From an uncultured Ferrovum sp. (lineage in GTDB: Bacteria > Pseudomonadota > Gammaproteobacteria > Burkholderiales > Ferrovaceae): a DNA stretch of 36,522 bases. Within the stretch, counting starts at the first letter, position 1; the number at the start of each line of letters is the position of its first letter. The notes under the pieces are model-generated. The model did not search any database and was not told the origin of the DNA. It saw nothing but the letters and a program-made list of their open reading frames with translations. Location: the NCBI GenBank assembly GCA_903863375.1, contig CAIPBT010000197.1, positions 1 through 36,522 on the forward strand. The letters run 5' to 3'. This document shows, one piece after another, positions 1-36,522 of this stretch. A program made the translations under genes and the position numbers.

Positions 1-26
1 GCTGCCACTCTAGGCTGCCACTCTAG
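1..26. repeat. Tandem duplication of a 13-bp unit
   Basis: The 13-mer GCTGCCACTCTAG occurs twice head to tail at 1-13 and 14-26, directly beyond the stop codon of the E3 gene. The array may continue outside the window. No function is evident. Confidence 0.8.
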
Positions 27-29
27 AGT

Positions 30-1442
30 TCACCGTCTGCGCACTGGCGGCAGATCTGTGCACGCCCCGTAGAAAGCCTCGGCAGCCATGCCGATCGACT
101 CTCCCAGGGTCGGATGCGGATGAATGGTGTGACCGATGTCGTGCGCGTCCGCCCCCATTTCAATCGCCAGGCAGATTTCTCCGATCAGGTCTCCGGCATG
201 CGTGCCGACGATGCCGCCACCGATCACCCGGCCGGTCTTCTCGTCGAAGAGCAGTTTGGTGAACCCTTCGTCGCGCCCATTGGCAATTGCCCGGCCCGAC
301 GCCGCCCACGGAAACACCGACTTGCCAAAGGCCAGCCCCGCCGCCTTGGCCTGCTCCTCGGTAACGCCAGCCCAGGCAACTTCCGGATCGGTGTAGGCCA
401 CGGAGGGAATCTGCCGCGCATCAAAAAAGGCCTTGTGTCCGCAGACCACCTCGGCCGCGACATGCCCCTCGTGCACCGCCTTGTGCGCCAGCATCGGCTG
501 CCCGACCAGATCACCGATCGCAAAAATGTGCGGTACGTTGGTGCGCATCTGGCGGTCTACCGGAATGAAACCGCGTTCGGTCACCGTCACCCCAGCGGCC
601 TCTGCCGCAATGGCGCCGCCATTCGGCGAGCGCCCGACCGAAACCAGCACAAGATCATAGGTCTGCGGCTCGGCCGGAGCGGCGGCTCCCTCAAACCGCA
701 CCACAATGCCCGCGGCCGTCGCCTCGGCACCGACGGTGCGCGTGTTCAGCATGACCTTGCCAAAACGGGACAGGTTGCGCTTCTCCCAGACCTTCACCAG
801 GTCGCGATCGGCCCCTGCCATCAGCCCGTCCTGCATCTCGACCACATCGATTTCCGCCCCAAGGGTGGCATAGATCGTGGCCATTTCCAGGCCGATGATG
901 CCGCCGCCGATCACCAGCATGCGTTTCGGCACAAACGGTAGCTGCAGGGCCCCCGTCGAATCGACAATACGGGGATCCTTCGGCAGGAACGGCAGGGCAA
1001 CCGGACGGGAGCCCGCCGCGATGATCGCCTGCTCGAATCGGATGTCCTCGTGACTGCCATCGGCGGCAGTCACCCGCAGGGTATGCGGATCGGTGAAGCG
1101 GCCCTCGCCACGCACCACCTCCACCTTGCGCGCCTTGGCCATGCCGGCAAGACCACCGGTCAGCTTGCCGACCACTCCCGATTTCCACTCGCGCAATTGC
1201 CCAAGGTCGAGCTCGGGGGCACCGAAGGTCAGCCCATGTCGCGACAGGGCCTTCACCTCGTCCGCCACAGCGGCCACATGCAGCAGGGCTTTGGAGGGAA
1301 TGCAGCCAACATTCAGGCAAACGCCACCCAAAGTGGCGTAACGCTCGACCAGCACCACCGTCTGGCCCAGATCGGCTGCCCGGAACGCTGCCGAGTAGCC
1401 ACCAGGACCAGCGCCCAGAACCATCAGCTGACAGGTCTTCAC
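30..1442 (-). CDS. lpdA: Dihydrolipoyl dehydrogenase (E3)
   Basis: This 470-residue flavoprotein reoxidises the dihydrolipoyl groups of a 2-oxoacid dehydrogenase complex with NAD+. The FAD-binding motif GAGPGGY lies at residues 10-16. The redox-active disulfide is C42/C47 in GGVCLNVGCIPSK. A second nucleotide-binding GGGIIGLE segment sits near residue 180, and the C-terminal catalytic dyad is H443/E448 in HPTLGE. The start is GTG at 1442-1440; its GTGA overlaps the TGA stop of the E2 gene, which argues for translational coupling. There is no N-terminal lipoyl domain, unlike the PDH-specific E3 of some betaproteobacteria. The pairing with E2 points to the pyruvate dehydrogenase complex, although the same E3 could serve other complexes. 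Confidence 0.96.
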   Translation of the reverse strand: MKTCQLMVLGAGPGGYSAAFRAADLGQTVVLVERYATLGGVCLNVGCIPSKALLHVAAVADEVKALSRHGLTFGAPELDLGQLREWKSGVVGKLTGGLAGMAKARKVEVVRGEGRFTDPHTLRVTAADGSHEDIRFEQAIIAAGSRPVALPFLPKDPRIVDSTGALQLPFVPKRMLVIGGGIIGLEMATIYATLGAEIDVVEMQDGLMAGADRDLVKVWEKRNLSRFGKVMLNTRTVGAEATAAGIVVRFEGAAAPAEPQTYDLVLVSVGRSPNGGAIAAEAAGVTVTERGFIPVDRQMRTNVPHIFAIGDLVGQPMLAHKAVHEGHVAAEVVCGHKAFFDARQIPSVAYTDPEVAWAGVTEEQAKAAGLAFGKSVFPWAASGRAIANGRDEGFTKLLFDEKTGRVIGGGIVGTHAGDLIGEICLAIEMGADAHDIGHTIHPHPTLGESIGMAAEAFYGACTDLPPVRRR

Positions 1443-3268
1443 AGCAGTGCCCTCCGCATGTCAGCGAGCAAACTGCCAAGCAGGGCGTTGAAGCGCGCCG
1501 CCAGGGCACCGTCGATCACCCGGTGGTCATAGGACAGCGACAGCGGCAACATCAGACGCGGCTGGAAGCTTGCACCGTCCCAGACGGGCTTCATGGTCGA
1601 ACGGCCGACGCCCAGGATCGCAACCTCGGGGGCATTGATGATCGGCGTGAAATGGCCTCCGCCGATCCCTCCCAGGCTGCTGATCGAGAAACAGCCACCC
1701 TGCATGTCTGCCGGACCGAGCTTGCCTTCCCGGGCTTTGGCGGCCAGCTCGGCGCTTTCCCGGGCGATGTCGAGCACGCCCTTCTGGTCGGCATTGCGCA
1801 GCACCGGCACCACGAGGCCATTCGGCGTGTCGGCCGCGAAGCCGATGTGGTAATAGCGCTTCAACACCAGATTATCGCCATCCAGCGACGCGTTGAACTC
1901 GGGATATTTTTTCAGCGCAACGGTCACGGCCTTGATCAGGAATGCCAGTGCGGTGAGTTTCACGCCGGACTTGGCCATTTCGCCGTTGAGCTGGTTGCGC
2001 AAGGCTTCCAGGTCGGTGATGTCCGCCTCATCCTGGTTGGTGACGTGCGGAATGCGAACCCAGTTGCGGTGCAGGTTGGCGCCGGAAATCTTTTTGATGC
2101 GCGACAGCGGCCGGACCTCGACCGCACCAAACTTGGTGAAGTCGACGGTGGGCCACGGCAACAGGTCGAGCCCACCCGCGCCGGCGGGCGCGGCTGCGCT
2201 GGCTGCGGTCGCCGGCCGTGTCAGCATCGCCTGTTTGACGAAGGCCTTCACATCGTCCTCGGTGATGCGATCCTTCGGCCCGGTCCCCTTGACCAGCAGC
2301 AGGTTGACGCCCAGTTCACGGGCGAGGCGACGGATGGTTGGACTGGCATGCGCCACCGACAGATCCAGCTGGGCCGCTTCCCGATCCCCCACCTGCGCGG
2401 CAGCGGCCGAACCGGCACGACCTGCAGCGACCGGTGAGGAACCGGCGGCGGCAGACGCTGCCGGCGGCGTCGACGGGTTGGCGGCCGCGAGAGCGACAGC
2501 CGGCGCGGCGGGTGCCGCTGGGTCGGCGGGTGCGGTAGCCGGGCTGCTGACGGCAGCCGTGGCAGCCGCGGCAGCCGCGGCAGCCGGCACGGTGGCTGCG
2601 ATTTCCAGTTCCAGCACCAGGGTGCCCTGCGACACCCGATCCCCCACCTTCAGCAAGAGCTTGCGAACCACGCCCTTGGCCGGACAGGGCACGTCCATGG
2701 TGGCCTTGTCCGATTCGAGGGTAACCAGCGCGTCTTCCGGATTGACGCTGTCACCCTCCTTCACCAGAACGTCAATCACCGGAATATCGGCGTAATCTCC
2801 AATATCCGGCACGGCTACCTGCAGCGTGCCCGTCGCCCCGCTGGCGGCGCTCGCAGCTGACGGGAAGGCCGTGGCGGCGGAGGCAGCGTGTACGGCGGCA
2901 GCCGGGGCGGCCGGAGCAGCGTGTGCGGCGGCAGGCGCAGGAGCAACCGGGGCGGCAGCCACGGCGGCGGGTGCTGCCGTGGCTGCGCCCGCCTCGGTTT
3001 TGGCTGCGCCCGCCTCGGTTTTGGCTGCGCCCGCTAGGGGCTCGAGCAGCAGCACCAGGCTGCCCTGCGACACCTTGTCGCCAAGCTTGACCTGGACGGC
3101 TGTCACAACGCCAGCCTGCGGCGCCGGCACGTCCATGGTGGCCTTGTCAGATTCCAGGGTGATCAGGGGGTCCTCGGCAGCGATGTGATCGCCGGTCTTC
3201 ACGAGGATGTCGATAACGGGGATATCCTGATAATCGCCGATATCAGGAACACGGACTTCGAAGGTCAT
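1439..3268 (-). CDS. aceF: Dihydrolipoamide acetyltransferase, PDH E2
   Basis: This is the core acyltransferase of the pyruvate dehydrogenase complex, moving acetyl groups from lipoyl-lysine to CoA. The 609 residues contain two lipoyl domains with the motif ESDKATMDVP (lipoyl lysines K42 and K188), long Ala/Pro linkers, a peripheral subunit-binding domain at about 307-346, and the catalytic domain from about 377, ending in DHRVIDG (H582, D586). The ATG at 3268 was chosen because MTFEVRVPDIGD is the usual family N terminus; an in-frame upstream GTG would only add unrelated residues. Its stop overlaps the start of lpdA. E1 (aceE) normally precedes this gene, but the upstream neighbour here is a divergent parA-like gene, so E1 must be encoded elsewhere. 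The linker contains a DNA-level tandem repeat. Confidence 0.95.
   Translation of the reverse strand: MTFEVRVPDIGDYQDIPVIDILVKTGDHIAAEDPLITLESDKATMDVPAPQAGVVTAVQVKLGDKVSQGSLVLLLEPLAGAAKTEAGAAKTEAGAATAAPAAVAAAPVAPAPAAAHAAPAAPAAAVHAASAATAFPSAASAASGATGTLQVAVPDIGDYADIPVIDVLVKEGDSVNPEDALVTLESDKATMDVPCPAKGVVRKLLLKVGDRVSQGTLVLELEIAATVPAAAAAAAATAAVSSPATAPADPAAPAAPAVALAAANPSTPPAASAAAGSSPVAAGRAGSAAAAQVGDREAAQLDLSVAHASPTIRRLARELGVNLLLVKGTGPKDRITEDDVKAFVKQAMLTRPATAASAAAPAGAGGLDLLPWPTVDFTKFGAVEVRPLSRIKKISGANLHRNWVRIPHVTNQDEADITDLEALRNQLNGEMAKSGVKLTALAFLIKAVTVALKKYPEFNASLDGDNLVLKRYYHIGFAADTPNGLVVPVLRNADQKGVLDIARESAELAAKAREGKLGPADMQGGCFSISSLGGIGGGHFTPIINAPEVAILGVGRSTMKPVWDGASFQPRLMLPLSLSYDHRVIDGALAARFNALLGSLLADMRRALL
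2981..3034 (-). repeat. 21-bp tandem repeat in the E2 linker
   Basis: Two perfect 21-bp copies (2981-3001 and 3002-3022) and a 12-bp partial copy lie in the linker after the first lipoyl domain of E2. They encode the repeated heptad AAKTEAG. The unit is a multiple of three, so copy-number change would alter linker length without a frameshift. Confidence 0.85.
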
Positions 3269-3302
3269 GAGGGGGGAGGTCCACCTTGCGTGATTGTCAT
3301 GT

Positions 3303-3331
3303 GTGCGTCGTACCCGGTCGGTACGACGCAC
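3303..3331. promoter_or_regulatory. Perfect 12-bp inverted repeat upstream of aceF
   Basis: GTGCGTCGTACC (3303-3314) and GGTACGACGCAC (3320-3331) form a perfect inverted repeat around a 5-nt spacer. It lies 35-63 bp upstream of the aceF start and 172 bp before the divergent parA-like gene. No T-tract follows on either strand, so a terminator is unlikely. It could be an operator or a hairpin in the aceF leader; the regulator is unknown, and it does not match the enterobacterial PdhR box as I know it. Confidence 0.6.
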
Positions 3332-3503
3332 GTGAAGTTGTCATCCGCTTTTGGCTGCAACAACCGACTTATTCTGCCATAAGGGCTCCAGACCGGGCGG
3401 CCTGCGGACACAGCCACCTTTGTGGCAGTGCAGCATGGCTTCGATTACACTCACCACACGCGGACAGGATTCCAGCGACAACAGCCAGCCAGGAAGAGCG
3501 ACG

Positions 3504-4280
3504 ATGAGCGAGCAGCAGGTGCGTGTGGTGTTCAACCAGAAAGGTGGTGTTGGCAAATCCACCATCGCCTGCAATCTGGCGGCCCTGTCCGCGCAGCGTG
3601 GGCTGCGCACCCTGCTGATCGATCTGGATCCGCAGTCGAATTCCACCCAATACCTGTTGGGTGAACTGGCGCAGGGCGTTCAGCCTTCCGGTGCCGATTT
3701 TTTCCGGCGCATGCTGGACATCACGGCCCCAGACACCGAGTTCGTGGATTGCATCCTGCCCACCCCGTTCCCTCTGTTGTCGATCGTGGCGGCAACACCA
3801 GCGCTGGAAGACTTTCAGGGCAAGCTGGAATCGCGTTACAAGATTTACAAGCTGCGCGATGCGATCCGCAAACTGCGCGACTTCGACCAAATCTACATCG
3901 ACACGCCGCCGGCCCTGGGGTACTACACCCGCTCCGCGCTGATCGCTGCGGACGGCTGTCTGATCCCCTGGGATTGCGATACCTTTTCGCGCCAGGCGCT
4001 GTATCTGCTGATGGCCAACGTCGAAGAAATCCGCGCCGACCACAACGAATCCCTTCGCGTGGAGGGCATTGTGGCGAATCAGTTCCAGCCGCGCGCCAAC
4101 CTGCCGCGACGCATGCTCGACGAATTGCGTGCCGAAGGCCTGCCGGTGCTGCAGTCGACGCTCTCGGCGTCGATCCGCATCCGGGAATCGCACGATGCTG
4201 CGAAACCGCTGGCGTTTTTCGACCCCCGGCACAAGGTGGCGCTGGAATTCGCGGCGCTGCTTGACGAACTCGACACCTGA
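3504..4280 (+). CDS. ParA/MinD-family ATPase, orphan
   Basis: A 258-residue deviant-Walker ATPase of the ParA type (COG1192-like). The N terminus has QKGGVGKST, the deviant Walker A box with its signature lysine, followed by LLIDLDPQSNST and, near residue 130, YIDTPPALGYYT. The ATG at 3504 has a clear ribosome-binding site (AGGAAGAG) 7 bp upstream and lies just before the Walker box; earlier in-frame ATGs would add about 50 unrelated residues. No parB gene or parS-like cluster is seen nearby, so it is not evidently a chromosome-partition pair. It may position another cargo. It is followed 43 bp later by asnS on the same strand, which has its own ribosome-binding site. Confidence 0.9.
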   Translation: MSEQQVRVVFNQKGGVGKSTIACNLAALSAQRGLRTLLIDLDPQSNSTQYLLGELAQGVQPSGADFFRRMLDITAPDTEFVDCILPTPFPLLSIVAATPALEDFQGKLESRYKIYKLRDAIRKLRDFDQIYIDTPPALGYYTRSALIAADGCLIPWDCDTFSRQALYLLMANVEEIRADHNESLRVEGIVANQFQPRANLPRRMLDELRAEGLPVLQSTLSASIRIRESHDAAKPLAFFDPRHKVALEFAALLDELDT

Positions 4281-4323
4281 AGCGGGTTGGGTATCATCTT
4301 GTTCCCGGTCTTGAGGAACGAGC

Positions 4324-5724
<1,401 letters not shown>

Positions 5725-5756
5725 TCCTCCTGACTTGCCCTGAGCCCTGCCTTCCC

Positions 5757-6167
5757 ATGACTGCCCATCCCCTGCCTATCACCGCGCTGTACGTTGCCCT
5801 GGCCGCCCTGATCCTGATGGGACTTGCCGGTCTGGTGATCCGTCAACGAGCCCGTTTCAAGGTGGTGTTCGGCGAGGGCGACGCCAATGCTGCCGCACTG
5901 AAGCGGGCCATCCGGGCGCACGGCAACGCCGTCGAGTTCGTGCCGATTTCGCTCCTGGTGCTGCTTTGCTGCGAAATGGCCGGCATGGCTCCCTGGGCGG
6001 TGCACGCCTGGGGTTGCACCCTGATCGTCGCGCGACTGGCCCATGCCAGTGGTCTTGCGGCCAGCGAGGGCCAAAGCCTCGGGCGCGGTCTGGGTGCAGG
6101 GCTGCAGTTCACGTTCCTGACCGGCCTGCCGCTGTGGTTGCTGGCCCGCATCGCGGGACTGATCTGA
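5757..6167 (+). CDS. MAPEG-family membrane protein
   Basis: A 136-residue integral membrane protein of the MAPEG superfamily (membrane-associated proteins in eicosanoid and glutathione metabolism). The family signature RAHGNAVEFVP lies at residues 53-63. Hydrophobic segments at about 7-28, 62-78, 80-95 and 115-134 fit four membrane spans. Bacterial members often have no known substrate; some have glutathione transferase or peroxidase activity. It starts 32 bp after asnS, possibly in the same transcript, but no strong ribosome-binding site is visible at the ATG. Two GST-family genes elsewhere in the window make glutathione chemistry plausible but do not link this gene to them. Confidence 0.85.
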   Translation: MTAHPLPITALYVALAALILMGLAGLVIRQRARFKVVFGEGDANAAALKRAIRAHGNAVEFVPISLLVLLCCEMAGMAPWAVHAWGCTLIVARLAHASGLAASEGQSLGRGLGAGLQFTFLTGLPLWLLARIAGLI

Positions 6168-6468
6168 CGCGACACCCGGCAAGCTCGACACCCCTCACAG
6201 CGCTGGCAAGCTTGGCGTCCCTTCCCACACCGGCAACCCTGCACGCCGGCAATCCTGGCAACCTTGCCCGATCACAACGACACCGCAGTATCGGCCATGT
6301 GCATTGCATTCGCAGGGCGCAGGGCGTAGTGTCAGCGGCTGACAGGTCATTCAGGGTGAAGCGCCAGCCGCGGGGCGCATCCGGCCTGGCAACACCCGAC
6401 CAGCCGCCTGCGATCCTGCGCTGGCGGTAGGTTTTCGCTGCGGCAGTCTTACCTCTTCCGGAGGTTCC
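6168..6468. other. Intergenic region upstream of the phasin-like gene
   Basis: This 301-bp gap has no convincing gene. Its left part (about 6177-6270) contains degenerate repeats of the type CCGGCAAYCCTG. The middle holds a 15-bp palindrome at 6330-6344. A short palindrome CTGC-G-GCAG lies at 6438-6446. A strong ribosome-binding site (GGAGG) precedes the next ATG. The promoter of the following gene is presumably here, but no good -35/-10 pair could be assigned. Confidence 0.6.
6330..6344. promoter_or_regulatory. 15-bp palindrome, candidate operator
   Basis: TGTCAGC-G-GCTGACA is a perfect 7-bp inverted repeat with one central base, 125 bp upstream of the phasin-like gene. Its symmetry and position suggest a transcription-factor site. 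The regulator is unknown. Confidence 0.45.
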
Positions 6469-7023
6469 ATGACGACCAGCCATCCCAGCAATCCCCTTGC
6501 CGACCAATTCCTGCGCATCTGGTTTGCAAGCCTCGATGTACCGATCCGCACCTCCGCCCTGCTGACCACAGCAAGCGCCCGCCTGATGCAACTAGGCTGT
6601 GAAGCGCTGGGACACGCCGTAACGGCGCAGCAACCACTGCAGGCATCGCTCAGCCAACCCCAGCAGGCGCTTGCCCATCTGCCGCGGGCGGCCATCGAAC
6701 GACAGCAGAGAATGCGCGATACCGCGACGGTCTATCTGGATATCGTCACGCACACCAGTCAGGAATTCATCCGCATCCTGGCCGATGTCACCGGCGGGCA
6801 CGAACTGCAGGGAGCGACGGGGGATGCCGCGACGGCGCGACCCGCCGTGGAACGCCGCCACGCGAATACCGTCATCGCCTTTCCGGATCGCCGGGTGGCC
6901 CTGCATATCCCGCCGATCCTCAATATCCGAGGGACACCCGCCGCCGATCCGGGCAACACCGCTGCCGAATCCGGCGCGCGATCCGACGCGCGGGCGGTGA
7001 ACGCCCGGGGGAAAGCGCGCTGA
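6469..7023 (+). CDS. Hypothetical protein, possibly phasin-like
   Basis: A 184-residue protein whose first 110 residues look like continuous amphipathic helices (DQFLRIWFASLDVPIRTSALL, then a long Ala/Gln/Leu stretch). The last 70 residues are Pro/Ala/Gly/Arg-rich and probably disordered. There is no signal peptide or membrane span. Size, helical character and proximity to a PHB depolymerase and an SDR suggest a PHA-granule surface protein, but I see no clear phasin-family motif, so this is inference. The start is well supported: GGAGG lies 5 bp before the ATG at 6469. The upstream gap contains palindromes that could serve a granule-linked regulator. Confidence 0.6.
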   Translation: MTTSHPSNPLADQFLRIWFASLDVPIRTSALLTTASARLMQLGCEALGHAVTAQQPLQASLSQPQQALAHLPRAAIERQQRMRDTATVYLDIVTHTSQEFIRILADVTGGHELQGATGDAATARPAVERRHANTVIAFPDRRVALHIPPILNIRGTPAADPGNTAAESGARSDARAVNARGKAR

Positions 7024-7104
7024 ACGACCACCTGGCTACCGCGTGCTGACCGACGGCCTGCTTCCGGTCACGGTGCCGTGGCACCCCCCAGCAGGTCGGT
7101 TGCC

Positions 7105-7926
7105 ATGAGCACCCTCGACCTGCGCGGACAGGTGGTCTGGATCACCGGCGCGTCCGGCGGCATCGGGGAAGCCCTCGCCTTGCAGGCGGCGCAGGCGGGT
7201 GCTTGCCTGGTGCTAAGTGCCCGGCGTGCCGAGGCGCTGGCACGCGTGCAGGCGGCCTGTCCGGATCCGGCCCGGGTGGCCCTGCTGCCGCTCGACCTCA
7301 CCGATTTTGACGCTGAAGCGGCGTACACGGCAGCCTGCCTGCCTTTCGGTACCATCACCCTGCTGGTCAACAACGCCGGGATCAGTCAGCGCAGCCTGCT
7401 GGTCGACACCCGGATGAGCACTTACCGGACCCTGTTTGAACTGGATTTCTTTGCCGTGGTGGCATTGACCCAGGTCGTCGTTCCAGCCATGCGGGCGCGC
7501 GGCCATGGTCATGTGGTGACCATTTCCAGCGTCACCGGCAAGGTGGCGGTCCCCCTGCGTACCGGCTACTCCGCTGCCAAACACGCCGTGCAGGGCTTCA
7601 TGGATGCCGCACGCGCCGAACTGCAGCGCGACGGCATTCACTTCACGACGGTCTGCCCAGGCTTTGTCCGCACCGACATCAGCTACAACGCCATCACCGG
7701 CGACGGCGGCCGCCACAACCAGATGGACAGCGGTCAGGCCAACGGCATCTCGGCAGAGGCATGCGCACGACAGGTCTGGCGGGCGGTACAGCGCCGGCAG
7801 GCTGAAGTGCTGATCGGACGGGAGGGATGGGCGGTGCTGTTGCAGCGGCTGGCGCCAGGACTGCTGCGCCGCGTGCTGTGCCGCCTGCCGCTGACGCGCT
7901 TTCAGAACTCGACGTCGAATTCCTGA
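7105..7926 (+). CDS. Short-chain dehydrogenase/reductase (SDR)
   Basis: A 273-residue classical SDR. The cofactor motif TGASGGIG lies at about 15-22, NNAG at about 90, the catalytic Ser in TISSVTG at about 140, and the YSAAK motif (Tyr and Lys) at about 155. It resembles the DHRS7-type SDRs, whose substrates vary (sterols, fatty-acyl or keto compounds), so the substrate cannot be named. The ATG at 7105 fits the family N terminus; a GTG at 7078 would add nine residues. It follows the phasin-like gene by 81 bp and may be co-transcribed with it. Its 3' end overlaps the convergent GST gene by 25 bp. Confidence 0.9.
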   Translation: MSTLDLRGQVVWITGASGGIGEALALQAAQAGACLVLSARRAEALARVQAACPDPARVALLPLDLTDFDAEAAYTAACLPFGTITLLVNNAGISQRSLLVDTRMSTYRTLFELDFFAVVALTQVVVPAMRARGHGHVVTISSVTGKVAVPLRTGYSAAKHAVQGFMDAARAELQRDGIHFTTVCPGFVRTDISYNAITGDGGRHNQMDSGQANGISAEACARQVWRAVQRRQAEVLIGREGWAVLLQRLAPGLLRRVLCRLPLTRFQNSTSNS

Positions 7927-8654
7927 AGCTGGTCGGGTTCGGCCAAGGCGGCCTGTTCCCAGGCCAGCATTTCCGGCATCGACAGAATGGTGGCGCAGTA
8001 CGCGACCAGATCCGGGGGAACGGCAACATCGTAAGTGCGCAGCCGCGTGACGACTGGGGCGTACATGGCATCGGCCATCGATCGTTTGCCAAACAGATAG
8101 GGGCCACCCGAGTCAGCCAGGCAATCACGCCAGATGCTGAAGATACGCTCCAGGTCCGCCTGGGCGCGCGACCACACCCGGAACTGGCTGTGACGCATCC
8201 GCAAATTGACCGGCAGCGCCGAACGCAGCGCCGAGAATCCCGAATGGATTTCGCCGCAGATCGAACGGCAGCGCGCACGGGCATGCCGATCGGGCGGCAG
8301 CAGACCGGCAGCGGGGAACTGTTCGGCGAGATACTCGCCAATCGCCAGCACATCCCAGATCTTCAGGCCTTCGTGCTCCAGCATCGGCACCAGGATCGAT
8401 GGAGACAGCAGCAGCAGTTCGGCGCGGCTAGCGGGGTCATCCGGGGTGACCATGACTTCTTCGCAGGCCAGACCAGCGAACTGCGTCAGCAGCCAGCCGC
8501 GCAGCGACCAAGAGGAGTAATTGCGGCTGCTCAAATGCAATCGCGCCGGCGCCAGCGGTTTTTCGACCGCCCCGACCGCGCGGGCAGCCGCCGACGTTGC
8601 GCGGGCCTTTGCAGCAACAGGGGCCGCCGGGGTGGTGTCTTTAGGTTTGGTCAC
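7902..8654 (-). CDS. Glutathione S-transferase family protein
   Basis: A 250-residue GST-fold protein. The thioredoxin-like domain begins with LHLSSRNYSSWSLRGWLL, where the Ser/Tyr-rich turn is typical of a proteobacterial GST subgroup. It continues with SPSILVPMLEHEGLKIWDVLAIGEYLAE, the cis-Pro and glutathione gamma-glutamyl site region. An all-helical C-terminal domain follows. The start is GTG at 8654, supported by GAGGAG 9 bp upstream. This gives an unusual N-terminal extension of about 35 residues rich in Ala and Pro. The gene diverges from the PHB depolymerase and converges on the SDR with a 25-bp overlap. The substrate is unknown. Confidence 0.88.
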   Translation of the reverse strand: MTKPKDTTPAAPVAAKARATSAAARAVGAVEKPLAPARLHLSSRNYSSWSLRGWLLTQFAGLACEEVMVTPDDPASRAELLLLSPSILVPMLEHEGLKIWDVLAIGEYLAEQFPAAGLLPPDRHARARCRSICGEIHSGFSALRSALPVNLRMRHSQFRVWSRAQADLERIFSIWRDCLADSGGPYLFGKRSMADAMYAPVVTRLRTYDVAVPPDLVAYCATILSMPEMLAWEQAALAEPDQLQEFDVEF

Positions 8655-8780
8655 CGGACGGGACTCCTCGTGTCGGGATCGGCTGACACCTTTCCCAGCT
8701 TTTATCGACGGCATTGGCCGCCCCTGTGTTTTAATGGAACCGCTGCATACCACTTTTACTACAGGATCCTGCCTTTGGAC

Positions 8781-10085
8781 ATGCTCTACGGTTTTGGCCG
8801 GGAATTTCAGACCGACCTGCCTTATGCACTTTACCAGACGCAGGATGACCTGCTGGAGCCGTTCCGGGCAAGCGCCCGGATCACCAGCCGATTCCTGCGC
8901 CACTTCACCGGCTTTGGCGCCGACGACGGCCTGTTGCGCTTCGGGGCCGGCTGGCTCGAGGTGTTCGGCAACACCCGGCTCACCCATACCCGGCCCCCCT
9001 TCAACCTGGATGCGGTGGAGTGCGATGGCAAGACCGTGGCGGTGATGGAATCTACCGTCCTGCGCACACCGTTTGCCTCGCTGGTGCACTTTGCCAAGCC
9101 CGAAGTGCGCACGCCCCAGCCGCGGGTGCTGGTGGTGGCGCCCATGTCCGGTCACTTTGCCACCCTGCTGCGCAACACCGTGCGTACCCTGCTGGCGGAT
9201 CACGACGTGTTCATCACCGACTGGCATTCGGCGCGCGACATTCCGCTCGAAGCTGGCCCCTTCGGTATGGACCACTACACCCGGCACGTGATCGACTTTC
9301 TGACCGAGATTGGCCCAGGCGGCCACCTCGTGGCGGTCTGCCAACCCTGTGTGGCGGCATTGTCCGCTGTGGCGCGCATGTCGGAAGACCGTGATCCGTG
9401 TACCCCGATCAGCATGACCCTGATGGCGGGCCCGATTGATACCCGGGTGAATCCGACCGGCGTGAATGTCCTCGCCAACTCGAAGCCGCTCGCGTGGTTT
9501 GAGCAGAAGCTGATCAGCCGGGTGCCCGCCCGGCATGCCGGCGCCTTCCGCAAGGTCTATCCGGGATTCATCCAGCTGGCGGCTTTCGTCTCGATGAACC
9601 AGGCCCGCCACGCAGGCGCGCTCAACCGGCAGATCGTGTACCGGATGAAGGACGAGCAGGCGGCTGCCGACCAGATCAGCCATTTCTATGAAGAATACTT
9701 TGCGGCAGCCGACCTGCCCGCCGAGTTCTACCTGGAAACGGTGGACCAGGTGTTTCAGCAACATCGGCTGCCGCGCGGCGAACTGATGTTTGAAGGTCGG
9801 CTGGTCCGTCCCGAAGCCATCGTGCGTACCCTGTTGCTGACCGTGGAAGGGCAGCGCGACGACATTTGCGCGGTTGGCCAGACGGTGGCCGCGCAAGACC
9901 TCTGTACAGGGCTGAAACCCTTCCTGCGACATCACCATGTGCAGCCCGGCGTGGGACATTACGGCGTGTTCAGTGGCCACCGCTGGGAAGAGGAGATTTA
10001 TCCGATCGTGCGCAACTGCATCTTCCAGGCGGAACGCGACATTGGCGCACGGCTGCCTGCGCTTCGGGCCAGCTCGCCGGCCTGA
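8781..10085 (+). CDS. phaZ: Intracellular PHB depolymerase
   Basis: This 434-residue alpha/beta-hydrolase degrades native intracellular poly(3-hydroxybutyrate) granules. It matches the Ralstonia PhaZ1-type family: N terminus MLYGFGREFQTDLPYALYQTQ, a Cys nucleophile in VAVCQPC (C187) in place of a lipase-box serine, an Asp in EGQRDDI near residue 355, and His393 in VGHYGVFSG. There is no signal peptide, consistent with action on cytoplasmic granules. The ATG at 8781 fits the family; a TTG two codons earlier (8775) has slightly better spacing to AGGA and is an alternative. It is divergent from the GST gene with a 126-bp gap. Together with the phasin-like protein and the SDR it indicates that the organism stores PHB. 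Confidence 0.93.
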   Translation: MLYGFGREFQTDLPYALYQTQDDLLEPFRASARITSRFLRHFTGFGADDGLLRFGAGWLEVFGNTRLTHTRPPFNLDAVECDGKTVAVMESTVLRTPFASLVHFAKPEVRTPQPRVLVVAPMSGHFATLLRNTVRTLLADHDVFITDWHSARDIPLEAGPFGMDHYTRHVIDFLTEIGPGGHLVAVCQPCVAALSAVARMSEDRDPCTPISMTLMAGPIDTRVNPTGVNVLANSKPLAWFEQKLISRVPARHAGAFRKVYPGFIQLAAFVSMNQARHAGALNRQIVYRMKDEQAAADQISHFYEEYFAAADLPAEFYLETVDQVFQQHRLPRGELMFEGRLVRPEAIVRTLLLTVEGQRDDICAVGQTVAAQDLCTGLKPFLRHHHVQPGVGHYGVFSGHRWEEEIYPIVRNCIFQAERDIGARLPALRASSPA

Positions 10086-10190
10086 CCGGCTAGAGGGTTT
10101 CCCGCAGGGCCAGCAAAAGGATTTCCAGCAGGAGAATCTCCAGCAGGACCGGCTAGAGGTTTTCCAGCGGGATTGGCTCCAGCGGGTCTG
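10084..10190. repeat. Degenerate 15-bp repeats and a 13-bp direct repeat
   Basis: GACCGGCTAGAGG occurs exactly at 10084-10096 and 10147-10159. The first copy contains bases of the phaZ TGA stop and the second spans the reverse-strand TAG stop of the S9 peptidase gene. Between and beyond them CCAGC recurs at 10110, 10125, 10140, 10164 and 10179, mostly 15 bp apart. The array overlaps the last codons of the peptidase and looks like local tandem duplication. Confidence 0.75.
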
Positions 10191-12204
10191 CGGGCTGGAA
10201 ACCGAAGACCCGCCCGTAGAAATACAGCTCGGCCTGCAGGGCGCGCACCACGGTTTCGTGCCGCCGGAAGCCGTGCTGTTCTCCGGCAAACAGCAGGTAT
10301 CCGACAGGCAATCCTTTGCGGCGCACGGCCTCGAACATCGCCTCGGCCTGATTGGGCGGCACCACCTTGTCCTCGGCCCCCTGCAACAGCAGCAAGGCGG
10401 CCTCAAAGCGGTCAACGTGCGCGAGCGGGGAACGCTCGGCATAGATCGCCGCGCCTTCCGGCCAAGGAGCGACCAGACTGTCCAGGTAGCGCGCTTCGAA
10501 CTTGTGGGTGTCCTGCGCCAGCAGGCTGAGGTCGCCGATACCATACAGGCTCACCCCAGCGCGAAACACGCGATGGAAGGCCAGCGCCGCCAGGGTGGTG
10601 AACCCTCCAGCGCTGCTGCCGCGGATCGCCATCCGTTCCCGGTCCACCAAGCCCTGATCGGCCAGCCACTGGGCGCCAGCCACGGCATCCTCGACATCCA
10701 CGAGGCCCCAACGGCCGCGCAACCGGCGCTGGTAGGCACGGCCATAGCCCGTGCTGCCGCCATAATTCACGTCCAGCACCGCAAATCCCCGGGTGGTCCA
10801 GAACTGGATCGCCAGGCGCAGCGTTGCCGTGGTGGCCGATGTCGGCCCGCCGTGGTTGATCACGATCAGGGGGGGCAACTCGCCGACCAGCCCCTGACAT
10901 CCCGGCAGATGGGGGGGGTAGAAAAAGGCGTGCGTGGTTTCGCCACCGCTGCCCGGGTAACGGATGGTCTGCGGCAGGCTGACCAAGGCTGGCGGCAGGA
11001 CCGCTGGCCCTGGCTCGAGCGCATCGGCACTTCCCCGTTCGAGATCGACATGCACAAGACACTCGCCGCAATCCGGCGCACCAGCGATGCACCAGGCCTC
11101 GACAGCACCGACCTGCAGCGCGCGCAGATCTGTCCAGGGCAGTGACAGCGGCTGAAAGGGACCACCTGCCGCAGCGATCCGGCCAAGACGGGCGATACCG
11201 TCCTGACGAGCGATGGCGAGAATGGTGCCATCGGCCAGAAAGCCGTAGGTCCGCATGCCGAATTCCCACTGCGGCATGCCGAATTCCGCCTGCATGGGAC
11301 ACAGGGCCTGCGCGACCACGGGGTTGGGCAGATCAGGATCGACCCGATACAGATTCCACCAGCCGGACACATCGGACACCCAATGCAGCCGGCTGTCTGC
11401 CGACCAGGCCGGCTGAAAGACCGATTCGTCGGTGCCGCCAGCCATCCGCCGGGGCGTACCGAGTTCACCGTCATGGCACGGAGCACACCACAGGGTGGTG
11501 CCATCCCAGGGCATGTTCGGGTGATCCCAGGTCAGCCAGGCCAGCCAGCGACCATCCGGCGACGGCGTTGGATTGCTGTAAAAATCATGGCCATGCGCAA
11601 GCGTCCGCGCCCGCCCGCGCCCCGCGCCCTGTACCTCGATCCCGATCAGGCGGTTACGCGGCTCCTGGTCGCCTATGCCGCCGTCTTGTGCCACTGCCAG
11701 CAGCAGGCCGGCCTGAGGAAACCAGGTCAGGTCGGCGTAATGACTGGCTTCCGCCCCGTGCAGGCGCACTGGGGTGGCGCCATCGCGGTGGATTTCGTAG
11801 ATGGCATGGTCGGCGTCATGACAGAACCAGATGCGCGCACCATCACTGGCGACGCTGCCGCCGCCATATTCATGGACCCGGTTTCGCACGTTCCAGGGCG
11901 CCGGCAGGATCGTCCGCGCGGCCATCTGTCCACTCGCGGGTACATTTGTGCTGACGGCGAGATCGCGCCCGCAGAGTGCCGTGCGCCCACCTTCGGCAGG
12001 ACGACCTTCTGTCCAGTAAAGTCCTGCTCCGCTAAGCAGCACACCGCCGAGTCGCAGTCCGGCCTGCGCCACCTGTTCGGCCTGCAGTGGCGACGGCCAG
12101 GTACCGAACGGCTGTCGCACTGCCGGCGGCGCGTCACCGCTGGCGTTGACCCTGCCATCCGGCGCGCCGGCGTCTGGGAGTGCGCCCGGGGAAAGCGTTA
12201 TCAT
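10153..12204 (-). CDS. S9-family prolyl oligopeptidase-like serine hydrolase
   Basis: A 683-residue protein with an N-terminal beta-propeller (about 60-420, containing WD40-like PD40 strands such as NPTPSPDGRWLAWLTW) and a C-terminal alpha/beta-hydrolase domain. The catalytic triad is visible: S531 in RGSSAGG, D612 in GAEDKVVPP and H644 in GEQHGF. NHGGPTS near residue 450 is the oxyanion-side HGG motif. It probably cleaves short peptides or acyl-peptides in the cytoplasm, as there is no signal peptide. The ATG at 12204 has AGGA 8 bp upstream; longer in-frame N termini lack a ribosome-binding site. It is convergent with phaZ and divergent from the MOSC gene. Its final codons lie in a degenerate repeat array. 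Confidence 0.92.
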   Translation of the reverse strand: MITLSPGALPDAGAPDGRVNASGDAPPAVRQPFGTWPSPLQAEQVAQAGLRLGGVLLSGAGLYWTEGRPAEGGRTALCGRDLAVSTNVPASGQMAARTILPAPWNVRNRVHEYGGGSVASDGARIWFCHDADHAIYEIHRDGATPVRLHGAEASHYADLTWFPQAGLLLAVAQDGGIGDQEPRNRLIGIEVQGAGRGRARTLAHGHDFYSNPTPSPDGRWLAWLTWDHPNMPWDGTTLWCAPCHDGELGTPRRMAGGTDESVFQPAWSADSRLHWVSDVSGWWNLYRVDPDLPNPVVAQALCPMQAEFGMPQWEFGMRTYGFLADGTILAIARQDGIARLGRIAAAGGPFQPLSLPWTDLRALQVGAVEAWCIAGAPDCGECLVHVDLERGSADALEPGPAVLPPALVSLPQTIRYPGSGGETTHAFFYPPHLPGCQGLVGELPPLIVINHGGPTSATTATLRLAIQFWTTRGFAVLDVNYGGSTGYGRAYQRRLRGRWGLVDVEDAVAGAQWLADQGLVDRERMAIRGSSAGGFTTLAALAFHRVFRAGVSLYGIGDLSLLAQDTHKFEARYLDSLVAPWPEGAAIYAERSPLAHVDRFEAALLLLQGAEDKVVPPNQAEAMFEAVRRKGLPVGYLLFAGEQHGFRRHETVVRALQAELYFYGRVFGFQPADPLEPIPLENL

Positions 12205-12252
12205 CGTGTGTCCTGTTGTCTGATACGGATCCCGGTCGCGGGACCCTTGCGC

Positions 12253-12759
12253 ATGTTCGAAACCATACACGATCGCATGGCGCGTCTGCCACGCGAAGGC
12301 AGGCTGCACTGGATCGGCGTGCGTACCCGACGTCTTGGCACCGTGCTCGCTCTTGATTCGGTCACCGCGATCGCCGGTCGGGGCCTGGAGGGCGATCACC
12401 GCGCCAGCCGCACCGGCGGCAAACGCCAGGTTACCCTGTTGCAATGGGAACATCTGGCGGTGATCGGTGCACTGTCCGGCAACGCGACCGTCACCCCCGC
12501 CCTGCTTCGCCGCAACCTGGTGGTGAGCGGCATCAACCTGATCGCACTCAAGGGCCGGCAGTTCCGCATTGGCGACGTGGTCCTGGAGGGAACCAGCCCC
12601 TGCGACCCCTGCTCAAGAATGGAGGAGGTGCTGGGGCCGGGAGGGTACAACGCCATGCGCGGCCATGGCGGCTTGAACGCCATGATCATCCAGGGTGGTG
12701 TGCTGCGCCTGGAGGACGTGGTCAGCGCCCTCGGTCAGAACCCCGGCCCGGAAGACTGA
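12253..12759 (+). CDS. MOSC-domain protein
   Basis: A 168-residue stand-alone MOSC domain (molybdenum cofactor sulfurase C-terminal fold). Family features are GLEGDHRASRTGGKRQVTLLQWEHL, RRNLVVSGINL, the conserved cysteine segment GTSPCDPCSRMEE, and RGHGGLNAMIIQGG. Stand-alone bacterial MOSC proteins such as YiiM are linked to molybdopterin-dependent reduction of N-hydroxylated compounds. The ATG at 12253 gives the expected domain length; the ribosome-binding site is weak (GGGA). It is divergent from the S9 peptidase (48-bp gap) and ends 16 bp before the convergent beta-propeller gene. Confidence 0.9.
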   Translation: MFETIHDRMARLPREGRLHWIGVRTRRLGTVLALDSVTAIAGRGLEGDHRASRTGGKRQVTLLQWEHLAVIGALSGNATVTPALLRRNLVVSGINLIALKGRQFRIGDVVLEGTSPCDPCSRMEEVLGPGGYNAMRGHGGLNAMIIQGGVLRLEDVVSALGQNPGPED

Positions 12760-12775
12760 GGTAGCGCGTTCCGGC

Positions 12776-14005
12776 TCAGTCGTTGCTGCCGGCACCCTTG
12801 ACCGCATCGATCCGGCCATACAGACCGTCCGCTTCCCCATTCGGGCCCGCCGCATAAAACAACGTGTTGCCCGGCTGGAACCGCGCACCGTTGCCGAAGG
12901 ACAGGCCCCACAGTCCGTCGATGGTGATGGTAGTCCCTTTGGCATCCTTCAGGTCGCCGCGATATTCGCCGTTAGCCAGATCGAAGGTGCTGATCGTGCC
13001 GCTGCCAAAATTGCCGATCAGCAACGCACCGCCGTGGCGGCCGAAGCTGACCGGCGCCAGCGCAATGCCCCAGGGCGCATTCAGGGCACCCCGATCCTCC
13101 AGTTCCCGCACCAGGCAACCGTCTGCCGTGAATACGGCAGCACGGCCCAGGCCAGGACCCGCCATTTCGTTTCCGTTCATGTCGGCCTGCAGGGCGTACG
13201 TCACGACCAGATCGTCGGCCACAGCCTCCACGTTGAAGGGGGCATAGCCCTTCGGCAGGTGGGGGTTGCTGAAATTGCATGCCAGTACCGAGCCATCAAG
13301 CGGCACCGGCGCGAAGGACGTGGCCGTCGGGATGGCCGGCGCGGCCGGGGTGCTGGCAGTAGCCGGCACGGCGGCCACCGCTGCGGCGGTGGAGGCGAAA
13401 TAGACGTCGATCTTGCCGCCCTTGAAGTCTGCGGCATACAGGAACGGCAGCTTGCCGTTGGTGGCAAACCCCAGCCCCTTGTAGACGCGCGAGGCGTCAG
13501 CCGACACCACGGTCACGGCAGCAGCCGGATTGTTCTGCGTTCCGGCCCAGGCCGAAATCTCGCCGTCTTCGTGCGACCAAACGAAGGCCGCGTTCACCAC
13601 CACGGCAGGCTTCATGACCGAGGGTGCCGACGGGGTCGCCACCGTGGTGAAGGCCGGCGAGATGTACTTCAGCAGGGCGGCACTACTGTTGGTGTTGCTG
13701 ATGATGCCGGTCGGGCTGGTGGGCGTGCCGAACTTGCCAGCACGCGCACCAACGCCATTGTACAGCGTGCTGCTGGCGCTGTTGTTGTTCGACGTCCACA
13801 CCGGACCATTGCCGAATGCAATGCCCCAGGGGTTCAACAGATCCGGATCGATGGTGAGCACGCTGGCCGGCGCCACCGCCACGCCAGTGCGGTTGGCGAC
13901 CAGATCGGTACGGACGTAAGCCAGGCTGGACTCTTCAGCAGCGGCGGTCAGGCTGGCGACGGTGAGGGCGAGACCGGAAAAAACGACAACGGGGCGAAAG
14001 TTCAT
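12776..14005 (-). CDS. Secreted beta-propeller protein, TIGR03118-like
   Basis: A 409-residue exported protein. It starts MNFRPVVVFSGLALTVASLTAAAEE, a Sec-type signal peptide cut near residue 23. The mature part opens with NPWGIAFGNGPVWTSNNNSASSTLYNG and has repeated NHL-like strands such as LNAPWGIALAP and DGLWGLSFGNG, matching what I know of the TIGR03118 family. Function is unknown for the family. An Ala/Pro/Thr-rich insert at about residues 205-235 interrupts the propeller. The ATG at 14005 has GGAG 8 bp upstream. It lies downstream of the peroxiredoxin gene on the same strand with a 106-bp gap, so it may have its own promoter. Confidence 0.85.
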   Translation of the reverse strand: MNFRPVVVFSGLALTVASLTAAAEESSLAYVRTDLVANRTGVAVAPASVLTIDPDLLNPWGIAFGNGPVWTSNNNSASSTLYNGVGARAGKFGTPTSPTGIISNTNSSAALLKYISPAFTTVATPSAPSVMKPAVVVNAAFVWSHEDGEISAWAGTQNNPAAAVTVVSADASRVYKGLGFATNGKLPFLYAADFKGGKIDVYFASTAAAVAAVPATASTPAAPAIPTATSFAPVPLDGSVLACNFSNPHLPKGYAPFNVEAVADDLVVTYALQADMNGNEMAGPGLGRAAVFTADGCLVRELEDRGALNAPWGIALAPVSFGRHGGALLIGNFGSGTISTFDLANGEYRGDLKDAKGTTITIDGLWGLSFGNGARFQPGNTLFYAAGPNGEADGLYGRIDAVKGAGSND

Positions 14006-14111
14006 CAGGGTTCTCCGCAAGCGCATGGAAGGGACGATTACCAACGCGTGAGAGACTTAAGCGACCTTCAGCGGGTTCCCCCGATTGAGCCTGTCAGAAA
14101 AAATTAATACG

Positions 14112-14747
14112 TCAGTGCCCGGCGTCTGCCGCCTTGCCGCCTTTCAGGGTTCTCAGAGCCTGCAAGGTGTTGTCGATATGCGCCGCGAAGCTCAGCATGG
14201 CGGAATAGACAAAATGGATCTTGCCGTCGGTGTCGATCACATACGACGTACGGTCGGCTCCCCCGAGGAAGGACTTGCTGTCATACGCGCCGATCACCTT
14301 TTTCTCGGGGTCGGCCGCTACGCTGAACTTGCCCGCGCACTCCTGCACCGAGAACTTGCTGATCACGTCGATGGTGTCGTTCGAGACGCCGATCACGGTG
14401 GCACCGAGTGCCTTGTATTCCTCGATGTGCTCAGCAAAGGCGTGCGCCTCGCGGTTGCAGCCGTAGGAAAAGGCGGCGGGAAAAAAATACAGCACCACCG
14501 GTCCACGCTTCAGCGCGTCAGACAGCACGAAGTCGCTGACCTGACCTGCCGTGGCGGCGGGCAACCGGAACTCAGGGGCCACCGCCCCCACTTCCAGGGC
14601 GGCATTGGCCGCCGGATGAGCAAGCAGCAGGCTGAGACCGACCAAGGGGGCCGCCAGCAACGACCGCCGCCGCGCGGCGGGGACGGGAACCATGGTGGTC
14701 GGGGTCAGGGCCGAAGCCTCGGCGGAATCGGGACGGATGGGCAGCAT
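14112..14747 (-). CDS. Exported peroxiredoxin, probable Tat substrate
   Basis: A 211-residue AhpC/TSA-type peroxiredoxin that should reduce peroxides in the periplasm. Residues 26-31 (RRRSLL) followed by a hydrophobic stretch ending AANA fit a twin-arginine signal peptide. The peroxidatic cysteine is C97 in PAAFSYGC, where Ser replaces the usual Thr; C137 in QECAGKF may be the resolving cysteine. GGADRTSYVID is the conserved Arg-containing strand. The ATG at 14747 has GAGGAA about 7 bp upstream; a second ATG at codon 19 would still leave the Tat motif intact. The neighbouring GST gene lies upstream on the same strand with a 52-bp gap, so the two may form an oxidative-stress unit. Confidence 0.88.
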   Translation of the reverse strand: MLPIRPDSAEASALTPTTMVPVPAARRRSLLAAPLVGLSLLLAHPAANAALEVGAVAPEFRLPAATAGQVSDFVLSDALKRGPVVLYFFPAAFSYGCNREAHAFAEHIEEYKALGATVIGVSNDTIDVISKFSVQECAGKFSVAADPEKKVIGAYDSKSFLGGADRTSYVIDTDGKIHFVYSAMLSFAAHIDNTLQALRTLKGGKAADAGH

Positions 14748-14799
14748 GGTAATTCCTCGACAAGTTAGGCAAGACGGGCTGAGCTGGGCCGGTAAGGAG

Positions 14800-15411
14800 T
14801 CAGACCACTGCGGCACGCACGCGTTCATAGGCGGGGCGGGCCAGCGCCCGCTCCAGGTAGGCCTGCAGATTGGGTGCCGGCAGTTCCTGCCCGGCAGAGC
14901 GCGACCAGACCAGCGTGTGCCCGAGCAGGATGTCGGCCACGGAGAACTGCTCGCCCAGGATCCAGGTCTGCTCACCCAGCCCGGTTGCCAGCGCCCTGGC
15001 CGCGCGTTGGAACTCCCAGGCCGCGGTATCTGGGATGGCTGGCAGACGGAGCCCTGCTGGCAGCGCGAAGCGGTGCTTGGCCAGGGTCCACAAGGGTTGC
15101 TCCAGTTCGCTGATTGCAAAATCACACCACTGATCGCAGCGCGCCCTGGCCAGCGTGCCGGCGGCAGGGATCAGAGCGGCGGCAGGATGGCGGTCGGCAA
15201 TCAGCCGGCAGAGGGCGGCTGACTCGGTGAGGGCCATGCCGTCCACTTCCAGCACCGGAATTTTCCCGTCGGGGTTGAGCGCCCGGAATTCCGGGGTGCG
15301 ACTGGCCCCCTTCCCCAGATCAACGTGGACATACTCATAAGGCGCTCCGGCTTCCTCAAGGGCCCAACGCACCCGGTCTGACCGGGTCTTGGCGCAACCG
15401 TAAAGCTTCAT
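14800..15411 (-). CDS. Glutathione S-transferase
   Basis: A 203-residue cytosolic GST. The thioredoxin-like N-terminal domain starts MKLYGCAKTRSDRVRWALEE and includes NPDGKIPVLEVDGMALTESAAL, with the cis-Pro and the ES motif that binds the glutathione gamma-glutamyl group. The helical C-terminal domain has the conserved FSVADILLGHTL (N-capping box/Asp). The ATG at 15411 is preceded by AGGAAAAG. It lies directly upstream of the exported peroxiredoxin and is divergent, by 44 bp, from the carboxymuconolactone-decarboxylase-like gene, so the two promoters share a very short region. The substrate is unknown. Confidence 0.92.
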   Translation of the reverse strand: MKLYGCAKTRSDRVRWALEEAGAPYEYVHVDLGKGASRTPEFRALNPDGKIPVLEVDGMALTESAALCRLIADRHPAAALIPAAGTLARARCDQWCDFAISELEQPLWTLAKHRFALPAGLRLPAIPDTAAWEFQRAARALATGLGEQTWILGEQFSVADILLGHTLVWSRSAGQELPAPNLQAYLERALARPAYERVRAAVV

Positions 15412-15455
15412 GGCATGCTTTTCCTTTCTCGTTTCTTCGGCAAAGGATGATGAAC

Positions 15456-15833
15456 ATGGATGAACAACACAGCAAGGGGCTTGGCCTGCGCACGCAGGTG
15501 ATGGGCCAGGCCTTCGTTGATCGTGCCTTTGCCGACCCCGACCCCTTCGCCCAGGAATTCCAGCATCTGGTCACGCGCAACGCCTGGGGTGCGGTGTGGG
15601 ACCGCGGCACCCTGGAACTGAAGACCCGTTCCCTGGTGACGCTCGGCATGCTGATCGCGCTGGGCCGCAACCAGGAAATCAAGGGCCATGTCCGCGGGGC
15701 GCTGAACAACGGCGCCACGCGCGCCGAGATCCAGGAAGTGCTGTTTCACAGCACCGTGTACTGTGGCTTTCCCCTCGCCGTGGATGCCTTCCGCAGCATC
15801 AAGGAAGTCTTCGACAGCCTGCCGGCTGCCTGA
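15456..15833 (+). CDS. Carboxymuconolactone decarboxylase-family protein
   Basis: A 125-residue small helical protein of the CMD/AhpD fold. The core LELKTRSLVTLGMLIALGRNQEIKGHVRGALNNGATRAEIQEVLFHSTVYCGFP is typical of 4-carboxymuconolactone decarboxylase (PcaC) types, including the conserved His of KGHVRGA and the VYCG strand. It has a single Cys here rather than the CxxC of AhpD, which favours a decarboxylase or a related enzyme over a peroxidase partner. No other protocatechuate-pathway gene is in the window, so the pca assignment is unproven. The ATG at 15456 has AAAGG 9 bp upstream; two earlier ATGs (15447, 15450) overlap that site. A perfect hairpin follows the gene. Confidence 0.88.
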   Translation: MDEQHSKGLGLRTQVMGQAFVDRAFADPDPFAQEFQHLVTRNAWGAVWDRGTLELKTRSLVTLGMLIALGRNQEIKGHVRGALNNGATRAEIQEVLFHSTVYCGFPLAVDAFRSIKEVFDSLPAA

Positions 15834-15841
15834 TCCTGGGC

Positions 15842-15863
15842 GCTGCCGGGCATTCCCGGCAGC
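15842..15863 (+). terminator. Hairpin after the CMD-like gene
   Basis: GCTGCCGGG (15842-15850) pairs perfectly with CCCGGCAGC (15855-15863) around a CATT loop, 8 bp after the CMD-like stop codon. There is no T-tract, so termination is likely inefficient or factor-aided. It lies between convergent genes and could act on both. Confidence 0.55.
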
Positions 15864-15945
15864 ACTCCCGAACGCCAGGCCGAAGGCACGGCCGAGAGAG
15901 TGCCGAACGCCAGGCCCGGGAGGCGCTTGCGAAGGCGCCGCCAAA

Positions 15946-17736
15946 TCAGAACAGCGCCGCCTCGAGTGCCATCACCGGCTCGTCTCCCGACTCGAGCTGC
16001 GCGAACAGGCTCTCGACTTCCGGCAGCACCTTTGCGAAGTAGAACCGCGCCGTAGCAAGCTTGGCGACATAAAACGGGTCTGCCCCCGTCTCGTGCTGCA
16101 GGGCGACCTGGGCCATGCGCGCCCACAGCCACGCAAACACCAGATGGCCGCTCAGCCGCAGATAGTCGACGGCAGCAGCACCGACCACACCCGGCTGTTG
16201 CTGGGCCTGCGCACCCAGGGCGGCGGTCAGTTTGGCGAAGCGCTGAACCAGCCGGGCCAGCGGCCCCACGAATCCTTGCATGCGCGCATCCTGGCTGGCC
16301 TCTGCCAAAAAGGCGGTGATCTCGCCGGCAAACGCCTGCAGACGTTTACCGCCATCACCCAGCACCTTGCGGCCCAGCAAATCGAGCGCCTGCACGGCGT
16401 TGGTGCCCTCGTAAATCATGTTGATACGGGCGTCGCGCACGAACTGCTCCATACCCCATTCCGCCACATAACCATGCCCGCCCAGCACCTGCAGGCAATG
16501 CGAGGTGGCCATCCAGCCGTTATCGGTCAGGAAGGCTTTCACGATTGGCGTGAGCAGCGCGACGCGCTCTGCCGCCGCCGCCCGTTCATCGGCATCAACC
16601 GCCCCCTCGCTGCGGTCAATTTCCAGCACCGTGTAGAGCAGCAGGGCACGGCCGCCTTCAGCAAAGGCCCGGGCAGTCAGCAGCAGCCGCCGCACATCGG
16701 CATGCACGATGATGGGGTCGGCCGGCTGGCCGGCGGCAACCGGCCCCTGCAGGCTGCGGCCTTGGTGCCGGTCCAGCGCGTAGCGCGCCGCGTTCTGGTA
16801 AGCCACTTCGGTCAACCCGACCGACTGCGCCCCAACACCGAGCCGCGCTGCATTCATCATCACAAACATGGCGGCAAGACCGCGATTGGGCTCGCCAACC
16901 AGCGAGCCGACGGCGTCCTGCAGCACCATCTGACAAGTGGCGTTACCGTGAATCCCCATCTTGTGTTCCAGGCCGCCACAGAAAATGCCATTGCGCTCGC
17001 CCAGGCCGCCGTCTGGTCGGACATGGAATTTTGGCACCACGAACAGCGAAATGCCCTTCGAGCCGGCTGGCGCATCCGGCAGGCGGGCCAGCACCAGGTG
17101 CACGATGTTGTCGGCCAGGTCATGTTCCCCGGCTGAAATGAAAATCTTCTCGCCGTTCAGGCGGTACTGGCCATCGCCAGTGGGCTCCGCCTTGGTGCGC
17201 AGCAAACCCAGATCGGTGCCACAGTGCGGCTCGGTCAGGCACATCGTGCCGGTCCACGCGCCGCTGACCAGCTTCGGCAGATACAGGGCCTGCTGCGCAG
17301 GCGTGCCGTGGGCGTGCAGACAATCATAAGCACCATGCGAAAGCCCGGCGTACATGGTCCAGGACTGCGAAGCACTGTTGAGCATTTCGTACAGCACCTG
17401 ATTGAGGGTGCGTGGCAATCCCTGTCCACCAAAAGCCGGATCGCAGATCAGGCTGGGCCAGCCGCCCTGCACGAACTGCTGGTAGGCGGCCCGGAAGCCG
17501 GTCGGCGTGCGTACGGCATGGGTGACGGCGTCGAGTTGGCACCCCTCGCGGTCGCCAACCTGGTTGAGGGGCGCCACCACCTCGGCGCAGAACCGTCCTG
17601 CCTCGGTGATCACGGCCTGCAGGATATCGCCGTCCAGGTCGGCATGGGCTGGCAGCCGACGGAAAACGTCTTCCACGTGCAGCAGTTCCTGCAGCACGAA
17701 CTGCAGGTCCCGCAAGGGGGGTGTATAGGTGGTCAT
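15946..17736 (-). CDS. Acyl-CoA dehydrogenase, DmdC-like
   Basis: A 596-residue FAD enzyme that forms an alpha,beta-double bond in an acyl-CoA. The long form with a C-terminal extension (beyond about residue 470) matches the subgroup that includes 3-methylmercaptopropionyl-CoA dehydrogenase (DmdC) and several fatty-acyl-CoA enzymes; many members have other substrates. The signature MCLTEPHCGTDLGLLRTKA lies near residue 165, and the catalytic base is E443 in MIYEGTNAVQ. The ATG at 17736 has AGGAG 9 bp upstream, inside the end of the SDR gene, whose stop is 13 bp away. The two genes therefore form an operon under one promoter, which carries a PsrA-like palindrome. This suggests fatty-acid-responsive control. 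Confidence 0.93.
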   Translation of the reverse strand: MTTYTPPLRDLQFVLQELLHVEDVFRRLPAHADLDGDILQAVITEAGRFCAEVVAPLNQVGDREGCQLDAVTHAVRTPTGFRAAYQQFVQGGWPSLICDPAFGGQGLPRTLNQVLYEMLNSASQSWTMYAGLSHGAYDCLHAHGTPAQQALYLPKLVSGAWTGTMCLTEPHCGTDLGLLRTKAEPTGDGQYRLNGEKIFISAGEHDLADNIVHLVLARLPDAPAGSKGISLFVVPKFHVRPDGGLGERNGIFCGGLEHKMGIHGNATCQMVLQDAVGSLVGEPNRGLAAMFVMMNAARLGVGAQSVGLTEVAYQNAARYALDRHQGRSLQGPVAAGQPADPIIVHADVRRLLLTARAFAEGGRALLLYTVLEIDRSEGAVDADERAAAAERVALLTPIVKAFLTDNGWMATSHCLQVLGGHGYVAEWGMEQFVRDARINMIYEGTNAVQALDLLGRKVLGDGGKRLQAFAGEITAFLAEASQDARMQGFVGPLARLVQRFAKLTAALGAQAQQQPGVVGAAAVDYLRLSGHLVFAWLWARMAQVALQHETGADPFYVAKLATARFYFAKVLPEVESLFAQLESGDEPVMALEAALF

Positions 17737-17749
17737 GGGTCAGGTCTCC

Positions 17750-18556
17750 TCAGGCGGACCGGGCGGCCATACGGTCGACTCCGGCAATCATCAGGCGCAC
17801 GAACCAGGTGTGTGGCAACAGGCGTTTCAGCCACCACAGGCCGCGTTCAAGGCGGTGGGTCAGAATGAAAAAGTGGCCGCGCGCCACACCGGCACGGATC
17901 TTCGTCGCAACGGCGTCTGCGCTGACAGCAGCACCGCCAACCAGGCGTTCCGCCACCTGGCGCAGCACCGGTGAGCTGGCACGGCCGTGTCGGGCCAGCG
18001 CTGTCCGGAAAAATCCCGGGCAGACCACCGACACACCGACGCCAGAACCGGCCAGCTCGATTTCCAGCACCTCGGACAAGGCCACCACCGCCGCCTTGGT
18101 GGCGCAGTAAGCTGACATGCCGGGCGGATGGATCATGCCGGCCATCGACGCAATGTTGACCAGGCGTCCCCGGCCCTGGGCGCGCAGCACCGGCGCGAAG
18201 ATGCGACAGCCACGCACCACCCCCATCAGGTTGGTGTCGATGATCCATTGCCAGTCACCCGGCAGGCCGTCTTCAAGGCTTCCGGCCAGGGCCACCCCGG
18301 CATTGTTGTAGATCAGGTCAATGCTGCCCCAGCGCGCGAGCACGGCGTCGCGGGCCCGTTCCAGATCGGCGTCGAGGGTGACATCGCAGACCATGCCAAA
18401 AGCCCCGGCCAGTTCCCCGTCCAGCGCCCTGACCAGGGCTACGGCGTCGCGATCACCAACCGCCACCTGCCAGCCTGCCTGCAGATACTGGCTTGCCAAC
18501 GCAAAGCCCAGGCCGCTGGCTCCGCCGGTAATGAACACGGTCTGTTGCGTCGACAT
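17750..18556 (-). CDS. Short-chain dehydrogenase/reductase (SDR)
   Basis: A 268-residue classical SDR. It carries TGGASGLG at 10-17 for the nucleotide, NNAGVALAG near 88, the catalytic Ser in NIASMAG near 137, and YCATK (Tyr/Lys) near 150. The C-terminal segment WWLKRLLPHTWFVRLMIAGVD is hydrophobic and may be a membrane-binding tail, as in some lipid-acting SDRs. It is the first gene of an operon with the acyl-CoA dehydrogenase (13-bp gap), so a hydroxyacyl- or long-chain alcohol/ketone substrate is plausible. The ATG at 18556 is the family N terminus, but its ribosome-binding site is weak. A 12-bp palindrome lies 15 bp upstream of the start codon. Confidence 0.9.
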   Translation of the reverse strand: MSTQQTVFITGGASGLGFALASQYLQAGWQVAVGDRDAVALVRALDGELAGAFGMVCDVTLDADLERARDAVLARWGSIDLIYNNAGVALAGSLEDGLPGDWQWIIDTNLMGVVRGCRIFAPVLRAQGRGRLVNIASMAGMIHPPGMSAYCATKAAVVALSEVLEIELAGSGVGVSVVCPGFFRTALARHGRASSPVLRQVAERLVGGAAVSADAVATKIRAGVARGHFFILTHRLERGLWWLKRLLPHTWFVRLMIAGVDRMAARSA

Positions 18557-18571
18557 CGAACCCCAAGGATA

Positions 18572-18583
18572 AAACGATCGTTT
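18572..18583. promoter_or_regulatory. PsrA-like operator before the SDR/ACAD operon
   Basis: AAACGATCGTTT is a perfect 12-bp palindrome, followed by G. It fits the published Pseudomonas PsrA consensus form (G/C)AAAC-N2-4-GTTT(G/C) except for the first flanking base. It lies 16-27 bp before the SDR start, directly downstream (on the minus strand) of a TATAGT-like -10 element near 18592-18597. PsrA is a TetR-family regulator that responds to long-chain acyl-CoA. No such regulator is in the window. Confidence 0.6.
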
Positions 18584-18737
18584 GAAACCCGACTATAACC
18601 GGGAATCCTGGGGGCGCAAAGGGCCGCTGTGCGGTTGCCAGCTCCCGTTGCCGGCCGCCGCCACCTGCTGACGGTTGGCACACCAGGCACGCCTTCACTC
18701 CCCCCTGGGGCCCTCGATCGCTGTCGACCGTTTACAT

Positions 18738-18766
18738 TGGCCAGAACTGCCTGCAAACTCTGGCCA
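18738..18766. promoter_or_regulatory. Inverted repeat before the first LacI-family gene
   Basis: TGGCCAGA (18738-18745) and TCTGGCCA (18759-18766) form an 8-bp inverted repeat with a 13-bp spacer, ending two bases before the proposed GTG start at 18769. It could be an autoregulatory site, or it may mean that translation starts further downstream. Confidence 0.4.
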
Positions 18767-18768
18767 TT

Positions 18769-19896
18769 GTGAGTCAACAGCCACCGCGCCCTCCGTTCTC
18801 GTCCGACCCGCCGCCGCCCGATGCGGCGCCTGTTCTGGCGGACCCGACCAAGGGAAGCGACACCGACCGGCGCCGCCTGCAGATGGCTGACATTGCACGG
18901 CTTGCCGGCGTGTCGACAGCCACGGTGTCGCGCGCCCTGAACGGCTCCAGTCTGGTCAACGCCGAGACCCGCCAGCGTATTGTCGATCTGGCCCGCTCCC
19001 TGAATTACTCGATCAATGTCGGGGCGCAAAACCTGCGACTCGGCCAAAGTCGCACGATTGCCGTCGTGGTTCCCTATGAGGGCCGCCAGCGCCAGGCCAT
19101 TTCCGATCCGTTTTTCCTGAGCCTGCTGGGCAGTCTGGCGGATGCCCTGACCGACCAGGGTTACGACATGCTGTTGACGCGCATCGATGCCGACCAGCTG
19201 GAGGATGCTGCACGCTATTGCGACAACGGCCGGGCCAGCGGCGTGATCCTGATCGGCCAGTGGCACCACCACGATCAGCTCAACCGGCTGGCGGCCCGCC
19301 AGCTGCCGATCGTGGTGTGGGGTGCGCAGTTGCCACGGCAGCTGTACTGCACGGTCGGCGGCGACAACATCCAGGGTGGCATGGCCGCAACGGAAGTGAT
19401 GCTGCGCGAGGGTCGCCGGCGCATCTGCTTTCTGGGGGATCGCGATCTGCCAGAGGTGGCGCATCGCTACGAGGGCTATCTCGAGGCACATCGCCGGGCT
19501 GGCGTGCAGCCCGATCCCCGGCTGTCCCTGCCGGCATCGTTCCTTGCCGAGGGTGGACGCGATGCGGTCAGCCGCCTGCTCGACCTGCATCAGGGATTCG
19601 ATGGCATCTTCGCGTGCAGCGACCTGATCGCCATGGCCGCCATCGGCGCCCTGCGGGCGCATCAGCTCAGTGTGCCGCAGGACGTCTCTGTGGTGGGGTA
19701 TGACGACGTGGCTCTGGCCCAGAACTTCCAGCCGCCCCTGACCACCATCCGGCAATCGATCGAAGAGGGCGGCCGCCTGCTGGTCGACGCCCTGCTGGAA
19801 CTGATCCGCAAAGGGGCGGCGGCGCCGCGCGTGCTGCCGGCAGTGCTGGTGGAACGGGGCTCTACCGGACCGGACCGGATACACGCGACGCCCTGA
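18769..19896 (+). CDS. LacI-family transcriptional regulator
   Basis: A regulator of up to 375 residues. After a Pro-rich N-terminal tail of about 38 residues comes the LacI helix-turn-helix MADIARLAGVSTATVSRALNG with the hinge helix region to about residue 85. A periplasmic-binding-protein-like effector domain follows (TIAVVVPYEGR; GVILIGQWHH; VPQDVSVVGYDDVALAQNFQPPLTTIRQ). The effector is probably a small sugar or related ligand. The GTG at 18769 lacks a good ribosome-binding site and abuts an inverted repeat; the ATG at 18883 directly before the HTH is a serious alternative. It is divergent from the SDR/ACAD operon (212-bp gap) and ends 12 bp from the convergent nikR. Its target genes are not obvious. 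Confidence 0.88.
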   Translation: MSQQPPRPPFSSDPPPPDAAPVLADPTKGSDTDRRRLQMADIARLAGVSTATVSRALNGSSLVNAETRQRIVDLARSLNYSINVGAQNLRLGQSRTIAVVVPYEGRQRQAISDPFFLSLLGSLADALTDQGYDMLLTRIDADQLEDAARYCDNGRASGVILIGQWHHHDQLNRLAARQLPIVVWGAQLPRQLYCTVGGDNIQGGMAATEVMLREGRRRICFLGDRDLPEVAHRYEGYLEAHRRAGVQPDPRLSLPASFLAEGGRDAVSRLLDLHQGFDGIFACSDLIAMAAIGALRAHQLSVPQDVSVVGYDDVALAQNFQPPLTTIRQSIEEGGRLLVDALLELIRKGAAAPRVLPAVLVERGSTGPDRIHATP

Positions 19897-19908
19897 ACGC
19901 GTCGAACG

Positions 19909-20364
19909 TCACAGCCTGCTGCGGTAGTGGACATGCTGGTGACTGCCCGGCGCTGGCACCACGGCCTCGAGCGGCACCAGATTGACCTTGCCAAAGCGCA
20001 CCCCACGTTCCGCCATCAGGGCATCGGCGAACGCCCTGACCTGCTCCAGGCTGCCGCGCAGGATCACCGTTTCCAGGCACTCCTCATGGTCGAGATGCAC
20101 GTGCATCGATGACACGGCCAGGTCGTGATGGGCGTGCTGCAGGGCAGCGAGCCGGCTGGCCAGTTCCCGCTGATGATGGTTATAGACGTAACTCACGGCT
20201 GCGATGCAGTGCTGTGGCCCCCTGCCCTGCAGACGCACCGTCTCCAGACGATCCCGGATCAGGTCGCGCACCGCCTCCGAACGGTTTTGATAGCCCTGGC
20301 GCTGCACGAAATCGTCAAAGGCCTCGGCCAGCGGATCGTCGATGGAAATGGTCAGTCTTTGCAT
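19909..20364 (-). CDS. nikR: Nickel-responsive regulator NikR
   Basis: A 151-residue ribbon-helix-helix repressor that binds DNA when loaded with Ni(II). The N-terminal RHH domain MQRLTISIDDPLAEAFDDFV is followed by the ACT-like metal domain. The nickel ligands known from E. coli (H76, H87, H89, C95) align here with H77, H88, H90 and C96 in QHAHHD and MHVHLDHEEC. The ATG at 20364 gives the exact family N terminus; the longer in-frame extension is unsupported. A GGTGAG element about 8 bp upstream can serve as ribosome-binding site. It is divergent from a TonB-dependent receptor, with a NikR-type operator in the 74-bp gap, so it probably represses the receptor and perhaps itself. Confidence 0.95.
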   Translation of the reverse strand: MQRLTISIDDPLAEAFDDFVQRQGYQNRSEAVRDLIRDRLETVRLQGRGPQHCIAAVSYVYNHHQRELASRLAALQHAHHDLAVSSMHVHLDHEECLETVILRGSLEQVRAFADALMAERGVRFGKVNLVPLEAVVPAPGSHQHVHYRSRL

Positions 20365-20385
20365 GGGGCGCTCACCGGACACAAG

Positions 20386-20415
20386 CTGGCATGATATCGC
20401 CAGCCGACGTATGAT
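20386..20415 (+). promoter_or_regulatory. Candidate promoter of the receptor gene
   Basis: CTGGCA (20386-20391, 4 of 6 matches to TTGACA) and TATGAT (20410-20415, 5 of 6 matches to TATAAT) are separated by 18 bp. The -10 element overlaps the left arm of the NikR operator, as expected for direct repression. Confidence 0.45.
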
Positions 20416-20436
20416 GATTTTCTGAAACTTCATACG
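20408..20436. promoter_or_regulatory. Candidate NikR operator
   Basis: CGTATGA (20408-20414) and TCATACG (20430-20436) are perfect 7-bp inverted arms with 15 bp between them. The E. coli NikR site is GTATGA-N16-TCATAC; the half-sites here are identical and the spacer is one base shorter. It sits between divergent nikR and the receptor gene, overlaps a -10-like TATGAT, and ends three bases before the first ATG of the receptor. Confidence 0.8.
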
Positions 20437-20438
20437 GG

Positions 20439-22754
20439 ATGCCCGCAATGACAGCGCAGCCGAAGCCGCAGCCTACCGCGATCGCCCTGGCATTGGGCCT
20501 TGCGCTGGCCGGCGCAGCCGCCCCAACGGCGTCAGCGGCGTCAGCGGCGTCAGCCGCAGGCGCAGGCGCAGTCGCCACCCCAGCAGTCCCCGGCACGGTA
20601 CCCACCAGCGTGACGGTGCTCGATACCGTCCAGGCCACTGGCCACTATGACAACGCCGTCGGCACCTTCGACGCCGCCTCGCAGGGCACCGTGAACGGCG
20701 TGCTGTTGCAGGACATTCCCCTGCTGCGTCCCGGCGAAGTGCTGGAAACCGTGCCCGGACTGGTGGTGACCCAGCATTCCGGCGACGGCAAGGCCAACCA
20801 GTACTTCCTGCGTGGCTACAACCTCGACCATGGCACCGATCTGGCGAGTTTTCTCGATGGTGTCCCGGTCAACATGCCGACCCACGCCCACGGCCAGGGC
20901 TACTCTGACCTGAATTGCCTGATTCCCGAACTGGTCGACCGCATCAACTACCTCAAAGGGCCCTACTTTGCATCGGCTGGTGATTTCTCGGCGGCTGGCG
21001 CGGTAGACATCCATTATCGGGACAGCCTGCCACGCCCCTTCGCCGATCTCACCATCGGTCAGGAAGGCTATCGGCGCCTGCTGCTGGCCGGATCAGCGCC
21101 CGTCGGGCGTTTCCTGGCCGGGGTCACCGGCGCACCCGGCAAGTCCCTGGTCACTCCCGGCACTGCCGGGGCCGTTGAAGCCCCCGCCCCGACCGGAACG
21201 GATGCCGGCCCGGTCCTGCTGGCAGCGCTTGAGGTGCTGGCCCAGGATGGTCCCTGGGTAAATCCGGAGGGTCTGCACAAGACCAATGGCCTGCTGCGCT
21301 TGAGCGACGGATCGGCGCTGCGGGGCTGGTCGGCGGATGTCCAGCTGTATGACGCGCAATGGAACTCGACCGACCAGGTACCGCTGTCCCTGATCACGTC
21401 GGGTGCCTTGCCCCGCTTTGGCGCTGTTGATCCCAGCGATGGCGGCCGCAGCGGGCGCGCCATCCTGTCTGGGGAATGGCATCGGCAGGATGCCGACGGC
21501 TATCAGCGGGTCAGCGCCTTCGTCGAACACTCGCGCCTGCAGCTGTTTTCCAATTTCACCCTGTTCGAAAACCGCGAATCCCTGTCGCCCGTTGCCGGCA
21601 ATCCGCCGGTCTTTGCCCCGGATCCCCTGCGGCCCACCGACCAGTTCGAACAGTTCGAGCAACGCAACACGCTGGGCACCGGCGTCCTGCAGGGATGGAA
21701 CCACCACCTGCTCGGTCACGACAGCACGACCGAGGTCGGTCTGCAGGGACGCTATGACTTCGTGCACGTCGGCCTGCTCGATACCCAGTCGCGCATTCCG
21801 TTTCATACCGTGGGTGACGATCAGGAGCAGGTCAGTTCGCTGGGTGTCTATGTGCAGAACACCACCACCTGGACGCCCTGGCTGCGCTCCTTGCTTGGCC
21901 TGCGCGAACAGCGCGTCAGCCTGGCGCAGACCGACGCGCTGTATGCCCAGAACACGGCTGGGGCGAACGGCAATCTGTTGCTGCCCAAGCTGGCGCTGAT
22001 CCTTGGTCCGTGGGACCGCACCGAGTTTTTCCTGAATGCCGGTCAAGGCGTGCACAGCAATGATGCCCGCGGCGTGATCAACCAGATCGACCCGACCACG
22101 GGTGCGGCGGCGACAGGGGCAACCACCCTGGTGCGCGCCACCGGCTATGAGGTGGGAGCACGCACGGAAGCCATCGACGGCCTGCAGACTTCCTTCGCGC
22201 TATGGGCCCTGAACAGCGATTCCGAGCTGGTCTACAACGCCGACTCGGACATCGGCAGCACCAGCGCGAATGGCGCCAGCCGGCGCTACGGCATCGAGTG
22301 GAACAACCATCTCCAGGTGGGCCGTCAGCTGCTGGTCGATGCCGATGTGGCATGGACGCACGCGCGCTACGCGGCGCCGAACGCCAACGGTGCCCCGGGC
22401 GACCAGATTCCGAATGCCGTGCCAGTGGTGGCGCTGATCCGGGCTACCCTGCGCGATCTTGGCCCCTGGACCCTGTCGCTGGAAGAACGCTATTTGGGCG
22501 CCTACCCGGCCTCGCAGGATGGCAGCATCCAGGCACCATCGTCGCTGGTCACCAATCTGCGCCTGCAGCGAGTGCTGACACCAGACATCAAGGTCAGTCT
22601 CGACCTGCTGAACGTATTCAACACGTCCTACTACGACATCGTCTATCAGCAGGATTATCGCGTCTCGCCGACGGCGCAGGCCGTTGCCACCGGTACCAGC
22701 GTCCATCCCGGCGAGCCACGCGAAGTGCGCGTCAACCTGCAGCTGGCCTTCTGA
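20439..22754 (+). CDS. TonB-dependent receptor, probable nickel uptake
   Basis: A 771-residue outer-membrane receptor. The N terminus has a signal peptide (hydrophobic ALALGLALAGAAAPTASA), then a plug domain with LLRPGEVLETVPGLVVTQHSGDGKANQYFLRGYNLDHGTD-type sequence, and a barrel ending in VNLQLAF with a terminal Phe. The N-terminal VPTSVTVLDTVQAT may contain the TonB box. The divergent nikR gene and the shared operator predict nickel repression, so the cargo is probably a nickel chelate; this is inference from context. ATG at 20439 or at 20448 is possible, the second having GGGA upstream. Barrel residues about 228-253 (VTGAPGKSLVTPGTAGAVEAP) look like a low-complexity insertion. The 3' end overlaps the convergent LacI gene by 23 bp. 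Confidence 0.9.
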   Translation: MPAMTAQPKPQPTAIALALGLALAGAAAPTASAASAASAAGAGAVATPAVPGTVPTSVTVLDTVQATGHYDNAVGTFDAASQGTVNGVLLQDIPLLRPGEVLETVPGLVVTQHSGDGKANQYFLRGYNLDHGTDLASFLDGVPVNMPTHAHGQGYSDLNCLIPELVDRINYLKGPYFASAGDFSAAGAVDIHYRDSLPRPFADLTIGQEGYRRLLLAGSAPVGRFLAGVTGAPGKSLVTPGTAGAVEAPAPTGTDAGPVLLAALEVLAQDGPWVNPEGLHKTNGLLRLSDGSALRGWSADVQLYDAQWNSTDQVPLSLITSGALPRFGAVDPSDGGRSGRAILSGEWHRQDADGYQRVSAFVEHSRLQLFSNFTLFENRESLSPVAGNPPVFAPDPLRPTDQFEQFEQRNTLGTGVLQGWNHHLLGHDSTTEVGLQGRYDFVHVGLLDTQSRIPFHTVGDDQEQVSSLGVYVQNTTTWTPWLRSLLGLREQRVSLAQTDALYAQNTAGANGNLLLPKLALILGPWDRTEFFLNAGQGVHSNDARGVINQIDPTTGAAATGATTLVRATGYEVGARTEAIDGLQTSFALWALNSDSELVYNADSDIGSTSANGASRRYGIEWNNHLQVGRQLLVDADVAWTHARYAAPNANGAPGDQIPNAVPVVALIRATLRDLGPWTLSLEERYLGAYPASQDGSIQAPSSLVTNLRLQRVLTPDIKVSLDLLNVFNTSYYDIVYQQDYRVSPTAQAVATGTSVHPGEPREVRVNLQLAF
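20528..20554 (+). repeat. 9-bp tandem repeat in the receptor N terminus
   Basis: GGCGTCAGC is repeated three times exactly, encoding the Ala/Ser-rich stretch around the signal-peptide cleavage region of the receptor. Copy changes would stay in frame. Confidence 0.8.
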
Positions 22755-23862
22755 CGCCGCAGGAGGCGCGAACGATCAGTTCCGGAGCCGGCAGGGTCGC
22801 CGCCACAAGCGCTGGCACTGGATTGGCATCAGCATTGAGAGCGGAAGGGGTAGCGGTAGCGGTAACGGTAACGGAAGGAGCAGCGGACAAGCCCAGCAGA
22901 CCGGCAAGCGCCTGCATGGCAATCCGGCCGTGGGCCAGCGCGTCGGTCCGCACAGTGGTCAGTGCCGGAGCCGCAAAGGCAGCCAGCGGAATATCGTCGT
23001 AACCCACTACCGCGCAATCCTGTGGCACAGCCCAGCCAGCCTCCTGCAGGGCGCGCAGGGCACCGAAAGCGATCGTGTCGTTGCCAGCAAACAGGGCCGT
23101 CGGCCGGCCGCCCGCGGCGAGCAGACGCTGCATCGCCTGATACCCGCTGATGGCGCTCAAGGCACCAAATTCCAGCAGGTCGTCGCGCGGCGCGATGCCG
23201 GCCGCGGTGAGCGTATCCCGCCAGCCCTGCTCGCGCTCGGCATCAGCCACATACGCACGTCCGGCAAAGCCGATATAGGCAATCGCCATGTGCCCCAGTC
23301 CGATCAGATGGGAAACGGCCAGGCGGGCACCGATCCGGGTGTCCTGACCGACACAGCGGGCGCCGGTCTGTGCCTCGGCCGCTGCAGCCTGACCGAGCAG
23401 CACCAGCGGAATGCCGGCCGCGGCGACCGCCGCCAACGGCACCAGCTGATCCTGGCGAGGATTGACCACGATCAGGCCGTCGATGCGCCGGGTACGCGCC
23501 AGGGAAACGAAACCTGTGGCCGTGGCGCTATCGTGTTCCGCGCTTTCCAGCAGCAGTTTCAGACCGAAGCGATGACACTCCGCATTCACGCTAGCGAGCA
23601 GCTGGGCGAGAAAATGATCGTCGTACAGGTGATCAAGACGCGGCACCACCAGGGCCACCGTAGCCGTCGATCCGCTGGCGAGTGACCGGGCGTTGGCATT
23701 GGGCTGATAGCCCAACCGGGCAGCAGCCTCAAGCACGCGCTGTCGAGTGGCCGGCCGGATACCTTGGTCGCGCACGTCATTGAGGACGAACGACACGGTG
23801 GTGGGCGATACCCCGGCCAGACGGGCGACCTGCTGGGCAGTGACAGGGGCTTTGCGGGACAC
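22732..23862 (-). CDS. LacI-family regulator of the carbohydrate locus
   Basis: A 376-residue LacI-type repressor. The helix-turn-helix VTAQQVARLAGVSPTTVSFVLND occupies residues 7-29, followed by the hinge RQRVLEAAARLGYQPNANARSLASG and a sugar-binding effector domain (TVALVVPRLDHLYDDHF; GLIVVNPRQDQL; AVVGYDDIPLAAFAAPALTTVRTD). The GTG at 23862 places the HTH at the normal distance from the N terminus; the longer in-frame extension is not LacI-like. The C-terminal tail is lengthened by a Val/Thr/Ala-rich stretch encoded by a hexanucleotide repeat. It is divergent from the GH36-GalT operon, with a palindromic site in between, so it probably represses that operon and is relieved by a raffinose- or galactose-related inducer. 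Confidence 0.92.
   Translation of the reverse strand: MSRKAPVTAQQVARLAGVSPTTVSFVLNDVRDQGIRPATRQRVLEAAARLGYQPNANARSLASGSTATVALVVPRLDHLYDDHFLAQLLASVNAECHRFGLKLLLESAEHDSATATGFVSLARTRRIDGLIVVNPRQDQLVPLAAVAAAGIPLVLLGQAAAAEAQTGARCVGQDTRIGARLAVSHLIGLGHMAIAYIGFAGRAYVADAEREQGWRDTLTAAGIAPRDDLLEFGALSAISGYQAMQRLLAAGGRPTALFAGNDTIAFGALRALQEAGWAVPQDCAVVGYDDIPLAAFAAPALTTVRTDALAHGRIAMQALAGLLGLSAAPSVTVTATATPSALNADANPVPALVAATLPAPELIVRASCGVRRPAAG
22849..22872 (-). repeat. Hexanucleotide repeat in the LacI-family gene
   Basis: GGTAGC twice and GGTAAC twice run head to tail on the plus strand, encoding alternating Val/Thr and Ala/Thr residues in the regulator's C-terminal tail. The unit preserves reading frame. 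Confidence 0.8.
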
Positions 23863-24008
23863 GGCAGAACACTCGCAGATCAGGCGGTCGGGGTGGCTTG
23901 GCCGACCAGCTGCCGCAACGTTCTGCAGGGTACACGAATGCCACCGGGCAATCGAGTGCTGCATCGCAGCGTGCCATTCAACGGCAGGATTACTACACTT
24001 CCGTCAAT

Positions 24009-24022
24009 CTAACGCGCTTTAG
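24009..24022. promoter_or_regulatory. Candidate LacI-family operator
   Basis: CTAACGCGCTTTAG is a 14-bp imperfect palindrome centred on GC, with 12 of 14 positions symmetric, typical in form for LacI-family sites. It lies 9 bp before the GH36-GalT start and about 10 bp after a TACACT (23994-23999) that could serve as a -10 element, so binding would block transcription start. Confidence 0.6.
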
Positions 24023-24030
24023 CTGATGCC

Positions 24031-27000
24031 ATGTCCCTTGCCAGCCCGCCGTCCTCACGTCCCCTGCACCCGACTGCGGAGCACCTCTGCCTGCACGGCC
24101 GGAACAGCAGCGTGATTCTTGAACTGGTGCCCGGCGAAGCGCCGCTCTGGCGCTACTGGGGTGCGCGCCTGCCGGCGGATGCCCGGCCCGACTGTCGTCT
24201 GCGCGGCACCCGTCCCCTGCCTAGCTTCAGCCTGGAGTTTGACCAGCCCCTCACCGTACTGCCAACCTTTGGCGTGGGTTGGTTCCATCACAGCGCCCTG
24301 CTGGCGCACCGGGCAGGACAGGCGTTTGCCCAGGCCTTTCAGGATTGCGTCGTGCAATGGCTGGTGCCCGACGAAGCGGTCAGCCTGACCCTGACCGATG
24401 CCGTTGCCGAACTGGAAACCTGCCTGACCCTGCGGCTGGATCCGACCAGCGACGTGCTGTCCATCCACACCACCCTGCGCAATCTGGGCAGCCAGCCGCT
24501 CGAGGTGCAATGGCTGGCGGCAGCCACCCTGCCCCTGCCAGACCACTGCGACACGGTACGCTCCTACGCCGGCCAGCACATGCACGAATTCCTGCTGCAG
24601 ACCGATACGCTGAGCCGCACCCAGTGGCGCCGCGAGAGCCGACGGGGCCGCACCTCGCACGACTGCTTTCCGGGCGCGGTGGTGACCACGCCCGGCAGCA
24701 CCGCCGCTGCCGGGCTGGTCTACGGTGCCCATCTCGCCTGGTCTGGCAATCATCAGCAGACCATCGAATGGCTGCCCGATGGCCGCTACCAATGGCAACT
24801 GGGCGAATGGCTGGCGCCCGGCGAGGGACTGTTGGCGCCCGGCGCCTGCCTGCGCACGCCAGAGGTAGTGGCCACCTTGTCCACCGCCGGACTGGATGGC
24901 CTGGCCGCCAATTTCCATGCCGAACTGCGTCGGCGGGTGCCCTGGCCCGGTGGCCAGATGGCGCCTCGGCCGGTCCATCTCAATACGTGGGAGGGCTTCT
25001 ATTTCGATGTCCACCCCAAGCCGGTGATGGCGCTGGCCACCGCCGCAGCCAGGCTTGGCGTGGAACGGTTTGTGCTCGATGACGGGTGGTTTCATGGTCG
25101 TCACCACGACCGCGCGGCGCTGGGCGACTGGTGGCCGGACGAGACCAAGTTTCCGCATGGCCTCGCCCCCCTGATTGCCCATGTCAACGATCTGGGCATG
25201 TCCTTCGGGCTCTGGGTGGAACCGGAAATGGTCAACCCCGACAGCGACCTCTATCGTGCGCATCCTGAGTGGGCGCTGGCGCTGGCGGGACGCCCGGTGC
25301 TGACTGCTCGCAACCAGCTGGTGCTGGACCTGTCGCGCCGGGAGGTTGCCGACTACCTGTTCGGCAAGCTGTCGGCACTGCTGACAGCCCATCCCATCAC
25401 CTACCTGAAATGGGATCACAACCGTGACCTGACCACGGCGGGGCTGGCCAACGGTCTGCCCGGCTATCGCGCTCAGGTACACGCCGTCTATGTCCTGCTC
25501 GACCGGCTGCGCACGGCCCACCCGGACGTGGAGATCGAAAGCTGCTCTGGCGGCGGTGGGCGGATCGATTTCGGCATCCTGCGCCACACCCATCGCACCT
25601 GGGCCAGTGATTGCATCGATGCGCTGTCGCGCCTGCAGACCCAGGCCGGGTTCCTGCAATTCTTTCCGCCCGAGATCCTGGGAGCGCACGTCGGCACTGC
25701 ACCAGCGCATACCACCGGACGATCGCAAGGCATGTCCTTCCGCTGTGCGGTCGCGCTCCCGGGGCATTTCGGCGTGGAACTCGACGCCCGCCACCTCGCT
25801 ACCGACGAGACGGCCGCCCTGCAGGCCTGGATCGCCACCTACAAGCTGCTGCGCGACCGCCTGCACCGCGGCCACGTCTGGCACGGCGACGCCGGGGACG
25901 GCATCGTCTGGCAGATGCATGGCGACGCGAGCGGGCAACGATGGGTCTTGCTCGCGTACCGGATTGCGCCCAGCACCTTCCGCTACGCGCCGGCGATCCG
26001 CCTGCCCATGCTGCAGCCCGACGCCCAGTATCGGGTGCGCGAATGCCTGCCACTGGGCAGCAGCACCTGGACCGGTCGCCAGAGCAGCGCTGCCTTCTTC
26101 GAGCAACTGGCGACACCAGACGGCCAGCGCATCGCCGGGGCCTGGCTGATGCATGCCGGCTTGCCGACGCCCCGATGTCATGCCGAGACCGCGTTCATCG
26201 TCGAGATCGACCGGCTGGATGCCGAAGCGCCAACCACCCTCGTCGCGCCGGGCACGACCGGAGCGTCTGGCGCAACTGGTGCAACCGGCGCAACTGGTGC
26301 AAGGGCCAGCGCCGCAGCCACTGCCACTGCCACTGCCACTAACGTTCCACTGGTGCACCGGCGGCGCAACCTGCTCAATGGCGATTGGGTGCTGGTCTCG
26401 CCACACCGCAACCTGCGGCCCTGGCAGGGGCAGCAGGAAGTCCAGGAGTCCCCGACGGCCGTGCATCACGATCCGGCCTGCTATCTGTGCGCCGGCAACA
26501 CGCGTATCACGGGCGAGGTCAACCCGGCCTATGCCGGCCCCTATGCCTTCACCAACGATTTCCCGGCACTCTTGCCGGCATCGAACGCTGACGATGACCG
26601 GACAGCCGCGCCGCCAGCGGCGGACGATTTCGCGGCAGCACAGGCACCGGCAGGCGAGTTACCGGCGGCCACGCTGACCCCGGGCGATGACCGGAAGGCC
26701 GCTGCCGACCTGTTCGTGGCCGAGCCGGTACATGGCACTGCCCGGGTGGTCTGCTTCTCGCCCGACCATGCCGCCACGCTAGGTACCCTGCCGGTCGATG
26801 CGATTGCCGCCGTGGTCCGTACCTGGATGGCCGAATCGGCTGCCCTCGGGGCGACCTACCGCTGGGTACAGGTCTTTGAAAACAAGGGGGCCATGATGGG
26901 CTGCTCGAATCCCCATCCCCACAGCCAGATCTGGGCGCAAGACACCCTGCCCCGGGAGGCCGAGCGGGAGGATGCGGCGCAGCGGGCCTGGCTCACAACC

Positions 27001-27525
27001 CACCACCGCCCTCTGCTGCTGCAGGTCGCCGAGGCCGAAATCGACGCCGGCGCCCGGGTGGTCTGCTGCAACGATGACTGGCTGGTGATCGTGCCCTGGT
27101 GGGCCGCCTGGCCCTTCGAGACGCTGCTGCTGCCACGCTTCGCGGTGCAACGGCTGCAGGACCTCGCGCTCTCGGCGGTGCTCAGCCTGGCCACCATCCT
27201 GGCCGATCTGGCGCGCCGCTATGACCAGCTGTTTGCCTGCAGCTTTCCCTACACCATGGGTTGGCACGGCGCACCGAACGGATCCGCGACCACGGAGCAG
27301 CACTGGCAACTGCATGCCCATTTCCTGCCCCCCTTGCTGCGGTCGGCCACCGTGCGCAAATTCATGGTGGGCTACGAGCTCCTGGCCGAAGCCCAGCGCG
27401 ACCTGACGCCAGAGGATGCCGCGCAACGCCTGCGCGCCCTGCCCGGTCTCGGTGATCCTGGTGGTGCTGCTGACACGGGTGCCCCTGCCCATGTCGGCCG
27501 CAACACCGGAGGGACCGCGCCATGA
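24031..27525 (+). CDS. GH36 alpha-galactosidase fused to GalT
   Basis: A 1164-residue, apparently natural two-enzyme fusion. Residues 1 to about 730 form a complete GH36 alpha-galactosidase (raffinose/melibiose type): DDGWFHGRHHDRAALGDWW, the nucleophile D462 in KWDHNR, ESCSGGGGRIDFG, and the acid/base D527 in WASDCID. A Gly/Ala/Thr linker spans about 731-770. Residues 771 to about 1140 form a complete galactose-1-phosphate uridylyltransferase: zinc cysteines C817 and C820 in CYLCAGN, and HPH at 962-964 with the uridylylated His964. The GalT part carries an extra acidic Ala/Pro-rich insert near 850-885. No signal peptide is seen, so it acts in the cytoplasm. No ribosome-binding site or ATG exists at the junction for separate GalT translation. 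It overlaps galK by ATGA. Confidence 0.93.
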   Translation: MSLASPPSSRPLHPTAEHLCLHGRNSSVILELVPGEAPLWRYWGARLPADARPDCRLRGTRPLPSFSLEFDQPLTVLPTFGVGWFHHSALLAHRAGQAFAQAFQDCVVQWLVPDEAVSLTLTDAVAELETCLTLRLDPTSDVLSIHTTLRNLGSQPLEVQWLAAATLPLPDHCDTVRSYAGQHMHEFLLQTDTLSRTQWRRESRRGRTSHDCFPGAVVTTPGSTAAAGLVYGAHLAWSGNHQQTIEWLPDGRYQWQLGEWLAPGEGLLAPGACLRTPEVVATLSTAGLDGLAANFHAELRRRVPWPGGQMAPRPVHLNTWEGFYFDVHPKPVMALATAAARLGVERFVLDDGWFHGRHHDRAALGDWWPDETKFPHGLAPLIAHVNDLGMSFGLWVEPEMVNPDSDLYRAHPEWALALAGRPVLTARNQLVLDLSRREVADYLFGKLSALLTAHPITYLKWDHNRDLTTAGLANGLPGYRAQVHAVYVLLDRLRTAHPDVEIESCSGGGGRIDFGILRHTHRTWASDCIDALSRLQTQAGFLQFFPPEILGAHVGTAPAHTTGRSQGMSFRCAVALPGHFGVELDARHLATDETAALQAWIATYKLLRDRLHRGHVWHGDAGDGIVWQMHGDASGQRWVLLAYRIAPSTFRYAPAIRLPMLQPDAQYRVRECLPLGSSTWTGRQSSAAFFEQLATPDGQRIAGAWLMHAGLPTPRCHAETAFIVEIDRLDAEAPTTLVAPGTTGASGATGATGATGARASAAATATATATNVPLVHRRRNLLNGDWVLVSPHRNLRPWQGQQEVQESPTAVHHDPACYLCAGNTRITGEVNPAYAGPYAFTNDFPALLPASNADDDRTAAPPAADDFAAAQAPAGELPAATLTPGDDRKAAADLFVAEPVHGTARVVCFSPDHAATLGTLPVDAIAAVVRTWMAESAALGATYRWVQVFENKGAMMGCSNPHPHSQIWAQDTLPREAEREDAAQRAWLTTHHRPLLLQVAEAEIDAGARVVCCNDDWLVIVPWWAAWPFETLLLPRFAVQRLQDLALSAVLSLATILADLARRYDQLFACSFPYTMGWHGAPNGSATTEQHWQLHAHFLPPLLRSATVRKFMVGYELLAEAQRDLTPEDAAQRLRALPGLGDPGGAADTGAPAHVGRNTGGTAP
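26269..26340 (+). repeat. In-frame repeats encoding the fusion linker
   Basis: A 16-bp sequence (GGCGCAACTGGTGCAA) occurs at 26269 and 26287 with an 18-bp period, giving Gly-Ala-Thr triplets. GCCACT is then repeated four times at 26317-26340, giving alternating Ala-Thr. Together they encode the linker between alpha-galactosidase and GalT. Confidence 0.9.
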
Positions 27526-28745
27526 CAGCTTCCACATCCCTTCTGCAAGAGCGGGGGCGCGATGGTTTCCGACACACCTTCGGCAGCGCACCGGCCTGGA
27601 TGGCCTTGGCACCGGGTCGGGTCAACCTGATCGGCGAACACACCGACTACAACGATGGCTTCGTGCTGCCCTGTGCCCTGCCCTTCCAGACCATCGTGGC
27701 GGCAGGTCCTCGCACCGATCGCCAGGTCCGCGTGCGCGCCCTTGACCTTGGCGATGCACTCGACACCTTTTCGCTGGACCAGCCGCCGCAGCCGCTCGGT
27801 CAGGGCGACTGGCGCGATTATGTGCGCGGCATGCTGCTCGCCCTGGATGCGACACTGGCCCTGCCCCACGGGCTTGACCTGACCATCGCCGGCGATGTGC
27901 CACACGGCGCCGGCCTGTCCTCTTCGGCCTCGCTGATGGTTGCCCTGGGAACCCTGGTGCGCGCCCTGTTCGGCCACCCGCCAGATCCCGTGGGGGTGGC
28001 CCAGCTGGCGCGTCTGGCCGAGAACCAGTTCGTCGGTTGCCAGTGCGGCATCATGGACCAACTGGCCTCCGCCTGTGGTGCGGCCGACCACGCCGTCCTG
28101 CTCGACTGTCGCGATCTGGCCGTGCGCCTGGTGCGCCTGCCACCGGACTGCCAGCTGATGATCCTGCATTCGCGCGTGCGCCGCGGTCTGGTCGACAGTG
28201 CCTACAACCAGCGACGACAACAATGCGAACAGGCAGCCCGTCATTTCGGCGTGCGCGCCCTGCGCGACGTGAGCGAGCAGCAGATCGCCGATGCCCGTCC
28301 GCTGCTCGACCCGGTGGTCTGGCGGCGCGCCCGTCATGTGGTCAGCGAGAATGCCCGGGTATGGCAGGCGGCCGACGCCTTGCCGGTGGGCGATCTGACC
28401 CGGATGGCGAGCCTGATGTCGGCGTCCCACCAGTCGATGCGTGATGATTTCGAAATCACGGTGCCGGCGATTGATCAGCTGGTGGCGATTGTCACCGCGG
28501 TGCTGGCGAGCCAGGGTGGCGCGCGCATGACCGGCGGCGGCTTTGGCGGCTGCGTGGTGGCCTTGGTGCCAACCGACGCGGTCCCTGCCGTGACGGCCGC
28601 CGTGGCGCGTCACTACCGCTCCCCGGAAGGGGCCAACGCGCAGGTCCATGTGTGCACGGCAGCCTCCGGCGCGCGCGCCGTGGCCCTCGGGGCTGCCGAA
28701 CCCGAACCCACCGATCCCAACCCAGCCCCGCGGAGCCCCTCATGA
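27522..28745 (+). CDS. galK: Galactokinase
   Basis: A 407-residue GHMP-family kinase that phosphorylates alpha-D-galactose at C1 with ATP, giving the substrate of the fused GalT. The galactokinase signature GRVNLIGEHTDYNDG lies at 32-46 (R33, E39), the ATP-binding loop GAGLSSSASL near 130-140, the catalytic base D179 in GIMDQLAS, and motif 3 MTGGGFGGC near 345. The start overlaps the end of the fusion gene (ATGA), and its own stop overlaps the next ATG in the same way, so the three genes are tightly coupled. A Pro-rich tail of about 15 residues extends the C terminus. No galE or galM is in the operon. Confidence 0.96.
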   Translation: MTASTSLLQERGRDGFRHTFGSAPAWMALAPGRVNLIGEHTDYNDGFVLPCALPFQTIVAAGPRTDRQVRVRALDLGDALDTFSLDQPPQPLGQGDWRDYVRGMLLALDATLALPHGLDLTIAGDVPHGAGLSSSASLMVALGTLVRALFGHPPDPVGVAQLARLAENQFVGCQCGIMDQLASACGAADHAVLLDCRDLAVRLVRLPPDCQLMILHSRVRRGLVDSAYNQRRQQCEQAARHFGVRALRDVSEQQIADARPLLDPVVWRRARHVVSENARVWQAADALPVGDLTRMASLMSASHQSMRDDFEITVPAIDQLVAIVTAVLASQGGARMTGGGFGGCVVALVPTDAVPAVTAAVARHYRSPEGANAQVHVCTAASGARAVALGAAEPEPTDPNPAPRSPS

Positions 28746-30070
28746 CGCCGGAGATCGCCAGCAAACCCCGGCTCAGCCTGGGGCGCATCGTGCAGATGAA
28801 CCTGGGTTTTCTAGGCTTGCAGTTCAGCTTCGGCCTGCAGCAAAGCAATATGGGACCGATCTACAGCTATCTCGGGGCGGACGAAGCCGCACTGCCTTTG
28901 CTGCAACTGGCCGGGCCGATCACCGGATTGCTGGTGCAGCCGATCGTGGGTGCCCTGTCGGACCGCAGCCTCTCGCGCCTGGGGCGGCGCACCCCCTATT
29001 TCCTGCTCGGCGCCGTGCTGTGCAGCGTGGCCTTGCTGTGCATGCCCTACGCCTCCAGCATCCTGATGGCCGCGAGCCTGCTGTGGATCCTCGATGCCGC
29101 CAACAACATCACCATGGAGCCTTATCGCGCCTACGTCAGCGACCGGCTCGACCGCGAGCAGCATGCCACCGGCTTCCTGGTGCAGAGCGCCTGTACCGGC
29201 ATCGCGCAGACCCTGTCCTATCTGTCACCCACCCTGCTGGTGGCGCTGGGCATGAGCCGCAATGCGCTGGACGCCAACCACATTCCCGCGATCACCCGGG
29301 TGTCGTTCGCGATTGGTGCCGTGCTTTCGTTCTCCACCATTGTGTGGTCGATCTGGCGCGTGCCGGAGCTGCCGATATCAGCCGACGAACGCAAGCACCT
29401 GCAGTCGCAGCCGCGCTCCTTCGCCGCCGCCCTGCGCGAAATCTGGGCGGCGATCGTCGAGATGCCGCAGGCCATGCGTCAGATGGCGTGGATGAAGCTG
29501 TTCCAGTGGTATGGCCTGTGCAGCTACTGGACGTATGCCACCTACTCGATGGCGCGCAGCGTCTACCACACGGCAGACGCCGGTACACCGGCCTTCCGCG
29601 AGGCGGTGCTGACCGCTGGCCAGGCCGGGGCGTTCTACAACTTCATGGCGTTTGCCGCGACCCTGCTGCTGATTCCGGCCAGCCGGCGCATCGGCCCCAG
29701 GATCAGCCACGCCTGCTGTCTGACCGCAGGCGGCATCGCGATGCTGGCCATTCCGGAAATCGGCAGCAAGGGTTGGATGTTCCTGCCGATGATCGGCATG
29801 GGCTTCTGTTGGGGCAGCATGATGGGCAACCCCTATGTGATGCTGGCAGGCAGCATTCCGGCAGCGCGCACCGGAGTCTACATGGGCATCTTCAACATGA
29901 TGATTGTGATCCCATTGCTGCTGAACGGCCTGACCATTCCGTTGCTTTACCACTCGGTGCTGGCCGGCGACCCCCGCAATGTGATGCGTCTGAGTGGTGT
30001 GCTGCTGGTCTGCGCGGCGCTCGCCACGCTGCGCATCCGCCTGTCGGCGCCGGCCAGGGCCGCCGCTTGA
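28742..30070 (+). CDS. MFS sugar transporter, SuxC-like
   Basis: A 442-residue inner-membrane transporter with about 12 hydrophobic segments. The loop SDRSLSRLGRRTPYFLLGA between helices 2 and 3 is typical of the MFS/GPH-like group that includes Xanthomonas SuxC and Caulobacter MalA, and distantly plant sucrose carriers. ANNITMEPYRAYVSDRL near 120 is another conserved segment. The likely substrate is an alpha-galactoside or sucrose, brought in with a proton; this is inferred from family and operon. It begins within the galK stop codon (ATGA), which supports translational coupling, and ends 46 bp from the convergent GH32 gene. The transporter is last in the operon with the fusion enzyme and galactokinase. 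Confidence 0.9.
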   Translation: MTPEIASKPRLSLGRIVQMNLGFLGLQFSFGLQQSNMGPIYSYLGADEAALPLLQLAGPITGLLVQPIVGALSDRSLSRLGRRTPYFLLGAVLCSVALLCMPYASSILMAASLLWILDAANNITMEPYRAYVSDRLDREQHATGFLVQSACTGIAQTLSYLSPTLLVALGMSRNALDANHIPAITRVSFAIGAVLSFSTIVWSIWRVPELPISADERKHLQSQPRSFAAALREIWAAIVEMPQAMRQMAWMKLFQWYGLCSYWTYATYSMARSVYHTADAGTPAFREAVLTAGQAGAFYNFMAFAATLLLIPASRRIGPRISHACCLTAGGIAMLAIPEIGSKGWMFLPMIGMGFCWGSMMGNPYVMLAGSIPAARTGVYMGIFNMMIVIPLLLNGLTIPLLYHSVLAGDPRNVMRLSGVLLVCAALATLRIRLSAPARAAA

Positions 30071-30116
30071 AAGTCGCTACCCGACACCGTTGACGCGGGT
30101 GGTGGCAGGCGACGGT

Positions 30117-31685
30117 TCAAGCCATCGGAAAGATCCGCAGCACGTCCAGGTACACCGGACCATCGCTCGACCACAGGTACAGGCTGAGGCTGTCCGCCGC
30201 CGGGATGATCCGTTCCGATATCCAGCGACGGCCATCCTGGGTGAACACCTCGACCGAGCTGGCATCCAGCAGCACGCGCAGGCGCACAACCCCGTCCACC
30301 GGCCGAGGATAGGGCGCATGACGGCGCCCGGCATAGGGTGCAAAGGTCGGCAGGAAGCCTGAGTGCGCCCGATCCAGGAACAGTCGGGCCGAGTCAGCCT
30401 GGTATCCGGCCCAGGTTCCGCTGGCCGGGCCCAGACCTGAGTCCCCTGCTTCTCCCGAGACGCCCGATTGTCCGGTGGCCCTGGTTTCTCCAGTGACTCC
30501 GGATTCTCCAGAAACCCCGGCGGCCCCTGGCGCACTGGCGCGCAGCACCAGGCCGGCGCTGGCCTGCGAATCCGGGGCGAAGCGCAGCACCAGTTCGATA
30601 TCGAGCGCCGAGGCGTCGATTCCTTCCGGCAAGGCCAGGCACTGATAGCCATGGATGGGTTGGTCGCGCAGCTCCAGCAGCAGGGCGCCCCGCCGTGCGG
30701 TGATGGCAGGCACGGGCTGCTGCAGCAGCTCCAGACCATCGGCCGACCGGCCCAGGGACAGGGTGCGCGGCACGGACATTTGCCCCCGCCAGGGTGCCGT
30801 TGGCAGTTCCCGGGCGTAGACATGGTTGTCCAGCCAGCCAAGCCAGACCGCCTGCCCGGCCGAGGCCGGCAGGTTGGCCCAGGATGCTGCGGCATAAAAA
30901 TCCATGCCCCAGTCAACCCACGCGCCCTGTCCATCATCGGCCTGAAAGCGCACGCCATCGAACTCGCCAAACCAGACGCGCGCCCCGGCGCTGCCGGCCA
31001 CATGCCCCTCAAAAATGTCGATTTTCAGAACCCATACCAGCCGCTCGGCCGCGCTGCCCTGCGCCGGCAAGGTGAGCGGAATCAGGTCGGGACATTCCCA
31101 GATGCCGTCGCCCGTCTGGGTCGGCCCGAAATCGCTGAGATGGGTCCAGTCGCGCAAGTTGACCGACCCATAAAAGCTCGCCATACGCAGATCAGACCGC
31201 ACGGTGAGCATCACCCAGCGCGCAGACGGGCCATGCCAGAACACTTTCGGATCGCGGAAATGGGCCACGCCCAGGTCGAGCACCGGGTTGCCCGCCCACT
31301 TGGTCCAGGTGCGCCCACGATCCACGCTCCAGGCGAGATTCTGCACCTGGTGCTCCGGCGGCCGCTGGGCAGACCCGGTGTAGAGGGCCACCAGGGCGGT
31401 TTCACCGGGGGCCGCCAGCCCGGCGGTGTTGTGATGGTCCACCACAATGCTGCCGGAAAACGCCATCCAGTCGGCATCCTCCGGGATGGCCACCGGCAGC
31501 TCCTGCCAATGGGTCAGATCCGGGCTGACGGCATGGCCCCAGCTCATGTGACCCCAGACATCTCCATGCGGGTTGTACTGGAAAAACAGGTGGTACTCGC
31601 CATCCAGCCACACCAGGCCATTCGGATCGTTGATCCAGTTCTGGCGGGGTGAAAAATGGAACCGGGGCCGCAACAGGTCGGACAT
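30117..31685 (-). CDS. GH32 sucrose/fructan hydrolase
   Basis: A 522-residue glycoside hydrolase family 32 enzyme. The five-bladed propeller holds the three catalytic acids: D20 in WINDPNG (nucleophile), D145 in FRDPKVFW, and E197 in ECPDL (acid/base). A C-terminal beta-sandwich follows, interrupted at residues 386-423 by about ten Gly-X-Y triplets. There is no signal peptide, so it acts in the cytoplasm, splitting sucrose or beta-fructosides such as raffinose to fructose. Family motifs do not separate invertase from levanase or sucrose-6-phosphate hydrolase; absence of PTS genes favours unphosphorylated substrate. The start ATG shares one base with the TGA of the upstream MFS gene (TGATG), so it is translationally coupled. 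Confidence 0.93.
   Translation of the reverse strand: MSDLLRPRFHFSPRQNWINDPNGLVWLDGEYHLFFQYNPHGDVWGHMSWGHAVSPDLTHWQELPVAIPEDADWMAFSGSIVVDHHNTAGLAAPGETALVALYTGSAQRPPEHQVQNLAWSVDRGRTWTKWAGNPVLDLGVAHFRDPKVFWHGPSARWVMLTVRSDLRMASFYGSVNLRDWTHLSDFGPTQTGDGIWECPDLIPLTLPAQGSAAERLVWVLKIDIFEGHVAGSAGARVWFGEFDGVRFQADDGQGAWVDWGMDFYAAASWANLPASAGQAVWLGWLDNHVYARELPTAPWRGQMSVPRTLSLGRSADGLELLQQPVPAITARRGALLLELRDQPIHGYQCLALPEGIDASALDIELVLRFAPDSQASAGLVLRASAPGAAGVSGESGVTGETRATGQSGVSGEAGDSGLGPASGTWAGYQADSARLFLDRAHSGFLPTFAPYAGRRHAPYPRPVDGVVRLRVLLDASSVEVFTQDGRRWISERIIPAADSLSLYLWSSDGPVYLDVLRIFPMA
30417..30530 (-). repeat. Gly-X-Y-encoding repeat in the GH32 gene
   Basis: Imperfect 9-bp-periodic DNA encodes residues 386-423 of the GH32 enzyme, where Gly occurs at every third position for about eleven triplets with one break (Arg). 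It resembles the Gly-Ala-Thr linker of the GH36-GalT fusion. Confidence 0.8.
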
Positions 31686-32998
31686 CAGGAGAAGCTCGAA
31701 AAGGACACAGGCCGCTGCCGGGCAGACAGACCGAACAGCGCGATGCCGACGTAGCACACCACTGGCACAGCCAGCGCATGATGCAGCCCGCCAGCATCGG
31801 CCACCGCACCGGCAAGCACAGGGACCACGGCACCGCCCACAATGGCCATGCTGAGCAATCCCGACGCCTGTGCGGCTCGCCCCGGCACGTCCTCGACCGC
31901 GAGCGAGAAAATGGTCGGAAACATGATCGAGTTGCAAAAGCCGATTGCCAGGATGCACACGGCTGCCAGCTGACCGTGCGCGAGCACGCCAAGACTGGCG
32001 AGCAGCCCCGCCATCACGGCAAAGGCACTGAGCATCAACCCGGGGTTGATCCGGCCCAGCAAGGCCGCCCCGACGAAGCGGCCGACCATGGCCAGCCCCC
32101 AGTAAATGGCGACCATCGAGCCAGCCTGCTGGGCGCCGATGCCCAACACCGAGCCTTGCATCAGGTAATTCGCCACCATGCTGCCGATCGCCACCTCGGC
32201 GCCAACGTACAGGAAGATGCCCAGCGTGCCGAACATCAGGCGCGCATTGCCGAGCAGACTGGTCGCGGGTGCGCTGCCCCGGCCCTGGTCAGTGTCAGTG
32301 CCGGCGCCTTCGCCCGCCTGTGGTCGTGGCGCCCAGCCGCGACACGTCCAGCAGAACACAGCCAACGCGATCAGCACCGCGCAGATACCCAGAAAAGGTG
32401 CCTGTACCGAGCGGCCCTCCACCTGGCGCAAGGCCGCCAGAGCAGCGGCATCGAGATGGGCCGCGTCGGGCGTCACCAGCTGGCCCTTCAGGATGAAGGC
32501 CGCGCCGAACAGGGGACCAACCGTGGTGGCCAGGGAATTGAAGGCCTGCGCCAGCGTCAGGCGCGCCGAGGCGCGGGCAGGATCTCCCACGGTGGTGGCC
32601 AGCGGATTGACGGCCACCTGAACGATGGTGACGCCAGCGGCGAGCGTGAACAGGGCAGCCAGGAACGCGGGATAGCTGCCGATCTCGGCGGCCGGCGTGA
32701 AGGCGGCGCAGCCCAGTGCCATGATCACAAGCCCCAGGGTGACGCTTTGCAGATAGCCCGTGCGCGTGACCAGTCGCGCGGCGGGCAGCGAGACGATGAA
32801 GTAGGCCCCGAAAAAACAGAACTGGGTGAGCATCACCTCGGTGTAGGACAACGAGAACAGTGCCTTGAGTTTTGGCACCAGGGTATCCACCAGCACCGTG
32901 CAGAAGCCGAAGGCAAAGAACAGCGCCATCACGAGCGCGATCACGCGGCGGGCGGGGGCGGCATCCTGTGCGCCGGGGGACAGGGGGGTGACGGTCAT
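31685..32998 (-). CDS. FucP/GluP-type MFS sugar transporter
   Basis: A 437-residue inner-membrane protein with about 12 hydrophobic segments. It belongs to the FHS group (fucose/glucose/galactose:H+ symporters): FFAFGFCTVLVDTLVPKLKALFSLSYTEVMLTQFCFFGAYF near the N terminus and VQVAVNPLATTVGDPARASARLTLAQAFNSLATTVGP near 130-165. A hydrophilic loop (about 225-250) is Gly/Ala/Asp-rich. It may carry a hexose such as fructose, glucose or galactose, or sucrose; the sequence does not decide. The ATG at 32998 has GAGGAG 7 bp upstream. It is third in the minus-strand operon, after the halogenase-family gene (78-bp gap), and is coupled to GH32. Confidence 0.9.
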   Translation of the reverse strand: MTVTPLSPGAQDAAPARRVIALVMALFFAFGFCTVLVDTLVPKLKALFSLSYTEVMLTQFCFFGAYFIVSLPAARLVTRTGYLQSVTLGLVIMALGCAAFTPAAEIGSYPAFLAALFTLAAGVTIVQVAVNPLATTVGDPARASARLTLAQAFNSLATTVGPLFGAAFILKGQLVTPDAAHLDAAALAALRQVEGRSVQAPFLGICAVLIALAVFCWTCRGWAPRPQAGEGAGTDTDQGRGSAPATSLLGNARLMFGTLGIFLYVGAEVAIGSMVANYLMQGSVLGIGAQQAGSMVAIYWGLAMVGRFVGAALLGRINPGLMLSAFAVMAGLLASLGVLAHGQLAAVCILAIGFCNSIMFPTIFSLAVEDVPGRAAQASGLLSMAIVGGAVVPVLAGAVADAGGLHHALAVPVVCYVGIALFGLSARQRPVSFSSFS

Positions 32999-33076
32999 GC
33001 TAGCTCCTCTTGTTATTATTGCCCGTTCTGGTGCTGCTGTTTTGGTGCGGATGCCCGGGCGACAGGGGCCCTGCCC

Positions 33077-34579
33077 TCAGGCCGCCTTGCAGAAGCGGTC
33101 GATGTACTGCTGATGGGTGGGCATCTCCTGCGCCATGCGCTGCATGGTGCGGCGCAGACGATCCAGATAGTCGCCGCCATCCACCTGGCGGAAATCGAGG
33201 AACGGATCGGTACGCTCGGGAATCATGCCCTGACCGATCAGCACGGCAAGCCAGCTCGGCGAACCGAACAGGTCCATCTCGCCGGGGATGATCCGGCCGC
33301 TGCGCCGAAAATGCTCCATCTTGTAATGCAGGCTGTCGGGAATCGTCATGTGCCGGCAATAGCGCCACAGTTCGCTGTCGTCGCGCTCCGTCAGGTGGTA
33401 GTGCAGGATGATGAAGTCGCGGATGCGCTCGTACTCGATATCACCCACCCGGTTGTATTCGTCGATCAGATACGGGTCGAAATCGCGATCCGGGAAATAG
33501 GCCAGCAGTTTGGAAATGCCAGCCTGGATCAGGTGGATGCTGGTCGACTCCAGCGGCTCGAGGAAGCCGCTCGACAGGCCGATCGCAATCACGTTCTTGT
33601 TCCATAGCTTGCGGCGCTTGCCGGTGCGGAACCGCACCTGGCGGGGCTCGGCCAACGCCTTGCCGTCCAGGTTTTCCAGCAGGATCGCGGTGGCCTCGTC
33701 ATCGCCCATGAACGACGAGCAATACACATGGCCATTGCCGGTGCGGTGCTGCAGCGGAATGCGCCACTGCCAGCCAGCCGCATGCGCAGTGGACCGGGTA
33801 TAGGGGGTGAAGTCCTTGCGCTCGCACGGTACCGCAAAGGCACGGTCGGCCGGCAGCCAGTGCGACCAGTCTTCCCAGCCGGTCTGCAGCGCACCTTCGA
33901 TCAGCAGGGCGCGAAAGCCCGAGCAGTCGATGAACAGGTCGCCCTCGACGACAATCCCGCTCTCGAGCGTGAGCGCCGTGACAAAACCGGTTTCCGGATG
34001 CTGCTGGATCGAGGCCACCTTGCCTTCCACGCGCTGCACCCGCCGCTGCTCGGAGTAGGCGCGCAGGTACTGCGCATAGAGATTGGCGTCGAAATGATAG
34101 GCGTACAGATGGGTGGACCGCACATCGGCACCGTCGCGTGACGGATGGTCGAAGCGACCGGCCTTGGCCGCCGCCCACGCCATGCAGTACTCCTCGAAGG
34201 GTGCCGCCCGGCCCGCCTTGTGCTCGCGCTGCCAGTGATGCTGGATCTGCACCAGATCAAAGGGGCGGCCATAGCTGCCGAACGGATGAAAATAGGTGTG
34301 ACCCTGGCGTCCCCAATTGACGAACTGGATACCCAGCTTGTAGGAGCCCTTGGTCAGTCGTACAAACTCGTGTTCATGGATGCCCAGGGCATCATTGAAC
34401 TGTCGGATGGGGGGAATGGTGGCCTCGCCGACGCCGACGATGCCGATCTCTTCCGATTCCACCAGCGTGATGGCGCAATCCCGGTGGATGTTCGCGGCGA
34501 GCATGGCTGCGGTCATCCAGCCCGAAGAGCCGCCTCCCAAGATCACCACCTTGCGAATGTTCCGGTTTCCGTCTTGCAT
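33077..34579 (-). CDS. Tryptophan-halogenase-family flavoprotein
   Basis: A 500-residue FAD-dependent protein of the PrnA/RebH family. It has the dinucleotide motif GGGSSGW (15-21), the lysine K81 in SYKLGIQF matching the catalytic PrnA K79, the family signature WxWxIP at W270-P275, and E344 in PLESTSIH matching PrnA E346. All key halogenase residues are therefore present. Homologues sit beside TonB-dependent receptors and sugar genes in Caulobacter, Xanthomonas and sphingomonads, and the few tested ones (for example BrvH) halogenate indole-like compounds. The natural substrate is unknown, and tryptophan is not implied. The ATG at 34579 has AGGAAGG 7 bp upstream. An intrinsic terminator separates it from the upstream receptor gene. 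Confidence 0.9.
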   Translation of the reverse strand: MQDGNRNIRKVVILGGGSSGWMTAAMLAANIHRDCAITLVESEEIGIVGVGEATIPPIRQFNDALGIHEHEFVRLTKGSYKLGIQFVNWGRQGHTYFHPFGSYGRPFDLVQIQHHWQREHKAGRAAPFEEYCMAWAAAKAGRFDHPSRDGADVRSTHLYAYHFDANLYAQYLRAYSEQRRVQRVEGKVASIQQHPETGFVTALTLESGIVVEGDLFIDCSGFRALLIEGALQTGWEDWSHWLPADRAFAVPCERKDFTPYTRSTAHAAGWQWRIPLQHRTGNGHVYCSSFMGDDEATAILLENLDGKALAEPRQVRFRTGKRRKLWNKNVIAIGLSSGFLEPLESTSIHLIQAGISKLLAYFPDRDFDPYLIDEYNRVGDIEYERIRDFIILHYHLTERDDSELWRYCRHMTIPDSLHYKMEHFRRSGRIIPGEMDLFGSPSWLAVLIGQGMIPERTDPFLDFRQVDGGDYLDRLRRTMQRMAQEMPTHQQYIDRFCKAA

Positions 34580-34620
34580 GAAAGCCTTCCTTGCTGCGGC
34601 GGGCAGCGCCCGGTCCCGCA

Positions 34621-34660
34621 AATGAAAACGGCGCGACGGATATGGTATCCCGTCGCGCCG
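34621..34660 (-). terminator. Intrinsic terminator between receptor and halogenase genes
   Basis: CGGCGCGACGG (34629-34639) pairs perfectly with CCGTCGCGCCG (34650-34660); a register shift with one bulged C extends the stem to about 14 pairs with a 3-nt loop. On the minus strand the stem is followed by TTTTCATTT, a short U-tract, 27 bp after the receptor stop codon. It should end or attenuate transcription between the receptor gene and the downstream genes. Confidence 0.8.
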
Positions 34661-34686
34661 AACGCTTCAGACCCTCACGGTAACGC

Positions 34687-36522
34687 TCAGAACTTGAACG
34701 TGAGCGAGCCCTGCACCGTGCGGCCGTAGGCGGTCACACCCGTGGCTGCCTGGTTGTTGACCGGCGAGGTGCCCAGCCCGTTGATGTAGGTCACGGCCAG
34801 CGAGTTAAACAGGTTGTTCACGTGCAGCGTGAAGATCGTGCTCGGATCGATGGCATAGCTGCCCACCAGGCTGACCAGAGTGTACGGTTCGAGCCAGACG
34901 TTCGAGGTACCCACGGTGACCGGCGTGGCATTCGCCCCGGTGATCACCAGACCACCGTAGTACGGGCCATAACGGTAGGTCGGCGCCACCATGTAGGTGA
35001 CCGAAGGCACGCTGCCCGGCTGATAACCGCTGCCCGACGACGTGCAACCCGAGACCGGGAAGCAGGTGGTGCCGCTGTCGACGTTGGCGTTGCTGTAGGT
35101 CAGCTGGGTGGTCAGGCCAAACCCGGCGTAGTTATAGGTGCCATCGAACTCGAAGCCACGGGCCGAGTACTGGTTGTTGACGATCTTGCCGCAATCGTTC
35201 GGGGCACCGGCCGGACCGCAAACGGTCAGGTCGGAGTTCGCGTTGGCGAACGAATCGTGGAAGATCGTGAATTCAGCTGAATACTTGCCGTACTTGCCCT
35301 CGGCAAAATCACCCTCGGTCTTCACGCCGACTTCCTGCTGCAGCACGATCGACACGAGGTTGGCGGCGGCACGCGGATCATAGCTGCCGTTCAGCGGGTT
35401 CACGTTGCCCGACGGCACGAGACGGTCGAAGCCGGCGCGGCCACCACGGCTGGCACGGGCAAACACGCTGTTGCTGTCATTCAGCAGGTACAGCGCGCCC
35501 AGCGACCAGCTGTTGTAGCTGATGCCGATGTCGGCCGGTTGGTAGGTCGACGGGTCGAGCGTGGCCAGACCCACCTGGTACGGGTAGGTGGTGCCGCCCA
35601 GCACGGTGTTGCCGGTCAGCTGCGTCAGGGTTGCCGACGACCCGGTCTCGGTGTAGCCGCTCACGCGGGCGATGTCGCGACGCACGCTGCCGTCCAGCGA
35701 CAGGTTGCCCTTGTCCCAGTTCAGCGAGAGGTACGGCGCGTAGTCGGCTTCATCCAGGTTGAACTGACGGGCCACACCGGCACCCCAGTTGCTGTTGTAA
35801 CCGGACACGCCGTTCAGGGCCAGCAGGGTGCTGGTGGCGCCACTGGTGGACACCGGGTTGACCGGCACGCTGTTCGGCCCGAAGGTCAGGAAGCTGTAGT
35901 TCGGGTGCCAGTCGGCCACATACTTCTGGTCCATGTAGAACACGCCGGCACGGGTGCTCAGATCATCCTTGCCCAGCACCGTGAATTTCTTCGACACGGA
36001 GAGGTCGTTGGCAAAGCTGCCGGCATCGGTCACGTGGGTGTAGACCTGCACGTTGTTGGTCAGCGGCGTGTTCGGATCGACCAGGGCGCCGTTGTTGTAC
36101 ACGAAACCAGTGACCGTTTTGCCGGAGCCGTTGGCACCACCAATCGCCGAACCAATGAAGCTGCTGGCCGGGTTGTAGTTGCCGAAGTAGGTCGAGAACT
36201 CGCCGCTCATCGTGGTGAAGCGGGCCTTGTCGTCGATCACCAGGCCGCCATTGGCCAGGTAGTGCAGTTCGGCACCGATGGCCTGGGCCACCGGGTGAAT
36301 GCCGCTGGCTTCCACCTGCGAAATCTGGCCGTTGGCAACGTTGGCGATGTTGAAGTAACGCGATGCCGGCCCGACCGTAGCGAACGTGCCGGCGTTGTAG
36401 CCACCGAGGTTGCTGGTATTGGTAATCGTGCCGCCGTTGCTCGAATACTGCAGCGGCGTAGCCTGCTGGTAGGGCTCCTTGTCATCGAGCAGCTTCAGGT
36501 AACCGCGGATATAACCACGACC
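34687..36522 (-). CDS. TonB-dependent receptor, carbohydrate type, partial
   Basis: The reading frame is open to the window edge (611 residues seen); the signal peptide, TonB box and plug are outside. The visible part is a beta-barrel: it begins GRGYIRGYLKLLDDKEPYQQ, has many aromatic-flanked strands, and ends GSLTFKF with a terminal Phe typical of outer-membrane barrels. An internal GTG at 36315 is not a real start. Two Cys pairs (TVCGPAGAPNDCG and TTCFPVSGCTS) may form disulfides in surface loops. The gene leads an operon with the halogenase-family protein, an MFS transporter and GH32, so sucrose or raffinose-type sugars are the probable cargo. An intrinsic terminator follows its stop codon. 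Confidence 0.92.
   Translation of the reverse strand, partial: GRGYIRGYLKLLDDKEPYQQATPLQYSSNGGTITNTSNLGGYNAGTFATVGPASRYFNIANVANGQISQVEASGIHPVAQAIGAELHYLANGGLVIDDKARFTTMSGEFSTYFGNYNPASSFIGSAIGGANGSGKTVTGFVYNNGALVDPNTPLTNNVQVYTHVTDAGSFANDLSVSKKFTVLGKDDLSTRAGVFYMDQKYVADWHPNYSFLTFGPNSVPVNPVSTSGATSTLLALNGVSGYNSNWGAGVARQFNLDEADYAPYLSLNWDKGNLSLDGSVRRDIARVSGYTETGSSATLTQLTGNTVLGGTTYPYQVGLATLDPSTYQPADIGISYNSWSLGALYLLNDSNSVFARASRGGRAGFDRLVPSGNVNPLNGSYDPRAAANLVSIVLQQEVGVKTEGDFAEGKYGKYSAEFTIFHDSFANANSDLTVCGPAGAPNDCGKIVNNQYSARGFEFDGTYNYAGFGLTTQLTYSNANVDSGTTCFPVSGCTSSGSGYQPGSVPSVTYMVAPTYRYGPYYGGLVITGANATPVTVGTSNVWLEPYTLVSLVGSYAIDPSTIFTLHVNNLFNSLAVTYINGLGTSPVNNQAATGVTAYGRTVQGSLTFKF

Follow-up and report, generated by a model that had tools for sequence, protein, structure and literature searches.

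The window analysed here, a stretch of 36,522 nucleotides from an uncultured Ferrovum species, carries a nikR gene (19909–20364, minus strand; 151 aa) and a divergently transcribed gene for a TonB-dependent receptor (20439–22754, plus strand, with its start at 20439 or 20448; up to 771 aa). Between them lies a predicted NikR operator of the form CGTATGA-N15-TCATACG at 20408–20436, a palindrome to which no strand is assigned, with the letters CGTATGA TGATTTTCTGAAACT TCATACG. The left half-site, CGTATGA (20408–20414, plus strand), and the right half-site (20430–20436, minus strand; TCATACG on the plus strand) form a 7-bp perfect inverse pair, and 15 bp separate GTATGA from TCATAC. The site thus has the inverted half-sites of the E. 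coli-type NikR operator without a mismatch, and its spacer falls within the 15- or 16-bp form of that operator though outside the stricter 16-bp form. On the minus strand, nikR begins with an ATG at 20364, and 43 bp separate this codon from the site. Further along the plus strand of the window, a frame of 1164 aa (24031–27525) joins a GH36 alpha-galactosidase through a low-complexity linker to a galactose-1-phosphate uridylyltransferase; in a genome of the same genus (G001) the alpha-galactosidase part is present and the second part is absent at that place, so that the fusion may be recent or a matter of assembly.

The naming of the adjoining gene as nikR in the initial annotation, which was made from the letters alone, holds up on several counts. 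Both the RHH_1 (PF01402) and NikR_C (PF08753) domains of its product score above their cutoffs, the equivalog model NF002815 gives 201 bits against a cutoff of 83, and the best match among solved structures is E. coli NikR (1q5v, 5.9e-39); the score against TIGR02793, 165.9, is below the cutoff of that model (175.45). E. coli NikR holds nickel through H76, H87, H89 and C95, and the residues of the window's protein that correspond to these, H77, H88, H90 and C96, are invariant across 13 aligned NikRs including that of E. coli.

The perfection of the arms and their match to the E. coli half-sites, likewise claimed at the outset, are confirmed by the sequence. A perfect GTATGA-N(10–20)-TCATAC pair occurs once in the window, where 100 shuffles give an expectation of 0, and once in the entire 3.25-Mb genome, in both cases as the site at 20408–20436; this is also the sole match in the genome when one mismatch in the 12 positions is allowed at spacer 15. 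Allowing two mismatches at that spacer yields 15 more matches, each with two mismatches, against 10 for a reversed-pattern control; these being near the control level, no second candidate site stands out, and we rejected further NikR targets in this genome. Likewise, no near-perfect NikR site was found in the recovered part of the genome's urease operon. By a weight matrix built from 53 non-redundant spacer-15 sites, with the window's own site left out, the palindrome scores 30.5 bits and the next best place in the window about -7 bits. That the genome has a single such site is what might be expected of a chance match or of a site for some other regulator. However, only about 0.02 sites are expected genome-wide by a rough composition estimate, the site adjoins nikR itself, its spacing is kept in relatives and it is missing where nikR is missing, all of which renders such an origin exceedingly improbable.

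The last of these points comes from a comparison of receptor loci across relatives. A box of at least 12 bits lies upstream of a receptor of the same family at 49 of 68 loci with nikR and at none of 20 loci from same-order genomes in which no NikR was found. As many of the 68 loci supplied training sites for the matrix, the first fraction is not independent, and it is the contrast with the second that is informative; some nikR-linked receptors have no box recognisable by this matrix. At 21 loci the box stands also, or instead, before a NiCoT nickel-permease gene (PF03824, NicO) on the strand of the receptor, which then follows, and a NiCoT–receptor operon headed by the box is present in many relatives. 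In the sister species the arrangement of the window is kept, with one mismatch in the site. The recurrence of the box with nikR and its absence without it support the predicted assignment of a NikR operator before the receptor, and the clade-wide matrix is usable for finding nickel genes in related genomes. The same distribution bears on which gene is controlled. The divergent layout, with the site 43 bp ahead of the nikR ATG, would suit a box that governs nikR by autoregulation and not the receptor. Against this, the box goes with the receptor or the NiCoT–receptor operon even where these are not divergent from nikR, and in the window it covers the promoter-like element of the receptor; we therefore consider control of nikR alone to be very unlikely, while both genes may be controlled by the box.

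The promoter-like element is a weak sigma-70-like match, CTGGCA-N18-TATGAT (20386–20415, plus strand), which agrees with the consensus at 9 of 12 positions in a scan that is not evidence of function. Its -10-like TATGAT (20410–20415) overlaps the left half-site, bearing out the overlap with a -10-like element noted earlier, and the weak -35-like CTGGCA is 18 bp off. The receptor frame has its first ATG at 20439, 2 nt past the site; were that the start codon, the site would indeed nearly touch the receptor gene as had been proposed. To judge from the GGGA that precedes it, though, a second in-frame ATG at 20448, 11 nt past the site, is at least as likely to be the start.

The receptor displays the plug (PF07715) and beta-barrel (PF00593) domains of TonB-dependent receptors. 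Its predicted structure (mean pLDDT 81.7) matches the folds of PqqU, FecA, FoxA and the copper receptor OprC, a fold that, taken by itself, is no guide to the substrate. Six histidines (H113, H131, H149, H151, H539 and H756) are almost invariant among 85 members of the family. Members of the family recur in genomic company with NikR, with permeases of the NiCoT type and with genes for hydrogenase or urea functions: the homologue in Paraburkholderia acidisoli is beside nikR and a NiCoT permease, that on pHG1 of Cupriavidus necator is near hoxN, and on pHCG3 of Afipia nikR and a homologue follow the hyp operon. The window's receptor thus has both the NikR box and the nickel-gene context of a nickel TonB-dependent receptor. 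Its own genome encodes urease, a nickel enzyme, in an apparent operon with urea-transport genes; a search of this genome for a NiFe hydrogenase found none. On the strand opposite the urease alpha-subunit gene of that operon we observed a match to the 5' ureB small RNA of Rfam (9194–9479 of locus L303, contig C64), which scores 130.6 bits where the gathering score is 40.

This context supports the initial proposal of a probable nickel outer-membrane transporter, with the proviso that cobalt is a candidate substrate beside nickel, as is a chelate of one or the other. One homologue, from a genome that lacks NikR, lies behind a cobalamin riboswitch (5932–6161 of locus L337, the same site being 591–820 of L053), which points to cobalt as a possible substrate in the family and to what looks like an exchange of nickel for cobalt as the controlling signal among its members; published predictions likewise differ among members, with nickel proposed for Daro_3944 and cobalt for Daro_1684 (PMC3400609, PMC7142613, PMC11247825). 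The riboswitch suggests cobalt transport by some members of the family, and both observations would fit a real NikR operator placed before a receptor for cobalt or another metal chelate, with NikR acting on a broader metal uptake. In the present case, however, the NikR box, the NiCoT partners and the urease and hydrogenase neighbourhoods point to nickel, and we regard a different substrate as unlikely. RNA control of the window's own receptor was considered and rejected, as no Rfam match was found anywhere in the window. Near another homologue, on the opposite strand, there is a guanidine-I riboswitch (408–508 of locus L062); any connection with the nickel-dependent use of guanidine would be guesswork.

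Taken together, we propose, with a probability of roughly 0.9, that 20408–20436 is the operator through which nickel-loaded NikR represses the divergent receptor, and that the receptor imports nickel for urease. Briefly, when nickel is plentiful, a NikR tetramer would set one ribbon-helix-helix dimer on each half-site, the centres of which, with a spacer of 15, would be 21 bp apart or about two helical turns. By analogy with E. coli NikR, the bound protein would cover the -10 element and the putative start region, thereby blocking the receptor promoter. When nickel is scarce, the receptor would be produced and would bring in nickel, probably as a chelate, by TonB-powered import for use by urease. 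The site, which very probably binds NikR, is best seen as a well-supported but unremarkable case of a nickel receptor under NikR control. Its value lies in a confident regulatory and functional assignment for an otherwise generic TonB-dependent receptor of an uncharacterised bacterium with urease.

The one detail that had been singled out as surprising is the spacer of 15 rather than 16 bp. We scanned 160 nikR-linked loci, drawn from the window, its same-order relatives and named genomes (mostly betaproteobacterial), for half-site pairs with at least 11 of 12 matches at spacers of 6 to 26. The comparison across related genomes that the initial annotation had proposed reveals no departure: spacer 15 occurs in 71 cases, 16 in six and any other in at most two each, and after near-duplicates are collapsed the figures for 15 and 16 are 31 and six, with an everted-repeat control remaining flat. 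By the same scan, the E. coli nikA site (locus L323) has a spacer of 16, as does the nikR–receptor region of the alphaproteobacterium Afipia, with one mismatch. Hence the count of 15 and the difference from E. coli stand, and the supposed oddity is the local norm. A few loci inside this mostly-15 clade (L187, L188, L213, L222 and L244, including Methyloversatilis) have a 16-bp spacer. One may then ask whether betaproteobacterial-type NikRs as a group read operators 1 bp shorter than those of E. coli and the alphaproteobacteria, a generalization that we advance tentatively, holding it at somewhat under even odds. By our own count, the linker between the two NikR domains is 20 residues in most proteins examined; spacer-15 sites also accompany linkers of 19 and 22, and spacer-16 sites accompany linkers of 18, 19, 20 and 21. 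The idea that the linker sets the spacer was accordingly dropped, there being a weak tendency at best, and one confounded by kinship. If the generalization is true, it would represent a lineage-wide shift of geometry in a metal-dependent tetrameric repressor for which linker length alone is no explanation. The clade-specific spacing itself offers a clean natural experiment on the tolerance of NikR for a 1-bp change, though it does not alter existing knowledge of the NikR system.

Against the backdrop of known systems, the receptor beside nikR on Afipia pHCG3, presumably the product of pHCG3_081, is a homologue of the window's in the same divergent arrangement, and differs in the spacer of its operator (16 as against 15). 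Rodionov et al. (2006) are said to have been the first to predict nickel receptors of this kind. The nikABCDE operator of E. coli, GTATGA-N16-TCATAC (PMC7055735), shares its half-sites and regulator family with the window's site, whereas its spacer is longer by 1 bp and it controls an ABC importer instead of an outer-membrane receptor. The enterobacterial consensus GTATGAT-[N13/14]-ATCATAC (PMC545781) is equal to GTATGA-N15/16-TCATAC, and the 15-bp form is therefore already within published bounds; that consensus was stated for enterobacteria, while the present clade has 15 almost exclusively. In Helicobacter pylori, FrpB4 and FecA3 are experimentally tested, NikR-repressed outer-membrane nickel receptors (cited in PMC11247825 and PMC7142613) and in this respect resemble the case predicted for the window. 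The H. pylori NikR consensus, TRTTA and TAWTA 15 nt apart, for which a two-turn separation has been described too (PMC5385501), differs from the window's half-sites, and FrpB4 groups with heme receptors (PMC3400609). Finally, Daro_3944, Bll6948 and pHCG3_081 have been predicted as nickel or nickel/cobalt receptors (PMC3400609, PMC7142613, PMC11247825). Identity across the members of this predicted nickel/cobalt receptor family is roughly 40%, and, with its relatives already present in the published prediction tables, the window's receptor joins an already predicted group.
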